Positions 1 to 64,000 of a DNA stretch of 64,000 nt are shown piece after piece. A program made the position numbers and the translations under genes. The notes below the pieces were generated by a model. It was not told the origin of the DNA and searched no databases. It saw nothing but the letters and a program-made list of their open reading frames with translations. How positions within the stretch are numbered: the stretch's first letter is position 1; each line of letters starts with the position of its first letter. The DNA is taken from the NCBI GenBank assembly GCA_019637075.1, contig JAHBWI010000002.1:496001-560000 (forward strand), written 5' to 3'. The DNA is from Nitrospiraceae bacterium (GTDB lineage: Bacteria > Nitrospirota > Nitrospiria > Nitrospirales > Nitrospiraceae).

Positions 1-2
1 CT

Positions 3-785
3 GAGGAAACCACCGCCGCCGTCGCGGCCGCCCGCATGCGGGACCAACGGATCGGCTCGCTGCTGGTCGAGTCGCTCAATCGCCCGCAACGCGATTGCCG
101 GATCACCGGCATCGTGACCGAAACCGACCTCATCGTGAAGGTCATGGCGAAGGGACTCGACGCCTCGACGACCACGCTCGGACAGATCATGAGCAGCCCG
201 CTCCTCACCATCGCGGCGGATCGGCCCATGCTCGATAGCGGCCATCTGATGGACCAGCGTCACGTGCGCCACCTGGCGGTCACCGAAGGGAACGACATCG
301 TCGGCATCGTCTCGGTGCGGGACCTCGTTCGGCACTTCATGCAGGCCGACAGCGGCCCCGTGCAGGCACTCAACGACGTGTACCGCCCCTTGAGCATCCT
401 CATGCGCACGGACATCGCGACGATCGATACGCGCGATTCGCTGGCCTCGGCCATCGAGGTGATGGCGGCGCGCAAAATCGGTTCCGTGTTCGTGCGCGAA
501 GCGGGCGAGTTGGTCGGCATTCTGACCGAGACCGACATCGTGCGCCGGGCCATGGCGGAAAAGAACGATCCGAAGACCGTCACGGTCGGTTCCCTGCTGA
601 CCTATCCCCTGCTCGATATCGACGTGAACCGTTCCATCCGCGACGCCTGCGAAGTCATGACCAAACAGCAGGTGCGGCACCTGGCCGTGACGGATAAGCA
701 AAAGATCGTCGGCGTCATTTCGATTCGCGATCTGGTCAAGATGGCCGCCGCGCGCGACCGACCGGAATTTTTGCGGCGAAGCTAA
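3..785 (+). CDS. Four-CBS-domain protein, 5' end outside window
   Basis: The reading frame is open to the first base, and residues upstream of the first Met (EETTAAVAAAR) fit a CBS domain, so the true start lies before the window. Two CBS pairs are visible, each CBS unit ending in a motif of the type GI(V/L)(T/S)xxD(L/I)V: GIVTETDLI, GIVSVRDLV, GILTETDIV and GVISIRDLV. There is no membrane segment and no fused catalytic domain in the visible part. CBS pairs usually bind adenine nucleotides and regulate a partner protein; the partner here is unknown. The next gene, a cytochrome c, lies 57 bp downstream on the same strand. Confidence 0.9.
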   Translation, partial: EETTAAVAAARMRDQRIGSLLVESLNRPQRDCRITGIVTETDLIVKVMAKGLDASTTTLGQIMSSPLLTIAADRPMLDSGHLMDQRHVRHLAVTEGNDIVGIVSVRDLVRHFMQADSGPVQALNDVYRPLSILMRTDIATIDTRDSLASAIEVMAARKIGSVFVREAGELVGILTETDIVRRAMAEKNDPKTVTVGSLLTYPLLDIDVNRSIRDACEVMTKQQVRHLAVTDKQKIVGVISIRDLVKMAAARDRPEFLRRS

Positions 786-842
786 GGGGCCCGGAACAAG
801 CGACTGGGGTGCTGACACTCTCGCTGCCTCGATGGTGCAGCC

Positions 843-1625
843 ATGGCACGATCGGCCGGCCGATTCGCTCGTCTATCGATTCTCTCGCTGATCCTCTGTG
901 GGCCGACGCTCGCGGGGCCGACCGATGCCGGAGTCCCCGAGCAGAAGCCGCAGCTCGGGGCACAGGCAGAAGCGGGGCGAAACATCTTCAACGGGGTCGG
1001 GCGCTGCTCCACTTGCCATGGCCTGGACGCAGTCCACGACCAGCTTCCCTCCGATCTTTCTCCGAACCTGCGCAAAACCGTCGCGGCGATGAATCCCCCG
1101 CCTTCCGACCTTCGGAACCGGTCAAGGCTCACGCTCGCCACCGATAAGCAGCGCTTCGACGTGATCCGGCACGGCAGGCTCCGCACCGCCATGCACCCGA
1201 TTTCCGAGGCGGCCCTGTCCGACGAACAGATCCTGTCGCTCCTGGCCTACCTCGCCGCGCTCCGGCAGAATGGAACACACGAGGCGCCGACCAAGCCGGC
1301 CAGTGCGCCCGCCGGCGACATCGCATCCGGACAGCGCCTGTTCCACGAACTCGGCGGCTGCTACATCTGCCATGGGCTGGAAGGAAACCCTGCGAATCGA
1401 CCGAAGCTCTCCGACAAACTGCGCCAGGAACTCGCGCGACTGCAGCCGCCCCCCACCGACCTGCGCAATCTCGATCAGCTCAAGACCAGCGACGACCTGG
1501 AGCGATTCCGCAGCATCAAGTACGGCCACCCCGGCACGGCCATGTTCCCGAAGAAACTCTTGCGGGACGAGGACATCTGGGACCTGATCGCGTACATCGA
1601 TACGTTGCCCAACGCCAAACGCTGA
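843..1625 (+). CDS. Exported di-haem cytochrome c
   Basis: The protein has 260 residues. It starts with a signal peptide (basic start, then a hydrophobic stretch at about residues 11-25). Two CXXCH haem sites follow: C55-S-T-C-H59 and C173-Y-I-C-H177. Each haem domain ends with a TAM(H/F)P segment whose Met is a likely axial ligand (Met117 in the first). The two halves share the spacing and the PPPSDLRN/PPPTDLRN motif, so the gene looks like an internal duplication of a class I cytochrome c. The expected role is periplasmic electron transfer. The Shine-Dalgarno sequence before the ATG is weak, so the start is likely but not certain. Confidence 0.9.
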   Translation: MARSAGRFARLSILSLILCGPTLAGPTDAGVPEQKPQLGAQAEAGRNIFNGVGRCSTCHGLDAVHDQLPSDLSPNLRKTVAAMNPPPSDLRNRSRLTLATDKQRFDVIRHGRLRTAMHPISEAALSDEQILSLLAYLAALRQNGTHEAPTKPASAPAGDIASGQRLFHELGGCYICHGLEGNPANRPKLSDKLRQELARLQPPPTDLRNLDQLKTSDDLERFRSIKYGHPGTAMFPKKLLRDEDIWDLIAYIDTLPNAKR

Positions 1626-1652
1626 GGCACAGGAACGATGGGCACGGTCGTC

Positions 1653-2894
1653 TTACAGGGCAGGAGCTTTTCTCGGCGGGACGGTGGAGGTCCGGACGTG
1701 CTCGGGGCGAAACCCCAGGCCGATCAGCCTTGCGGGAATACGCTGAAGCCACGGGAACCGGGCCAGCAGCGTGAGCGCCAACGGCGGCACCAGCGGCGCC
1801 TGGTCATCGAGCACCCGTTTGATCACCCGATCCTGAACCGCAAGCTGCATCCGTTGAGTCATCCGCGTGGGCCAGCTCCGGCGTTGCTGCACAAGACGCA
1901 ACTCATCCGGCGAGAGACGATCTTCCCTGAGTGAATCCGACAAGAGATTGGCCGTCGCCACCGCATCTTGAATCGCCAGGTTGATGCCGACCCCGCCGAC
2001 GGGCGACATGGCATGGGCGGCATCGCCGATACAGAGCAGCCCCGCGCGCGACCATTCGCGCAGCCGATCGACCTGCACCGTGAGCAACTTGATCGGCTCC
2101 CACTCCCGGAGCTCTCCCACTCGGTCGTAGAGATACGGCGCCAACCGGACGACATCCGCGCGAAACGCCTCCATGCCCTTGGCTTCCAACTGCGCCCTGG
2201 TGCCTTTGGGGATAACGAAGCCGCATTGCCAATAGTCGCCCCGATTCAGCAGGATAAAAATGCGCCCCCGATCGAAACGGCCCACGGGATCGACGGGATC
2301 ACCGGTCTTCCGCGAGAGCCTGAACCAGAGCACGTCCATCGGCGCGCCGAATTCCTCTACTGAAAGCCCGGCTTTACTGCGCACGATCGAATGCCGGCCG
2401 TCGGCCCCCACGACCAGATCCGCCCAAACCACCAGCGAGCCTTCCGCAGTCATCGCGCGCAGACCCGCCACCCGTTCTCCATCGATGATCAGATCCGTCA
2501 CCTCGGCCTGCATCTTCAAGGCAAAGGTCGGATACCCCGCCGCCTCCCTCGCCAGGAACGACAGAAAATCCCACTGGGGAATAAAGGCGATGTAGCGGCA
2601 TTGCGTGGAGAGGGTGGAGAAGTCCGCCACCGTCAGGGCAAGATCGCCGAACCGGCCGGTGATGCGCGGAACCTTCTGATGCGGCAGGGCCAGAAATTTC
2701 TCGAGCAGCCCGAGCTCGTGCAGGATTTCGAGCGTGGAGGGGTGAATCGTGTCGCCGCGAAAGTCGCGCAGGAAATCGGCGTGCTTTTCCAGCACCAACA
2801 CGTTGACGCCCGCCCTCGCCAACAACAGGCCGAGCATCATCCCGGCCGGTCCGCCGCCCGCGATGCAACATTGCACCCTCAGCTTGTTCGACAT
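1653..2894 (-). CDS. FAD-dependent monooxygenase (PHBH/UbiH-like fold)
   Basis: A 413-residue flavoprotein. The N-terminus carries a dinucleotide-binding motif (GGGPAGMMLG) followed by an acidic residue at the end of beta-2 (VLEKHADF). A DLVVGADGRHS motif (the DG motif of aromatic hydroxylases) and a GDAAHAMSPVGG motif (FAD ribityl binding) follow. This is the signature set of group A flavin monooxygenases that hydroxylate aromatic or quinone-like substrates using NAD(P)H. The ATG at 2894 was chosen over the longer frame because AGGAGG lies about 10 bases upstream and the nucleotide-binding strand begins at once. The substrate is unknown. It converges with the cytochrome gene with only 27 bp between them. 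Confidence 0.88.
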   Translation of the reverse strand: MSNKLRVQCCIAGGGPAGMMLGLLLARAGVNVLVLEKHADFLRDFRGDTIHPSTLEILHELGLLEKFLALPHQKVPRITGRFGDLALTVADFSTLSTQCRYIAFIPQWDFLSFLAREAAGYPTFALKMQAEVTDLIIDGERVAGLRAMTAEGSLVVWADLVVGADGRHSIVRSKAGLSVEEFGAPMDVLWFRLSRKTGDPVDPVGRFDRGRIFILLNRGDYWQCGFVIPKGTRAQLEAKGMEAFRADVVRLAPYLYDRVGELREWEPIKLLTVQVDRLREWSRAGLLCIGDAAHAMSPVGGVGINLAIQDAVATANLLSDSLREDRLSPDELRLVQQRRSWPTRMTQRMQLAVQDRVIKRVLDDQAPLVPPLALTLLARFPWLQRIPARLIGLGFRPEHVRTSTVPPRKAPAL

Positions 2895-3053
2895 GGCCTT
2901 GCCGGCTCCTCCTGACCGTGAGCCTACCCGCCCATCGCATCCTGTACAAGGCCCCTTGATCGTAACATGAGGGCCCCTGTACCCTAAGCCGCCGATCCGG
3001 AGAGCCCCCGACATTGCCTTCCGGACATCGACACTTACCCGAGGAGGTCGTCC

Positions 3054-6000
3054 ATGGCCTCATGTCTGCGTCTTGCGCTCCTGCTGTTGGCGCTGATCTG
3101 CGCCGCCCGGCCTTCACCGGTCTCAGCAACCCTCGCTCCGAAAACTGCTCCCATCTATGTGGAAGGGTTGGATGCGCTCGCCGACGGCCGCTGGCCCGAG
3201 GCGGTGGGAGCCTTTTCACGCGCATTGGAGCAGACAGGGGACGATCCCGATATCGTGCTGGCCCGCGGAGTGGCCGAAACGCTGGCCGAAGATTTTCCCC
3301 GGGCATTGAAGGACTTGGAGCGCGCCAAACGCCTCGGCTCTCGCGGACGCGAACCGGAGCTCTGGACCTACGTCACCGAGGCCATGAGCGGCATCATTGC
3401 CGTGCCGGACCATGCGCTGGGGGGCGGTCCGAGAGGAGTGCCGTCCGGTCGCCCCGCAGTGGTGAGCATCCCCGGCCACATTGCCCAAGGCCAGGACGAC
3501 TACTCGACCGAGTATGGCTCCTTCATCATCTACCGCCTCGGCATGGAGTATCAGAAACATCGGCTGCCGGCGGACTACGGAGGCTCAGGGCATCCCGAAG
3601 GAACGAAAAGTCCGCAGATGCGGCAAGCCATGCGTGAAGCGGGCCGGCTGTTCGCCGAACGGCAATACCGCCGCCCCGAACTGAGCTCGATCAACGTCGC
3701 GCGCGCGAAGAAATCGGAAGGAACCGTCGCGGCAACGGGCAATCTCTCCCATATCGAGCGCGCCCTGGCGGCCAACCCCGGCGATCCCGACGCGCATCTC
3801 CAGGCAGCCAAGGCCTGGCTCGAGGCAGGCCGCCCCGCCAGCGCGAGGAAAGCATTCACGATCGCGCTCACGTTCAAGAGCGACCTGGCCGACGCCTACT
3901 TGGGGCGCGCCACCGCCGCGGCGAGACTGGGCGACGAGTCCAGGATGGAAGCGGACCTGGCCGTATACAAGAAGGGCGGCTGGCTTTCCACCAGATCCTC
4001 ACGCTCGGCGGTGGAAGACGAGCTGCGCAACTACAAGGCGAAAGGCTCGAGCGAGGCGCTCCTGCGGGAACTGCACGAGCAGGCGCAAGCGGGAAAACCG
4101 CTGGAGGTCTTGATTGAAACTGCGTCCCGCCTGCACCGCGTCGCGGGCGAGCAGCGGCGCCGTTATGACGAGCTCTACCAAGACCGCATTCGCGAGTTGG
4201 AAGACGCAGTCCGCGACAATCCCAAGCACCCGGACCGGCTGGTCGAGCTGGCCGGCTATCTCGTCTCCGAGTCGGACAATCGCGGCGAAAAGGTCGAACC
4301 TCGCCGGGAAATCCAGCCCTACCGGTTTCAGACTTCGCGCGAGCAGGAATTGCAACGGGCCATTCAACTCGCGGATCGAGCCTTGTCCCTCAACGCCAAA
4401 CACGTCGGCGCGATGATGCAGAAAGCCGTGGCCCTGACCGCGCTGAAGCAATACAACCAGGCCGATACCTTGGCCGACCAAGCCTTGAACCTGGCCGGGA
4501 ACAACGCCGACGCATTGCGGCTCTATGCGAAGTTTCGAGCCATGCGCGCGAACCAGATGTCGAGCGAGGCCTGGGGGCTGAGGCAAGAACGGTGCAGCAG
4601 TTCGTCGCACGAGGAAACCCGCAGCGACGGCGTCTATCGCGTCACCTCCACCACCTGTTACCCGCCGTCGCAAGCAGACCTGCAACGGGCCTCGCAACTG
4701 GAAGCGACCGCAACCGAACTGCGGCGGCGCGCCAGGTCTGCACTGGAAAAGGCCGCGGCGGTCACGAAGGGCACGGTCGACGGCGACATGATCCTGGCCG
4801 ACTTGGCGCTGTGGGACGGCAAGCCGGCCGAGGCGCAGGCCTATCTCGAACAGGCGGTCAAACGCGATCCGAAGTCTCTCGAAGCGCAGGATCGACTGGT
4901 CCAACATTACGCGCAGACCGGGCAGATGGAGAAGGCCGAGGAACAGCGAGTGATCGCCGCGAACCTGGTCCAGACCACCGCGGCACCGCTGCTTCGGCTG
5001 GCGTGGAACCGAACCGAGAAGACCGCCTGGCAGGGCGCCAAGAACTACCTCGCACGAGCGGGCGCGATCGACCCGGTGGATGCGCGCATCCCGGCTTATC
5101 TGGGAGTAGTCCATGAAGGCGACGACAAACCGAGCGACGCGGGGGCACAGTATCGGGTTGCACTTGCGCTGGAAGAGGCGCGCCTCAAGTTGGATGATCT
5201 GTCCGGTCAGAAGGGCGCCGACCCTGGCCGGGACGCCATGGAATTCGGTGCGGCCATCCAAGCGCGATTGCACCTTGCCAGGCTGACGGCAGCAGCCGGC
5301 AATCAGGCAGACGCGCTGGCCCACTATCAAGCGATCCTCGGCTACGAACGGCGTCTGGGCCGCGGCTTCGAGTCACGCCAAATGTTCACCGCGCTCTGGC
5401 CCGACCAGCAACCAGAGGGAGGAGCCCTGGTGCCGGTCCCCAAGAATGCGGCGACCTTGATTGCCGAGGCTCATCTGCAGAGCGGAAAACTCCTGGCCGC
5501 GACGGGCAAACGGGAAGAAGCCATCGAACATCTCCGTAGCGCCGCCATGGCCGGACCGCTCAAGATGGCCGGCATGCCCAAGATCGGCAACGCCAAGGGC
5601 GATACGAATTACAGCGGCCTCGCCGGAGCCCCGGCGCAAGAAGCTCAAATTCTCCTGGCGAAAGAATTGATTGCGAAAGGCGATGTCGAAGGGGCGCGGG
5701 CCATGTTGTATGAGGCAGGCAACGGGGTGCCGGACCACCTGCGCAAGGAAATCAACGCGATCAACCAGGCGATGACTCGACTGCCTTCCACGCCGACCCC
5801 GGATCCCTATGCCAATCCGAAGGAAGAGCAGGACTATCTGGGACAGCTCCGTCAACAGCAAGAGGCGCACGCCCGCAGGCAAATGGAACGGAATGCAGAG
5901 CGGCAGGCACAGCGCGAACGGGATCTGGCTCGCCACACCCTGATGCGGCTTCCTCCGCTGGCGACCGTCGTGCCGAGCCTAGTGGGCCGATGGGAAATGG

Positions 6001-6284
6001 CTCCGGACAATCCATCCGCGTCGAAACGCACGCTCACGATCGGCCGCGACTCCACGTACAGCTTGGTCACGAATCCGGATGGCGCCACGATCCGGGGCAC
6101 GGCCTACCTGCAAGGCAATCCACGTGGACGCCGCAACAGGGAAGAGCCCTCGCAGGGCCAGATCATGCTGTACGACGAGGCATCGGGGCAGATCGGCTCG
6201 ATGGTCTACGAACTCAACGACGACGGCACCCTGCTCCTCACCGGCGCCAGCGGAACGAAGTATGTCACGCGGAGAATGCAGTGA
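3054..6284 (+). CDS. Large exported TPR-repeat protein
   Basis: 1076 residues. A signal peptide (MASCLRLALLLLALICAA) precedes a TPR-like block of about 25-110. A middle part has repeated helical pairs rich in Ala, Leu and Arg (residues about 225-300, 370-560 and 580-760), consistent with many tetratricopeptide repeats. A charged Gln/Arg segment lies at about 925-965. A small beta-rich C-terminal domain (residues about 980-1076) begins LVGRWEMAPD and looks like a lipocalin-type or META-like fold. GAGGAGG sits 7 bases before the ATG. The function is not known; TPR proteins of this kind usually scaffold complexes, here probably in the periplasm. Confidence 0.85.
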   Translation: MASCLRLALLLLALICAARPSPVSATLAPKTAPIYVEGLDALADGRWPEAVGAFSRALEQTGDDPDIVLARGVAETLAEDFPRALKDLERAKRLGSRGREPELWTYVTEAMSGIIAVPDHALGGGPRGVPSGRPAVVSIPGHIAQGQDDYSTEYGSFIIYRLGMEYQKHRLPADYGGSGHPEGTKSPQMRQAMREAGRLFAERQYRRPELSSINVARAKKSEGTVAATGNLSHIERALAANPGDPDAHLQAAKAWLEAGRPASARKAFTIALTFKSDLADAYLGRATAAARLGDESRMEADLAVYKKGGWLSTRSSRSAVEDELRNYKAKGSSEALLRELHEQAQAGKPLEVLIETASRLHRVAGEQRRRYDELYQDRIRELEDAVRDNPKHPDRLVELAGYLVSESDNRGEKVEPRREIQPYRFQTSREQELQRAIQLADRALSLNAKHVGAMMQKAVALTALKQYNQADTLADQALNLAGNNADALRLYAKFRAMRANQMSSEAWGLRQERCSSSSHEETRSDGVYRVTSTTCYPPSQADLQRASQLEATATELRRRARSALEKAAAVTKGTVDGDMILADLALWDGKPAEAQAYLEQAVKRDPKSLEAQDRLVQHYAQTGQMEKAEEQRVIAANLVQTTAAPLLRLAWNRTEKTAWQGAKNYLARAGAIDPVDARIPAYLGVVHEGDDKPSDAGAQYRVALALEEARLKLDDLSGQKGADPGRDAMEFGAAIQARLHLARLTAAAGNQADALAHYQAILGYERRLGRGFESRQMFTALWPDQQPEGGALVPVPKNAATLIAEAHLQSGKLLAATGKREEAIEHLRSAAMAGPLKMAGMPKIGNAKGDTNYSGLAGAPAQEAQILLAKELIAKGDVEGARAMLYEAGNGVPDHLRKEINAINQAMTRLPSTPTPDPYANPKEEQDYLGQLRQQQEAHARRQMERNAERQAQRERDLARHTLMRLPPLATVVPSLVGRWEMAPDNPSASKRTLTIGRDSTYSLVTNPDGATIRGTAYLQGNPRGRRNREEPSQGQIMLYDEASGQIGSMVYELNDDGTLLLTGASGTKYVTRRMQ

Positions 6285-6467
6285 CTGTCAGTGCCGAGGG
6301 AAAAATAACGGTACCTCGCACTGTTTCCTCTGTGTGGGCTGATTATCGGAAACGATACACGTTGTATCATCAGAGATAACCCGTCACCTTGTAACTTCCC
6401 GCAATTACCTGATTCTTCCACGCGAACATTCGCCACGTTACATCGCCGACACAAAATAACCTACGCT

Positions 6468-6482
6468 TGGCATTCTCCTTGC
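6468..6482 (+). promoter_or_regulatory. Candidate sigma-54 (-24/-12) promoter
   Basis: The sequence reads TGGCAT-TCTCC-TTGC, preceded by a further T (TTGGCAT). It matches the sigma-54 core TGGCAY-N5-TTGC with the exact spacing between the GG and GC doublets. Transcription would begin near 6494, about 50 bases before the ATG at 6546. A sigma-54 activator is encoded in this window at 25168-28308, but nothing shows it acts here. Confidence 0.5.
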
Positions 6483-6545
6483 CCTCTCAAATTTCGGCCG
6501 ACTCACTCGTTCATGTTGGACTTCGGCGTCGAGGAGGAACCAATC

Positions 6546-7349
6546 ATGGCCAAACTATTGATTGCATTCTTGGTGGTGTTGACGGCAGTGCTCATTGCCT
6601 ATTTTGGCTTAAGCAGTGTTGGATTGGACGTAAAGAGTGCCACCGAACTCGCCGGTATCTTTGGGGTTGCTGTGCCATGGGTTCATTCCTATATGGAAAA
6701 AAATTACAAAACCGGTTGGGCTTTCATACCGAAAGAGGTCGTGAGTCTCGAAGGCTTTGCACTGCCCTGGTATTGGATGATTATGTATGGCACGCTCATT
6801 GTCACATGTATCACGCAGTTCAGTGCCGGTTTGTCAGGATTGTTTCTTGCGTTCGGAAATATGAACGCTGGTTTGCCCGTTCCTCCACCCGAGCAAGTGC
6901 TCGCTCAGACAATGTTCGTGATGATTGCCATTGTGTATCCGTGTATGTTTCTGACCGGATCATGGGTAGGAACTAGAGCCGACAAATACGAAATATACAT
7001 TGTGCTCGGTATTGCCCTCATTTCGAATCTCGTCGGACATAGTCTTACGCTGTTGCTCATGTCTGAAGGGGATTTTGCGAGCCTCATCGGCGAGAAATCC
7101 TTGAGCAACTTCTCAGAAATGATCGGCCTTTCATCCGCCATCCTTGCGCTGTTGGGGTTGCTCGGATATTGGAGGGGACGCCGCAATCGGCTCGCCCGAT
7201 ATCTTCGCTACCTGCTAGGCATGATTGATGACGGCACAAAACGGGCCATCATCGACCTCGCTTATCAGGAGGCGAGAGGCGCTCGCCAACGCCCTTACCC
7301 GGTGCATCAAGTTCCGGTACGCGGTCAGGCGCAATTGGCGATGCAGTAA
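6546..7349 (+). CDS. Multi-spanning inner-membrane protein, unknown function
   Basis: 267 residues. Hydrophobic segments lie at about residues 4-21, 76-103, 122-143, 150-173 and 197-209, and a basic cytosolic-looking tail follows (YWRGRRNRLARYLRYL). I recognise no family. The ATG at 6546 is preceded by GAGGAGG at a good distance, better than the in-frame ATG at 6513. Base composition is clearly lower in GC (about half by eye) than in both neighbours, and the codon use is correspondingly different, which suggests recent acquisition. A sigma-54-like promoter lies about 65 bases upstream. Confidence 0.8.
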   Translation: MAKLLIAFLVVLTAVLIAYFGLSSVGLDVKSATELAGIFGVAVPWVHSYMEKNYKTGWAFIPKEVVSLEGFALPWYWMIMYGTLIVTCITQFSAGLSGLFLAFGNMNAGLPVPPPEQVLAQTMFVMIAIVYPCMFLTGSWVGTRADKYEIYIVLGIALISNLVGHSLTLLLMSEGDFASLIGEKSLSNFSEMIGLSSAILALLGLLGYWRGRRNRLARYLRYLLGMIDDGTKRAIIDLAYQEARGARQRPYPVHQVPVRGQAQLAMQ

Positions 7350-7690
7350 GCTCCTAGTAGACCGAGGTCCCTCAATGCGTATCCACGTGAGCGCCAAGTG
7401 CACTGACAGGATCTTCGCCGGCGCCGGCAGAACCAAATACGTCACTTGTCGGATGCCGCGAGGGGAGACTGCCGCGAGAGGGAATCGAGCGAGAATTGTG
7501 TAGAAGGGCGGCTCAACCAGGCTTTACAACACAGCGGTTCCTGTGACCATTTGCTCTGCCGCATCCAACAATGGCCGCGAACGGTGAGGATCGAATCACC
7601 TGTGGCACCCGACTGTAGCGGCATGAGCTACTGCCACACCGGAAAGATGGCGATGCCATCTCCCCGGTGTGACGACGATAGCTCGTTCCG
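7350..7690. other. Intergenic stretch with one palindrome
   Basis: Between the membrane protein gene and the convergent DUF1579 gene. No convincing coding frame is seen. The only clear structure is the palindrome at 7635-7671, listed separately. Confidence 0.6.
7635..7671 (-). terminator. Hairpin downstream of the DUF1579 gene
   Basis: Arms CACACCGG-aa-AGATGGC and GCCATCT-cc-CCGGTGTG around a GAT loop form a long stem interrupted by one A/C internal loop. It begins about 20 bases beyond the stop codon at 7691 on the minus strand. There is no U-tract, so it may stabilise the mRNA 3' end rather than terminate strongly. Confidence 0.5.
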
Positions 7691-8287
7691 TTACGGCTTC
7701 CTCGTGTAGGTGATCTCGAGCACCTTCGATTCCTTCTGCCCATGGTGCGTGCCGTACATCTCGAAGGTCTGGTTGTTGTCCGCGATCTTCCAGACCGCGC
7801 GATGATGCATCTGGCCTCCGCCCGGTTCCGGATGCGAGCCCTTCAGCGTGATGGTTTTGCCGTCGGCTCCGGCCGTGCCTTCCATAATAAAGAGGCCCGT
7901 GCCCATGCTGTCCATCCAGGCAGTGACATACTTCTTCTTCATGTTGTCGTAGCCATCGATCCCGATACCGGAGAAGGGCTGCCCCATCATCTGGCCCTGA
8001 TACTCCTGATAGATGAATCGGCCGTCCATCAGGGTCTTGATCTCGGCGGTTCCCTCCGATTCCATCGCGGGCTTGCCCGGCTCCATCCACTCCTTGGCTT
8101 TGGTCGTCCAACTGCCAGCCAGGCTTGCCAGCAATTTGTGCGGCTCGCCGGGCGTGGCCATCTGCTTCCACAGTTCCATCATCGCCTCCTTATCCATGGC
8201 CTTGCCGCCCTTCTTCTCCTTGGCCGTGGCGGGAGCCGCCATCAACAACGCACAGAGGCACAGGATCATGGCATATGAGCGTCGCAT
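7691..8287 (-). CDS. DUF1579 family exported protein
   Basis: 198 residues with a cleavable signal peptide (MRRSYAMILCLCALLMAAPATA). The mature part has the DUF1579 pattern: a helical start (HKLLASLAGSWTTKAKEW), then alternating beta strands with the motifs GxAEIKTLMDGRFIYQEYQG and GIGIDGYDNMKKKYVTAW, and a late RAVWKIADN. Family members look like small calycin or lipocalin-like beta proteins of unknown biochemical role. The ATG at 8287 was chosen because AAGGAGG lies 6 bases upstream and the signal peptide starts there; the longer frame lacks support. It follows the ECF42-type cluster on the same strand but is separated by 233 bp. Confidence 0.88.
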   Translation of the reverse strand: MRRSYAMILCLCALLMAAPATAKEKKGGKAMDKEAMMELWKQMATPGEPHKLLASLAGSWTTKAKEWMEPGKPAMESEGTAEIKTLMDGRFIYQEYQGQMMGQPFSGIGIDGYDNMKKKYVTAWMDSMGTGLFIMEGTAGADGKTITLKGSHPEPGGGQMHHRAVWKIADNNQTFEMYGTHHGQKESKVLEITYTRKP

Positions 8288-8520
8288 GGGAACCTCCTTC
8301 TCAGAAGCGGCAACCGGATCGGTCGCCGACGTGGTCAACGATAGCCGGTCGCATCGGCCGGCCTTCCTGCATCATGCACTTCGCGAAAATACCGCCAACA
8401 GTCCGGTTGCGAACCGTCGACAATCCTCCTTGGCCCCTGCCGGCAGCGCCGCTGTTCCTTCGAGCGGCCTCGTCATGCGCTCCCGGCCTCTTTCACAATC
8501 GATCACGACCGACTCATGCC

Positions 8521-9006
8521 TTAACGGCCGTCGAACGCCCGTCGAATCGCGTTCAAATCCGGCTTTCCCATGGACAGGATGGCCGCCATCACCCGTTCGG
8601 ACCGAGCCGAGTCCGGATCCCGAATCATCTCGTCCCAGCCCGGAACGATGATCTGCCATGACAGACCGTACTTATCCTTCAACCAGCCGCAGGGGCCCTC
8701 TTCTCCACCCTTAGACAGCGAGGCCCACATCTCGTCGATCTCCTGCTGCGTCTCGCATTTCACCATCAAGGACATCGCCTCGGTGAACTTGAAGATCGGG
8801 CCGCCGTTGAGGGCGAGATATTCCTGCCCCGCGATTTCGAACGCCACGGTCATCACAGACCCCTTCGGCCTGCCCGACGCCTGCGCGCCGGCCTCTCCAT
8901 ACCTGGTCACAGCGCCGAGCTTGCCGTCCTTGAACAGGGAGACATAAAACTTCGCCGCCTCTTCGGCTTGATCATCGAACCAGAGACAAGTGGCAATCTT
9001 TTGCAT
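8521..9006 (-). CDS. PhnB-like VOC-fold protein
   Basis: 161 residues of the PhnB / 3-demethylubiquinone-methyltransferase-like VOC family. It starts MQKIATCLWFDDQAEEAAKF, the usual first strand of the family. The segment EYLALNGGPIFKFTEAMSLMV is the centre of the fold, and GWLKDKYGLSWQIIVP near the end is diagnostic. Despite the name, members are not proven methyltransferases. The ATG at 9006 has GAGGAG upstream; a GTG at 9018 is possible but less likely. It is the last gene of the leftward ECF42-type cluster, separated from the MoaD-like gene by a palindromic repeat. Confidence 0.9.
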   Translation of the reverse strand: MQKIATCLWFDDQAEEAAKFYVSLFKDGKLGAVTRYGEAGAQASGRPKGSVMTVAFEIAGQEYLALNGGPIFKFTEAMSLMVKCETQQEIDEMWASLSKGGEEGPCGWLKDKYGLSWQIIVPGWDEMIRDPDSARSERVMAAILSMGKPDLNAIRRAFDGR

Positions 9007-9049
9007 GACACTCCTCACGCTATCTGCTGATTGTCCAGAATAGTAGGGC

Positions 9050-9133
9050 CAGGCTGCTCAAAATGGCTGTTCAGCAAGGCCGCAGGGAGAGTCGCGACTG
9101 AGAACGTAGCTGGCGGCCATTTTCAGCAGCCTG
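9050..9133 (-). repeat. Palindromic intergenic repeat, copy 1 (short form)
   Basis: Terminal arms CAGGCTGCTCAAAATGGC (9050-9067) and the inverse at 9116-9133 match at 17 of 18 positions. It lacks the central segment present in copy 2. Its right edge touches the stop codon of the MoaD-like gene at 9134. Confidence 0.85.
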
Positions 9134-9430
9134 TTACCCGCCGGCCATCGCGCCGACGACCAGCAACGGCTCCTGCCCCTGCGCCACGGCATCGGGCAAC
9201 GGCTTGTCGTCCGGCTCGTGGGAGAGATCCTGTTCACAGGCAAAGAACCGGATGAACGGCCGCCGCCGCTTGGTTGCATGGTCGCGGATGGTACCCCGCA
9301 GCATCGGAAACCGCGCCTCCAGCGCATCGAGCACCGACCGTTGCGTCACAGGCCCGACCATCTCCAGCGACAGCTCTCCCTCGACCCTCGCCAGCGTTCG
9401 CAAATGTTGCGGTAAAATCACGCGCACCAT
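9134..9430 (-). CDS. MoaD/ThiS-like beta-grasp protein
   Basis: 98 residues ending in Gly-Gly ([10 protein letters not shown]). It begins with a beta-strand ([13 protein letters not shown]) and has the spaced hydrophobic pattern [12 protein letters not shown] of ubiquitin-like sulfur carriers. A free C-terminal GG is the site that MoeB/ThiF-type enzymes adenylate and thiolate. No E1-like gene is visible in the window. Proteins of this kind are often encoded beside BNR-propeller proteins, as here (the next gene upstream). The Shine-Dalgarno sequence GGAG lies 8 bases before the ATG. Function as a sulfur carrier or protein tag is inference. Confidence 0.75.
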
Positions 9431-9504
9431 GAAGTAGGCTCCAAACGTCGATCGTATCTCATTGGATCAGAAAGGTATCTCGTGAAGCGTCGCTCGAATT
9501 TCGC

Positions 9505-9540
9505 GAGAGGCAGTGAGCGACTTTTCTTCACGCTTCACGG
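9505..9540. repeat. 36-bp direct repeat, copy A
   Basis: Matches 10955-10990 at 33 of 36 positions, with the shared core GAGGCAGTGAGCGA followed by TTTTCTTCACGCTTCA. The two copies bracket the BNR-propeller gene. Confidence 0.85.
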
Positions 9541-9585
9541 ACAAATCTAACAGTCACAGGTGAAACGTCAGCGTCCGTTTCGGAA

Positions 9586-9711
9586 CAGGCTGCTCAAAAT
9601 GGCTGTTCAGCAAGGCCGCAGGGAGCGACGCGAATGAGGCGTACCCTCTGGGGTACGTCGCAGTGAGAGTCGCGACTGAGAACGCCGCTGGCGGCCATTT
9701 TCGGCAGCCGT
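9586..9711 (-). repeat. Palindromic intergenic repeat, copy 2 (long form)
   Basis: Left arm CAGGCTGCTCAAAATGGC (9586-9603) is inverted at 9694-9711. The centre carries an inner palindrome GTACCCTCTGGGGTAC (about 9641-9656). Outside the central insert it is nearly identical to copy 1. Its right end reaches the stop codon of the BNR gene (9711-9713). Confidence 0.85.
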
Positions 9712-10892
9712 CACAGGGTTTGGACCTCGACGGAAAGAACCCCCGGCAAATTACCCACAATCGGCGCCCAACTGTCGCCACCATTTGCCGACGCATACAC
9801 CTGGCCCCCGGTCGTCCCGAAGTAGATGCCGCAGGGATCGCAGGAATCCACCGCCATCGCGTCGCGGAGAATGTTCACGTAGCAATGTTCCTGCGGCAGG
9901 CCTTTGGTCAGCGCCTCCCATTCGTTGCCCCCGGTCTTGCTGCGGTAGACGCGCAGCTTTCCGTCCGGCGGATAATGCTCGGAGTCGCTCTTGATCGGCA
10001 CGACGTACACCGTCTCAGGCTCATGGGCATGCACGGCGACGGGAAATCCGAAATCGGTCGGCAAATTCCCGCTGACCTCGTGCCAGGAATCGCCGCCGTT
10101 GTCGCTGCGCATGACATCCCAATGTTTCTGCATGAACAGCACATTCGGACGGGACGGATGCATGGTGATGCGATGGACGCAATGGCCGACTTCCGCATCC
10201 GGGTCCGGCAACTCGTATTTGGAGAGCAAACCCTTGTTCGTCGGCTTCCAGCTCTGCCCGCCGTCCTCGCTGCGAAACGTACCGGCCGCCGAAATCGCCA
10301 CGAACATGCGGTTCGGTTGCCGTTGATCGAGCAGGATCGTATGCAGACACATGCCGCCGGCGCCGGGCTGCCAGAGCTTTCCCTTGGCGCTGCGCAACCC
10401 GGCCAGTTCCTTCCAGGTTCGCCCCCCGTCCGTCGATTTGAACAGCGCCGCGTCCTCGACGCCGGCATAGACCGTGTCGGGCTCCGTGGGGGATGGCTCC
10501 AGGTGCCAGACACGTTTGAACTCCCAGGGACGCTGTGTGCCGTCGTAATGCTGGTGCGTCGTGAGCGGCTTGCCGGTTTCCGCGGACTGGTCGTAGAGGA
10601 ACATGTTGCTCTCGCCCTTCGGCATGCCGTCTGGCCCCATCAGATCCTCGGGTTTCGTCCCCGGAGGATTCCAGGTCTTCCCGCCGTCGTCCGACCGTTG
10701 AATCACCTGCCCGAACCAACTACTCGTCTGGGACGCATAGAGCCGATCGGGGTCGGCGGGCGAACCGGTCAGGTGATAAATTTCCCACCCACCCCACAGG
10801 GGCCCCTGCACGTCCCACTTCTTGCGTGTTCCATCCGAGGACAAAACGAACGCTCCCTTTTTCGTTCCCACCAACACTCGTACGCCGCTCAT
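9711..10892 (-). CDS. BNR/sialidase-like beta-propeller protein
   Basis: 393 residues. It starts [20 protein letters not shown] and has repeated Asp-box-like motifs (S-x-D-x-G-x-T-W and variants): [55 protein letters not shown] and [10 protein letters not shown]. These mark a six- or seven-bladed propeller of the exo-alpha-sialidase/VPS10-like superfamily. No signal peptide is seen, so it is probably cytoplasmic; true sialidase catalytic residues are not evident and the annotation name should not be read as activity. The ATG at 10892 has AAGGAG 7 bases upstream. It sits with a MoaD/ThiS-like gene downstream and DGPF genes upstream in the ECF42-type cluster. Confidence 0.9.
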
Positions 10893-10954
10893 ATCAGGCT
10901 CCTTCCTCTTTGAAGTCGTATCTCGTCGTTCGAGATTCGTAGCTCGTGTTTCCC

Positions 10955-10990
10955 AAGAGGCAGTGAGCGAGTTTTCTTCACGCTTCATGG
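10955..10990. repeat. 36-bp direct repeat, copy B
   Basis: Second copy of the repeat at 9505-9540. It runs into the last codons of the DGPF gene that ends at 10985, whose TGA lies inside the CTTCATGG end of the repeat. Confidence 0.85.
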
Positions 10991-11344
10991 CAAACCCGTC
11001 ACTTCACGCACCGGCCGGACTTCCACTGTTCCGATGGTCGCTCCAGGCACGCGGGCCGCGATCGACACGGCTTCTGCGTGATCCTTCGCTTCGATCAAGA
11101 AGTATCCCGCCATCTGCTCGCGCGTTTCGATAAACGGCCCGTCCGTGACCACCGCCTTGCCATCCTTCACCCGGACTAATGTCGCCGTCGCAGCCGGATG
11201 CACCGGCGAGGCGTGCACATACTGCCCCTGCTTATCCAACTGGTGGCAAAGCCCGATGGAGTCCGACAGCAACGAGCGCTTTCGCCCCTCGTCGAATTGT
11301 TCAAACACCGTTTCGTCGTGATGCACCAACAGGATAAATTTCAT
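10985..11344 (-). CDS. YciI/DGPF-domain protein 1
   Basis: 119 residues with the hallmark [20 protein letters not shown] motif of the DGPF (YCII) family, after [11 protein letters not shown] and the [20 protein letters not shown] segment. These are small dimeric ferredoxin-like-fold proteins of unknown activity that are repeatedly found beside ECF42-type sigma factors, as here. It lies 34 bp downstream of its paralogue on the same strand, so the two are very probably co-transcribed. The C-terminus overlaps a 36-bp dispersed repeat. Confidence 0.93.
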
Positions 11345-11378
11345 CGTTGGCTCCCATGCCGTTCGGCTGAATCAGCGA

Positions 11379-11735
11379 TCAGGCGCAACCATCTTCCTTG
11401 ATGGGCCGGACCTCGATGCTGCCGTATTTCGCGCCGGGGAATTTCGCCGCGATCCGCAAGGCGTCGTTCAGATCTCGCACATCGATCAGCAAATACCCCC
11501 CGAGTTGCTCCTTCGTTTCAGCAAACGGCCCGTCGGTCGTCGAGACCTTGCCGTTGCGGACACGAACGGTGGTTGCCGTTTCTACCGGATACAACGGCGA
11601 CGCCGACAGCATTTCGCCCTGCTTCGCCAGCGCGTCGCAATAGGCCATCGCCTCATCCGACAGCAATTTCCGTTCAGCCTCCGACATGGCCTGCAGATCT
11701 TTTTCTTGCATATACACCAGGCACAGGTATTTCAT
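11379..11735 (-). CDS. YciI/DGPF-domain protein 2
   Basis: 118 residues. It starts MKYLCLVYMQEKDL and carries TTDGPFAETKEQLGGYLLID, the DGPF family signature, with SASPLYPVETATTVRVRNGK before it. It is paralogous to the gene at 10985-11344 (the same ASPxxPxxTATxVRVxxGK and TDGPFxETxEQ motifs). A good Shine-Dalgarno (GAGGG) precedes the ATG. It is 39 bp downstream of the VOC gene and part of the putative ECF42 operon. Enzymatic role unknown. Confidence 0.93.
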   Translation of the reverse strand: MKYLCLVYMQEKDLQAMSEAERKLLSDEAMAYCDALAKQGEMLSASPLYPVETATTVRVRNGKVSTTDGPFAETKEQLGGYLLIDVRDLNDALRIAAKFPGAKYGSIEVRPIKEDGCA

Positions 11736-11774
11736 TTTCCCCTCCCTCTTGCAGAACGGACACTAGAAGCCTGC

Positions 11775-12188
11775 CTAGGCCTTCCGCTGCATCGGCTCCC
11801 ACAAGGCGAAGGTATTGCCTTCCGTGTCCTCGCAGACGGCGAAGTAGCCCATGCCCGGCACTTCAGTCTTCGCCTTGCACACCGAGCCGCCGAGCTTCTC
11901 GACTTTCGCCACGGCCCGGTTCACCGACGGCACCGCCACATAATTGGTGATGCCTTGCCCCGGATGCATGCGCGGCATCAATCCGCCGTCCGGCGAAGCA
12001 TCCTTTCCTGCGGTGTCGATATGCCAGTAATCATTGATCGCTGCCGGAATCTTCGCAAAGGTCCACCCGAAGAGCCCGCCGTAAAATTTCTTGGCCCGCG
12101 CGATATCATCGGCCGGCACCTCAAACCAGCAGATACTGGCCGGAATTTTTGTGGTCGGTTTCTTTCGCTGTTGCTTCGGCTTCGCCAT
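11775..12188 (-). CDS. VOC/glyoxalase-fold protein
   Basis: 137 residues of the glyoxalase/bleomycin-resistance fold. After a basic tail (MAKPKQQRKKPTTK) it has ICWFEVPADDIARAKKFYGGLFGW, the classic first beta-alpha unit, and ends in GYFAVCEDTEGNTFALWEP, the last strand pair with the usual Glu and Trp. It is the first gene after the predicted ECF42 promoter at 12253-12278, about 65 bases downstream of the -10. GGAGG lies 6 bases before the ATG. Substrate unknown; the family ranges from dioxygenases to binding proteins. Confidence 0.9.
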   Translation of the reverse strand: MAKPKQQRKKPTTKIPASICWFEVPADDIARAKKFYGGLFGWTFAKIPAAINDYWHIDTAGKDASPDGGLMPRMHPGQGITNYVAVPSVNRAVAKVEKLGGSVCKAKTEVPGMGYFAVCEDTEGNTFALWEPMQRKA

Positions 12189-12252
12189 GGCATCCTCCCC
12201 CCGGTTATGACCTCGTGACGTTCCTTGGCATGCTCACCCGTTTCACAAGATA

Positions 12253-12278
12253 GTCGTCGGCCAAGGCCGAAATCGACA
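12253..12278 (-). promoter_or_regulatory. Candidate ECF42-type promoter
   Basis: On the minus strand it reads TGTCGA (12278-12273), 16 bases, then CGAC (12256-12253). This matches the reported ECF42 target signature, TGTCGA at -35 and CG(A/T)C at -10. It faces the VOC-DGPF-DGPF-BNR-MoaD series and lies just after the sigma gene. Confidence 0.6.
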
Positions 12279-12283
12279 AGGCT

Positions 12284-12307
12284 CGATTATTTTTCGATAA
12301 ATAATCG
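12284..12307. promoter_or_regulatory. AT-rich palindrome next to the ECF42 -35 element
   Basis: Perfect 9-base arms CGATTATTT and AAATAATCG with a 6-base loop. It ends 5 bases from the -35 hexamer and begins about 45 bases after the sigma-factor stop codon. It could be a weak terminator for the sigma gene, an UP-like element or an operator. Confidence 0.45.
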
Positions 12308-12351
12308 TCTTCCTCGATTGTTCAATAGGTTATGCAACCGCTCAAGCTGCA

Positions 12352-13620
12352 TTAGGCACGGCGGCCGGCCAGTTCCAGCAGCCGGCGCTCGAGAAACCGC
12401 CGCTCCGGTTCCTGTTGGGTCAGGCTGAGGGCCCGTTCGTATGAGCGGCTGGCCTCCTCGACCTGTCCCAACCGTCGGCACAGGTCCGCCTTTGCCGCAT
12501 GGGCCAGGTGGTAGCTCGTCAGTTCCCCTCGCGCGAGCAGTCCCTCTATGAGGGCCAATCCGGCCGCAGGACCGTCACGCATGGCGACTGCCACGGCGCG
12601 GTTGAGTTCGACGATCGGAGACGGCTCGGCCTGGAGGAGCAAATCATACAGACCGACGATGCGCCCCCAATCCGTGGCGGCAGCAGTCGGCGCTTGGGCA
12701 TGGGTTGAGGCGATGGCCGATTGAATGCTGTAGGGACCCACTTCTCCCATCGACAGCGCCCGCTGCACGAGCGCCGTCCCCTCGGCGATTTGGTCCCGAT
12801 TCCACCGCGTTCGATCCTGGTCCTCGAGCAGAATCACGTCACCCGATTCGGACGCACGCGCATCGCGCCGCGAATCCTGCAGGAGCAGGAGGGCGAGCAA
12901 TCCGATGGCCTCCGGATCCGGAAGGAGTTGCACCAGCACCCGTGCGAGGCGAATGGCCTCTCCTGAGAGATCGTGTCGGGTCAGGGCGTCCCCGGAGGAA
13001 GCCGAATAGCCCTCGTTGAAGACGAGGTAGACGACGCGCAAGACCGCGTCCAATCGCCCCGGCAACTCCTCTTGCGGAGGCACTTCATAGGGGATGCGCG
13101 CGTCGCGAATTTTGCCCTTGGCCCGCACGATCCGTTGGGCAATGGTCGCCGGTTTCGTGAGGAACGCCCGCGCGATCTCTTCGGTCGTGAGCCCGCAGAC
13201 CTCCCGCATGGTCATCGCGATCTGCGCTTCCGGCGTCAAGGCCGGGTGGCAGCAGGTAAAAATCAGCCGCAGTCGGTCGTCTTCCACCGACGGCCCGTCG
13301 GGAGCTTCCATGTCGAAACCGGCCGTGGCGGATTCGAGTTGCCTGGCAAGGTCTTCTAGGGAAGCGTCGAAGCGGGCACGGCGTCTCATGGCGTCGATGG
13401 CTTTGAAACGGCCGGTGGAGACCAGCCAGGCGCGGGGGTTCGCCGGAATGCCGTCCCTGTCCCATTGCTCGACGGCGACCGTAAAGGCCTCGTGCAGCGC
13501 TTCTTCTGCCGCATCGAAATCGCCGAGCAGACGAATCAGCGTCGCGAGGACTTGCCGCGATTCCTCACGATAAATCGCTTCGACACGATCACGCACCTGG
13601 CCTGCGGGATCTTGGCTCAT
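12352..13620 (-). CDS. ECF42-type sigma factor with C-terminal DUF6596 extension
   Basis: 422 residues. The N-terminal third has sigma region 2 (YREESRQVLATLIRLLGDFDAAEEALHEAF and RAWLVSTGRFKAIDAMRRR) and region 4 (ALTPEAQIAMTMREVCGLTTEEIARAFLTKPATIAQRIVRAK). The rest is a helical extension (YLVFNEGYSASSGDALTRHDL onward) of the DUF6596 type with TPR-like repeats, used instead of a separate anti-sigma factor in this group. The start at 13620 (MSQDPAG) fits the usual short lead into region 2; the longer frame adds unrelated residues. Its neighbours are exactly those expected of ECF42: DGPF and VOC genes downstream. It probably controls the TGTCGA-type promoter at 12253-12278. Confidence 0.93.
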   Translation of the reverse strand: MSQDPAGQVRDRVEAIYREESRQVLATLIRLLGDFDAAEEALHEAFTVAVEQWDRDGIPANPRAWLVSTGRFKAIDAMRRRARFDASLEDLARQLESATAGFDMEAPDGPSVEDDRLRLIFTCCHPALTPEAQIAMTMREVCGLTTEEIARAFLTKPATIAQRIVRAKGKIRDARIPYEVPPQEELPGRLDAVLRVVYLVFNEGYSASSGDALTRHDLSGEAIRLARVLVQLLPDPEAIGLLALLLLQDSRRDARASESGDVILLEDQDRTRWNRDQIAEGTALVQRALSMGEVGPYSIQSAIASTHAQAPTAAATDWGRIVGLYDLLLQAEPSPIVELNRAVAVAMRDGPAAGLALIEGLLARGELTSYHLAHAAKADLCRRLGQVEEASRSYERALSLTQQEPERRFLERRLLELAGRRA

Positions 13621-14312
13621 GATGTGATACTGCCTCTCGCAGGGGGAGAAAGGCCGACGTGCCCGTTCAGTCCCTAGACGCCATTCGTCCGAGGAACAAG
13701 CCACATGGATAGCACGGGGCGCAGGGAAAGTCAGTACGGACGAGGCAGAACCAAAATGGTGGGATACATCGCGCTCCGGGCGGAACCTCCCTGCCGCTGA
13801 ATCTCATGCAATACAAACCTTATCGACAGCGATACAGCCATGGCATTGACGTCTCCCATTCGATGGACATCCCCGTCGAATCGCAGTCCTGCCGATCGTC
13901 GTCTCACATGATGGGACTATGTCGCATACGGAACGACAGCATCGGCGTGAATTCCGTGCCCGGAGAGCACACCGAACGATCTCTCGGTCTCATGACACGA
14001 ATCTTCGGACTCACGGAAGCCGGCACGACCCGATTCACCTCAGCCCGCGCACCGGCCGCGATAGGCCGGCGCGTTGCCATCATGGGCCCGCTGCGGCAGG
14101 ATCTTCGGACGGTCTGAGAGAAGCTGAGCGAGGCCGGACTCGGCCGCATCTGATGACCCGAGCCGAAACGGCTCCGCCCAATCCCCTGAGAAGAAAACCG
14201 AACAGCCGGGCGCGCAGAAGCGACGCCCGGCTGTCGACTACCGGCCTCCGATCGCCGTCGGAGCATCGAGCGCATGCCGGCCACCTTCGGGACCGCTATG
14301 CCTCGCCTTTTC
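13621..14312. other. Long gap upstream of the sigma gene
   Basis: Holds the sigma gene leader and a terminator hairpin (14202-14234). A TGTCGA on the minus strand at 13828-13823 has no CG(A/T)C at the proper distance. Open frames here lack ribosome sites and family features. Confidence 0.55.
14202..14234 (-). terminator. Rho-independent-type terminator
   Basis: Eleven-base GC-rich arms (ACAGCCGGGCG and its inverse) around an 11-base loop are followed on the minus strand by TCGGTTTTCTTCTC. It lies about 80 bases after the stop at 14313. Confidence 0.65.
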
Positions 14313-14963
14313 TCAGAACTTATTCGGGAACTGCGCGGCCAGACCATCGGTGAGCGCATCCGCCACCACATAGATGTGGGACTTCATGCCGCGCCACGTC
14401 TCCGCCTCCCGCACATAATCCGCGTCCTTCAGCTGCTGGAACTGCGTCAGGTGATGGGCGGCATGGGCCGTCAGCAGGCTCATGACCGTGTCCTTGGGCC
14501 AGTTCGGATTGGCACCGCTCAAGAATGCGGAAATTTCTCCTGCGTTCGACGTCAAGTGTTTCACCGCAAGATCTTGCCCGGCCGCATCGCCTGCCGCGGT
14601 CGCATCCAGGTGCTCGCGGACCGCGCCGTAGTGACCGGCCAGCAGCGTGAAGAGCTTGTCCGACGCAGGCTTTCCATAGAACGGCTCGATGGAGCCGGCG
14701 ATCTGTTGGGCGTTCGCCACCACCGTCTGTTCGGCCGCCTCACGGGCCGATGCGTTCTTGTCCATCGTCGCCACCGCGACGTTTCGGATCGAGACGATAT
14801 GACCCAGCCAAAGGTCGCGCAGCGCCGCCTTGGTTTCGGTCACCTTCGCGGATTTGGCAGCAGCCGCTGCTCCGGAAGACGCCGACGCTCCCCCGGTGGT
14901 CGAGCAGGCAGCCGTGGAAAGCACAAACAGAGACAGGGCCCCAACGAGCAATTGAGTACGCAT
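14313..14963 (-). CDS. Probable lipoprotein, helical, unknown function
   Basis: 216 residues. A signal peptide with a lipobox-like LSTAAC (Cys about residue 20) precedes a Ser/Ala/Gly linker and a helical domain (residues about 40-216). The domain has a His-containing helix repeated in character: LWLGHIVSIRNVA, LLAGHYGAVREHL, LLTAHAAHHLTQFQQL. This regular placing of His on helices resembles DinB-like or haemerythrin-like four-helix bundles, but I cannot assign the family. The ATG at 14963 has AAGGGG upstream. It is followed by a good terminator, so it is probably monocistronic. Confidence 0.75.
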   Translation of the reverse strand: MRTQLLVGALSLFVLSTAACSTTGGASASSGAAAAAKSAKVTETKAALRDLWLGHIVSIRNVAVATMDKNASAREAAEQTVVANAQQIAGSIEPFYGKPASDKLFTLLAGHYGAVREHLDATAAGDAAGQDLAVKHLTSNAGEISAFLSGANPNWPKDTVMSLLTAHAAHHLTQFQQLKDADYVREAETWRGMKSHIYVVADALTDGLAAQFPNKF

Positions 14964-15163
14964 GGCACACACCCCTTGTGGTTGAACGACACAGCCAATA
15001 AAACGACGGCTGCTCCGCCTGCCTCACGCGGAAGACCGCAAGCAGGAGCGCGCTCATCGGGTCGGCACAAGGCCGACTGTTGCACTGGTCGGCAAGCATA
15101 GGGAACGGGTGCGGGATTGTCTGTTAGCGGGATAACAAGGGAAGAAAAAGACCGGCCTGAGGA

Positions 15164-15880
15164 CTACAGGCGCGCGGGAGTCTTGTCGGAGGCCGCCGTG
15201 ATGCGTTCCAACCCGGCCCGCTTGACGAGCAGCGTGTTCTTCCGGTCGTAGGACACCACGCCCTGTTCGCGTAGCTGGTTGAGCAGAGTCGAAACCACCT
15301 CTCGCCGGGCCCCGATCATTTGCGCCAGCTCGTCCTGACGGAAGTAATGGGTCAACCGTACCCACTCGCCTTCGGCTTCCCCGAAGTCTTCAGCCAACCG
15401 GCCCAGGGTTCGAGCCAGGCGATCCATGGTCGTGCCGAACGACAGAGTCTGGATCTGTTCGTACGCCGCGGAGAGCTGCTGCGCCACGTTGGAGAGAAAC
15501 AACATGAAGGCCGGCCGGTTGGTCTGGAGATGCGCGATGAATTCCTCGAAGCCGAGTTCCACCACGTCGCAGTCTTCCATCGCCACGGCCTGCTCGCGCC
15601 GCTCGCCCGTACAGTGGCAGAGTTCGCCGAACACGTCGCCGGCTTGATGGAGGCGCAGGATCAGTTCGCGGCCGTCTTCGGTCAATGACGTCAGCTTTAC
15701 CAAGCCCTGCCGAAGAAAAAACACGCTTTGGGCCGACTCGCCGAGTCCGTAGACGAGTTCACCCTTGGCAACCAGATGGCCTGGACGGTTCGTGAGTTGA
15801 TCGCAGAGTTTTCCGCGAAAGCAGCCCGAGAGGGCCTCACAATGCCGATGGTCGCCGAAATTCATCGCCGTGTAGATCAT
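15164..15880 (-). CDS. Crp/Fnr family transcription regulator
   Basis: 238 residues. A cyclic-nucleotide-binding-like beta-roll spans about residues 25-140 (ELVYGLGESAQSVFFLRQGLVKL, GDVFGEL) and a winged helix lies at about 160-230 with the recognition segment TRREV-like QDELAQMIGARREVVSTLLNQL. The N-terminus holds Cys14, Cys20 and Cys26 and the roll has a CHC pair, a pattern compatible with an oxygen- or NO-sensing iron-sulfur cluster as in FNR. The roll lacks the RxS cAMP-binding pair of CRP. The start at 15880 has GAGG 5 bases upstream. Targets unknown. Confidence 0.9.
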   Translation of the reverse strand: MIYTAMNFGDHRHCEALSGCFRGKLCDQLTNRPGHLVAKGELVYGLGESAQSVFFLRQGLVKLTSLTEDGRELILRLHQAGDVFGELCHCTGERREQAVAMEDCDVVELGFEEFIAHLQTNRPAFMLFLSNVAQQLSAAYEQIQTLSFGTTMDRLARTLGRLAEDFGEAEGEWVRLTHYFRQDELAQMIGARREVVSTLLNQLREQGVVSYDRKNTLLVKRAGLERITAASDKTPARL

Positions 15881-16052
15881 AGCCACCTCGTGAGTGGAGA
15901 TTGTACCGGGGGGACGGGCAAATAACCACCCCCTTGGGAGGCCAGACGACCGCACCGACTTACGGCCCGACGGTCTTTCGCTCTTGATCAGCCAACCCTT
16001 CCAGGTGGGAATCCCCGCAGCTCGCCAATGTCCCAGGTCCCTGGGGGAGGAT

Positions 16053-17036
16053 TCATGGAGCCGTCGCCAGGGTATAGAGGCGGCCGAGATCGAACATCAC
16101 CTGGAGGCCGAAGGTCGGCCCGCTGTCGGTGCCGCCCAGCCAGTCATTCCAGGTTTCCACGACCCCGTAGGGAAAGCGGAGGGCGATGGAGCCGAAACGC
16201 CGCTCGACCGCATGGCCCCCGAGTGTGGTAAACAGGCCCGAATCGATGGTGGCGGCAAACTCCAATTCCCAGTCAGGTCTTGCAGCCCCATCCCCATAGG
16301 CGGCGAAGGAAATCGAGGCCTGTCCCAGCCAGGAATGGTCCGCGATGACGGCATCCCCATAGGCCGCTCCGCCGAACAGCCGCCCGTACCGACCCATCGC
16401 CGAGAAGCGCACATAGCGGGACAGCGTCTCGAGCAGATCGCTCTTGCCGACCAGCGGCTCCAACGCTCGTGCCGCCGAGAGTCGGCGAAGGCCCACCCCT
16501 GCTGAGGCTTCGTGGTAGAGAGAGCCCGTCGAGAATCCCAGCCCCGCGAAGCCTGCGGAAGGTTGACCCAGCAGCGTAAACCAACGGGTCAAGGAGCCAT
16601 CGACCATGAAATCCGGCTCCTCGCGATGTCTCCCAATCGGGACAGATTCATTGCGGAGCAGTGGATGTGCGAACCCGTTCTGCAGCGACCTCGTCGGCTC
16701 CGGATAGGTCGATCCGGCTCCGACACTGAAATTGGCGACCCAGTCGGTTGCCGCGCGCAACGGCTGATTCCAGATCAGCGTGGCAAAATTGAATCCCGCC
16801 GTTTCGTTGGCGTTCCCGAATCGCTTGCCGTCGTGCGTCAGCTCGGTGAACCGATTGAACGTCGCCCCTCCCAGCAGATGCGGCTCCGAATCAGGATAGC
16901 CGATTGCGCCCCAATGCACGCTGGGAGCGATGGCGTCGGCGCGCGCCGACGTCACCTGCGAGGCGTTGACCAGCAGGATAGCGAGGGCGATCCATCGCAG
17001 CACGCCTGCCATACGTTTTGCGCACAGATGCCTCAT
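16053..17036 (-). CDS. Putative outer-membrane beta-barrel protein
   Basis: 327 residues from the ATG at 17036 (a longer start at 17087 is possible; neither has a strong ribosome site). A hydrophobic signal segment (WIALAILLVNASQVTSARA) is followed by alternating polar and hydrophobic strands rich in Gly and aromatic residues (GFNFATLIW, WVANFSVGAGSTY, FAGLGFSTGSLYHEASAGVGL, ISFAAYGDGAA). It ends in a TFGLQVMFDLGRLY strand, although the last residues are TLATAP rather than an aromatic terminus. No family recognised. It lies 112 bp beyond the RND outer-membrane channel gene and could be the last gene of that unit. Confidence 0.65.
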   Translation of the reverse strand: MRHLCAKRMAGVLRWIALAILLVNASQVTSARADAIAPSVHWGAIGYPDSEPHLLGGATFNRFTELTHDGKRFGNANETAGFNFATLIWNQPLRAATDWVANFSVGAGSTYPEPTRSLQNGFAHPLLRNESVPIGRHREEPDFMVDGSLTRWFTLLGQPSAGFAGLGFSTGSLYHEASAGVGLRRLSAARALEPLVGKSDLLETLSRYVRFSAMGRYGRLFGGAAYGDAVIADHSWLGQASISFAAYGDGAARPDWELEFAATIDSGLFTTLGGHAVERRFGSIALRFPYGVVETWNDWLGGTDSGPTFGLQVMFDLGRLYTLATAP

Positions 17037-17148
17037 TCCAGTTCCCATCCATCCGGCAGTCCCATCGCACTCCGATCGCGCAATCATTCGGCTTCATCTC
17101 GCCCCTTCCACCGGCAACACCAGCTCTGCCTCGCCTGAACCGAGACCA

Positions 17149-18600
17149 TCACCCCTTGCCGACCTCCACCGACCGCCCGGGCTTTTGCTGAGCGACGTCC
17201 TCCGGGGACCACCCGCCCCCCAACGCCTTATAGAGCTGAATCACCGACACAAGATGGAGCCGGTGCGTACTCGTCAGCGAGAGCTCCGCATCGAACAGGT
17301 TCCGCTGCGCGATCAGGACATCCAGATAATTCGCCAGCCCACCTTTATAACGAAGCGTCGCGAGCCGCAGGGCTGACCGCAAGGCCTCGACTTGTACCGC
17401 TTGCGCGCCACGCTGATCCCGCGCCGTGCGCACCGCAACCAGCGCGTCCTCCACCTCGCGAAACGCAACGAGGATGGATTGCTCATACTGCGCCAAGGCC
17501 TGGCGCATCTGTGCCTCGACCGCCTCCTGCTGAAATCCCAGGACTTGCGCATTCAGCAATGGCCCCGCCACGCTCGGCCCCGCCACCCCGAAGGCTGTTT
17601 CGTTCGCCGCCAATCGCGAGAGTTGCGGGCTGGCGACACCAAGGATGCCGGTGATGCTCAGCTTGGGAAAGCGATCCGCCTTCGCCACCCCGATGCGCGC
17701 AGTCGCCGCAGCTAATTCCTGCTCGGCCTGTACGAGATCCGGTCTCCGCTGCAACAGCTCCGAAGGAAGTCCGGCCGGAATGTCGGGGGGCAGGGCCTGC
17801 TCGGTCAGCGACTGGCCCCGCGCAATCGAGCCGGGATTCCGTCCAAGCAGCACGCTCAGTTGGTTTTCCTTCTGCACCGTCTGCCTGGTGAGCTCCGCCA
17901 CCCGTGCCGCCGCATTGGCCCGCTCGGCCTCGAACTGGTCTGCGTCGATCTTCGAGATCATGCCCTGCCGCAGCCGCGCTTGGGCGATCCGGACGGATTC
18001 CTCCCAGGAAGCCAACGTCCGCGTCGCCACATCGAGCTGCATGTCGAATTGCCGCAGATCGAAATAGGCCTCCGCCACACCGCTGACGAGTTGGAGCACC
18101 ACGGCCCGCCTCGCTTCTTCGCGCGCCAACAGATCGCCGCGCGCGGCCTCGTTGGAACGTCGGATGCGGCCCCAGATGTCGAGTTCCCACGACAAGTTCC
18201 CCTGCAGGTAATAATTGAAGGGATTGGGGAAGCCGGGAAACAGAAACTGCGCCTTGCGCCCGAACGCCGGCGCGTTCCCGGTCACGTCGGCCTTCGGCGC
18301 GAAATCCATCTTGGCCACGAACAGCCGCGCTTGAAACTCCTCCACCGACGCCACGGCTCGCGTGAGATCCTTGTTGCCCTCCAGCGCGGTCCGTATCAAA
18401 CGTTGGAGTTCCTGATCCTTGAGCAGATTCCACCAGGGCAGATTGGCGAAGGACTCTGTATCCTTCACGGCCGTCGCCTCCTTGAACGAGGCCGGCGTCG
18501 TGACATCCGGGCGCTTGTAGTCAGGCCCGACGGCGCATCCGGCCGATACAAGGCCCGCCGCTAAAAATCCCAAGACTGTTCGCGTGATCTCAGAACTCAT
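17149..18600 (-). CDS. RND efflux outer-membrane channel lipoprotein (NodT/OprM family)
   Basis: 483 residues. A lipoprotein signal with lipobox VSAGC is followed by the family start AVGPDYKRPDV. Two long alpha-helical hairpin regions and two beta regions typical of TolC-like channels are visible, including NLPWWNLLKDQELQRLI, SWELDIWGRIRRSNEAARGD and LPSELLQRRPDLVQAEQEL, all diagnostic for the NodT family. It makes the trans-periplasmic exit duct for the adaptor and pump encoded upstream. Its ATG lies inside the end of the STAS-like gene (11-bp overlap), which indicates translational coupling. The Shine-Dalgarno is AAGGGGG. Confidence 0.95.
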   Translation of the reverse strand: MSSEITRTVLGFLAAGLVSAGCAVGPDYKRPDVTTPASFKEATAVKDTESFANLPWWNLLKDQELQRLIRTALEGNKDLTRAVASVEEFQARLFVAKMDFAPKADVTGNAPAFGRKAQFLFPGFPNPFNYYLQGNLSWELDIWGRIRRSNEAARGDLLAREEARRAVVLQLVSGVAEAYFDLRQFDMQLDVATRTLASWEESVRIAQARLRQGMISKIDADQFEAERANAAARVAELTRQTVQKENQLSVLLGRNPGSIARGQSLTEQALPPDIPAGLPSELLQRRPDLVQAEQELAAATARIGVAKADRFPKLSITGILGVASPQLSRLAANETAFGVAGPSVAGPLLNAQVLGFQQEAVEAQMRQALAQYEQSILVAFREVEDALVAVRTARDQRGAQAVQVEALRSALRLATLRYKGGLANYLDVLIAQRNLFDAELSLTSTHRLHLVSVIQLYKALGGGWSPEDVAQQKPGRSVEVGKG

Positions 18601-18898
18601 GTTCGCCCCCTTGAAACCGGCGGCTCCGTCTCGCCCCTGTGATCTCATCCACCATATGCCCTGTGCAGCAGCCTTTGGCGATGAACACCGCGCCCTGCTG
18701 CCACATGCGATTCAAGAGTGTCCGCCCTTCCTCGGCGATGAAGGTCACGCCGGTCAAATCGATTTCAGGCGGCACCGGCGTCGAAGGTCGCACCGTCTGC
18801 CAAGCCTGCTCCAGTTCATACACCCATGGCCCGGTCAACCGGCCTTCCAACGTGAGTCGGGCCGAGCCGTTGGTCTTGTGCGTTGAGATCTTCAGCAT
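18590..18898 (-). CDS. STAS-like small protein in RND operon
   Basis: 102 residues with a sulfate-transporter/anti-sigma-antagonist (STAS) fold pattern: ARLTLEGRLTGPWVYELEQAW, then PEIDLTGVTFIAEEGRTLLNRMWQQGAVFIA. In classical anti-sigma antagonists the loop after the third strand has a phosphorylated Ser in D-S-x-G; here the equivalent is A-E-E-G, so phosphorylation there is not possible. It lies between the pump gene (37 bp away) and the channel gene (11-bp overlap), so it is co-expressed with an efflux system. The start at 18898 was chosen for the family length. Confidence 0.75.
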   Translation of the reverse strand: MLKISTHKTNGSARLTLEGRLTGPWVYELEQAWQTVRPSTPVPPEIDLTGVTFIAEEGRTLLNRMWQQGAVFIAKGCCTGHMVDEITGARRSRRFQGGEHEF

Positions 18899-18935
18899 GG
18901 TCCGATGTCTCGTCGTCTCCGTCTTGTTCCGTCCG

Positions 18936-21900
18936 TTACGCCTTCGCAGGCGCAAGCACGAGATCCTGCGACTCGACCGCTTCCGCCTCACGCTGCGGCT
19001 CCCGCTGGGCCGCGATCACTGAGTAGAAGACCGGCACGACGAACAACGTAAACAGCGTGCCGACGGTCATCCCCGTCACCAGCACCATCCCGATACTGTT
19101 CCTGGCGGCGGCGCCCGGTCCCGACACCAACACCAACGGCAAGTGCCCGAACACCGTGGCGGCCGAGGTCATCAACACGGGACGCAGACGCGTCAGCGCC
19201 GCTTCGCGCAGCGCCGCCATTTTCGGCAGACCGCGCTCCTGCAGGGTGTTGGCGAACTCCACGATCAGGATGCCGTTCTTCGCGATCAACCCCACCAGCG
19301 TAATCAGACCCACCTGCGAATAGATGTTGATGGTGGTCAGGTCCAGGAAGCTGAATACCAACGCGCCCGAAATCGCGAGGGGCACCGACCCCAAGAGCAC
19401 GATCAACGGATCACGGAAGCTCTGGAATTGGGCCGCCAGCACCAGATAAATGAGTACGACGGCAAACCCGAGTGTGACGGTCAAGGCCGAGCCCTCGTGA
19501 CGGATTTGCCGCGACTCGCCGGCATAGTCGATCGCCACGCGCGGACCGGTTGCCGCCGCCGCGGCTTCCTCGAGCACCCGCAGTCCCTCTTCCTTGGTGA
19601 TGCCCGGCTTCACCCCGCCGAATACCTTGACGGCGTTGCGCTGCTGGAATCGATTCAGCGTCCGCGGCGCGGTGCTGGTTTCGATGTGCGTGAACGTCGA
19701 GACCGGCACGAGTTGCCCGCCCGCCGTCTTGATCTTCAGATCGAGCAGGGGATCGAGCGTGGCTCGGTCCTTGTCGTCGATCTGCGGAATCACCTTGTAG
19801 CTGCGATCGTAGAAGTTGAACCGATTGACGTAGGCCCCGCCGAGCATCGTGCCCAATTCCCGACCGACTCCGGCCAGATCGAGCCCCAGGTCCGCCAATC
19901 GTTCGCGATCCAACACGACCCGCGCCTCCGGCAGGTCCACCTTCAGGTCGGTGTCCACGTACAGGAACTTGCCGCTCCGCCATCCGGCTCCGAGCACGGC
20001 CCCCACGGTCTCGAGCAGTTGCTCGGCCGGCGCTTCGCTCTCGAGGATCAATTCGACATCGTACTGGCCCGGCGTGGGCAAGGGCGGATCCAATCGAGGG
20101 AACACCCGAAGCCCCGGGATCTGCGAGATCGCTCCGTAGACCTCCCCATACATCAGCTCGGTCGAGCGGGTCCGCTCGCGCCAATCCTTGGCCACCAAGC
20201 CGCCGAACCCACCCCACGACGAAGTGAGCGACCACATGAACCGAGCCTCGGGAAACGAGGTGACGGCCTGAACCACGTTCAACGAATCCTGGTTCGTGGC
20301 GGCCACGGTCGAATCGGGTGACGCTTCCATGAACAGGCTGATGTGGCTCTGATCTTCCACCGGCGCCAGTTCCTGACGCGAGAACTGGTAGAGGGGCCAG
20401 GCCGCCAGCATAATGAGCAACGACACCGCCACAATCGCCCACCGGATTTCCAAGGCGCCGTCGAGCAGATGGGCATAGACCCGCCGCACGCCGTCGAACG
20501 CGTGATTGACCAGCCGCGTCAGACGCCCTCCTTGGCCTTCCAAATGGACGAAGCGCGAACTCATCACCGGAGACAGTGTGACGGCCACGACACCGGACAG
20601 CACGACCGCCGCCGCGAGCGTCATGGCGAACTCGAGAAACAACGAACCGGTCAGGCCGCCCTGAAAGCCGATCGGCGCATAGACCGTCGCCAGCGTGATC
20701 GTCATTGCAATGATCGGCCCCACCAGTTCGCGCGCGCCGACCAGCGCGGCCTGCAGCCTCGTCTTCCCTTCCCGCACATGCCGCTCGACATTCTCCACGA
20801 CCACGATGGCGTCATCGACCACCAGCCCCACCGCCAACACGATCGCCAGGATCGTCAGGAGATTGAGGCTGAAGCCGAACGCATACATGAACAGCGCGGC
20901 GCCGATCAGGGACACGGGCATGGCCACGAGGGGCACCAACGCCGTCCGCAGCGAGCCCATGAAGAGGAAGACCACCGTGGCGACGATCAGGATCGTTTCG
21001 CCGAGCGTCTTGGTGATCTCGGCCAACGCGCTCCGCATGAACATGGTGCCGTCCCACACCAACTGCATTTCGATGTCCTTGGGCAACGTCGGGCGGATGC
21101 GCTCCATTTCGTCCCGCAACCGATGGGCCACGTCGATCTCGTTGGCGCCGGGCACCGGCCAGATGCCGAGATAGACTCCTTCCATCCGGCTATACTTGGC
21201 CACCATCTCGGCCTCTTCCGCTCCGCGCTCGACCCGCGCCACGTCCTTGAGGCGAATGATCGCGCCCCCGCGTTCCGAGACGATGAGTTCCTCGAATTCC
21301 TCGGTGGAACGCAGGTCGGTATTGGCGAGCAAGTTGACCTGCACGAGATTGCCCTTGGTCCGACCGACCGCGGCGAGGTAATTGTTGCGGCGCAGGGCCC
21401 CCTGCACGTCGCCGGGGGACAGGTTGAACGCGGCGAGCCGATCCGGATCGATCCAGACACGCATCGCGATCTGGCGGCCACCCTCGATCGTCACACGCTG
21501 CACACCCGACAACGTTGCGAACTGCGGTTGCAGGCTCCGCAACAGCCAGTCGGTCACGGCCGGCACACTCCGTTCATCGGACGTAAAGCTCAGATAGAAC
21601 GACGCGTAGGGCCGGTCGGCTCGTTGCACCTCGATCGCCGGCGGCTCCGCTTCGGCCGGCAGTTCCGACCGAACCTGTTGCAGCCGCGCGGTCACTTCCG
21701 CCAGGGCGGCCGTGCTGTTGTGATTCAGCTTGAGATGCACGGTGACGGTGCTCAAGCCGGCCCGGCTGGTCGAGTCGACGTAATCCACGCCGCTGATGGC
21801 GGATACGACACGTTCGATCGGTGTCGTCAGAAAGCCCCGCACGGTCTCGGCGCTGGCGCCGTAGTAGACGGTCGTGATGATGACTGAGGAACTCTCGATC

Positions 21901-22019
21901 TTCGGATATTGCTGCACCGGCAGCGTCGTGAGGGCCCGCCAACCGACGAGCACGAGCACGAGGTTGACGACGATCGCCAACACGGGGTGCTTGATGAAGA
22001 TATCGGTGAGCGATCGCAT
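18936..22019 (-). CDS. RND efflux pump, inner-membrane transporter
   Basis: 1027 residues with the hydrophobic/amphiphilic efflux (HAE-1) architecture: an N-terminal transmembrane helix (IFIKHPVLAIVVNLVLVLVGW), a large periplasmic loop, six helices around 335-540, a second loop, and six C-terminal helices. The TM4 proton-relay pair Asp-Asp is present in AVGLVVDDAIVVVENVERH, and the second half has GLIAKNGILIVEFAN. The cargo is unknown; HAE pumps export lipophilic drugs or metabolites. Twenty-three bp separate it from the adaptor gene. The N-terminal signature FIKHPVLA is that of AcrB/MexF-like members rather than heavy-metal CusA types. Confidence 0.96.
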   Translation of the reverse strand: MRSLTDIFIKHPVLAIVVNLVLVLVGWRALTTLPVQQYPKIESSSVIITTVYYGASAETVRGFLTTPIERVVSAISGVDYVDSTSRAGLSTVTVHLKLNHNSTAALAEVTARLQQVRSELPAEAEPPAIEVQRADRPYASFYLSFTSDERSVPAVTDWLLRSLQPQFATLSGVQRVTIEGGRQIAMRVWIDPDRLAAFNLSPGDVQGALRRNNYLAAVGRTKGNLVQVNLLANTDLRSTEEFEELIVSERGGAIIRLKDVARVERGAEEAEMVAKYSRMEGVYLGIWPVPGANEIDVAHRLRDEMERIRPTLPKDIEMQLVWDGTMFMRSALAEITKTLGETILIVATVVFLFMGSLRTALVPLVAMPVSLIGAALFMYAFGFSLNLLTILAIVLAVGLVVDDAIVVVENVERHVREGKTRLQAALVGARELVGPIIAMTITLATVYAPIGFQGGLTGSLFLEFAMTLAAAVVLSGVVAVTLSPVMSSRFVHLEGQGGRLTRLVNHAFDGVRRVYAHLLDGALEIRWAIVAVSLLIMLAAWPLYQFSRQELAPVEDQSHISLFMEASPDSTVAATNQDSLNVVQAVTSFPEARFMWSLTSSWGGFGGLVAKDWRERTRSTELMYGEVYGAISQIPGLRVFPRLDPPLPTPGQYDVELILESEAPAEQLLETVGAVLGAGWRSGKFLYVDTDLKVDLPEARVVLDRERLADLGLDLAGVGRELGTMLGGAYVNRFNFYDRSYKVIPQIDDKDRATLDPLLDLKIKTAGGQLVPVSTFTHIETSTAPRTLNRFQQRNAVKVFGGVKPGITKEEGLRVLEEAAAAATGPRVAIDYAGESRQIRHEGSALTVTLGFAVVLIYLVLAAQFQSFRDPLIVLLGSVPLAISGALVFSFLDLTTINIYSQVGLITLVGLIAKNGILIVEFANTLQERGLPKMAALREAALTRLRPVLMTSAATVFGHLPLVLVSGPGAAARNSIGMVLVTGMTVGTLFTLFVVPVFYSVIAAQREPQREAEAVESQDLVLAPAKA

Positions 22020-22042
22020 GGCCAGGCTCCCGTGGTTCGTTC

Positions 22043-23167
22043 TCAGCGTTCGCTGAGCAATTGATCTTGCTTCGGTCCCGTCGTAGGCGCACCGGCTGAG
22101 GCCACGAGCACCCCCTCGCGCAACTTGAAGGAGCCGGAGGCCGCCACCAGTTCGCCTGCCGCCAGACCTCCCTGGATCACGATGTCGTCGCCGAGCATGG
22201 AGCCGCTCTCGACCCGCCGCACATGGGCGCGGGACTTCCCTTCCCCATCAGACTCGATCACGAAGACCTGGTCGCCGGCAGGCCCTTTCCGGAGCGCATT
22301 CACCGGGACCGTCACGGCCCTTTTCGACGCCCCGACCGCGATTCGAATCCGGACGGCGGCGCCGGGCGATGGGGCCATCGAAGCCTGCTCGATTCTGGCG
22401 CGCACCATGGAGTTGCGGGTGGCAGGGTCGATCCGCGCATCGAGCGCGACGATCTTTGCCGGGATCGCGATGGGGCTGCCGGTTGCGTAGACATCCACGG
22501 GCGACCCTTCGCGCAATTCGGCCGCGACATGTTGAGGCACCGCGAAATCCACGTGGACCGCGTCATCGATGCCCTGCAGCGTCGTGATTTGCGTGCCTTC
22601 GTTGAGGTATTGGCCCTGATGCACGTCGGCCAACCCGACCTTGGCGCGAAACGGCGCACTAATGGTCTTGCGGGCAATGATGGCCTTCGTGCGGGCGATC
22701 TGGGCCAATGCCACATCCAAGTCGGCTCGAGCCCGATCCACTTCTTCCTGCGCCGCCGCAAGATCTTGGTTCAATGCGCGCCGCCGTTCGAGCACGGTCC
22801 GCGCCAACACCGCCTGCGCCTGCTGAGCCTTGAGATCCGCCTCTTCGACGGACACGTCGAGCGCCACTAAGACCGACCCGGCTTCGACGATCTGTCCCGG
22901 CTGGAACCGCACTTGGCTCACGGTTCCCGCCAACTCGTTCTGCAGGGTGATCGACCGCAACGCCAGCACCGTCCCGATCGCCGTCGCGCTGCGATGATGC
23001 TCGACTTCCTTTGCGGCGGCGACCGCGACCGATTCCATCGGCTCCAGTTGATGCGCCGCTGCGGACGCACTGCCTTGGAGGTTTCCATATTTCCACGCCG
23101 CCAACCCCATGCCCGTCCCCACGACCAGAGCCAGCAGCAGCGATGATCCGACGACTCGACGATTCAT
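22043..23167 (-). CDS. RND efflux periplasmic adaptor (MFP family)
   Basis: 374 residues. One N-terminal anchor (SSLLLALVVGTGMGLAAW) precedes a lipoyl half-domain (ITLQNELAGTVSQVRFQPGQIVEAGSVL), a coiled-coil hairpin (about residues 105-165) and the second lipoyl half with ISAPFRAKVGLADVHQGQYLNEGT. A beta-barrel and membrane-proximal domain follow. It joins the pump and the outer-membrane channel. AGGAGATT precedes the ATG. It is the first gene of the operon adaptor-pump-STAS-channel. No regulator gene lies next to it. Confidence 0.95.
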   Translation of the reverse strand: MNRRVVGSSLLLALVVGTGMGLAAWKYGNLQGSASAAAHQLEPMESVAVAAAKEVEHHRSATAIGTVLALRSITLQNELAGTVSQVRFQPGQIVEAGSVLVALDVSVEEADLKAQQAQAVLARTVLERRRALNQDLAAAQEEVDRARADLDVALAQIARTKAIIARKTISAPFRAKVGLADVHQGQYLNEGTQITTLQGIDDAVHVDFAVPQHVAAELREGSPVDVYATGSPIAIPAKIVALDARIDPATRNSMVRARIEQASMAPSPGAAVRIRIAVGASKRAVTVPVNALRKGPAGDQVFVIESDGEGKSRAHVRRVESGSMLGDDIVIQGGLAAGELVAASGSFKLREGVLVASAGAPTTGPKQDQLLSER

Positions 23168-23383
23168 GGTGAATCTCCTCCGCTAAACTGTCTTGGCAAA
23201 GGATCGAGCAAGCGGCGTTCCAGCACACAATTATCTCGCCTGCCCGCTCTAACTCGTTGAGAAAAGGCCCGGACGCCCTGTGGATTTTGCCGCCAGGAGA
23301 TTTCCGTCACCCACCGTGACGAGGCGTGACTGCCGCCTATTCGGCAGACGCCGAAATATCGGCGCGCTTCTGCAGAGAAGCGA

Positions 23384-24643
23384 TCAGGAGCGGTCGGTTT
23401 CCTGAGATTGATAGATCAATCGCGCGCCGGGCTTGAACGTGAGGTAGAACCAGATCCATTCGGAGATGACCCTGAACCGGTTACGGAAGCCGATCAGGAA
23501 GAAGATATGCACCGTACACCAGAGCAGCCAGGCCCAGACCCCGGAGACGTGAATTGTTCCGAACTGAGCCACGGCTTTCGCGCGCCCAATGGTGGCCAAC
23601 GTCCCACGGTCGGCATAGCGAAAGGCTGCCCGCTTCGCCGGCAGTTTCCGTTCCGCAATCACCGCGGCCACATACCGTCCTTCCTGCATGGCCACAGGAG
23701 CCAAGCCTGGAAGCGGCTGTCCTTGTCCATCATGAACGGCCGCGGCATCGCCGATTACAAACACCCATTCGTCGTTCGGAACCGTCAGGTCGGGGCGTAC
23801 AAGGACCCGCCCGGCCTTGTCCAAGGGAACCTGAAGTGAGGACAGGAGCGGAGAAGCGCGATTGCCGGCCGCCCAAATGATATGGTTGGTTTCGATGACC
23901 TGCCCGCCCAGCACCACTCCCTTCGGGCCGACTTCGCGTACCGCTTGGTTGAGGAGGACGGTGACGCCCAACGACTCCAGCGCAGCCTTCGCTTTCGCAG
24001 AGAGATCGGGGGCAAATCCGGAAAGGATCCTTGATCCTGCCTCCACGAGCAAAATCCTCACCCCTTGTCGTCGGAAAAACGGGAAATCCGGCAACATGGC
24101 GTTTCGGCCGATCTCCGCCATGGCCCCGGCCAGCTCCACTCCGGTCGGTCCCCCGCCCACGATCACGAAGGTCAACGGAGTCGCACCCATCGTCGTCGCA
24201 GCTTGACGCTCCACCTGCTCGAAGGCCGACAGCATGCGCGCGCGCAAGGCAATGGCGTCAGCAAGCGTCTTCAATCCGGGGGCAAACCTTTCCCAGTCTG
24301 GACGATTGAAGTAGGCATGTCGTGATCCGACCGCGACGATCAACGCATCGAACGGAATTGGAGGCTGGTCCGTGACCTGAACCTGCCTGCCGAGAGGATC
24401 GATGCCTTGCGCTTCTCCCATCACGACCCGAATGTTCGGCTGCGAGCGGAAAATGGTCCGCAGGGGCCAGGCAATATCACCGGGCGAGAGCGCCGCAGTC
24501 GCCACCTGGTAGAGCAAGGGCTGGAAGAGGTGATGGTTCGTGCGGTCGATCAAGGTGATGTCCACATCGGCTCGCCGCAACCTCTGCGCGACGGCCAGCC
24601 CTCCGAACCCCCCTCCGATAATCACCACACGCATGCGGGACAT
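23384..24643 (-). CDS. ndh: Type II NADH dehydrogenase (NDH-2)
   Basis: 419 residues. FAD-binding motif VVIIGGGFGGLAVAQRL at the start, NADH-binding motif FVIVGGGPTGVELAGAMAEI in the middle, and the FAD-binding VFVIGDAAAVHDGQGQPLPGLAPVAMQEG with the AQEG-type quinone-site motif. The C-terminal part (VWAWLLWCTVHIFFLIGFRNR) is hydrophobic and amphipathic, as expected for membrane attachment. It oxidises NADH and reduces quinone without pumping protons. The neighbour upstream on the plus strand is an unrelated small exported protein. The ATG at 24643 opens directly on the first beta-strand. Confidence 0.93.
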   Translation of the reverse strand: MSRMRVVIIGGGFGGLAVAQRLRRADVDITLIDRTNHHLFQPLLYQVATAALSPGDIAWPLRTIFRSQPNIRVVMGEAQGIDPLGRQVQVTDQPPIPFDALIVAVGSRHAYFNRPDWERFAPGLKTLADAIALRARMLSAFEQVERQAATTMGATPLTFVIVGGGPTGVELAGAMAEIGRNAMLPDFPFFRRQGVRILLVEAGSRILSGFAPDLSAKAKAALESLGVTVLLNQAVREVGPKGVVLGGQVIETNHIIWAAGNRASPLLSSLQVPLDKAGRVLVRPDLTVPNDEWVFVIGDAAAVHDGQGQPLPGLAPVAMQEGRYVAAVIAERKLPAKRAAFRYADRGTLATIGRAKAVAQFGTIHVSGVWAWLLWCTVHIFFLIGFRNRFRVISEWIWFYLTFKPGARLIYQSQETDRS

Positions 24644-24774
24644 AGTCCTTCTCTACCTTATCGCGTTACCTGGGTCGATGCCCCTGGGGATGTTCCCAGT
24701 TTTCTTTCCTGCCCCGAGGTCGGTATGAAAGGGAGGATGGTGTCGTATTGTTGAGCCGACAAAGGAGGCGGATG

Positions 24775-25068
24775 ATGAGATATGCACCCACTCACTTCTA
24801 TCTCGTTCTAGGCCTCGCGTTGCTTGTGGTTCTAGGCGGCAACCTCACCGCGACGGGCACGACCTTGATCGGCGGGACCGTGCTCGCCATCGATTCGGAC
24901 GCAGCGTCAATTTCCCTGCGGATGCCGAAGGGGGATTCCTGGCTCCTCCCGGTGATAGACCGCAGCCTGCTGCGGGACATCAAGGTCGGGGACCATGTGA
25001 GCCTCGAGCTGAATGGAGACGGGAAGATTACAAAACTGGTGAGACTGCCGCTCGATGCGGGAAACTAG
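24775..25068 (+). CDS. Small exported protein, Sm/SH3-like, unknown function
   Basis: About 97 residues. A hydrophobic signal segment (FYLVLGLALLVVLGGNLTATG) is followed by a compact beta-rich domain: GGTVLAIDSDAASISLRMPKG, DIKVGDHVSLELNGDGKITKLVRL. The alternation suggests a small barrel similar to the exported protein at 50375-50878, which has the same GxVxxVD-like design. AAAGGAGG precedes two adjacent ATGs (24772 and 24775); the second has the better spacing. No family is recognised. Confidence 0.7.
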   Translation: MRYAPTHFYLVLGLALLVVLGGNLTATGTTLIGGTVLAIDSDAASISLRMPKGDSWLLPVIDRSLLRDIKVGDHVSLELNGDGKITKLVRLPLDAGN

Positions 25069-25167
25069 CAGCAAGGATCATGAATACGTGAAACGAGAAA
25101 CGGGAGACAGGGTTGTTGGATGAGCGTCTCGCGTCCGACGTCTCACATTTCACGCTATTTACCCTTC

Positions 25168-28100
25168 CTAGGCCGGTCGCGAGATGCCGAGCTTCTGCAT
25201 CTTTGACTGGAGGGTGGTGCGCTTCATGCCAAGCTTGGTGGCGGCCCCCTGCGCGCCGCCGATGACCCAGTTGCTCTCACGCAGCGCTTTCAGCACATGC
25301 TCGCGCTCCGCCGCCTCGAGCGTGGCGACGGGCGCCTGCTGGAGCTGAGTCGGCCGCTTCAGTTCGGCCATGGGCACGAACAGGTCCGAGCCGGATGACA
25401 GGATCACGGCACGCTCGATGAAGTTTTCAAGTTCCCGGACGTTGCCGGGCCAAGGGTAGGTTTGCAGCGCCTTCATGGCTGCAGCGGGGACCGCGTCGAT
25501 CCGCTTCTTCATCCTGGTCGCGAATTTCTGGGCGAAGTGCCGGACCAGCAGGGGAACATCTTCCACACGATCGCGCAGGGGAGGCACCATAATCGGAAAC
25601 ACCTTGAGCCGGTAGTACAGATCGCTGCGGAACTTCTGTTCCTCCACCATGTGACCGAGGTCCCGATTGGTCGCCGCGATGACCCGCACGTTCACACGGA
25701 GGGTCCTGGTACCGCCCAATCGCTCGAATTCCTGTTCCTGGAGTACCCGCAGCAGCTTCACCTGCAGCTCCAACGGGATTTCCCCGACCTCGTCAAGAAA
25801 GATCGTGCCGCCGTCGGCCAGTTCGAACCGGCCCACCTTGGTCGCGATCGCGCCCGTGAAGGCGCCCTTTTCGTGGCCGAACAGCTCGCTCTCCAACAAC
25901 CCGGTCGGAATCGCGGCGCAGTTGAGCTTCACGAACGTGCGGTCCCGGCGGTCGCTCAAATTGTGCAACGCCCGCGCGATCAGCTCCTTGCCGCTCCCCG
26001 TCTCACCGAGAATCAACACGGTCGAATCGGTCACGGCGACCGTCTGCACTTCCTTGAGCACCTGCTTGAGCGCGCGGCTGTCGCCGATGATTTCCTCGAA
26101 ATTGTATTCGGTCTGTATTTCTTCCTGAAGATAGACCTTTTCCTTTGCCAGTTTGTCCTTGAGCCCGGCAATCTCCTGGTAGGCGAGTGAATTGGCCACG
26201 GCGAGGGCGATCTGCTTGGCCACCGCGCCCAAGAGCTCCGCATCGGCCGTGGTGAAAGCGCCTTCCTGCAGGCTGCCGATGTTCAACCCGCCCAACGTGC
26301 GATCCCCCAACAGCAGCGGCACGCAACAGGCGGACCGGACCCCTTCCGCCACCAGGCGCTTGGACACCGTACTCTCCGACTGCCCGAGATCCTCAGACCC
26401 CAACACCACCGGCATGCGCCGCGTGATGGCGGTCGACGACGGACACCCACAGAGCATGCAGGTCGTGCCTTCTTCGATGAAGCCTTTCCTCCCTGGGAAG
26501 TCGAGCGCGTACAGTTTGAGCTGGTTGGTGTCCTGATCCAGGAGCGTCAGGCTGACCACATCCGCCTTCATCACACGCCGAATGCTGGCCGTAATCGAGG
26601 CGAACAATTCGCGCAACTCCAGGTGCAGCACGACGGCATTGTTGATTTCCAGGAGCAGCCGTTGGCGGTCGCGTTCCCGGGCCAATTCTCGCTGGGCCTG
26701 CTGGGCCCGCTCGTAATTCAGAGCGTTGTCGACGGCGATCGCGATCTGCCGTGCGACCTGACTCAGCAGGTCGATATCCTCCTGCGCAAACCCGTCGTCC
26801 CTGCGGCGCCCTACGTTCAGCGCCCCCAGCGTACGGCTGTGAGACAGGAGCGGAACGGAACAGAAGGACCGAAGGCCGCAATCCAACAACTCCTGGGCGA
26901 TCGGGGATGATTTCGCCATCTCCCGCAGGTCCGCTTCCCCGAACATCGCCGGCCGGCCCGAGGTGATCGCCCGGCAGGACGGAGACTGGGTGCACTCCTC
27001 CGCCAGTCCCTCCTCGATGAAGCTTTCATTCCGCTCGAAGTCCAGCACATGGATGCGCCACTGACCGGTCTCGCTGTTGAACAGCAGCAAGCTCGACCCA
27101 TCATGCTGGATCACCCGCCGCAGGCACTCGCTCACCGCCTTGAACAACTCCTCGAGATTGAGATGCGAGACCACGGCGTTGTTGACTTCGAGCAACAGTC
27201 GTTGGCGATCCCGTTCCCTGGTCAATTGGCCTTGGTACTCGATCGCCGTCTTGGAGTGGAGCGCGTTATCCAGCGCAACGGCCACCTGCTTGGCCACGTG
27301 CTGCATGAAGGCGATTTCGGATTCCTGATAGGCCCGGGCCTGCAAACTGCCGAAGCCCATGGCCCCGAGACGGCGCTGCGCCGTCGTAAGCGGCACCACA
27401 CAAAAAGAGCGCACGCCGTTTTCGCGGAACAGCGCCATCAAATTCGGGAAGCGTTCCTCCTTGAGCACGTCGTCGACCGTCAGCGGCTGCTGAGTCTTCC
27501 ACACGAATCCGCCCGGCGACTGCTCGACCGGCGTTTCCAATCCGGGCTTGATGGTTGACGGCGTCGCCGACACCAACAGCCACAAACGCATCACGTCGCG
27601 GTCTGCATCGTGCAAGACAGCATTGATGAAATCGAAGGGCACGATGTCCGGCAGTCGATCGGCCAAATCCTGGAGCAACAACGTGAGATCACGGTGCGCG
27701 GCGATCGACTCCGTTACTTCCAAGAGCAGACGCAAGCGATCGCGCTGGTGAACGACGTCCTGATGATGCAGCACGTTGTCCACCGCCACCGCGACCAGCT
27801 TGGCGACCTGATTTAGGAATGCAACGCTCCCTTCGTCGAAGGCAAACGGTTTCACGCTGCCGAATCCGATGGCACCCAGCCGGCGCATGGCCGTCGTCAG
27901 CGGGAACAGACAGAGAGAGCGAACGCCGATGTCGCGAAGCGCGCCCATTCCAACCTGGAAGCGGATCTCCTCCGCCAGTGACGGAATGATCAACGGCCGC
28001 TGATGGCTCCACACCCAACCGCTGGCGGATTCCTCCACCGGGATCTGCATCCCGTCGAGCTTGCTCGTCGTCCGCTGCAGCCCGACCGTTTCCAACACAT

Positions 28101-28308
28101 GCACCCGCATCACATGTTTTGAGGGCTCGTGGAGGACGAGGCCGATAAAGTCGAACGGCGCCACGCCCGGCAACCGCTGCGCGAGGTCGCGGAAGAGCGA
28201 GGGTAGATCGCGGTGCGTGGCGATGGCTTCGGCCACCTGCAGCAGGGCCGCTCGTTGATCGACCAGGGATGGTTGAATACCGGTTATGCTCATGTCGCGC
28301 ATCGTCAT
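25168..28308 (-). CDS. Sigma-54 activator with four GAF domains
   Basis: 1046 residues. Four tandem GAF domains occupy about residues 20-180, 200-360, 375-545 and 555-725; GAF1/GAF2 and GAF3/GAF4 resemble each other as pairs. Next is a sigma-54 AAA+ domain (about 755-985) with Walker A GETGSGKE, the sigma-54-contact loop [15 protein letters not shown], Walker [13 protein letters not shown] and sensor motifs [13 protein letters not shown] Fis-type helix-turn-helix ends the protein ([20 protein letters not shown]). There is no receiver domain, so control should be by ligands or redox through the GAF units, as in FhlA and NorR. GAF4 has a CMLCGC cluster and GAF3 a C-x4-C pair. Candidate starts at 28308, 28302 and 28293 are all possible. 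Confidence 0.95.
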
Positions 28309-28674
28309 AGTATAAAAGCCCGACCGGGTGGCTATGCAACTACCGCCTTGGCTGCGACAAATCGCTCTCGCACTTCAAACTCCCAGGTCATGCCCTGCGT
28401 AAAATGCGGCGCGGCGGTTTTCACGTCAGGGAAGAAACAGATTAAGGCGTAGGGAGCGGGTGGAATTTATGAATCGCGAACTGCGGATGGACGGTCGGCT
28501 GGGCTTGCCCGAGTGGAAGGATAACTTCGAAGCCAGGCTGATCCTGCTCCGGAAGCAGCTGGAACAAAAATGCCCCGAGGTGCGGCTCGTACCGCGCGGC
28601 CGAGGACGGCTGCCCTCGAGACCACTGCCAGGATTGTCCTCTCCGAAAATCCGGCCTGAGCGACCGGAAGGCGC
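28309..28674. other. Gap upstream of the sigma-54 activator
   Basis: Contains the activator leader and the start of a doubtful plus-strand frame beginning at 28460 or 28469. No sigma-54 or palindromic signature seen. Confidence 0.5.
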
Positions 28675-28930
28675 TTACGACCGGACCCGCGCGGGCGCCG
28701 TCAACAGTCTTCGCCCGCGAGCCCGCATCGCAGGTGTGCCGCTGGTCGTCAACCGTCGAACCAGTCGCAACACGGGGGAGCGAAGGTCAGGCGCCTGCGC
28801 CGTGAGATCGACCAAGGCCTGCATGGCGCACGTCTTCACAATGCTGCTGGAATCCCGGAGATATGCGCGCAGGATCTCATACACAAGGCTGCGCTCTCGG
28901 CGGCTCCATCGAACCCGCGGCAACATTTGA
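28460..28930 (+). CDS. Doubtful small ORF
   Basis: A GTG at 28460 has AGGGAG just upstream, with an in-frame ATG at 28469. The first 50 residues (charged, e.g. [18 protein letters not shown]) look protein-like, but the second half is antisense to the HEAT-repeat gene and looks like a shadow. Perhaps a remnant whose 3' part has been lost. No family recognised. Confidence 0.2.
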
Positions 28931-29214
28931 GCAACGTGCCATCGGATTTCCTTGTCCGCACTCTCCGAGAACGGGCCCAAAAGATCACGCTTGTATGGAC
29001 GGAGAAGATCGGGACGGGTCGCCGTGACCTTCTCCAGCGCATCCGCCGTCCGAATACGCACCACGGGATCAAGCGAGCGCAGCCCGGAGAAGAGTTCGTC
29101 AAAGAGGGCAGGGTCGGCCAGCACCTCCGCCACAACCAGACCCGACCCTCCGATCGACCGGCGATCCCCACCCTCAAGCTTGCGGAGGAGCAGGCTTGAG
29201 GACGAGCCGGTCAC
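28675..29214 (-). CDS. HEAT-repeat protein
   Basis: 179 residues, almost entirely helical. Repeated units of the HEAT type are visible: [61 protein letters not shown] and [14 protein letters not shown], each with the D/R pair at the turn. Such repeats make curved protein-interaction surfaces; the partner is unknown. The start is a GTG whose GTGA overlaps the TGA stop of the DUF4188 gene, so the two are translationally coupled. No signal peptide, hence probably cytoplasmic. Confidence 0.8.
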
Positions 29215-29720
29215 CGATCCAACTCTTGTTCCGTCACCGCCGGCGGCAATGCCGAATCACCGGCTCGTCCCGCTCGGCTTCTGGCCGTGAACATCGCCCC
29301 TTTGGCTGCCTGCACCGGCGCAAAGCGCAGAAACCCGATCTCTTGCAGGATGTCGTTGTACACCGCTTCCATCCCGCCTCGCATGAAGTAGGTCTCGTGC
29401 CAGAATCCCGTCCCTCCGGTATTACGAAGGAACCGCTGCCACCACTGCCGGTGGGGATCGGAGCGCGCCCAGCGTTCAAGGGAGTCGAAATCCCGCCAGT
29501 ATTGTCTCATGCCGACATGGGGAGGCAGCAGCGACCAGACAAGGTTCTCATGGAGGAGAAGACCATCGGGCCTGGCTTCCACCGACTCGGCGATCTTCGG
29601 ACCGAACCCGAAGAGCGTCTTCAACCCCGTCCAGCGGTTGACCCTCATCCCGAGGTAGATGACCACCAAATCCGGAAAGCCGGAGAGATCGACGGTTCTA
29701 CGCAAGACGGGGTCGGACAT
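29211..29720 (-). CDS. DUF4188-family protein
   Basis: 169 residues with the family start VVIYLGMRVNRWTGLKTLFGFGPKI, the middle GLLLHENLVWSLLPPHVGMRQYWRDFDSLERWARSDPH and a late HETYFMR. These match the DUF4188 group, a dimeric alpha/beta-barrel fold distantly related to haem-binding monooxygenase and aldoxime-dehydratase-like proteins. The ATG at 29720 has GGAG 7 bases upstream. Coupled with the HEAT-repeat gene by a GTGA overlap. Activity unknown. Confidence 0.85.
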   Translation of the reverse strand: MSDPVLRRTVDLSGFPDLVVIYLGMRVNRWTGLKTLFGFGPKIAESVEARPDGLLLHENLVWSLLPPHVGMRQYWRDFDSLERWARSDPHRQWWQRFLRNTGGTGFWHETYFMRGGMEAVYNDILQEIGFLRFAPVQAAKGAMFTARSRAGRAGDSALPPAVTEQELDR

Positions 29721-29780
29721 ATTCGTCTCCAGTCGACTGACACGCGCCCCGGTCGGGAGGACGCGCACCGGACTCGAGGA

Positions 29781-30107
29781 TCATTTGCTGCGGCGCACGA
29801 TCACCGCAGCCACCTGATCCAGCCGCACGGTGGCATCGAAGAACTCCATCCCGGACAACTCGCTGAGCACCAGTACGTGGGTCCCGACCTTCGCCACCTT
29901 ACCGTCGAGATCCTGCCCGGAAACCAACTTGACCTTCACCCGTTTGCCCTGCTGCTGGTCGAGGGTCTGTCTGATCGCGTCGGGACTATTGGCATCGACC
30001 GTCGCTTCCTCGGCGCGCACGCCGGGAACCCACGCGGCGCCGCCGCCCATGAGACAGAGTAGCAGCATGACCGCAGTGATCCCACAACGCCCGTTGCCCT
30101 GAACCAT
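29781..30107 (-). CDS. Small exported protein, unknown function
   Basis: 108 residues. A signal peptide (ITAVMLLLCLMGGGAAWVPGVRA) precedes a domain with an Sm-like strand pattern: KRVKVKLVSGQDLDGKVAKVGTHVLVLSELSGMEFFDATVRLDQVAAVIVR. The design suggests a small five-stranded barrel. AAGGAGG lies 6 bases upstream of the ATG, a very strong ribosome site. It starts 60 bp before the DUF4188 gene on the same strand and may lead that operon. Confidence 0.8.
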   Translation of the reverse strand: MVQGNGRCGITAVMLLLCLMGGGAAWVPGVRAEEATVDANSPDAIRQTLDQQQGKRVKVKLVSGQDLDGKVAKVGTHVLVLSELSGMEFFDATVRLDQVAAVIVRRSK

Positions 30108-30296
30108 AGAATCCTCCTTGGGGGAAAATACCAGGACCCTCGTGAGCCAACGCCCGTGCGATAGGTCTCATATGCGAGTGGAGGATACCTGGAGCCATTA
30201 GGAAAGTCACGCAGGCCCGCGGCTTTACAGCCGCACCAGCCCAGGCTATCATTCCGCCGGGCGAACCGCCGCAGGCGGCTGAAGAAGGAGATCTCG

Positions 30297-30845
30297 ATGG
30301 GTTGGATCATTCTCATTGTACTGATCGTGCTCGTGCTGATCGTCATCGGGATGTACAACCAGCTTGTCCGGCTACGAGCGGCTTGCGAAAGCGCCTGGGC
30401 CGACATCGACGTGCAACTCAAGCGTCGCTACGACCTGATTCCCAACCTCGTCGAAACGGTCAAGGCCTACGCCGCGCATGAAAAAGGCGCGCTCGAAGCC
30501 GTGATCAATGCCAGGGCCAAGGCCATGGCCGCCCAGGGGCCCGAGGCCAAGGCAGCGGCAGAGAACCAACTCACGCAGTCGTTGCGTTCGCTCTTCGCGC
30601 TGGCGGAGGCCTACCCGCAGTTGCGCGCCGTCGAGGCCTTTAACCAATTACAGGGCAGCCTGAATCAGATAGAAGACGCGCTTCAGAACGCGCGCCGCTA
30701 CTACAACGCAGTCGTGCGTGATTACAACGCCAAGCGACTGGAGATCCCGACCAACTTCATCGCGCAATGGTTCGGGTTCATGGGCCGGCAATTTTTCGAA
30801 TTGACCGACAACGTCCAGCGCGAACCGCCGCGCGTGCAGTTCTAA
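30297..30845 (+). CDS. lemA: LemA family protein
   Basis: 182 residues. An N-terminal membrane helix (WIILIVLIVLVLIVIGMYNQLV) is followed by RAACESAWADIDVQLKRRYDLIPNLVETVKAYAAHE, the LemA signature, and a coiled, helical body ending in the FPTN-like LEIPTNFIAQWFGF. LemA proteins have a short periplasmic or outward N-terminus with the helical bundle in the cytoplasm, and unknown function. GAAGGAGA precedes the ATG. It is followed after 17 bp by a DUF2207 gene, a conserved pairing in many bacteria. Confidence 0.95.
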   Translation: MGWIILIVLIVLVLIVIGMYNQLVRLRAACESAWADIDVQLKRRYDLIPNLVETVKAYAAHEKGALEAVINARAKAMAAQGPEAKAAAENQLTQSLRSLFALAEAYPQLRAVEAFNQLQGSLNQIEDALQNARRYYNAVVRDYNAKRLEIPTNFIAQWFGFMGRQFFELTDNVQREPPRVQF

Positions 30846-30862
30846 GATTTCCACCGCCGGTC

Positions 30863-32611
30863 ATGGTGGCAACAAGGCCCATCCTCGAGCTTCTCCGTTC
30901 GACCCTGTTCATTGCCGCGCTGTGCCTCGCACTTTTCGGCCAACGCCTCCCCGCCGATGCACGATCCTTCGTACTCAGCCGCTTCGACGTGGACCTGCAA
31001 GTCCTCCCGAACGGCGATCTGCTCGTCACCGAAACGGTGAGTCCCCGCTTCGAAGGATCCTGGAACGGCATCGAGCGTCTGATCCCCGTTGAATACCGCA
31101 CCCCGCAAGGGTTCTCCTACGCATTGTTGCTCGACGACGTCACTGCCACCGACGAGCAGGGCACCCCGCTCAAGCTCGAAAGCAGCCGGGAGCGGCACTA
31201 CCGGAATTTTCGCATTTGGATTCCCGGCGCGAACGACGCCACCTGCACGTTCGTGCTGAAGTATCGCGTCCGCAACGGGCTGAAATTTTTCGAAGACCAC
31301 GACGAGCTCTACTGGAACGTCACCGGCGATGAGTGGGATGTCCCGATCGAACAGGCTTCGGCGCGCATCCTGCTCCCGCCGAATGCCACCGGCGTGCGGG
31401 CCCAGGCCTTTACCGGCGCCTATGGGGCGCGGGAAGAGGCCGCGACGGTCTCCATCGAGGGTTCTCGCATCACGATGATCATGACCCGCCCGCTCGGATT
31501 CCGCGAGGGACTCACGGCCGTGATCGGGTGGGACAAGGGGCTGGTGACAGCGCCCACGCCGATGGACCGGACGACCATGTTTGCCCGTGCAAATTGGCCG
31601 CTCGCCATTCCACTGTTCGTGCTGGCGGTGATGTTCCGGCTCTGGTGGACGAGAGGGCGGGATCCGCGCCTGCGTCCGATCGCGGTGGCCTACGAGCCGC
31701 CGGACCGGCTGACGCCGGCAGAGATCGGCACGCTCTCAGACGAGAGCCCGGACGTGCGGGACATCACCGCCACCCTCGTGGATCTTGCCGTGCGCGGATA
31801 CCTCGGCATTCGGGAACTCAAGACTCCCCAACTCTTCGGTCTCTGGACCGGCACGGACTATCTCTTTCATCGCAGCGCACCGAGGAAGGAGTGGGCACGT
31901 CTTCATAAACACGAGCGGCTCCTCCTCGAAGCTCTCTTCACGGATGAAAACCAAGACGAGGTCGCACTCAGCAGCCTCGAGAACAAGTTCTACCGGTCGT
32001 TGCCGGGAATCCGCAATGCGATTTTCGACTCACTCCAAACTCACGCCTACTATGCGCAGCGACCTGACAAGGTGAAGGAAAACTATTACCTCGCCGGAGG
32101 CCTACTGGGACTGGTGCTCACGTTCGCACTCGCCGCCGTCGCCGACAGCTGGGGCATCGCCCCGCCGACCTTTTTCATCTCCGGTATTCTCTCCGGAATG
32201 ATCGTGGCGGGGTTCGGCCGCATCATGCCGGCGCGAACCGTCAAAGGGACACGTACCTTGGAATCGGTGCTGGGCTTTGAGGAGTTTCTGACTCGGGTCG
32301 AGGCCGACCGTTTCGAGCGTGTGGTCAAGACGCCGGAGCTGTTCGAGAAATTTCTCCCTTATGCGATGGCACTCGGCGTGGAGACCAATTGGGCCCGCGC
32401 GTTCGAATCCATCGTCACGGCCGCCCCCGCTTGGTACCAGGGCAGCGACCTCGCGCAGTTCAATATGCGCGGATTCACCAGTCGCATGAGCGATCTGGCG
32501 TCGCGGACCGGATCGACAATGACGTCGGCGCCGAGAAGTTCCGGCGGCTCGGGTTTCAGCGGCGGATCATCCGGCGGAGGCTTCGGCGGCGGAGGCGGCC
32601 GCGGGTTCTGA
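30863..32611 (+). CDS. DUF2207 membrane protein
   Basis: 582 residues from the ATG at 30863. A signal peptide (ILELLRSTLFIAALCLALFGQRLPADA) precedes the DUF2207 extracytoplasmic domain (FVLSRFDVDLQVLPNGDLLVTETV through ITMIMTRPLGFREGLTAVIGW). A membrane helix lies near residue 235 (WPLAIPLFVLAVMFRLWW), with further helices near 430-470, and the C-terminus is a Gly/Ser-rich tail ending GGGGGRGF, typical of the family. It forms a likely operon with lemA. The start is assigned from the signal peptide, because the upstream in-frame ORF has no ribosome site. Confidence 0.93.
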   Translation: MVATRPILELLRSTLFIAALCLALFGQRLPADARSFVLSRFDVDLQVLPNGDLLVTETVSPRFEGSWNGIERLIPVEYRTPQGFSYALLLDDVTATDEQGTPLKLESSRERHYRNFRIWIPGANDATCTFVLKYRVRNGLKFFEDHDELYWNVTGDEWDVPIEQASARILLPPNATGVRAQAFTGAYGAREEAATVSIEGSRITMIMTRPLGFREGLTAVIGWDKGLVTAPTPMDRTTMFARANWPLAIPLFVLAVMFRLWWTRGRDPRLRPIAVAYEPPDRLTPAEIGTLSDESPDVRDITATLVDLAVRGYLGIRELKTPQLFGLWTGTDYLFHRSAPRKEWARLHKHERLLLEALFTDENQDEVALSSLENKFYRSLPGIRNAIFDSLQTHAYYAQRPDKVKENYYLAGGLLGLVLTFALAAVADSWGIAPPTFFISGILSGMIVAGFGRIMPARTVKGTRTLESVLGFEEFLTRVEADRFERVVKTPELFEKFLPYAMALGVETNWARAFESIVTAAPAWYQGSDLAQFNMRGFTSRMSDLASRTGSTMTSAPRSSGGSGFSGGSSGGGFGGGGGRGF

Positions 32612-32631
32612 TGCAGGCCGCCCCCGTGGCC

Positions 32632-32811
32632 TCACGATGCCAGCTTGCCGCCGACAAAGAGCGCCGCAACCAGAAAAGCGCCGCAGATAGCTAGGAAGAT
32701 ATAGAACAGGATCTGGGCAATCTCGGCCGCGCCTTCGGCAATACCACCGAATCCCATGCCGGCGGCAGCCATCGCGATCACGAAGAAAATGGCGGCCCAC
32801 TTGAGAAACAT
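32632..32811 (-). CDS. DUF1328 small membrane protein (YtjA-like)
   Basis: 59 residues with two membrane helices ([24 protein letters not shown] and [22 protein letters not shown]), the whole length of the DUF1328 family. GAGGAGGAGG precedes the ATG. It follows the PRC-barrel gene by 13 bp, so the two are probably one unit. Function unknown. Confidence 0.9.
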
Positions 32812-32824
32812 GGCAACCTCCTCC

Positions 32825-33271
32825 TCATTTGGTCGGCTTATGCGCCCCCGACACATTGGGAACCGGAATACCATAGAATTCGTAGATGACCGTGGTCTGA
32901 GCCAGGTCGCCGAAGTCGGGCCAGTTGTTCTTGTCGAAGCCCGGCGCCTTCTTCAAATCCCGCTTCGTCGCGTCGATGAGGATTGCGCTTTTATCCGAAG
33001 CGACCTGGAGCGCATCCCATGGAATCGCAAAGTACTTATCTCTGATGCCCAGAAAGCCGCCGAAGTCCAACACCGCGTAGTCGATCGCCCCATCGTCGGG
33101 ATTGATCACCAGGTCCTTGATGTCGCCCAGATTTTTCCCATCGGTCCCCAGTACGTTCATCCCGATCAACTCGCTGGCCTTGAACACCCCGCTGCGATCC
33201 CGCGCGTCGGCTCGGTCGACGGCGGCGACAAGCGCTACGCAGGTTATAACGATGGCGATGGCAAAACGCAT
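32825..33271 (-). CDS. Exported PRC-barrel protein
   Basis: 148 residues. A signal peptide ([23 protein letters not shown]) precedes a PRC-barrel domain: [56 protein letters not shown]. This is the complete usual pattern of the domain, which in many exported proteins has no known ligand. The ATG at 33271 has AAAGGAGG 6 bases upstream; the longer frame starting at 33322 is not needed. It probably forms an operon with the DUF1328 gene. Confidence 0.9.
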
Positions 33272-33379
33272 GGCAGCCTCCTTTCGTCGCTCAATCAAAG
33301 CGGCATGAGGACCATTAAACAACGACGGCAGGAGAAAGCTGCCTCGCAGGAACCCTAGTTCTCAGGCAATCCAACCCAC

Positions 33380-33667
33380 ATGGTCATGGCAGATGAATCA
33401 GCAGCAAAGAAGGAAATGAAGAAATGGGTCGTGTATGTGGTGGAATGTGCCGATGGGAGTCTGTACACCGGTATTACGAATAATCTGCCGCAGCGGCTGG
33501 TGGCGCATGACGCGGGTCGCGGCGCTAAATATACGAAGCCCCGAAGACCGGTTCAACTTCGTCATGCCGAGTATCGGAGGACAAAAGGCGCGGCGCTCAA
33601 GCGTGAAGCCGCCATCAAGGCCCTGACCAGAGCGGAGAAACTCGCTCTCATCGCACAAAAGGTGTAG
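33380..33667 (+). CDS. GIY-YIG nuclease-family protein (UPF0213-like)
   Basis: 95 residues. The core is VYVVECADGSLYTGITNNLPQRLVAHDAGRGAKYTKPRRPVQLRHAEYRRTKGAALKREAAIKALTRAEKLALI. The GIY-YIG pair is VYV and YTG, with the catalytic-type Arg in QRL and the late Glu in KREAAIK. Single-domain members are DNA or RNA endonucleases or nucleases with unclear targets. Starts at 33380 and 33386 are possible; neither has a strong Shine-Dalgarno. Confidence 0.9.
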   Translation: MVMADESAAKKEMKKWVVYVVECADGSLYTGITNNLPQRLVAHDAGRGAKYTKPRRPVQLRHAEYRRTKGAALKREAAIKALTRAEKLALIAQKV

Positions 33668-33680
33668 GGCGGGTCAGAGA

Positions 33681-34049
33681 TTAGGGACCATACAGCGCGG
33701 AAGCCTTCACGACCTTGCCTCCCTCGCCGAACTCCAATAGTTCCATCGCCAGCCGTCCGTTGAGGGAGCGGTAATGCAGGGCCATGGAATTCCCGACGCC
33801 CAGCAGGACCGCGATCGGTTCTAATTCGAGGTCCGGCACCACCTGAAGGCACTTGGCCCAGTAGGCCCTGATCGCGACCTTGCCCTTGAGTTGACCGGAC
33901 GGCTCGCCTCCGAACGTCACAATCAACGGCGACGACAGTTCGAACTCATCGGCATAGTGTGAGAGGACCCTATCGAGATCGCGGCTGTTCCAGGCTGCAA
34001 TCCAGTCCTGCGCAAAGGATTCCGCTGAAATCCGATCGATCCCTGCCAT
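33681..34049 (-). CDS. SnoaL-like / NTF2-fold protein
   Basis: 122 residues. The opening AESFAQDWIAAWNSRDLDRVLSHYADEFELSSPL is the typical cone-shaped NTF2/SnoaL helix-strand start, and GKVAIRAYWAKCLQVVPDLELEP continues the family. These small proteins are hydratases, isomerases or binding proteins; nothing identifies a substrate here. It stands convergent to the GIY-YIG gene with a 13-bp gap. Confidence 0.85.
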   Translation of the reverse strand: MAGIDRISAESFAQDWIAAWNSRDLDRVLSHYADEFELSSPLIVTFGGEPSGQLKGKVAIRAYWAKCLQVVPDLELEPIAVLLGVGNSMALHYRSLNGRLAMELLEFGEGGKVVKASALYGP

Positions 34050-34187
34050 GGCTCACACCTTTCTATCGGCTATACGTCACTGACGCTTGTTGCCCACCCA
34101 GCAGCGACTGATACCTGGCTGATCGGTGATGCGGTTGAACCAACCGTGCCCCCGTGGGGAACTGCAGCGACCGAATCAAACGACAGT

Positions 34188-34889
34188 CTAAAACGGCCCC
34201 ACCATCCCAATGGCGAGTTTGTCCCGGATGATCGGCGTGGCCTCTTCGATGTTTAGGCCTTTCTGAAGGACATGGGCGACCGAGCGCATCCGTTGCGCGG
34301 AGGGTTGCCCGTTCTTGCCCCGCTCGGTCACAAGGATATCCGCAACACACAGATAGGTCACACTCTCATCCTTCGGCGGAGGGCCTCCGCCCATGTATCC
34401 GCCTCGCCCGCTCATCGCCATCCGCATCATCGCGTTCACGTCCGGCATGCCCGCCATCATACGGCCGACCATCGCCTGCATGTCCCCACCGCCGGTTTGG
34501 TGCGACAGGGGCGTGCCCCCGCTGCCCAGTCCCGTGCCGAATCCGGATTTGGCCACGGATTCCGGCGTGATCCCTTCGCCGGCCTTGTGACAATAGAGTA
34601 TCTGCGCCTGAAGCCAATAGGCGGCCCCAGCCGGGTCGGTCACGACGTGATAGCCCTTTGCACCCAACCGCGCGCTCAGATCGCTCGGTGTGGCCTGCTG
34701 ATTTTCTGAGGTATTCCGCAGCTGCACGTAAATCGTCCGCTCCCCGCTGGGCGGCAGAAGAATTGAGCTATCGTTCATCAGCCCGGACGTGAGGACATTG
34801 GAGCAGCCGGCGGAGAACCATGCGAGAACCACTAAACACGATGCAAGCCGATGCGAGGCGAGGACAAACCTGGCGGTCATGTTCAACAT
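34188..34889 (-). CDS. TraT-like outer-membrane lipoprotein, paralogue 2
   Basis: 233 residues from 34889 (an ATG at 34880 is also possible). A lipoprotein signal ends in the lipobox FSAGC. The body has the TraT pattern TIYVQLRNTSENQQATPSDLSARLGAKGYHVVTDPAGAAYWLQAQILYCHKA and a glycine/methionine-rich middle (GGGDMQAMVGRMMAGM). It ends LNIEEATPIIRDKLAIGMVGPF. TraT is a surface-exclusion and serum-resistance lipoprotein of conjugative plasmids; chromosomal homologues are widespread and their role is unclear. It is separated from its paralogue by 4 bp, and part of its start is made of a repeat-derived sequence. Confidence 0.85.
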   Translation of the reverse strand: MLNMTARFVLASHRLASCLVVLAWFSAGCSNVLTSGLMNDSSILLPPSGERTIYVQLRNTSENQQATPSDLSARLGAKGYHVVTDPAGAAYWLQAQILYCHKAGEGITPESVAKSGFGTGLGSGGTPLSHQTGGGDMQAMVGRMMAGMPDVNAMMRMAMSGRGGYMGGGPPPKDESVTYLCVADILVTERGKNGQPSAQRMRSVAHVLQKGLNIEEATPIIRDKLAIGMVGPF

Positions 34890-34897
34890 CCTGTTAG
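34882..34897 (-). repeat. Solo end of palindromic repeat
   Basis: CTAACAGGATGTTGAA, identical to 47537-47522 and close to the left end of the full element at 38151. It includes the TAA of the upstream TraT gene and the first ATG of the next. Confidence 0.7.
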
Positions 34898-35610
34898 AAG
34901 TGGCCCGCCACGGCGGCACTCAGCCGCTGCTGCACGAGCGGCGTGGCCTCTTGAGCATCGAGCTTTTTCTGGTGAACGCTGGCCGCCAGCCTGGTCTGAT
35001 ATACGCCGCTGGGAGGCACGCCCCCTGAACCGGCGGAAGCGATGGCGCCACCAGTCAAGGCTCGATCGGTAATCTGCACGTCCGCCACACAGGCGTAATT
35101 GATGTTCTCGTCGAACTTGGGACGAGACGGCCCGCCGAACATATTGCCGACCGAGTTGCCGATGCCGCTGATGGCGCCGATGCCCATCGAGGCGGCGGCC
35201 CCGGCCATGGCACCGTGCGGGCCGGCCATGCTGGCCATCCCCGACAGACTGCTCAATCCCGACATCACGGAGTTGAAGCCCGACCCGTAGCCGCCTGCCA
35301 CCATCTCGTCGACCGGCAGTTCCACCTTTGTTTGGTTGCAATAGACGATGTTCGTCAGCACCACGTAGACCGCAGCTTGCGGATCGTTGACGACCTGATA
35401 GCCCTTCGCGCTCAAGCGCGAGCCCAAATCGCTCAAGCTGACGGCTTGATTGTCCGAGGAATTGCGGTTCTGGATGAAAATCGTGTTCGCGGTGGAAGGC
35501 TCCAGCATCACGCTATTGCTGGCCAGCAAATCGGTATCGCGGACGTTGGCAGCGCAACCGGACAGAACGGAAACGGAGATCAACAGGCCAAGCAACCAAT
35601 GTCGCGCCAT
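34894..35610 (-). CDS. TraT-like outer-membrane lipoprotein, paralogue 1
   Basis: 238 residues. Signal MARHWLLGLLISVSVLSGC with lipobox VLSGC. TraT-like motifs: NTIFIQNRNSSDNQAVSLSDLGSRLSAKGYQVVNDPQAAVYVVLTNIVYCN, then a Gly/Ala/Met-rich hydrophobic stretch (MAGPHGAMAGAAASMGIGAISGIGN), and the end KLDAQEATPLVQQRLSAAVAGHF. The same middle and end patterns occur in the downstream paralogue, so the pair arose by duplication. Its stop codon TAA lies inside the 16-mer CTAACAGGATGTTGAA, shared with the end of another gene (47534). Confidence 0.88.
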   Translation of the reverse strand: MARHWLLGLLISVSVLSGCAANVRDTDLLASNSVMLEPSTANTIFIQNRNSSDNQAVSLSDLGSRLSAKGYQVVNDPQAAVYVVLTNIVYCNQTKVELPVDEMVAGGYGSGFNSVMSGLSSLSGMASMAGPHGAMAGAAASMGIGAISGIGNSVGNMFGGPSRPKFDENINYACVADVQITDRALTGGAIASAGSGGVPPSGVYQTRLAASVHQKKLDAQEATPLVQQRLSAAVAGHF

Positions 35611-35746
35611 GAAACCCTCACCAAACCCGTATCGGCCTTGGGGAAAATCCTGATACGAATTCTATTGAAGCCGCTCCGTCGCGTCAACGGGTGGATGCAC
35701 CCGCAACATGAAAACAATCGGCTGGCGACGCGGCTGACTTACGGCA

Positions 35747-36769
35747 TCACACGTACGACACCAGCACCTGTTCGATCGAGCCGGCCACGGGATGCAACTC
35801 AGTCCGAGAAAACCCCGCTGAGGCAAACATCTGTTCATACTCCCGAAACGTATAGGCATCCCCTTCCGGCGTCGTCGCCAACATGATCAGGCTGAACTCG
35901 GCCACCGGCGGCGGCGTGACACGGTCCTCGTGCGGAATGAACTCCAGCGTGATGACTCGCCCGCCCGGTGCGAGCGACCGATGGATCTTGCGCAACAACG
36001 AGTCGCAGGCCTGGGCCGAAAAATGGTGGAGAAAGTTCGTGAGCAGAACGAGATCGTAGCCGTCGCCGAACTCCTGCTGAAAGGCATCGCCGGCGATGGT
36101 GCGATAGCGCGATTCGATGCCGGCCTTCTGGGCCAACTCGCGGGCCACGGTCAATACGTTGGGCCAGTCCAGAGCCACGATTTCCGCCTGAGGACAGCGG
36201 CTTCCGATCTCGACGCCGAACAAGCCGTGCCCTGCCGCGATATCCAGCACTTTCTTCACCTTGGGCTGCGACTGCCGCACGAACATGCCGATTTCCTCCG
36301 CCGGCTTGGCCATCATCGGGATCATGGATCGCGCGAAGTCCACCCACAACGGATGCTCGGGTGTGACCGTCCCCGCCTCCCCCGCCACCGTCCCTCCCTT
36401 GCGCACCGCCTCGGTCAAATTATCGAAGGCGGCAATGAACTTCGGCGCATGCAGAAATCCCAGCACGGACCCCATGTAGGCGGGCGAGCGCCGATCCAGA
36501 AACACCGCGCTGTCAGGCGTCAATTTGTACCGATCACCTTCCTTCGTCAGGAAACCTTGGATGGTCAGGTAGTCCGCAAGGATGCGCACACCGCGCTTGG
36601 CCGACCCGCAACGTTCGGCCAGAGTCGACGCCTGATCATGTCCGAGCCCGATGGCGGTGAAGAGATCCAGATCGATGGCGGCCTTGAGCGCTTGTGACCG
36701 CTGGTAGGCATTGGCCGTCTGAAAGAACAACTGCGGGGTCGGCCCGCCGGCCGGTTCCGGTTTCAACAT
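35747..36769 (-). CDS. SAM-dependent O-methyltransferase-like protein
   Basis: 340 residues. A winged-helix dimerisation-like start (AYQRSQALKAAIDLDLFTAI, AERCGSAKRGVRILADYLTIQGFLTKEGDRYKLT) is followed by a Rossmann methyltransferase domain: VKKVLDIAAGHGLFGVEIGSRCPQAEIVALDWPNVL, then GDAFQQEFGDGYDLVLLTNFLHHF and GGRVITLEFIP. This is the plant-type/acetylserotonin-type O-methyltransferase architecture (Methyltransf_2). The usual catalytic His is present in LHHF. Substrate unknown. GGAGG is near the ATG. Confidence 0.9.
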   Translation of the reverse strand: MLKPEPAGGPTPQLFFQTANAYQRSQALKAAIDLDLFTAIGLGHDQASTLAERCGSAKRGVRILADYLTIQGFLTKEGDRYKLTPDSAVFLDRRSPAYMGSVLGFLHAPKFIAAFDNLTEAVRKGGTVAGEAGTVTPEHPLWVDFARSMIPMMAKPAEEIGMFVRQSQPKVKKVLDIAAGHGLFGVEIGSRCPQAEIVALDWPNVLTVARELAQKAGIESRYRTIAGDAFQQEFGDGYDLVLLTNFLHHFSAQACDSLLRKIHRSLAPGGRVITLEFIPHEDRVTPPPVAEFSLIMLATTPEGDAYTFREYEQMFASAGFSRTELHPVAGSIEQVLVSYV

Positions 36770-36945
36770 GGCAACCTCCTGGATCGAGGACAGGCACGTT
36801 GGTACGGCAAAATCGGTTTGTCGGCCTATTGTAGATCATCGCGCGCCTTGAGGCGACAGCCTTGCCGCGGCCTAAAATCCTCGCTAGGAAGGCATCCGTC
36901 GCTTGTGATACAACCCGCGAGACCATCCCTGACCGGGTCACCGCC

Positions 36946-38139
36946 ATGAGACAAGCCCAGTCCATCCTCCGCCTGTTCGCCCTCTGCCTGGCTTCGACTG
37001 CAGCGGCCGGCTGTTTGTCGCCGCCCACGTTGAATCGGGCCGTATTGGCCTATGACGAAGCGATCACGGATGCCCTCTCGAAACAGTTGATGATCAACAT
37101 TGCGCGGGCGCACCACCACCAGCCGATCCATTTCACCGGCGTCTCCAACGTCGCCGCGACGTTCGATTTCCGCGTCAACGCCGGCGCCACCCCCGCGCTG
37201 ACCGGCGACTCCGGCGGCAAGATCCTGCCGCTGTTCGGCGGGAGCATCGCGGAAAACCCGACGATCAGCATCGCGCCGATCGAAGGCGAGGACTTCACCC
37301 GACGGCTCCTCACGCCGTTCCAAGAGTCCAAGTTCACACTCTTGCTGCGGCAAGGCGTCGACGTCGACCTGCTGCTCCGATTGATGGCGAAGGAACTGCG
37401 GCTGCAAGAAAACAACGAGGAGGTGGCCTACCGCAATAGCCCATCGGACAAGGCTGGCTATGCCATGTTCCGCAAGGCTGTGCTGCATCTCTCCGCCATC
37501 CAGGACGCCAACAGGCTCTACGCGGAACCGCTGGTCTTCGAACGGACCTGGACGATTCCGGCTGCCTCCGTGACGGCGGAAGGCTTCAAGGCACTGGAGC
37601 AGGAATACCTGACGACTTACGATCCGAAGCAAAACGTCTATGTACTGCGCAAACCGGTGTCCGGACGAATCCTGATCACCAACTACGATCCCGACACGCT
37701 GTCGCCCGAGGTGCGGATGAAACTGCACGAGGCGGCGGACCAGGAGCCCGGCACGGACGTCTCCTTCGACATCCGGCCGGGACACTACGGCGGCGAGTGG
37801 CCGATGCAGGGGGAGTTTCGGCTCCGGAGCTTCAACGCCATGCTGAGCTTTCTGGGTCAGTCGATCGACGAGGAACCGGAGTTCCAGGTGGAGAAGGATG
37901 CCCGCACCCCGCCGGTCACGGAAAATCCTATCCGCACGATCGAGTTGCTCGTGGGCGACAACAGCCCCAAAGGGGTCGAGGGAGCCGTGCAGGTCAACGG
38001 CAAGTACTACGCCGTCAACACCACCGGCCCCCTAGCCCGTTGGAATCGCGAAGCGTTCAAGCTCCTCTTCCAATTGTTTCAGATGACCGTGACCGACGTG
38101 CCGCGCAGCGGTGTGCCGAGCATTACCATCGCCAAGTAA
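36946..38139 (+). CDS. Large lipoprotein, unknown function
   Basis: 397 residues. Signal SILRLFALCLASTAAAGC with lipobox AAAGC. The mature part begins with a conserved-looking AVLAYDEAITDALSKQLMINIARAHHHQPIHFTGVSNVAATF. Beta-rich segments alternate with helical parts (FQLFQMTVTD near the end). No known domain recognised. The ATG at 36946 was chosen because the signal peptide begins there; the longer ORF (36862) is arginine-rich and without a ribosome site. A full palindromic repeat follows 11 bases after the stop codon. Confidence 0.75.
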   Translation: MRQAQSILRLFALCLASTAAAGCLSPPTLNRAVLAYDEAITDALSKQLMINIARAHHHQPIHFTGVSNVAATFDFRVNAGATPALTGDSGGKILPLFGGSIAENPTISIAPIEGEDFTRRLLTPFQESKFTLLLRQGVDVDLLLRLMAKELRLQENNEEVAYRNSPSDKAGYAMFRKAVLHLSAIQDANRLYAEPLVFERTWTIPAASVTAEGFKALEQEYLTTYDPKQNVYVLRKPVSGRILITNYDPDTLSPEVRMKLHEAADQEPGTDVSFDIRPGHYGGEWPMQGEFRLRSFNAMLSFLGQSIDEEPEFQVEKDARTPPVTENPIRTIELLVGDNSPKGVEGAVQVNGKYYAVNTTGPLARWNREAFKLLFQLFQMTVTDVPRSGVPSITIAK

Positions 38140-38150
38140 CCACCGGGCCC

Positions 38151-38262
38151 TAGCAGAATGTTGAAAAAGACCGCCGGCTTGGTGTTCGGCTTGAATACAT
38201 CCGCAACGTACCCCCGAGGGTACGCCTGCGGCGTCTTCGGACAGCCTTCTTGAACATCCTGC
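38151..38262 (+). repeat. Palindromic intergenic repeat, copy 3
   Basis: Outer arms TAGCAGAATGTTGAA and TTGAACATCCTGC are inverted, and the centre carries CGTACCCCCGAGGGTACG. It is a divergent member of the family at 9050 and 9586, which share the central GTACCC...GGGTAC design. Confidence 0.8.
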
Positions 38263-38331
38263 GGATTGCTGTTCCTTCGCCTACAACAACGCTCCTGCCC
38301 GGAGATGCCTCAATAGCTGATCAGTCATCTA

Positions 38332-38718
38332 CTATCGTCGCTTGTAGACGGCCAATTCCCACCGGTACCCGTCCGGGTCCTTGAACCACAAGCCTATATG
38401 AGGGGAGCCCGGCGCGACCGGTCCGATTTCTTCTCCCGGATCCTCGACCGCGACCTTGTGCTTCTTCAAATGGGCCAAGGCTTTTTTGAGCGCCGCCATG
38501 TTCGGCAAGTGGAAGGCGACATGCCCGATCGTCTTGGGCGAGGGCTTGCCGTTGAAAAAGACGATGAGAACGTTCTTATTGCCGACCCCGACCCAGCCGT
38601 CATGTTCGAACGCTTTCTCCAGGCCGAACAGCTTCATGAACCACTTGGCGCTCGCCCGCGAATCGCGGACCGCCAAACCGAAATGCCACACGGGCCCAAG
38701 CGTGAACGGAACCTTCAT
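38332..38718 (-). CDS. VOC/glyoxalase-fold protein
   Basis: 128 residues. Begins PFTLGPVWHFGLAVRDSRASAKWFMKLFGLEK and ends HIGLWFKDPDGYRWELAVYKRR, the two halves of a VOC fold with the usual His (HFGLAV) and Glu (WELAVY) metal ligands. Substrate unknown. Stands alone, with GGAGG before the ATG. Confidence 0.9.
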   Translation of the reverse strand: MKVPFTLGPVWHFGLAVRDSRASAKWFMKLFGLEKAFEHDGWVGVGNKNVLIVFFNGKPSPKTIGHVAFHLPNMAALKKALAHLKKHKVAVEDPGEEIGPVAPGSPHIGLWFKDPDGYRWELAVYKRR

Positions 38719-38829
38719 GCGTCACCTCCTTTATATTGTGTGCATAAGCGTGCGATCGGACCAATCGGCTCGACCAATTACAAGCGCGGGCACCTTCCTA
38801 ACACCAGGATGTGGCGAGGGCCCAGAATG

Positions 38830-40182
38830 TCACTGCCTCCCGAGAGCCCGGAGGGCCAACACCTCCGCTGCGGCTCGCTGACCGCTTTCGACTGCGCCGT
38901 TCATGTAGCCTTGCCACCGCAGGCTCGTGTGCTCGCCCGCAAACAACACGCGCCCATGCGGTCGGGCGAACCAGGCCCGCTGCCCCGGATCGTAGCCCTT
39001 GTGGAAGACGGCATAGCCCCCTCGCACCAGGACATCGTCTTCCCACCGGACCTGCCGCGCTGCCAAAAGGCGAGAGTTGCCCGCGCCAAGCCACGAGAGG
39101 GCTGCGACGAGTCCCGCCACCCCGCGAGTCCGGACTAGGCGCTTGGTCTCATTGCTTGCCGAGCCACCCGCCAAGAGCGTAAGGATACCGGCTGGACCTC
39201 GTTGCTCTTCGTTTCCATCCCAGATGGCACCGATCGGCAGATTCGTTCCATAGGCGCGCGGCTGCCCGCTCCGGTGCCAAAACCGGCGATCGAACTGGAG
39301 GAGCGTCTTCGTGCCGTGACCATAACGCAGCCCTTTCATGGCCTGTTGTTGTGCCTGAGGCAGGGCCGGACGAAAGAGGATGCGCCGCACCATCGTCGCA
39401 GGCAACGCCATGACAAGGTAGTCGGCTTTCATCGTTCGCCGGCCGGTTGCCTGTTGGAGCGTGACCGCTACATGACCCTGACGCTGCATCACCGCCGTCA
39501 ACATTGCTTGCAACAGCACTGGCTCAGCCAATCGCTCGGCCAACGCTGAGGCCAACCGATCGTTGCCGCCTTTGATGCGGTAGAAGCCACCCGGCCCCGT
39601 CGACTCGGTCGCCAATTGATCCACCAATGCCAGAAGCGACAGCTCGTTAGGATCTGCCAGGAAAAATCCCCGCAACCCATCCATCCGCGCACGAAGACTC
39701 CGATCGGCATGGATTTCGCTCAACCAGTCCGCAACCGACCGCTCCGCCAATAGCCGCGCAACCGGGCTGTCCCACCGCTGTTCGCTCTTCCTATAGGCTT
39801 CGATCCAGGGCATCGCCATTTCGGCCAGCTGCGCCCAGACTCCTCCGGCCGGCGCACTCGATTGGCTGACTCGTCCGCCGACAGCCTTGGAGACAAACGA
39901 AAATCCGCGTTTCAAAATCGGCGCAAGACGAAGCCCCACAGCTTTTGCCAAGTGTCTGATCGCCCGTTGATCGTCATCGATCAGGTCTCCGCCTGCCTCG
40001 GCATATTGCCCACCGACGAACGGCTCGCGCACCGTCCAGACACGCCCACCGACGCGATCCCTCGCCTCGACGACCGTCACCTTCGCGCCTGCCCTCTGCA
40101 AGTCATAGGCGGCCGTCAGTCCCGCAAGTCCCGCACCGGCGACGATCACCGAGCAACCGTCCATTGATCCGTGCTTGCCCAT
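38830..40182 (-). CDS. Flavin amine oxidase-family protein
   Basis: 450 residues from the ATG at 40182 (another ATG at 40164). FAD-binding VIVAGAGLAGLTAAYDLQRAGAKVTVVEARDRVGGRVW is the amine oxidase signature with GxGxxG and the downstream E and RxGGR. The end has PHGRVLFAGEHTSLRWQGYMNGAVESGQRAA, the family FAD-closing motif with the aromatic pair. Likely oxidises amines or related carbon-nitrogen or carbon-carbon bonds with oxygen; substrate unknown. No clear ribosome site supports either start. Confidence 0.9.
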   Translation of the reverse strand: MGKHGSMDGCSVIVAGAGLAGLTAAYDLQRAGAKVTVVEARDRVGGRVWTVREPFVGGQYAEAGGDLIDDDQRAIRHLAKAVGLRLAPILKRGFSFVSKAVGGRVSQSSAPAGGVWAQLAEMAMPWIEAYRKSEQRWDSPVARLLAERSVADWLSEIHADRSLRARMDGLRGFFLADPNELSLLALVDQLATESTGPGGFYRIKGGNDRLASALAERLAEPVLLQAMLTAVMQRQGHVAVTLQQATGRRTMKADYLVMALPATMVRRILFRPALPQAQQQAMKGLRYGHGTKTLLQFDRRFWHRSGQPRAYGTNLPIGAIWDGNEEQRGPAGILTLLAGGSASNETKRLVRTRGVAGLVAALSWLGAGNSRLLAARQVRWEDDVLVRGGYAVFHKGYDPGQRAWFARPHGRVLFAGEHTSLRWQGYMNGAVESGQRAAAEVLALRALGRQ

Positions 40183-40332
40183 CACGATGGTCGACGATAC
40201 GCGATCCGAGGAGAGGGAACAAGCGGAACGGCGAGCGACGGAAATACCAGAGGGACACCGATGGTTGGATGGCACGAAACGCGGTCGGCCTGCGGCCGGA
40301 TCTCCCGCTCCGCAGACCAAGCCGCGCGCCTG

Positions 40333-41946
40333 CTACTCCACCACAATAGAAATGCTCAGACTGCCGCCTGCCGCTCCGGCCCCACCGGATGATGCGAACG
40401 GCGTCGCTGTCACGGTATGGGTCCCCTTATTGAATGAGAACGGCATATAGTCGCCGGCCGTGTCCCCAGCCAAGGCATAGGGAGCGACATTTTCCGTTTG
40501 AATCGCCGGGGTTGAGTCATAGCCAAACCTCACACTGCCTGCTGCACCGGACACGACGGCGCGGATCGACAGCTGCGCCGGCAACGACGACAGCACGAGT
40601 CGATCGCCATGAAGCAATGGAATGAGATCGGTGTTCGTTGCGGCATCGACCAACATGAACCCCGTGATGAACACATTGAGGCTGGTGCGTTCCGCCGCCC
40701 CCATGTCGCAATGTCCATTGCCTTGCGGCCGCGGCACGCCCCGTTGGTCCATCGCCTCGCAGGCATCTACTGCCGGGGGAGGAAACTGATAGGCGACCTC
40801 GATCGCGGGACTCGCCGCTGTCGGCATATGAGTGGTGGTCGGCCCGCCATTTGCCGCGAGGGCTCCCAGTTGAGGATCGGCGTTGAGGACAAAGGTCGAG
40901 ACATACAAGGGAATCGTACAGCCGTTCGTATCCCCGATGAGATTATACTTGCTGTCCCCGCTCAACGAACCGTCGCAGTCGTTCGGGCCGATCCCGCCAT
41001 GGTTCCCGGCGATGATGCTGTTCTTCACGACCGTCGTTTTGCCCGCCACGACCTGGATGCCGCCGCCGCGAAAGCTGGCAGCGTTGTTTCCAACCCCGGT
41101 GTTGTCGGTGATCGTCACATTGTTGAGCACCGCAAAGCCGTTCTGCGAGATGCCGCCGGTGCCGGCTTCCGGCGAACTCGCAACGTTGCCGCTGATCGTG
41201 ACATTGCGCAGGTTGAGCTGGCCTTCGTTGCGAATCCCACCGGCCCGGTTGGACTCATTTCCTGAAATGGTCGTGTCGTACACCCAGAGTTCGCCCTTAT
41301 TCTGGATGCCGCCGCCGAAGGCCCCTACCGCATGATTCTCCGTCACGGTGCTTCGACGCAGCTTACCGACCGCCCCATCGGCGACCAACAAGCCTCCGCC
41401 GCCGGTGAAGGCCTCGTTGTCGCGCAGGATCAGATTCGAGAGCTCCGAAGTCCCGGCATTGAGACGGAGACCGCCCCCGAATTGTTGCAGCCCGCCCTGC
41501 ACCGTAACATGGTTCAACTCAAGTCCCTCATGATCCACATAGATGACGCTGTCGAGCCGATTGCCATCGATGATCGTGCCGGCCGCGCCCGCGCCCTGAA
41601 TCTTCACTCCATCGGTGATGTGCAGTCCTCCGCCTCCCGCGTTCAAAGGTATCGTCAACCGGTATAGTCCCGCAGGCACTTCGATCGTGTCCCGCCAGAC
41701 CGACGCGTTGGATTCCATGACGGCCGCCCGTAACGTGCAGAGCCCGCCAGGACTACCGGCTTCACTTCCCGGAGCGACTGCCCTCGCACAGACATGGTCA
41801 CCAGGGTTGGCATCCGGCGCATCGACCACACTATCCACTCGATAGGTGCGGCAGGCACTCAGCGACAGCAGCGCAAGCAGGACGCCGGCCGCCATGGCCC
41901 TGTGCCTAAAGCGATGCGGTAACGATTGTGCGCATACATGACTCAT
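40333..41946 (-). CDS. Secreted right-handed beta-helix protein, CSLREA-like start
   Basis: 537 residues. A lipoprotein-like signal (MAAGVLLALLSLSAC) precedes a CSLREA-like segment (VDSVVDAPDANPGDHVCA ... CTLRAAVMESNA). Repeats of the parallel-beta-helix type follow: TVQGGLQQFGGGLRLNAG, GGGLLVADGAVGKLRRSTVTEN, GGGIQNKGELWVYDTTISGN, GGIRNEGQLNLRNVTISGN. The repeats end with the choice-of-anchor-Q-type ALAANGGPTTTHMPTAASPAIEVA. The last part (residues 440-537) is an Ig-like beta domain (SVRFGYDSTPAIQTENVAPYAL). Polysaccharide-binding or adhesin role inferred only. The ATG at 41946 has GGAGG. Confidence 0.88.
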   Translation of the reverse strand: MSHVCAQSLPHRFRHRAMAAGVLLALLSLSACRTYRVDSVVDAPDANPGDHVCARAVAPGSEAGSPGGLCTLRAAVMESNASVWRDTIEVPAGLYRLTIPLNAGGGGLHITDGVKIQGAGAAGTIIDGNRLDSVIYVDHEGLELNHVTVQGGLQQFGGGLRLNAGTSELSNLILRDNEAFTGGGGLLVADGAVGKLRRSTVTENHAVGAFGGGIQNKGELWVYDTTISGNESNRAGGIRNEGQLNLRNVTISGNVASSPEAGTGGISQNGFAVLNNVTITDNTGVGNNAASFRGGGIQVVAGKTTVVKNSIIAGNHGGIGPNDCDGSLSGDSKYNLIGDTNGCTIPLYVSTFVLNADPQLGALAANGGPTTTHMPTAASPAIEVAYQFPPPAVDACEAMDQRGVPRPQGNGHCDMGAAERTSLNVFITGFMLVDAATNTDLIPLLHGDRLVLSSLPAQLSIRAVVSGAAGSVRFGYDSTPAIQTENVAPYALAGDTAGDYMPFSFNKGTHTVTATPFASSGGAGAAGGSLSISIVVE

Positions 41947-42088
41947 CGTTGGCCTCCATGACATCCCCCAACTCTGCTGCAAATGTCGAACCTTCCCGGG
42001 AGATTTGCGGACGCCGCAAGGCAGGCGCAACTTTCGCGCATCCGCCGGTCACTGTCTCACGCTTCGACAATTGAATGACGTAACCGGA

Positions 42089-42126
42089 GTATCCCATCGG
42101 ATACGACTACTTATCCGATGCGATAC
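42089..42126. promoter_or_regulatory. Long palindrome, possible operator or mRNA hairpin
   Basis: Arms GTATC-C-CATCGGATA and TATCCGATG-C-GATAC, 8-base spacer, one mismatch per arm. It sits between the oxidoreductase stop (42196) and the start of the beta-helix gene (41946). No U-tract follows. Confidence 0.5.
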
Positions 42127-42195
42127 AAAGCAGCGAGGAAGCGGTCGCACCGCTGATGGACCGAAATGTGCGACGCGGAAGGGTTGTAGAAATAA

Positions 42196-42957
42196 TTACG
42201 GTAGAATAATCGCCTGCTGGCCGTGCCCGATCTTCTTGAGCGTGGCTTCCAGCGCATCGACCATGGGAGGAGGACCACAGAGAAAGATCACGCTGTCGGG
42301 GCCCGGCGAAGGGAGATGTGCACGGAGCAGGTCTTCGTTGATGTGGCCTGTCCCCTGAGTCCACCCGGCCGGCGGTTGGTTCAAGACATGGAAACAGTGA
42401 AAGCTTGCATGTTCGCGTGCGTTCTCGTCCCACTCCTCGCGAAAGATGATGTCGGCCTCGGTCTTGTTCGCGTAGAGCAAAAACAATTCGACGGGCTGGC
42501 TCGTGGCGAGAATCCAGCGGATGATGGAAATCATCGGCGTGATGCCGGTGCCACCCGCGACGAACCCGACCTGCTTGGCCATGCCGTCGACCCAGTGACC
42601 GCCGACATTCGGCCCGCTCATGAGAACCTTGTCGCCGGGCTGCCGCTCGTGCAAATACTTTGAGATCCGCCCGTTCTCATAGCGTTTAACCGTCAGATCG
42701 AAATAGCCTGTCGTGCCGGGCATCGACGACGGCGTGTAGGGACGCTTGATCGTCTTGCCCTCGATATCGGCATGAACGTAGAGGTGATCGCCCGGCAGCA
42801 GATCGAGCGTGGCGTCCTCCGGCAAGGCGAAACAGAACGTCTTCGTGTCGTGGGTGTCTTGATGGACGGCCGTAAGCCCATAGGGGACGGGCTGCTTCGT
42901 CTTGATGCGGGTGGCGGGGCTGTTGTCCATGGAAACATTGTACGGATGTTGCATCAT
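42196..42957 (-). CDS. FAD/NAD(P)H ferredoxin-reductase-type oxidoreductase
   Basis: 253 residues (start uncertain: 42957, 42954 or 42930; no clear Shine-Dalgarno). The FAD-binding beta-barrel includes TKTFCFALPEDATLDLLPGDHLYVHADIEGKTIKRPYTPSS (RPYTPSS is the flavin-binding RxYS/T motif). The NAD domain has VGFVAGGTGITPMISIIRW and the late VIFLCGPPPMVDALEATL. These fit the cytochrome b5 reductase/FNR superfamily. Electron partner unknown; no [2Fe-2S] domain fused. Divergent from the phospholipase-D-like gene. Confidence 0.9.
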   Translation of the reverse strand: MMQHPYNVSMDNSPATRIKTKQPVPYGLTAVHQDTHDTKTFCFALPEDATLDLLPGDHLYVHADIEGKTIKRPYTPSSMPGTTGYFDLTVKRYENGRISKYLHERQPGDKVLMSGPNVGGHWVDGMAKQVGFVAGGTGITPMISIIRWILATSQPVELFLLYANKTEADIIFREEWDENAREHASFHCFHVLNQPPAGWTQGTGHINEDLLRAHLPSPGPDSVIFLCGPPPMVDALEATLKKIGHGQQAIILP

Positions 42958-42981
42958 CGACTCAATACCGGAGGAATCGAC

Positions 42982-43140
42982 ATGGCGCCGGCAGATTTCA
43001 AGGTCTCCAACAACCTGCCCATCAAATACGTCCATTACCCGCCGGACTGTTCAGCTCTCTTGCCCTATTCCTCCATTGCGACTACGATCCCGACCGACCT
43101 CTTAAAAAGGAGTCGTCCATGCCTGTCACGGTCACGCTGA
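42982..43140 (+). CDS. Possible leader ORF upstream of PLD-like gene
   Basis: A 52-codon ORF (MAPADFKVSNNLPIKYVHYPP...) with CGGAGGAATCGAC directly before the ATG, a very good ribosome site. Its stop lies 20 bases inside the next gene, which has its own site (AAAAGGAG) within the small ORF. No family recognised. It may be a coupling leader peptide or an artefact. Confidence 0.35.
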   Translation: MAPADFKVSNNLPIKYVHYPPDCSALLPYSSIATTIPTDLLKRSRPCLSRSR

Positions 43141-44879
43141 TCGCCAATTGTGATGATGCCGTCGTGTTCTGGCGCATCGATGCACACATCCCCAACTGTT
43201 GGGGTTTCGCCGTCGAGCGCGAGCAGAAACTTTCGGGCGGCACGATCCAACGGAGCACGCTCGACAATCGAATGGGTTTTGAGGCCGATCATCCGAAGCA
43301 AGGCGAACATCGGCCATCGACGGTCTGGCCGTTCCAACGATTCTGGTGGGCCGACTATGACGCCAACCTGGGGGACACGGTTCGGTATCGCGTCACGCCG
43401 ATGGTCCAAGTGAGCGGCAAGCTCCAGCAGCTCATCAGTGAGTCGAGTGACTGGACGCCGTGGGCGACGCTCTCGGCCGGAAAAGTCGATGGCTTTTCCT
43501 CCTACTTCAATCGCGGCATGGTCATTTCCCAATTCATGGCTCGCTACCTCGAGGAACTCCGGATCAAGAAAAACCTCGCCACCAGGAAAGAAGCGCTCGC
43601 GGTATTCAAAGCCAGCCTGTCCGATCACGAACTGCCGATCCGACGCTTCCTGGCCGGTGCGTTGGGCGTGCGGATACGAGAACTGTTGGCTGATGCCAAG
43701 AAAGGCCGCCACCACGTCTTTGCCGCGCTCTATGAATTGGAGGATCAGGAATTGCTCGACGGCCTCAAGGCGCTCGGGGCCAAAGCGCACGTCGTGCTGG
43801 CCAACGGGTCGATCACGCCGAGAACCGGCGAGACAGCGGCCGAAGCACGCAAACGGGACCAAAACGCAGAGGCGCGCGCACAGCTCACGGCTGCCAAGGT
43901 CGAAGTGTGCGATCGCTTCATCTCACCCGGCGCGCTCGGCCACAATAAATTCCTGGTCGTCACCGACCAGCAGCAAAAGCCCCAGGCCGCCTGGACCGGC
44001 AGCACCAATTGGACCCCGACAGGGCTCTGCACCCAAATCAACAACGGCCTCTTCATCTCCAACGGCAACATGGCCGCGGAATATCTCAAACAATGGAATC
44101 GTCTGAAGGATGCGGGGAGTGCGTTTCCACCCACCCTGGCCGATGACAACAGCCAGCCGAAGATCCTGAAGCAGGGAAAGAGCGAGACCACGCTTTGGTT
44201 CACCCGTACCAGGAAATCCGTCGACCTCGCGGCACTCGACGACGTTCTGAACGGCGCGAAGGACGGCATATTGTTCCTGATGTTCCAACCCGGCGGCAGC
44301 GCGACGCTCGGCACCGTGCGACAGATTCAGAAGAACAAACCCTCCCTCTACATCAAAGGCGTGGTGAGCACGCTTCCGGCAGCAGCCGCAACCGACGAAT
44401 CCGCCGTGTCAGTGGAGATCCTCGGCCCGACGCCGAAGGCCTCGGTGGATCTGGATATCGTGCAACCGCAAGGCATCCGCACCCCCTTCGCCTCTTGGGC
44501 CGCCACCGTCACGCGCGATGAATTCTTGTTGCCGCCGATGGGCGGCGGGGTCATCGGCTTCGCCATCGTCCACTCTAAACTGATCGTCGTGGATCCCTTC
44601 ACGAACCCGATCGTCGTGACCGGCAGCCATAACTTTTCGAAGTCCGCCAGCGAAAAGAACGACGAAAACTTCGTGATCGTGCGAGGCAATCAGGAACTGG
44701 CTCGGCAGTATTCGGCGCATATCCTATCCGTCTATCACCACTACCGGTGGCTGGCCTTCGTGAACGATCTGCAGCAGAAGGATCAATCCCCGAAGGGCTA
44801 CTTGAAGGAACACGATCGGTGGCAGGATGCCGAGCTGAAGGGGAAGGGAAAGCGAGAACTGGACTTCTGGGTCCGGTAG
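43119..44879 (+). CDS. Phospholipase D-like protein
   Basis: 586 residues. Residues about 1-130 form a beta-sandwich-like domain. Two PLD half-sites are present: GHNKFLVVTDQQ with GSTNWTP (first), and VHSKLIVVDPF with GSHNFSKSASEKNDENFVIV (second). The second is a perfect HxKx4D; the first keeps H and K but has T before the D, one position out of register. The family hydrolyses phosphodiesters through two HKD sites; the substrate may be a lipid or nucleic acid. No signal peptide. AAAAGGAG lies 7 bases before the ATG. Confidence 0.9.
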   Translation: MPVTVTLIANCDDAVVFWRIDAHIPNCWGFAVEREQKLSGGTIQRSTLDNRMGFEADHPKQGEHRPSTVWPFQRFWWADYDANLGDTVRYRVTPMVQVSGKLQQLISESSDWTPWATLSAGKVDGFSSYFNRGMVISQFMARYLEELRIKKNLATRKEALAVFKASLSDHELPIRRFLAGALGVRIRELLADAKKGRHHVFAALYELEDQELLDGLKALGAKAHVVLANGSITPRTGETAAEARKRDQNAEARAQLTAAKVEVCDRFISPGALGHNKFLVVTDQQQKPQAAWTGSTNWTPTGLCTQINNGLFISNGNMAAEYLKQWNRLKDAGSAFPPTLADDNSQPKILKQGKSETTLWFTRTRKSVDLAALDDVLNGAKDGILFLMFQPGGSATLGTVRQIQKNKPSLYIKGVVSTLPAAAATDESAVSVEILGPTPKASVDLDIVQPQGIRTPFASWAATVTRDEFLLPPMGGGVIGFAIVHSKLIVVDPFTNPIVVTGSHNFSKSASEKNDENFVIVRGNQELARQYSAHILSVYHHYRWLAFVNDLQQKDQSPKGYLKEHDRWQDAELKGKGKRELDFWVR

Positions 44880-44956
44880 CGCACAATCTTCTGAGTAGGC
44901 CTGGTCGAACCCATGATCGGGAAACCGTCTCGAGAACTGCACGAGGCGATTGCAGC

Positions 44957-45328
44957 TCAGCCCCGTGCCACATACAACGCCACGACCAACAGCCCACCGA
45001 GTCCCGCCACGACCGCATTCACCACCAATCCCCAGCGCGGGGTATAGCCTGCGGGAATTTCAGCCGGTGCGAGCGTCTTGAGGACCGCCAGGTATTGGCG
45101 GGACGAATACAGGGCGGCAAACGTGCCCAGGGCGATGAACCCGACCCCGAGCCAGAATGTCAGCGTCTCGCTGCCCAGCCTGCCCTGCTGGGGCGCCAGG
45201 ATTTTTAGAAGGAGACCTGCGCGCTCGATCACGAAGCCGAATGCGAGCAGAGCCAAGCTCGTTCGGCTCCAAGCCAACAGGGTGCGCTCGGCGGCGAAGA
45301 GCACGCGAGGATCGTTGAGATTGGACAA
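44957..45328 (-). CDS. DUF202 membrane protein
   Basis: 123 residues with three membrane helices. The start VLFAAERTLLAWSRTSLALLAFGFVIERAGLLL is the DUF202 signature (E-R-T-x-L-A-W-x-R-T-x-L). Two more helices follow: LTFWLGVGFIALGTFAALYSS and WGLVVNAVVAGLGGLLVVALYVA. Related domains occur fused to vacuolar polyphosphate chaperones, but bacterial single-domain members have no known role. It converges with the PLD-like gene. Confidence 0.92.
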   Translation of the reverse strand: MSNLNDPRVLFAAERTLLAWSRTSLALLAFGFVIERAGLLLKILAPQQGRLGSETLTFWLGVGFIALGTFAALYSSRQYLAVLKTLAPAEIPAGYTPRWGLVVNAVVAGLGGLLVVALYVARG

Positions 45329-45416
45329 GACGCCTCCCGAATGGGCGAGCGTAGGCTACCGCCGGCGGACTGAGCTGTCAACGAGACGGCGTCGGGCCGG
45401 CTCAGCCCAAAGCCCG

Positions 45417-45827
45417 TCACGGCAAGGAGGCATTGGCGGACACATCGTACTCTTTCAGCCAGAACAACAGGGTCCAGCCCAGCCAATAGGAACGATCGGT
45501 ACTTTGCAGATCGGTCAGCAGCACACCGCCGCGCCGCTGTGACTCACGACTCACCCGTTCCACCAAGGATTCGATCCGGACACTATCGGTGAAGATATGG
45601 AACGGCAGGCCCATGCCGCCATCGTCGATATTGCCGGTGATCAGCGGTACACGTCGAAAGAGATAAATCCCCCAGACGTTCGCATGGACATGGCCCACCG
45701 GTTTGACGCCGGGACTCAACTGGTGCTCATGCATGCTGACCGGCGGAACGACCTCCACCGTCGCGCAACCGGCAGCAAAGATGAGAGCGAGCAGCAGGAG
45801 CACGTGCCGCACCGAGCAGCTGGTCAT
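45417..45827 (-). CDS. Small lipoprotein, unknown function
   Basis: 136 residues. Signal MTSCSVRHVLLLLALIFAAGC with lipobox FAAGC. The body HVHANVWGIYLFRRVPLITGNI and SYWLGWTLLFWLKEYDVSANASLP is hydrophobic and aromatic, with no recognised domain. Begins 14 bp after the vapC gene on the same strand, with GAAAGG near the ATG. Confidence 0.75.
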   Translation of the reverse strand: MTSCSVRHVLLLLALIFAAGCATVEVVPPVSMHEHQLSPGVKPVGHVHANVWGIYLFRRVPLITGNIDDGGMGLPFHIFTDSVRIESLVERVSRESQRRGGVLLTDLQSTDRSYWLGWTLLFWLKEYDVSANASLP

Positions 45828-45841
45828 GAAAATGCCTTTCG

Positions 45842-46291
45842 CTAAATGACCTCGTCCAGAATCACGCACTCCAGCTCCTTCACCCGGCGCAACGCGCGAT
45901 CGTTGCCGTAGAACCGCTCTGCCTTGAATACGATTGCCGTGGCCAACTGGATCGAGTCCGGCGTGCTTAGCCTATAGCGTGCGCGCAACTCAGCAGCCCG
46001 GTCTGCGGTCGCCATGGTAACGGGTAACCACTCGAGCTTCGGATACGTACTTGAAAGCGCAAATATCTTCTGCGCCAGCTCATCCTGATGATCTCGGTAG
46101 GGCTGGACGAGGAGTTCCAGAAGCGTGATGGTGGAGGTTGTCGCCGCATACCTGCCGCGCTCAATCTTGTCAAAAAGGGCGCCGCACCACTTGCCATACC
46201 TCGGGTGGTCGGCCAGGAAGTAGATAAAGACGTTGGTATCGAGTGCAATGCGAGTGCGTTCGGAAGGAAGTCCCATTCCACCCGCGCTCAT
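45842..46291 (-). CDS. vapC: VapC-type PIN-domain toxin
   Basis: 149 residues. IALDTNVFIYFLADHP carries the first PIN acidic residue (LDTN), LELLVQPY a mid-domain Glu, and TPDSIQLATAIVFKAERFYGNDRAL the later Asp residues. The PIN fold cleaves RNA, often tRNA, when not held by the antitoxin. The ATG at 46291 overlaps the stop of the antitoxin (TAATG), which ensures coupled translation. Chromosomal toxin-antitoxin modules of this type are common and mobile. Confidence 0.92.
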   Translation of the reverse strand: MSAGGMGLPSERTRIALDTNVFIYFLADHPRYGKWCGALFDKIERGRYAATTSTITLLELLVQPYRDHQDELAQKIFALSSTYPKLEWLPVTMATADRAAELRARYRLSTPDSIQLATAIVFKAERFYGNDRALRRVKELECVILDEVI

Positions 46292-46509
46292 TACCACGAG
46301 CGGCGTTCTCGCTTCAGATAATGGCGTGGATAGGCGCCTTTTGCCAATCCTTGCAGCGCGCGCACATATCGCTTTGGCTTAGGCATGATGAGGGTCAAGT
46401 CGTCTTTCACGACGACGAGCAACTCATCTCCCCCCTTTACTCCCATGGCTTGGCGCGCCTCCTTCGGGAGTACGATCTGGTTTTTACTGCTGAGCTTTTG
46501 AACGGCCAT
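46291..46509 (-). CDS. AbrB/MazE-type antitoxin
   Basis: 72 residues. The N-terminal VQKLSSKNQIVLPKEARQAMGVKGGDELLVVVKDDLTLIMPKP is the complete SpoVT-AbrB swapped-hairpin DNA-binding domain (KxQIVLPKE motif). The C-terminal part (YVRALQGLAKGAYPRHYLKRERRSW) would bind the toxin. AGGAGG lies before the ATG and an inverted repeat (46522-46549) upstream is a candidate autoregulatory operator. Confidence 0.93.
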   Translation of the reverse strand: MAVQKLSSKNQIVLPKEARQAMGVKGGDELLVVVKDDLTLIMPKPKRYVRALQGLAKGAYPRHYLKRERRSW

Positions 46510-46521
46510 GGAGCCTCCTGT

Positions 46522-46549
46522 GCTTTACTTTATCATGCTGACGTAAAGC
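46522..46549. promoter_or_regulatory. Inverted repeat, candidate antitoxin operator
   Basis: GCTTTAC and GTAAAGC with a 14-base spacer, directly upstream of the antitoxin start at 46509. AbrB-type antitoxins bind such repeats to repress their operon. Confidence 0.45.
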
Positions 46550-46677
46550 GTCTCAAGATGGAGCGTCGATGATCCCATCTCCCTCAAACCGACTCAACAA
46601 GATATGCTCATGCGTCACGAGCGACGACTGCCGCGCTCCTCCGGCCATTCGTCATAAGCCAACCGCCATCTGCTCTC

Positions 46678-47325
46678 CTAGTCGGCACTATTCCCCTGGT
46701 CGCAGGACAGTGACGGACTCAAGCGGCCGGCATCCCATTTCCAAAACATGCAAAAGTCCGTGCGGTGGGGCTCGTGAAAGATATCCCGGTAGCAGACAGT
46801 CCCATGGAAGTAGAGCGCCGATTTAGCCGTCTGAATGGCGCCGACTTCCTCGGCAGTCAACGGCGCTTCGCGGACAGTTTCCAGTCGCGGCACCTTGCCA
46901 AGAAACCACCTGCGCTTGTCAGGTTGGTGATCGTCGGGCGGACAAGTCAACTTCTCAAAACTCTTGGTGAGCGGATAGTCGGTAATAGTGATGTGCGCCT
47001 GAATGCTGTCGTTATAGGCGGGGGTTCGACCGATGTTCTTGATCGTTTCACGCACACGTGGCGAAACCGCTTCCTTGAGCGCCACCGGCCCCATCGCGCG
47101 CACGTCGATGTAGGCCCGCAGTTCGAGCTTGGCCTCCTGCTGCGCGACATACTCCTGCCACGTCGGGTAGCCTACCAATGCGGCGCCCACCGCAACCACA
47201 ACGGCAAACGCGAACACGCCCAACTTCAGCCGAAAACTCCGCTCCTCGGCAGCGGTCGGCTCAACAGCCGGCGGCAGCAAAAGCCCCTCGTCATCGGAAC
47301 GTGTACCCGGTTGGTTGGAGTCCAT
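46678..47325 (-). CDS. Single-pass membrane protein, unknown function
   Basis: 215 residues. A cytoplasmic N-terminal segment rich in acidic residues and Pro, then a membrane helix at about residues 36-55 (LGVFAFAVVVAVGAALVGYP), a short coiled part (WQEYVAQQEAKLELRAYI) and a periplasmic domain with cysteines (KLTCPPDD, TVCYRDI, DFCMFW, LSCDQ). No family recognised. The ATG at 47325 is preceded by GGGGGAGG. Confidence 0.75.
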   Translation of the reverse strand: MDSNQPGTRSDDEGLLLPPAVEPTAAEERSFRLKLGVFAFAVVVAVGAALVGYPTWQEYVAQQEAKLELRAYIDVRAMGPVALKEAVSPRVRETIKNIGRTPAYNDSIQAHITITDYPLTKSFEKLTCPPDDHQPDKRRWFLGKVPRLETVREAPLTAEEVGAIQTAKSALYFHGTVCYRDIFHEPHRTDFCMFWKWDAGRLSPSLSCDQGNSAD

Positions 47326-47521
47326 GCTCAACCTCCCCCTGCCAGGAGCATAGCCTAGCGATTTCGGCAGGAGGGATCAAGGAGAGAGGGGCGAAGAACG
47401 TATCTCGTATCTCGTGAAGTGTAGCTCATCAAAGGAAACAGCTCATGGCTGATTGCAGATCGTTGATTGCGATTCCCACGAAATACGAACGACGAGATAC
47501 GAGCGACGCGGCGAAGGCATC

Positions 47522-47537
47522 TTCAACATCCTGTTAG
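47522..47537 (-). repeat. Solo end of palindromic repeat
   Basis: CTAACAGGATGTTGAA on the minus strand. It supplies the TAA stop codon of the aldose-epimerase gene. Identical to the copy at 34882-34897. Confidence 0.7.
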
Positions 47538-48472
47538 CGGTGGGTGATACGGTACGTTCCACTAAAAGACTCACCCACTGCTAACTTCCTCAAACCCCAG
47601 TCCGAATGATTCAACGCATCCGTCGCACAACTCATCGGTTCGATAGCGAAGGCCCGGCGCGCATGGTTGGGAATCGCATCCCCGGTGTAGACCACGATAG
47701 CTGTGAAGGAACGATCCATCGAAACCTCAACGGTTCGCCCGCTCTCCGGATTGCGCAGGTGAGCCCTCGCCCATCCGTCGGCGTCACGCTCGAGTTGCAG
47801 ATAGCAATGGTTGAACCGGCGCGGCCCGATCGGGCGAAGCCGGCGGAAGTCCCAGTCTGTGCCGGCCACCGGCAGCACTGTTCCAGTGGGTGCCAGCTTG
47901 TCGTTGAACTCCAGCGTGGCGGCCGCGGGGACCTTAGCCTCAGCTCCATCGACCGGATCGAGACCAACGGTGAAATAGGGATGGAACCCGACACCGACCG
48001 GTGCGACACGCGAACCGACGTTGCGGATTTCGAAGGAACAGGACAGGCCCTGTGCATCTAACCGATAGGAGACGCTGATCGCAAGCGAGAAGGGATAGCC
48101 CTTCGCTGCAAAGTGCTCAGCCGAAAGGTCGATCGCAAAGACTGCCTCGGCGGTCTCTTGACGTACGACCCGCCAAGGCTGCGTCCGCACGAAGCCATGA
48201 ATCGCGTTCGGCCCTTCCTTGTCATTGCGTTCGAGTTGGAAGCTCTCGCCCTCGAAGCTGTACCGGCCCTCCGCCACACGACCGGGGAACGGAATCAGCA
48301 CGTCCCCCTGCCCGCCTTTCTTATTGCTGCCTCCCCAATAGCCCCAGACGATATCCGTCTCAGTTCCATCCGGCGCGGCGACAAAGTACCGCCGCAGCGA
48401 AGCACCCCACGGAGAAACGCAGGCGCGTTGGTTGGAGAAGGTCAGAAGGAATTCGGAGTCGGGGGAAACCAT
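47534..48472 (-). CDS. Aldose 1-epimerase family protein
   Basis: 312 residues. Galactose-mutarotase fold: QGDVLIPFPGRVAEGRYSFEGESFQL, AIHGFVRTQPW with an active-site His, GVGFHPYFTV (second His), and FAIEPMSCATDALN with the catalytic Glu. All key residues of the family are visible. It interconverts alpha and beta sugar anomers, or modifies a related sugar phosphate. Its TAA stop lies in the palindrome-like 16-mer described at 47522-47537. Upstream is a Sel1 gene. Confidence 0.92.
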   Translation of the reverse strand: MVSPDSEFLLTFSNQRACVSPWGASLRRYFVAAPDGTETDIVWGYWGGSNKKGGQGDVLIPFPGRVAEGRYSFEGESFQLERNDKEGPNAIHGFVRTQPWRVVRQETAEAVFAIDLSAEHFAAKGYPFSLAISVSYRLDAQGLSCSFEIRNVGSRVAPVGVGFHPYFTVGLDPVDGAEAKVPAAATLEFNDKLAPTGTVLPVAGTDWDFRRLRPIGPRRFNHCYLQLERDADGWARAHLRNPESGRTVEVSMDRSFTAIVVYTGDAIPNHARRAFAIEPMSCATDALNHSDWGLRKLAVGESFSGTYRITHR

Positions 48473-48657
48473 AGAAGAGGCAATAGCATAGAGCTTGTGG
48501 CTGAGGGAAGGGATAAAACACTCGGGTGACGCTGCGGGACCAAGGATTCTTCAGGCCGGGCAATCAGGGTCGGCCGGACTTCCCCCACGCGACCCAGCAG
48601 ATGGTCATCGACTGTTCATATCGGTTCTAGTCGGAGGAAGAAGGAGTCGGCGTTAGG

Positions 48658-48852
48658 TCAATGTAACAGCTTCTTGCCTTCTTGGATGGCCCTGAGCCAC
48701 GGCTCCGGCAAGTCGATCACGTAAGGCAATAGAGGAATCAACGGACCGAGCGCGGCAAAGCTGCGCGAGACCAGATCGTCCTTGAACAAGGAAAAGGAAT
48801 GCGGTTCGGAAGACTCGGCGGGAACGGATTGGAGCACCGTCTCACGGGTCAC
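48658..48852 (-). CDS. Small ORF coupled to the Sel1 gene
   Basis: 64 residues starting at a GTG that overlaps the TGA stop of the Sel1 gene (GTGA), with AAGGAG upstream inside that gene. The C-terminal half (LVSRSFAALGPLIPLLPYVIDLPEPWLRAIQEG) is hydrophobic and protein-like. Not recognised; a TTG six bases later in the upstream direction is an alternative start. Confidence 0.45.
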   Translation of the reverse strand: MTRETVLQSVPAESSEPHSFSLFKDDLVSRSFAALGPLIPLLPYVIDLPEPWLRAIQEGKKLLH

Positions 48853-50069
48853 GGGCCACAATACTCCTTGTCGCCGCCGCGGCAGCGTGAGGCCTGGTCG
48901 CCGCGGCCGGCCTTCTCGAGCGCCTCGGCTCTCTGCGCGGAACGCCAATCACACTTTTCGCTTGGGATCGAACTCGCGCCGCCCCTCTCGAACGCCGCTG
49001 CCGCCCGTCGCTCGATAATGGACCCGATGTATTTGCCCAACTGTACCTCGTTCTTGAAATGCGGCGTATCGGATTTTTCGAGCCATGTGGCGATCCATCC
49101 CGCTTGGCCGTCTCGATGCTTCCCCGCCCTGTCCAGCCACGCGATCGCCTGGCGTCGATCCCACTTGAGACCACCCCAACCGAACTCATACGACAGACCG
49201 AAGATGAGCTCCGCCTGGTCATAGCCCTGTTCAGCGCTCTGTCGATAGAGCTGGATCGCCTTGGCTTGGTCCGTTGCCACGCCGTCGCCTTCGAAATACA
49301 AATTTCCCAACGAGAATTGGGCCGCGCGATGTCCTTGCGCTGCCGCCTTCCCATACCAGTCCGCCGCCTGCTTGAAGGCCACCTTCTGCCCCAAACCTTC
49401 CTGATAGGTTCGGCCAAAGAGGGCTTGAGCGCGCGGATGCCCGGCCTTCGCGACCTCCAGCAGAATCGGCGTAGCGGCGGCGTAGTCCTTCTTCATAAAG
49501 AGGTCGTAGCTCCGTTTGAATTGCGCTTCGACCTTGGGAGCCGCAGCCACAAACTTTTGCGGAGACTCGAACGGCGTCGGCTTTTCCTCGGCATTTCGCA
49601 GAGGTGTCGAGGGCTTGATCGGCACGGTCCGGCTCGCCTGGTCCGGAGGCCTGCGGGAGGTGGACTGATCGCCGTTGCTCTCTTGTCGCCGGACTAAGAG
49701 GTCGCTCAGGGCCCCTTCCCGATTGCTCTTGAATGCCTTGACGAAGGGTTGAGCGGGATCGGCGCTCACCAATGTGGTGCCGCCTTCGGCGAGGGAGAGG
49801 CGATTGACATAGCCGCCCTGTTTCCATTTGAGCGTGATCGCCCCCTTGGCTGGGTCCAGGCATTCCCAGGTTCCGGAATTGCCGGACTGCTGGGTAAACG
49901 TGCCGTCCGGTTTGATCGTCACCTCGCCGCCGGCAAACCAGACCCACATGCCCACGACCGCCTCGCAAGAGGCAGCATGGGCGGGGGATTCGATAGTCGG
50001 CGGTGCGATGAAACAGGCCGCAAGAACCGCCGGGGCAAAGAACCGGGCAGGCAGGCGACGGGGGATCAT
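48849..50069 (-). CDS. Exported Sel1-repeat protein
   Basis: 406 residues. A signal peptide (FFAPAVLAACFIAPPTIESPAHA) precedes a small beta domain (SCEAVVGMWVWFAGGEVTIKPDGTFTQQSGNSGTWECLD), a Pro-rich charged linker (about residues 120-180) and at least three or four Sel1 repeats (residues about 205-330: AGHPRAQALFGRTYQEGLG, QGHRAAQFSLGNLYFEGDG, QGYDQAELIFGLSYEFGWG). Sel1 repeats make solenoid interaction surfaces. The end has C-x-CGG-like cysteines (CRGGDKEYCGP). GGAGG precedes the ATG at 50069. Confidence 0.88.
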   Translation of the reverse strand: MIPRRLPARFFAPAVLAACFIAPPTIESPAHAASCEAVVGMWVWFAGGEVTIKPDGTFTQQSGNSGTWECLDPAKGAITLKWKQGGYVNRLSLAEGGTTLVSADPAQPFVKAFKSNREGALSDLLVRRQESNGDQSTSRRPPDQASRTVPIKPSTPLRNAEEKPTPFESPQKFVAAAPKVEAQFKRSYDLFMKKDYAAATPILLEVAKAGHPRAQALFGRTYQEGLGQKVAFKQAADWYGKAAAQGHRAAQFSLGNLYFEGDGVATDQAKAIQLYRQSAEQGYDQAELIFGLSYEFGWGGLKWDRRQAIAWLDRAGKHRDGQAGWIATWLEKSDTPHFKNEVQLGKYIGSIIERRAAAAFERGGASSIPSEKCDWRSAQRAEALEKAGRGDQASRCRGGDKEYCGP

Positions 50070-50374
50070 CGAAGGCGGCCTCCCCTTTCGCCTCAGGAGG
50101 TTCACTGGTGACTTACCCTAGGGCCTTTGACGGGTCGAACTCTGAACCGAATTACGGAGAGAAGTCAATGGCTGCAACGTGCCGGGAACATAAGGGGGAG
50201 GTCAGAAGGAAACCGGCCGATCGGTCGGTCAGAACGGGTTGGATTGGTATGCAGCCTCGGAAGCGCAGGCCGGCTAGGAAACGGTTCGGATTGCCGGCAT
50301 CGATGGGAGACCGGACTTGGCCGAGCTGCAGTCACCCACAGCCCGGCCTGAACCGAACAACTAGTAGAGGTCCC
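50070..50374. other. Gap without recognisable genes
   Basis: A frame starting near 50168 has no ribosome site or family. No palindrome or promoter recognised. Confidence 0.5.
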
Positions 50375-50878
50375 TCACTGCCCCGCCTTCGACTGCAGGG
50401 GATGCACGTCGATCACCTGTCCCGCTTCGTTCAGTTCCGCCCGCACCTTGGCGCCATCCGTGACGCTTGCCGGCAAGTCCTGCTTTTCGAGCTGGTACTT
50501 GCGTTCGCCCTGTGCAGTCTTGAGGGTAATCTCGCGCTGGAGTTTGCCGATCGATAGCACCTGTCCGGTGACGAACTTGTGTTTTCCTTCCGTCCCCTGA
50601 GGGTGCACATCGAGGACCATATTGTTCTCGTCGATGACGACCGTTACCTGATCGCCCACCTTGGGCATCTCATACCCATGCCGCTGCGACCGGTTTTCGT
50701 TGAGTTGATAGGTGGTGCCATTGGGGACCCGCACTGCCAACGCCCCCCCTTTTTCGACGACCACACCCTGCAACTCTTGATGGTGACTCATCGTGCGGTT
50801 TTGTTCCGCCCGGCCCGGCTGAATTTCAACGCCGATGCTGGCTGCCAGCACCAATGACAGGAAGAAAATGTGTCGCAT
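50375..50878 (-). CDS. Exported protein of two repeated small beta modules
   Basis: 167 residues. Signal MRHIFFLSLVLAASIGVEIQPGRA. Two modules of about 65 residues each follow, with the same arrangement: ELQGVVVEKGGALAVRVPNG ... PKVGDQVTVVIDENNMVLDVHPQG and FVTGQVLSIGKLQREITLKTAQG ... VTDGAKVRAELNEAGQVIDVHPLQ. The tandem module (strand, loop, VxVxxxExGxVxDVHP) resembles the small protein at 24775-25068. Function unknown. GGGAGG lies upstream of the ATG at 50878. Confidence 0.8.
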   Translation of the reverse strand: MRHIFFLSLVLAASIGVEIQPGRAEQNRTMSHHQELQGVVVEKGGALAVRVPNGTTYQLNENRSQRHGYEMPKVGDQVTVVIDENNMVLDVHPQGTEGKHKFVTGQVLSIGKLQREITLKTAQGERKYQLEKQDLPASVTDGAKVRAELNEAGQVIDVHPLQSKAGQ

Positions 50879-51247
50879 GGTTGTCCCTCCCCTAATTCGG
50901 GCGTCCTGGGAAAATGTGTCCGCCGAGAAAGGCCCGACAACATCAGGGTACCGTTCAATCCTCCGACCGGGGACTAGGAGAAGCCCTGGCAGGCAGGAGG
51001 AAGGACGCGAGAGGACGTGAAGCGTAAGACAAAAGGCGTGAGACAAAAGAGCGAGTCTTTGGACAAGATTCGCGAGAGGGAGGCATCTGCGCCGAGTGAG
51101 TTCGTCCTGGAATACTGAGAGTAGCAGGAGACCAAGGAAGCCCGTTCCTCGGGGCTAGAGTTTCCTGGAATCATGTCCAACATCAATGCGCCGAGACATT
51201 TGCGCAATCACTGCCTCCTTGACCTATAAACTGCAGACCTTACCGAT
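50879..51247. other. Gap with short tandem repeat
   Basis: A 14-base unit GCGTRAGACAAAAG is repeated twice in tandem at 51022-51049. No credible gene. Confidence 0.5.
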
Positions 51248-52312
51248 TCACCGGTTGCCTTCGGGCTTCGCTTTGCTTTGATCTGACCAAGGCTCAGCAG
51301 CGCGAATCAATCCGCAAGCCAGGCGACGCATCGAATGATTGGCAACTAGACCCGTCCCTGCATCAAAATTGTAGCGATACTCCCAAATGGCGGGGTCTTG
51401 AGACGTGACGGCAAGTCGACTCGTCAGGAGCCTCAGATACGCCAGAATCTCGCCGTGTTCAAATATCCTATGAATTCGAAGCCCAGTCGCGTTGTAGTTT
51501 CGAGGAGGATTCTTAGACGAAAACCAACCAGTCACCGGCGAAGGGTCGAATGCAAATACTTCATCGACCTTCGGGCCATAAGGTTCCTGCTCAGGCTGCT
51601 TAAAGACATACGCAAAATGTTGTGCAAGACCACCACCCAGGGAGTGTCCAGTTGCGATGACTTTGATTCGCTTTCCATCCGCGGTTTCCAAATTGTGAGT
51701 GGAGGTGTTTATCTTATAAGGCCCTCGGGGAGAGGTAATAACGTCGTAGAACTCGGACGCCAAATACTTGGCAGCAAGGATATATTGATCCTCGATACCA
51801 GGGATGAAACGCAGAAACCAACGCAAGTTGGCTTTCCAATCTGGCAAGTCAGTGAAATTCGTACCCTCAAAGATTACAACTATCGTCCGGGGATGTTCTG
51901 TTCTCTCAAGAACCTCAACATACATTCCTTCTTTTAGCATCCGCGCCTGAAGATCCTTGCTTGGGAAATCCCACTTTCTCCACCCCGCAACTGGAAGAGC
52001 GAGACCATCATCTTTGCATGCCGCCTCAAAATCGGCCTGGGTCATTTTCGCGCTATAAACAAGCGAACGCTCAAATTCCTTTCGTTTTGCACGTACATTC
52101 TCTTTTCCCTCACGGTATGCATTCTCGCTCAACGCGGCATATTCCCATTGCTCCTTCGCCGGTGTCGCCGCCGATACCGGATCTCCGTACCGCCCGATTT
52201 CAGGATCCCGAATCAACACCTCATCGGCACCTTGGCGAAAATTCACACACCCACACAAGGTCATAATTGCGCCAATGACAGCCATGCCTACCATATGAGC
52301 AGTTCTAATCAT
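51248..52312 (-). CDS. Class-3 lipase family lipoprotein
   Basis: 354 residues. Signal MVGMAVIGAIMTLCGC with lipobox TLCGC. The nucleophile elbow KVIATGHSLGGGLAQHFAY has the G-H-S-L-G motif of class-3 lipases; TIVVIFEGTNFTDLPDWKANL holds the oxyanion-hole region; the catalytic Asp is probably in VFAFDPSPVTG and the His in IHRIFEHGEIL. It probably hydrolyses lipids or esters at the outer membrane. GC is visibly lower than in the flanks. GAGGAG lies upstream of the ATG within a small preceding frame. Confidence 0.88.
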   Translation of the reverse strand: MIRTAHMVGMAVIGAIMTLCGCVNFRQGADEVLIRDPEIGRYGDPVSAATPAKEQWEYAALSENAYREGKENVRAKRKEFERSLVYSAKMTQADFEAACKDDGLALPVAGWRKWDFPSKDLQARMLKEGMYVEVLERTEHPRTIVVIFEGTNFTDLPDWKANLRWFLRFIPGIEDQYILAAKYLASEFYDVITSPRGPYKINTSTHNLETADGKRIKVIATGHSLGGGLAQHFAYVFKQPEQEPYGPKVDEVFAFDPSPVTGWFSSKNPPRNYNATGLRIHRIFEHGEILAYLRLLTSRLAVTSQDPAIWEYRYNFDAGTGLVANHSMRRLACGLIRAAEPWSDQSKAKPEGNR

Positions 52313-52602
52313 CTACTTACGAATCTCCTCTTTCGTCAGACACACATTTCTCTCGGCAGTCTTAATTTTGACAAGACTGCCACCCCAACCTGACAATGCT
52401 GCCGCACTCAGACACGACAGATAATTGCACTGCATCCGAGCTGAGTGGTCGGACCAATACGACTTGGCTGGGTGAGAGAATCCAGATTCCAGATTCCAGA
52501 AGGGTTGTTTCGGGTCGCCACTACGTTTCGCAGGGGGCGCCGCAAAATCCATCACCTTGCTTTAGAATTGAGGGCACAGCCAAGCCAGCGACGCCAGCAC
52601 CA

Positions 52603-53307
52603 TCAGAACTTAAAGCCATATCCGAGGCTGAGCAGGAGAAACACGTGCCCTTTGTCCGGCCCGCTCAGATTGAATCCAGCACCGATATTGACTAACTCCC
52701 CGAGAAACCCGACTGATATCGCAGGTTGAATGGCTATTTCCTGATTTCCTTCGCTTTTGGACGCATACACAATCGGCGTAACCGACATCCACGGAATCAC
52801 CTTCTTGTTATCTGGTTGCATCCACGCGCCGTCGAAAGTTTCGCCTCTACAATCTTTTTTGATTTGCTTAATACCAAACCTAGCTTCCGGAGTTTTACCG
52901 TCCTCACTTCTAGCCAATTTGACATCACTGTAGAGACGCATAGAGAATCCGGCCCCCACCCCTGTATTAAACCCAGCCTTCTTCGAGGCTAAGTCATAGG
53001 TGAGCACCTTGGCTGCAACGGTTGGACCGAACGACACATTCCCAAAGTCACCTGCGGCAACTGGCTCCTTACTAAGATCCTTGAGACACTCACCCCGAAA
53101 ATCTTTGATCTCCCTCTTCTCTTGAGTCACTTGCTGATCCCGCGGTGCCACCTCAGCTTTTTTATCAGAAGCCTCTTTCGCATTGGGCGGGCCCACAACC
53201 TCAGCATCACCAGTAGCACCGTTGGCTTGGCCACAAATTGACATGGAGAAAACCGAAATAAGCACGGCGACCCTCATTCCAGAAAAGGCCCTCAGCTTCT
53301 TGCACAT
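52603..53307 (-). CDS. Exported beta-rich protein, unknown function
   Basis: 234 residues. Signal FSGMRVAVLISVFSMSICGQANGATG, an acidic/lysine-rich linker (AKEASDKKAEVAPRDQQ) and a beta-rich C-terminal part ending LLLSLGYGFKF, with the final aromatic residue typical of outer-membrane proteins. Strands with the GxGFSMRLYS and VSVGFLGELVNIGAGF patterns support a small barrel. No family recognised. Low GC. Lies upstream of the lipase gene on the same strand, 290 bp away. Confidence 0.7.
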   Translation of the reverse strand: MCKKLRAFSGMRVAVLISVFSMSICGQANGATGDAEVVGPPNAKEASDKKAEVAPRDQQVTQEKREIKDFRGECLKDLSKEPVAAGDFGNVSFGPTVAAKVLTYDLASKKAGFNTGVGAGFSMRLYSDVKLARSEDGKTPEARFGIKQIKKDCRGETFDGAWMQPDNKKVIPWMSVTPIVYASKSEGNQEIAIQPAISVGFLGELVNIGAGFNLSGPDKGHVFLLLSLGYGFKF

Positions 53308-54052
53308 ATATCCTCTATCCTCCAAGCATTGGATTCCCAGGCAACAATCAAAACATTCTCACTACGAGTGCTTGCATTGCTTCATTGGACGAACCATTAA
53401 ATCGGATGCGTGATTTGTAGTTTAGTCACGTACGTCTTCGCAATATGTCCGAACGGCCCTACGTAACATGTAATACCAGTATTTCATTTGACATTTTCCC
53501 GTCGTACCGCCGATGAGCGACTCGCACTTCAATCACGGCGCATACATAGCTGAGAATGGTTCAATTACGTGTATTATTGGATGCGCATCGTGGCCTGCGA
53601 GGATGAAATTCGTGAGAGAATTCCCCACGCAGGGATCATAAGGCACACATGCAAAGGCTTGCGTTACCCAAATCTTGCGGGAGAGTGTTTGTGTGAGGAC
53701 TGAGATCCCTCCGGTCTTGTCGAGTGGCACAGGCATTGGTCAGGTAAGCTCATGCGACAAATGCCCCAACGGATGCGAAGGCAGCAACTAAGTCGGTTCA
53801 TGCTTGCGCAGCAATGCGAGAAGATGGACACCCAGGGCTCTCAAACCTTTGGAGTGAATAAACTGAGTCTGTCCCCGCGGAAGGCCCGCAGCGCTTCAAC
53901 GAAGCTCCATAACCTGGCAGCCGGACTGAGGTTTCACCCACAGGGCCGACAAACGAGCCCTCTGATCTCCCAACATATATAGTCCCGACCCAGCAGAATT
54001 GGCTTGGTGCCTTGTGTTATCCTGAATAAGCCAAGAGACGGGAGGTTTCACC
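53308..54052. other. AT-rich gap between divergent genes
   Basis: About 745 bases between two divergent genes. Short frames lack ribosome sites and family features. No promoter, repeat or phage sequence identified with confidence. Confidence 0.5.
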
Positions 54053-55360
54053 ATGTGCCTCTCACGGAGATTGCTGACTACCGCCGCGATTCTCGCGCTC
54101 TGGCTCTCCAGCTCTACGTACCTGACGTCCCCGACTCTCGCTTCCTCCACCATCTATAGCTACACCGACGAGGAAGGCGTTCCGACCTTCACCAACGAAC
54201 TCGAGTCGGTACCGGAAAAGTATCGCCAGCAGCTTTCGCAACGGGATCTCGAGACATCGGAAATCGCTGTCACGCCTCCGCCGGTCGTTGCCGCCGATCC
54301 CCCCATGCGTTCGGCCGAGGCGCGTACCGTGACGGCCAGCGGCGAGCATCGGATGGGCGACCATGACAACCGTACGGATGCGATTCGCCTCGCGTTGGAG
54401 GCAGCGAAGAAAGACGCGCTCGAGCAGGTGGCGACCTATGTGGAAAGCATTACCGAAGTGCGGGATCTGAATGTTACGCGGGACGATATCCGAAGCTATA
54501 CGGCCGGCATCGTGAAGGTGGTGGACCAGACGGTGAGCACGAGGCTAGAGCAGGACCAGGTCGTGATTCGCGTGGATCTCACGGCGGAGATCGACCCGCA
54601 TGAAGTGGTGCGGGCGATTGCCGCGCTCCGGGAGAATGAACAGGCTCGAAGTGAATTGTTGGCGCTCCGCGCCGAGACCGATCGGCTACAGGAACAGCTC
54701 GATGCCAACAACCGTGCCCTCGCCGCCGCTACCACTCCAAGCGACGTTCAACAGTACCAGGATCAGCGCCAGGACATGCTCGACCAGCTGCAGGCGAACG
54801 CGCTCCTTTCGCAGGCTTGGACGAGTTGGACCTACCCGACGCTGGGCTTCTACTCCTATCCTTGGTTCGGAGCTCCCGGCATCTACGGCCTGCTGCTCCA
54901 AGTGCAGCGCATCTATCCGCACCACAGCCATCTCCCGCTCGCGCAACGGACGATCACCGTCTACAACAATCCCGTCCCACCGGCGCAACCGCCGAGTTCG
55001 ACGCCGCCGGCACCGCGTCCGTCACTCTTAATGCCGCCTGTTCCGCACGTGTACCAACGCCCGGCTCCGCCGCTCTTGAACAGCCAGGGGCAACAGGCCA
55101 AGGTGGGTGACGCGGTGGTGATCCCGACGCCCCGATCCGTTCCTTCCGCTCCGCAATACACGCCGCAACCGCCGCCCTATCAGCTCCACCCCAACCATTT
55201 CTGGCGCCCCAGCCCGCCAAACGTCCGCACCACGCCGTCCAGCCCGCCGCAGGTCTCCTCGGCTGCGCCCCACCATTATAGTGGCCATCTCGGGCATGCA
55301 GGCGGAGGCCATTCGAGCGGAGGCAGCAGGTCCGGCGGAAGCCGCGGGGGGAGAAGATAG
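54053..55360 (+). CDS. DUF4124 exported protein with long Pro-rich tail
   Basis: 435 residues. Signal peptide (LLTTAAILALWLSSSTYLTSPTLA) and DUF4124 segment (STIYSYTDEEGVPTFTNELESVPEKY). A middle domain of about residues 85-200 (TVTASGEHRMGDHDNRTDAIRLALEAAKKDALEQVATYVES and VVIRVDLTAEIDP) resembles the LPP20/FlgT-N envelope domain. A coiled-coil follows (QARSELLALRAETDRLQEQLD), and then a long region rich in Pro and a tail of Gly/Ser/Arg repeats (GGSRSGGSRGGRR). GGGAGG precedes the ATG. The tail may bind cell-wall glycan or nucleic acid, but this is a guess. Confidence 0.85.
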   Translation: MCLSRRLLTTAAILALWLSSSTYLTSPTLASSTIYSYTDEEGVPTFTNELESVPEKYRQQLSQRDLETSEIAVTPPPVVAADPPMRSAEARTVTASGEHRMGDHDNRTDAIRLALEAAKKDALEQVATYVESITEVRDLNVTRDDIRSYTAGIVKVVDQTVSTRLEQDQVVIRVDLTAEIDPHEVVRAIAALRENEQARSELLALRAETDRLQEQLDANNRALAAATTPSDVQQYQDQRQDMLDQLQANALLSQAWTSWTYPTLGFYSYPWFGAPGIYGLLLQVQRIYPHHSHLPLAQRTITVYNNPVPPAQPPSSTPPAPRPSLLMPPVPHVYQRPAPPLLNSQGQQAKVGDAVVIPTPRSVPSAPQYTPQPPPYQLHPNHFWRPSPPNVRTTPSSPPQVSSAAPHHYSGHLGHAGGGHSSGGSRSGGSRGGRR

Positions 55361-55587
55361 CGGACGGCGTATACCCAATGGCACAAACGATGCCGCTCCG
55401 CGGTCTCTCGTCTCACGCACACGTGGTGATGCGTCATTCGAGGGCACGCGGAGTATCCCCTGATCCCAATTCCCTCGATATACGAACGACGAGATACGAG
55501 ATACCTCGCACCAGATTCGCCCATCCCACCCCCAGTCCCCCGGCTTGAGTAGCGTCCCTCAATCCTATATATGTAGAGAGTTACCCG

Positions 55588-55604
55588 GGAGGGTTCGAAC
55601 CTCC
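55588..55604 (-). other. tRNA T-arm-like sequence without a tRNA
   Basis: On the minus strand it reads GGAGG-TTCGAAC-CCTCC, a perfect five-pair T-arm with its loop. No matching acceptor or anticodon arms are found at the right distances. Possibly a relic of an integration (att) site or a chance palindrome. Confidence 0.35.
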
Positions 55605-55659
55605 CAGGGGGATTCCGCGCAGTAGGCCGATCACCGGACGGATTGAATGGAACAACCCC

Positions 55660-58600
55660 ATGGGCGTCCAAGAAACACTCGCCAGACTCCGTGCCGGGCT
55701 ACTCGACCTTTCGGATCGAAACCCGCTGCTGAACTTCAGCCACCCGCGCCATGCCTGTCTGGGTCTGGTCGGTGAGCGTCCCAACGAGCTGTACGCCCGC
55801 CTCCTGAACGGCGAAACTTTCTCCTTTCAGCCCGGCACCGTTGCGCAGAAGCCCGCGGCATCGCCCGACTGGCCGAAGGACAACGGCGGGCAACGCCAAC
55901 CCCGTCCGAACGGCGTGCTTCAAACCGCACACGACCGCGACGAACTCGCTCGCTTGCTCCGCCGCCTCCATCGACAGGCGGAAACGGTGGTCGAAGAAGC
56001 CGGCATCACCATGCTGTTCCTGGCCTTCGGCTTTTTGGAGTGGCACGATCCCGCGACCCCGAACAAACCGCTCTTGGCTCCCCTGCTCCTGCTGCCGGTT
56101 ACGCTCAAGAAGGCCTCGACGCATGAATCGCTCGGCTCGCTGAACTACAGCCTTGAATATTCCGGCGAGGAGATCGCCACCAACCTCGCCCTCGTCGAAC
56201 GCTTCATGCGGCTGGACCTTCACGTGCCGCCGGTCACGGACGAGGACGTGCCGGAACAGTATGTGGCCAAGATCGAGCAGCTGCCGGGGCTCGCGCCGGA
56301 CTGGCGGGTGCGGCGATGGCTCACGCTCAGCCTGCTTCCGGTGGGTGACGCCCTCGTTTATCGCGATCTGGATCAATCCCGCTGGTACGAGCCTCAGTCG
56401 TTCCTCGGCAACCAGCTCGTGCACGACTGGCTTGATGACCCGACCGGGACGCCGGCCACGGTTGAGCCCCCTGAATTTTCCGATCCATCCGACGAGAGCG
56501 GGCCGTCGACGCCCGTCATCTTCGAGGCAGATCCTTCGCAACAAGCCGTGCTCGACAGGGCCCGACAGGGGAGGAACCTGGTCGTTCAAGCCGCTCCCGG
56601 GACCGGCCGATCCCGCACCATCGCCAACCTCATCGCCGCAGCCATCTCCGGCGGGCAGTCTGTGCTGTACGTCGGCGCCAAACGCGCGGCCTTGGACCAT
56701 GTGCATCGCTTGCTGGCGGAAGCCGGATTCCAGGAATTCTGTTTCGACTTGCAGCGCCGCACCATCCGCACCGAGGCCCTGCTGCGCCTAATCGATCGGC
56801 GCATGCATCTCGTCTTGCCTCCGCCGGGCGAAGATCGTCTGGCCGACGCCGAACGGGAACAGCAAGAGCTGCAGGACGCACTGCGGGCCTATGCGGACGT
56901 CCTGGAACGCCCGGTCGACGGGGTGAAACGCTCGGTCGCCGAGGTCCTGTGGGAACGCGAGCTCTGCTTGCAAACCCACCCGAGCCTGCGGCCGCTTGAA
57001 GCCTCCCTCTGCCAATTGGAATGGACGCCGGACGACGGCTTCGACCTCGCGGAATTGCGGCGATGCACCACCCTGTTACAAAACCGGCTTGCCGCCTTGT
57101 TCGCCGCCTCGCCGCGCCTGAGCCATCACCCTTGGTATGGTGTGGATGTCGCGCCTTCGGAAGGCGAAATGACCGCGGCGTTGGAAGCAGGCAAGGCCGT
57201 GGTCGCGCAGGGTGAATCCCTCCAGGTCCTTACCGACAAGCTGCGCGATCTGCTCGGGGCGCCGGTCTTCACCAGGCAGGACGAGCTGCACCAGCTGGCC
57301 GAGTGGGACGGTGCCCTCCCCTCCGTCACGCCGTCAGCCGCACTGGAATTACTGGAAGCCTTGCGCGACGGGAACACCAGACGTCTCCTCGCTCAATTCA
57401 TTGCCGACCTCGAAGCGGTGGCCCAAGAACGGCAGACCCTTGCCTCCGACTTTCGCAACGTGCCGTCCGACGTCGATCGGATCGATCTCGCACCCTTGCG
57501 CGCGATCCGCGGCTCGAGTCTGGAAGGACTCCCGTTGGAACAGTTCGAATCTACCGTCGGCCTGCTCGAGGCGGTGGTGCACGATTTGCGGCTGGCGCGC
57601 GAAGCGCTTCAGGGCGCAGTGGAGGGAATCGGCCTGCCGGGGCCGATCACGCTGCCGTTCGTCGAAAGTTTCGACCAGACCATCTCGCTGTTGATCGAGG
57701 TGCCGTTCGATCTGCTGCGCATGCGCGACCCAATTTTGCTCGACGATTCGCTCGCCGCGACCCGCAGGGATGGGACCGAACGGGGCATCCACCTCCAGGA
57801 GCGCCGGCGGATGTTGTCGCTCGAATACCTGATCCCCGTCGACCACGACCTGGACGAGCTGGAAGCCCATGCGAAAGCGCTCCAAGGCACGGCCGCGATG
57901 GCACGTCTCTACAGCGGCGCCTATCGCCGAGCCCGCCGCTTCTATATGGAGGTGCATCAAGGGGGAAAGGCCGCCGATTCGCGCGTGATGGCTGATGCCC
58001 TGTGGGACCTTCGCGACCATTTGGAATTGAGCCAGCGGTTTGCGGCCCAGCCGGACTATCAGCAGGCCTTCGGAAACAATTTTCGTGGGATCGACACGCC
58101 GTTCCAACAGGTCGCCGCGCTGGAATCCTGGTATGCGAAGGCCCGGGCGCTGCTTGAGGGAACCGGCGGGCCCGCGCAGGATTTCTTGAACCTGCTCATC
58201 CAGGGCCCGATCGAGCACCTCGCGACGCTGCGTCGTTGGGCTGAAACGAACGGCCGTTCACTGCAGATGATCCGGTCCCTCAAGTCGCACCTGATGAAGG
58301 CGGTTGAGCGCGATCCCGACCATCCCCTCGACGTCACGCGCGGGACGTTGGACGGCCTGGCCGACGCACTTCGGCTCCGCATCACCACCCTGCAGACCGT
58401 CTTGGCGACGGCGCAACAATTGTCGCTCGCGCCCACCAAAGCCGTCGCGGAGGTGCCGGCGCTGCTGCGGAAACTCGACACCTATCGAAAGCAAGACGCA
58501 CGCATCGTCGGCAACCGGACAATGGAGCGGCTGCTCGGCACGTCGTTCGCAGGAAGCCGGACGCCGATCCCGCCGCTCCAGGACGCGTTGGCGTGGAGCC

Positions 58601-60636
58601 AACAGGCCGCCGCGCTGCCGCTGCCGCCCGAGATCAGCAGCTGGCTGTTCTCCCGTGACTACCCGGCCCGGCGCGCCGCGATCGAACCGGTGCTGATCCA
58701 ACTTCGCGCCGCAGCCTCGACCTGGCATCACGCCTGGACGACGTTCGCGGGTCTGCTGCGGCTGAATCTCGCCAACTGGACCGCCGAGGAGTTGCCTGCC
58801 TCCTTATCCGTCCTGCTCGAGCGAACGAAGCGAGCGATCGCCCACTCGGAGCGCTTACGCGACTGGGTGGAATATCTCAGGGCAGTCGAAGCCTTGGCGC
58901 ATGAGGGAGGCCCGCAGATCAGGCCCTTGCTCGAAGCGGGCGAGCTGCCGCTCGAGGACGTGCCTCACGCGTTCGAGCTGTTCGTCTGGAACTCGCTGGC
59001 GCAGTCATTGGCCGAGCAACACTCTGAACTGCGCGATTTCGACTCGATCGAACAGGAACGCCTCCAGGAACAGGCGGCCGAAGGAGCCCGATCGCTCCTG
59101 CTCACGCACCGCCGCTACATGCGATACAAGACGCAACGCCCCCTGCCTGCCGGTAACGCCGAAGGAGCGGTGAAGAGTTGGACCGATCGCGGCCTGCTCA
59201 CGCGGGCTATCGCAGGCGACGCGCCCCAAATCGGCGTCCGGCAACTGTTCTCGCAAGCCGGTTCCGCCCTCGCCGCCCTGTGGCCCTGTCATCTGATGAG
59301 CCCGCTGGCGGTGGCGCAGTACCTTCCCTCAGGCCGACCGACATTCGATCTCGTGATCATCGATGAAGCCACCAGGCTCCGCCCGGTCGAGGTGATCGGG
59401 GCGATGGCCAGAGCCAAGCAAGCGGTGCTGTTCGGCGATAGCCGCCGCCTTGCTCCGACCTCCTCGGCCGACCTGTTCGTGCAGTCGGAGATCGAAGAGG
59501 AGGAGCAGGCTTCTCTCGCCGCTCCGGACACGGCCGCAGCCTGGGGCGAAATCCGTTATGGGCAAGCCCTCAGCCTCAGCCGGCATGACCGCAGCCGGCA
59601 TGACAGTCTTATGGCCTTCTCCAACCGCACCTTCTACGACAATGCGCTGACGGTCGCCCCAAGCCCGGCACCGGACGACCGAACGTTTGGCGTGACCTGC
59701 CACGTCATCGAACAAGGATGCTACCGCGATGGGAGCAACCTGCCCGAGGCGGAAGCGATCGTGGAGGCGGCCATCCGCCATGCGGCGGACCAGCCAGACT
59801 TGAGCCTCGGCATCGTGGTCTGCACCGTGCGGCAACAAGAGCTGATTCAGGATCTGTTGGATCGCCGCCTTGATCAGGATCGCACGCTCCGCGCATTCAT
59901 CGCCGCCCATGAGCGAACCCCGGGCTCGCTATTCGTCAAAACCATCGAACGCGCCCAGCGCGAGGTGCGGGACGTCGTGCTGGTGTCGCTGACTTACGGG
60001 CGCGACATCGATGGCGGTTTCCGCTCTCATTTCGGCTCTCTCGAAGGTCCGCAGGGACCACGGTATCTGAACGTGCTCGCCACCAGCGCTTCGCAGCGGT
60101 TGGAGATCTTCTGCTCCTTCGATCCAGCCGCGTTGGATGAACGCACGTTGGCCGCGCGAGGAGCCGGCTCATTGAAACCCTTTCTCCGCTATGCCGTCAC
60201 GCGCGCGATGCGGCCCATCCAAGACGAAGCGATATCCTCCGAAAGCCCGCTCACCCAGGCGATCACCCGCGCGCTGAACGCCCGCGGCTTCTCGGTCGAC
60301 TCGCGCGTGGGACCGGTCGATTGCCGTGTTGATCTAGCCGTACGGCACCCGGATCTGCCGGGGCGGTATCTCCTGGGCTTGCTGTGCGATGCGCCGTCGG
60401 TTGACGGCGGGGGACGGGGAGTCTCGACGGATCGCAGCAGGGAAGAGCGGCTGCGCGGGCTTGGATGGGCGCTCCATCGCATTTGGTCCGCCGCCTGGTA
60501 CCAAGACCCGCACTACGAGGCAGACCGGCTACTCGCGACCCTGCGCACCCTGTTGGAACAAGAAAGCGACAGCCGACCCGCGCCGTCCCCACTGGTCAGC
60601 CCCGGTATGCCGCTCCACGACCCGGACTTGGAATAA
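55660..60636 (+). CDS. DUF4011 SF1-helicase/Vsr-like protein with eroded catalytic motifs
   Basis: 1658 residues, intact frame. The N-terminus is DUF4011-like (ARLRAGLLDLSDRNPLLNF). The helicase region has a Walker A A312-PGTG-R317-SRT with Arg instead of the family Lys, Walker B LVIIDEAT (1231-1238), motif III GDSRRLAPTS (1259-1268), SLSRHDRSRHDSLMAFSN (motif IV region), motif V replaced by ERAQREVRD (1430-1438) and motif VI TSAS (1475-1478) where relatives have TRAR. The C-terminal Vsr/DUF559-like domain keeps Asp1558 but has LLCDA (1574-1578) in place of the IECDG of relatives, losing the Glu. Architecture is that of large helicase-nucleases seen in defence loci. The erosion suggests a non-catalytic role or a decaying gene. 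No partner gene nearby. Confidence 0.9.
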   Translation: MGVQETLARLRAGLLDLSDRNPLLNFSHPRHACLGLVGERPNELYARLLNGETFSFQPGTVAQKPAASPDWPKDNGGQRQPRPNGVLQTAHDRDELARLLRRLHRQAETVVEEAGITMLFLAFGFLEWHDPATPNKPLLAPLLLLPVTLKKASTHESLGSLNYSLEYSGEEIATNLALVERFMRLDLHVPPVTDEDVPEQYVAKIEQLPGLAPDWRVRRWLTLSLLPVGDALVYRDLDQSRWYEPQSFLGNQLVHDWLDDPTGTPATVEPPEFSDPSDESGPSTPVIFEADPSQQAVLDRARQGRNLVVQAAPGTGRSRTIANLIAAAISGGQSVLYVGAKRAALDHVHRLLAEAGFQEFCFDLQRRTIRTEALLRLIDRRMHLVLPPPGEDRLADAEREQQELQDALRAYADVLERPVDGVKRSVAEVLWERELCLQTHPSLRPLEASLCQLEWTPDDGFDLAELRRCTTLLQNRLAALFAASPRLSHHPWYGVDVAPSEGEMTAALEAGKAVVAQGESLQVLTDKLRDLLGAPVFTRQDELHQLAEWDGALPSVTPSAALELLEALRDGNTRRLLAQFIADLEAVAQERQTLASDFRNVPSDVDRIDLAPLRAIRGSSLEGLPLEQFESTVGLLEAVVHDLRLAREALQGAVEGIGLPGPITLPFVESFDQTISLLIEVPFDLLRMRDPILLDDSLAATRRDGTERGIHLQERRRMLSLEYLIPVDHDLDELEAHAKALQGTAAMARLYSGAYRRARRFYMEVHQGGKAADSRVMADALWDLRDHLELSQRFAAQPDYQQAFGNNFRGIDTPFQQVAALESWYAKARALLEGTGGPAQDFLNLLIQGPIEHLATLRRWAETNGRSLQMIRSLKSHLMKAVERDPDHPLDVTRGTLDGLADALRLRITTLQTVLATAQQLSLAPTKAVAEVPALLRKLDTYRKQDARIVGNRTMERLLGTSFAGSRTPIPPLQDALAWSQQAAALPLPPEISSWLFSRDYPARRAAIEPVLIQLRAAASTWHHAWTTFAGLLRLNLANWTAEELPASLSVLLERTKRAIAHSERLRDWVEYLRAVEALAHEGGPQIRPLLEAGELPLEDVPHAFELFVWNSLAQSLAEQHSELRDFDSIEQERLQEQAAEGARSLLLTHRRYMRYKTQRPLPAGNAEGAVKSWTDRGLLTRAIAGDAPQIGVRQLFSQAGSALAALWPCHLMSPLAVAQYLPSGRPTFDLVIIDEATRLRPVEVIGAMARAKQAVLFGDSRRLAPTSSADLFVQSEIEEEEQASLAAPDTAAAWGEIRYGQALSLSRHDRSRHDSLMAFSNRTFYDNALTVAPSPAPDDRTFGVTCHVIEQGCYRDGSNLPEAEAIVEAAIRHAADQPDLSLGIVVCTVRQQELIQDLLDRRLDQDRTLRAFIAAHERTPGSLFVKTIERAQREVRDVVLVSLTYGRDIDGGFRSHFGSLEGPQGPRYLNVLATSASQRLEIFCSFDPAALDERTLAARGAGSLKPFLRYAVTRAMRPIQDEAISSESPLTQAITRALNARGFSVDSRVGPVDCRVDLAVRHPDLPGRYLLGLLCDAPSVDGGGRGVSTDRSREERLRGLGWALHRIWSAAWYQDPHYEADRLLATLRTLLEQESDSRPAPSPLVSPGMPLHDPDLE

Positions 60637-60762
60637 CGCAGGCACCGGCATCCGACTAAAAAGCCTGGCCACCCCTTACCGCCGCCTCCGCTGACGACCG
60701 CACCGGCAACTTTCTCTTTGACACGATCGTGATCGTCCCGATTACGGTATAGTAACTGCACG

Positions 60763-61656
60763 ATGGCCACGACCTTCTCCCGCACGATTCGCACCCCGCG
60801 GCGGCGACCGCGCAGGGGCCGTCGCATGGCCGCAGGATTTCGCCGCGGCCTCCGCACGCGCTGGCACCTGTTCCGGGCCGCCCTCGCCGCCTTGTGGGCC
60901 TCGCCTGCCGCCATCCGCATTCCGGCCGTGACCATGCTGATCGTGCTGGTCTGGCTGGGAGCGAACTGGGCCTACCATGCCGCGCAGAAACCGACCGAAG
61001 TGTTTTTTCCGCTGGACAACTCGTTGGATAAGAGCCCGCGCGAAACCTGGCGGCAATACGGCCCGCTGTTCCGCGAGCATGCGACCTCCTCCGTGACGCC
61101 AGAACTACTGGCGGCGCTGGCCCAGGTCGAAGGCGGCGGCAATCCGGTGGCACGCACCTATTGGCGCTGGCGATCGACGTGGAATCCCTTTGAGTGGTAT
61201 CGCCCGGCATCCAGCGCGGTCGGAATGTATCAAATGACCGACGGCACGTTCCGCGCCGCCAAACGCTATTGCGTCCATAACCACGCGGTTGTGGAGGACG
61301 GACCGTGGCATGACCTCGAATCCTGCTGGTTCAACAGCCTGTACACGCGAGTGCTGCCGAGCCATTCCATCGAACTGACGGCCGCCTCGCTCGACCGTGA
61401 CATCGCCTCTGCGCTCGGCGTGCGCCGTGGCGCCGCCGGGGTGCGACAGAAGCAGGACTTAGCCGCCCTGATCCATCTCTGCGGAGCCGGGGCGGGGCGG
61501 GATTTTGCGGCCAGAGGATTCCGCCTGACGCCCCATCAGAAATGCGGCGACCATGATGTGGCCGCCTATCTCGGCCAGGTGCGTGGCCTGACGCAGCAGT
61601 TCACCAGGCTCGCGGCCGGAGCAGGCGGCGAACCCACGCTGATTAGGGCTCGCTGA
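60763..61656 (+). CDS. Lytic transglycosylase (SLT domain)
   Basis: 297 residues. A basic N-terminus (RTIRTPRRRPRRGRRM), one membrane anchor (IPAVTMLIVLVWLGANWAYHA at about 65-85) and an SLT domain: LLAALAQVEGGGNPVARTYW with the catalytic Glu, then SSAVGMYQMTDGTFRAAKRY. It cleaves the peptidoglycan glycan strand with formation of a 1,6-anhydro end. The domain carries several Cys (CVHNH, ESCWFN, HLCGAG), which may form disulfides. The start has a weak ribosome site. Confidence 0.88.
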   Translation: MATTFSRTIRTPRRRPRRGRRMAAGFRRGLRTRWHLFRAALAALWASPAAIRIPAVTMLIVLVWLGANWAYHAAQKPTEVFFPLDNSLDKSPRETWRQYGPLFREHATSSVTPELLAALAQVEGGGNPVARTYWRWRSTWNPFEWYRPASSAVGMYQMTDGTFRAAKRYCVHNHAVVEDGPWHDLESCWFNSLYTRVLPSHSIELTAASLDRDIASALGVRRGAAGVRQKQDLAALIHLCGAGAGRDFAARGFRLTPHQKCGDHDVAAYLGQVRGLTQQFTRLAAGAGGEPTLIRAR

Positions 61657-61704
61657 ACCAGCAACTAGGGGCTTGCCCAGTGACCCGCGGAACACTCCTG
61701 CGAC

Positions 61705-63209
61705 ATGTCTACTGTCACAATGTGGCACACCCTCCTCCGTAGCGCACTTCGCACGCTCATCACGCTCGCTCTGCTCGGGAAACCAACCAGTCCGGCGACA
61801 GCCTTCGCCGAATTGCCGTCAGGACCCGAAGCGGCTCCGATCGCTTCGAACGACATACAGGGCCCCCCGCATCGCCTGAACCGACCCCGGCCTCACAGCG
61901 TCTTGACTGGGATACCGGTCGTGGTCGCAGCTATGTCATTCCCGCCGCCGAAGTACTGACCTATATCTTCCTGCTGAACCAGTACGATCGCCATTTCGTC
62001 GAACCTCGGGAAGACTATCGAACCAGCGGCAGTACCATTCGTCAGCACCTCACCGATTCGAAGTGGGTCATCGACAACGATCAATTCAAGGTCAACCAGT
62101 TCCTGCACCCCTACGGCGGCAGCGTGTATTACGGCTTGGCCCGATCTTCAGGATTGTCCTTCTGGGAATCCTTTCTCTACAGCACGGCAGGGAGCTTCGC
62201 CTGGGAAATCGCAGGGGAACGGACCAACCCTTCGATCAACGACATGATCGCCACCCCGATCGGAGGCAGCCTGCTGGGAGAGGCACTGTTCCGCATGGCC
62301 GGCCTGGTTCTCGAAACGGACGACGGTCGTCCCGGCTTCGTTCGCGAAGCGGCCGCGGCCGCAATCTCGCCCCCAACCGGATTCAACCGTTTGGTCTTCG
62401 GCCATCGCTTCGATGCGGTGTTTCCCAGCTACCACCCTGCCACGTTCTTCAGGTTGGAAGCCGGCGGCACGCTGACCTCCAGCAGCCACAACGTCTCGTC
62501 GAGCGTAACCGAACATGGTGCCGTTGGCGATCTGACGTTGACCTATGGATTGCCCGGCAAATCCGGCTACCACTATTCGCGCCCCTTCGACTATTTCGAT
62601 TTCCACGTCACCGCCGTCACGGCGAACACGCTGGAAAGTCTTAACACCCGTGGGCTCCTGCTGGGGACCACCTACGCATCGGGGAATGACACGCGGGGGC
62701 TGTGGGGTTTGTTCGGCAGCTACGACTACATCTCGCCGCAAGTATTTCGGGTGTCGAGTACCGCGCTGTCGCTTGGTACCGTCTGGCAAACCTGGCTGTC
62801 CGATGACATTGCGCTCCAAGGGACCGCACTGGGCGGCGCAGGGTACGGTGCGGCCGACAGCATTCAGCGCAAAGAGGAGCGGGACTATCACTACGGCATG
62901 ACCCCGCAGGCGCTGCTCGCGCTGCGGCTCATCTTCGGCAACCGGGTCATGATCGACTTTACGGGGCGAGAATACTATGTGAGCCGGGTGCTCTCACCGG
63001 AAGGCAACGGCCAGGAAAACATCATGCGGGGCGATGCGGCGTTCACGCTGCGGATCTTCGACCGCCACGGCATCGCCGTCCGGTATGCCGTGGCACAGCG
63101 AAACGCCGGCTATCCGAGCGTCGAATATCGGAATCAGACGGTCAGCACGGTCAGCTTGATGTATGTACTGTTGGGGTCGTCGGGATTCGGCGCGGTGGAG
63201 TGGCGCTGA
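61705..63209 (+). pseudogene. DUF3943 exported protein gene, split by a frameshift
   Basis: The first part (61705 to about 61862) encodes a signal peptide (HTLLRSALRTLITLALLGK). The rest continues in the -1 frame: DWDTGRGRSYVIPAAEV, NDQFKVNQFLHPYGGSVYYGLARSSGLSFWES, and the barrel part to 63209, which together make a complete DUF3943 protein. The shift happens at the six-C tract at 61863-61868, where one more C would restore the frame. In the present reading the first frame stops at 61959. Explanations are a sequencing error, phase variation or ribosomal slippage (C CCC CCG fits a -1 site). DUF3943 proteins are outer-membrane proteins of unknown function. Confidence 0.8.
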
Positions 63210-63250
63210 AACGGCCCACCGTTCCTTGCGTGGAAGCACCCGGCTGGTGA

Positions 63251-63268
63251 TCGAGGTGTTCGCCTCGA
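63251..63268 (-). terminator. Short hairpin after the aldo/keto reductase gene
   Basis: Six-base arms TCGAGG and CCTCGA with a TGTTCG loop, about 7 bases beyond the stop at 63275 on the minus strand. No U-tract. Confidence 0.3.
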
Positions 63269-63274
63269 GTCTCG

Positions 63275-64000
63275 TTACGACAGGCCGTGCTGCTCGCGCC
63301 CAATGCGGCCGTCGTAGCGGTTGGTGGACTTGAAGAGTTCGAACTGGCCGTCCGACGCATAGTGAGCGACACGGCTCCGCAAGGCATCGCGCTCGGCGGT
63401 CGTCATGGGCGCAAATCGGCGCACGATGTCGAGATTCTGCTTCAGTACGGCCGCAGAATCGATGCCGCTGACGAGCGACGCAATGGGCAGGCTCAGGACA
63501 TAGCGAATCGCCTCTTCGGGAGTCACAACTCCCTGTTTGATCGGCTCGGCGTTCCCGCTCAGGCTCTTCATACCGATCGCAGCAATCCCTCGCTGTTGCA
63601 ATACCGGCACCACTTCCTGTTCGAAGCTTCGGTACGTCCCGTCGAACACGTTCAAGGGCATCTGGCAGGCATCGAACGGGAAGTCGTACGAGAGCATCTT
63701 GAGGTGAATCTTCGGGTGCTTGTGGCCAGTGAATCCGACGAAGCGCACCTTCCCCTGCCGTTTGGCCTCCAGCAGCGCATCGGCCGCGCCGTTCGGCGCG
63801 AAGTGCTGATCCGGATCGTCCTCGTAGACCACTTCGTGGATTTGCCACAGATCGAGGTAGTCGGTTTTCAAGCGGCGGAGCGACTCCTCGAGTTGCTGCA
63901 TGGCGACCTTCTTGTCCCGGCCATGCGTACAGACTTTGGTCATGAGGAACACCTGTTGCCGCTTGCCTTGTAAGCCCTTCCCCATCAGCTCTTCGCTGCG
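63275..64000 (-). CDS. Aldo/keto reductase, 5' end outside window
   Basis: The frame stays open to the last base of the window (RSEEL before the internal Met), so the start lies beyond it. Visible motifs: GKRQQVFLMTKVCTHGRDKKVAMQQLEESLRRLKTDYLDLWQIH, with the catalytic-type Lys (TKV) and the YLDLWQIH of the family, then GKVRFVGFTGHKHPK, and PIASLVSGIDSAAVLKQNLDIV. This is a periplasm-lacking NAD(P)H-dependent carbonyl reductase. Closest in style to the ferredoxin-like AKR group with a late ALRSRV; substrate unknown. Confidence 0.9.
   Translation of the reverse strand, partial: RSEELMGKGLQGKRQQVFLMTKVCTHGRDKKVAMQQLEESLRRLKTDYLDLWQIHEVVYEDDPDQHFAPNGAADALLEAKRQGKVRFVGFTGHKHPKIHLKMLSYDFPFDACQMPLNVFDGTYRSFEQEVVPVLQQRGIAAIGMKSLSGNAEPIKQGVVTPEEAIRYVLSLPIASLVSGIDSAAVLKQNLDIVRRFAPMTTAERDALRSRVAHYASDGQFELFKSTNRYDGRIGREQHGLS

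Follow-up and report, generated by a model that had tools for sequence, protein, structure and literature searches.

Among described systems, the closest to the gene considered here are those of the Hhe/PDC-S37 type, which combine a DUF4011 domain, an SF1 helicase and an MTES_1575 nuclease. Hhe-like proteins are a known family of anti-phage helicase-nucleases (Gao Hhe), and Hhe/PDC-S37-type genes usually stand alone. To our knowledge, DUF4011 itself has no known function.

The window analysed is a stretch of 64,000 nucleotides from a Nitrospiraceae bacterium. Near its end lies a single unbroken frame of 1658 codons, running from ATG to stop (Table 1). Pfam recognises DUF4011 (E 9e-36), MTES_1575 (7e-21) and AAA_11 in the one chain, all above cut-off, while the best profile matches in PADLOC are to PDC-S37 (842 bits) and Hhe (544 bits). 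An earlier note on this DNA had proposed a long intact frame encoding a DUF4011 helicase/nuclease, and both proposals are borne out by the frame and by the Pfam, PADLOC and NCBIfam matches. Domain order, similar length and occurrence as a lone gene are all shared with Hhe/PDC-S37. Nevertheless, the protein is only 27-30% identical to that type, has lost helicase and nuclease catalytic residues, and scores 852 bits against the NCBIfam Hhe model (NF042953), whose cut-off is 2000 bits, so that by the curated cut-off it is a relative of Hhe and not Hhe itself. A second profile match, of 754 bits and best over the C-terminal half, is to the anti-phage protein ProA (NF058533), but this too falls below its cut-off of 1500 bits and the catalytic residues are lost.

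Table 1. Positions in the window of the gene, its domains and motifs, and its flanking genes.
Feature	Position	Strand	Basis
1658-aa DUF4011/SF1 helicase/MTES_1575 nuclease-fold protein, Hhe/PDC-S37 type, predicted inactive	55660..60636	+	Open frame; Pfam/PADLOC/NCBIfam
DUF4011 domain, aa 14-181, 123.6 bits, conserved at family level	55699..56202	+	Pfam; 0/14 conserved columns lost; pLDDT mostly >90
Degenerate Walker A, aa 311-320, AAPGTGRSRT, K317R	56590..56619	+	Alignment, about 100 relatives
Walker B, aa 1231-1239, LVIIDEATR; DE kept, next S-Q changed	59350..59376	+	Alignment
Degenerate motif III, aa 1257-1267, LFGDSRRLAPT, Q1263R	59428..59460	+	Alignment
Degenerate motif V, aa 1425-1441, FVKTIERAQREVRDVVL	59932..59982	+	Alignment
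Degenerate motif VI, aa 1466-1481, GPRYLNVLATSASQRL, R1476S	60055..60102	+	Alignment
MTES_1575 (Vsr-like PD-(D/E)XK) nuclease, aa 1533-1628; ECDG Glu (E1575L) and His (H1582D) lost	60256..60543	+	Pfam, 74.5 bits; alignment
Upstream flank: DUF4124 gene, core gene of the bacterial family	54053..55360	+	Comparison with related genomes
Downstream flank: SLT transglycosylase gene, core gene of the bacterial family	60763..61656	+	Comparison with related genomes

To compare catalytic residues, the protein was aligned with about 100 relatives drawn from many phyla, and 20 more loci were added. Among the relatives these residues are nearly invariant, and at the helicase sites only the 1658-aa protein departs. 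The family Walker A sequence GPPGTGKSQT has become AAPGTGRSRT, GDPKQLPPT of motif III is now GDSRRLAPT (with P1265A beside the loss of Gln), ENVQGDERD of motif V is ERAQREVRD (G1434R/D1435E/E1436V) and the TRA or SRA of motif VI is TSA. Hence the Walker A Lys, motif III Gln and motif VI Arg of Hhe/PDC-S37 are all replaced, as are the nuclease Glu and His, where ECDGATYH reads LCDAPSVD (G1578A and Y1581V being the further changes). Motif Ia (EKMAALE to AKRAALD), motif IV (WHYRS to RHDRS) and two other nuclease stretches (ARDRDR to STDRSR and STDW to SAAW) are also altered. What is kept in the helicase is the Walker B DE pair (1235-1236), the Q-motif residues D291, S293 and Q294, R1311 and Q1433; the nuclease keeps D1558, C1576 and D1577. 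The substitutions listed in the earlier note for Walker A, motifs V and VI and the nuclease are thus real when set against about 100 relatives; its statement that Walker B and motif III are intact holds for the DE of the former but not for the latter.

Two Hhe-type relatives (L169:970-6480 and L108:1-3837) have Gln in place of the nuclease ECDG Glu, while such helicase motifs as are present in them are intact. Partial nuclease loss has therefore occurred elsewhere, and the losses in these two are probably independent.

The changes are unevenly distributed along the chain. A set of 138 columns is conserved in at least 95% of 81 relatives. The 1658-aa protein departs from the family at 43 of them, compared with 12 for the next usable relative and a median of one; L121 was treated as an outlier, since its count of 36 reflects an N-terminal part that is absent or misaligned. 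None of the changes falls among the 14 conserved columns of residues 1-300 (DUF4011 and linker; nine before residue 200 and five between 200 and 300), whereas the catalytic parts have lost 43 of 124 (Fisher P 0.005), a contrast in which the N-terminal side comprises few positions. Domain scores follow the same division. That of DUF4011 lies within the 111-143 bits of enzymatically intact or nearly intact relatives, but that of MTES_1575 is well short of the 114-127 bits seen where the nuclease domain is full, L108 with its degenerate nuclease scoring 67. AAA_12, present in all the relatives compared, was undetected by Pfam in the 1658-aa protein. Mean identity of the N-terminal block to 80 relatives is 0.311, inside the range of the relatives' own means (from 0.282, average 0.365), while the four catalytic blocks, at 0.334, 0.405, 0.330 and 0.334, lie below every one of the 80 relatives' means (minima 0.421, 0.492, 0.389 and 0.436). 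In the tree, the terminal branch leading to the protein has a length of 1.67, the next longest being 0.78.

Simple decay of the gene is unlikely. In a neutral simulation starting from the gene itself and run 30 times until 31% of codons had changed residue, matching the share of conserved columns lost, a mean of 18.8 stop codons appeared (minimum 13); the gene has none. Its GC contents at the three codon positions (0.71/0.47/0.78) are steady along the whole length and resemble those of neighbouring genes. Moreover, 18 of the 43 changes, K317R (CGA) and E1575L (CTG) included, lie two or three nucleotide substitutions away from every codon for the family residue, and so are not single sequencing errors. 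Taken together, these three observations argue against slow neutral decay; the simulation is compatible with a gene that was active for a long time and then lost these residues quickly or recently under positive selection, and gives no date. The frame has thus been kept while catalytic residues were lost. Of the earlier suggestion that the protein is used for binding and not for catalysis, the selective catalytic loss and a frame preserved beyond what simple decay would leave have stood, and are consistent with a binding-only role, whether as decoy, scaffold or regulator, but the conserved subclade that might have accompanied them has not appeared.

Indeed, no such subclade sharing the substitutions, as the earlier note had proposed to look for, is present among the about 100 relatives or among the 20 added loci, which belong to the same phylum as L056, itself a nearer relative than most. 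Full-length relatives reach about 30% identity at most: 28-29% in the organism's own bacterial family, 29.6% for the best on plasmids, 26.8% for the one matching phage record and mostly 27-30% in the genome collection, where segments score higher. In the phylum of L056 identity rises to 40% over the C-terminal third. No relative was retrieved when 84,980 genomes were scanned by peptide pattern with the 1658-aa protein, or when IMG/VR was scanned with the whole protein and two segments, and alignment-based scans retrieved distant members only, although some collections may omit the source genome or one very near to it. No close relative or ortholog with the same changes was found in 175 genomes of the family, 270 of the class, 396 of the phylum, 395 of L056's phylum or the collections scanned, and the form lacking the catalytic residues is known from one genome, the main weakness of the case, so that the evidence for purifying selection on it is indirect. 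Elsewhere, one DUF4011 member (L043:2407-7716, G185:C40) is split between two adjacent frames of 889 and 880 aa and is probably a broken gene.

Both flanking genes, DUF4124 and SLT, occur widely in the bacterial family. In 11 related genomes where the two are adjacent, the matches are separated by 137-176 bp, against 5405 bp here, indicating that a single gene has been inserted between two core genes; in two further genomes the distance is 705 and 1637 bp. Such an insertion on an 819-kb contig argues against contamination. No flanking direct repeats or other mark of a mobile element were recognised at the insertion, and a sigma-70 scan found no promoter for the gene. A palindrome upstream of it (GGGAGGGTTCGAACCTCCC, 55584-55609) resembles a tRNA T-arm; as a candidate tRNA or att-like site it was rejected, having no tRNA or Rfam call and being unique in the genome. 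A defence island was likewise rejected, the neighbours being ordinary core genes with weak or partial PADLOC matches in those tested. A defence context, raised as a possibility in the earlier note, draws on family membership and not on the neighbourhood, and the absence of companion genes that it remarked upon, while true of the locus, carries little meaning in a DUF4011/Hhe-type family where a lone gene is normal. Further downstream, a DUF3943 gene (61720-63209) aligns with a relative in one frame from position 61857 onwards, and its N-terminal part matches weakly (37%) in another frame (61720-61905), which could reflect a frameshift or a divergent start.

The N-terminal 425 residues were modelled with a mean pLDDT of 83.8, and this model has no match in the PDB at E <= 0.001. 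The model of the C-terminal 619 residues (mean pLDDT 78.9, helicase lobe 2 mostly 87-96) best matches Dna2, IGHMBP2 and Upf1, with E about 1e-9. The C-terminal half is thus predicted still to fold, albeit from alignments, made without two plasmid-derived relatives, that hold intact relatives and so pull the model toward the family fold.

On balance we lean towards a stand-alone Hhe-type gene, acquired horizontally, that has turned into a pseudoenzyme and is kept under selection for binding. Directly seen are the lost residues and where they lie, the unbroken frame and the insertion site; inactivity, binding of a ligand and any part in defence are inferred. In such a protein the DUF4011 module, still held to the family pattern, would recognise its usual ligand, whether a DNA structure or a partner, and the helicase and nuclease folds would persist as inert clamps or scaffolds. 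With K317R but the Walker B and Q-motif residues retained, ATP might at most be bound, without hydrolysis; in RAD51 the K133R mutant binds ATP and is defective in hydrolysis (PMC3155514). Without the Gln of motif III, the Arg of motif VI and the Glu and His of the nuclease, the protein would neither translocate nor cut. By analogy, the nearest mechanistic precedent may be RecC, whose catalytically dead nuclease-like domain, retained within a DNA-processing protein, guides single-stranded DNA (PMC1185551); RecC, however, is a subunit of RecBCD whereas the 1658-aa protein has no known partner. Utp25 is a pseudohelicase that keeps the helicase fold with dispensable helicase motifs, but it is SF2 DEAD-box-like and acts in eukaryotic ribosome assembly (PMC9539457).

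Other readings have to be weighed against this. Under relaxed selection, a once-active Hhe gene would be in early decay with its frame unbroken so far by chance: the changes are common to no relative, the gene is the longest branch in the tree, identity is lowered throughout the catalytic blocks and not just at active residues, and the insertion is seen in a single genome. Even so, 1658 codons without a stop or frameshift where about 19 stops are expected, the full retention of N-terminal conserved positions, codon-position GC retained from end to end and the many changes needing at least two substitutions make this unlikely. A decoy or dominant-negative protein, mimicking active Hhe to absorb phage-encoded inhibitors or to poison incoming Hhe-type helicase-nuclease complexes, would fit the retention of the N-terminal module and overall architecture alongside the loss of catalysis. 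We consider it rather improbable, since the genome yielded no other DUF4011 protein that it could guard or inhibit and we know of no Hhe inhibitor.

That the protein remains enzymatic by means of unconventional residues, for instance hydrolysing ATP through Arg317 and cutting from a shifted nuclease site, would fit the retained Walker B DE, Q-motif residues, R1311, D1558 and D1577, but is quite improbable given the joint disappearance of Gln from motif III, Arg from motif VI, Gly-Asp-Glu from motif V and both Glu and His from the nuclease. Finally, it might serve, as RecC does RecB, as non-catalytic subunit of the genome's own SF1 helicase-MTES_1575 nuclease, a 1630-aa protein (L135:5822-10711; G000:C1:425822-430711) with intact Walker A, Walker B, motif V and ECDG and with Pfam helicase and nuclease domains. 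That gene is nevertheless far off on a different contig, and its product has no DUF4011 match and is a distant relative only (38% over 96 aa); the partnership is speculative and we give it very little credence.

Returning to the binding pseudoenzyme, a bolder version is that this stand-alone pseudo-helicase/pseudo-nuclease defends, or counters defence, by binding only, with DUF4011 as an autonomous recognition module and the gene as a non-catalytic branch of the family; this we put forward tentatively, as possible but doubtful. The Hhe-type family is known as enzymes, and if the inactive form is functional, Hhe-type defence would include a non-catalytic branch. A DUF4011 domain held at family level beside a dead helicase and nuclease may represent recognition separated from catalysis, and would allow the ligand of DUF4011 to be asked about directly.
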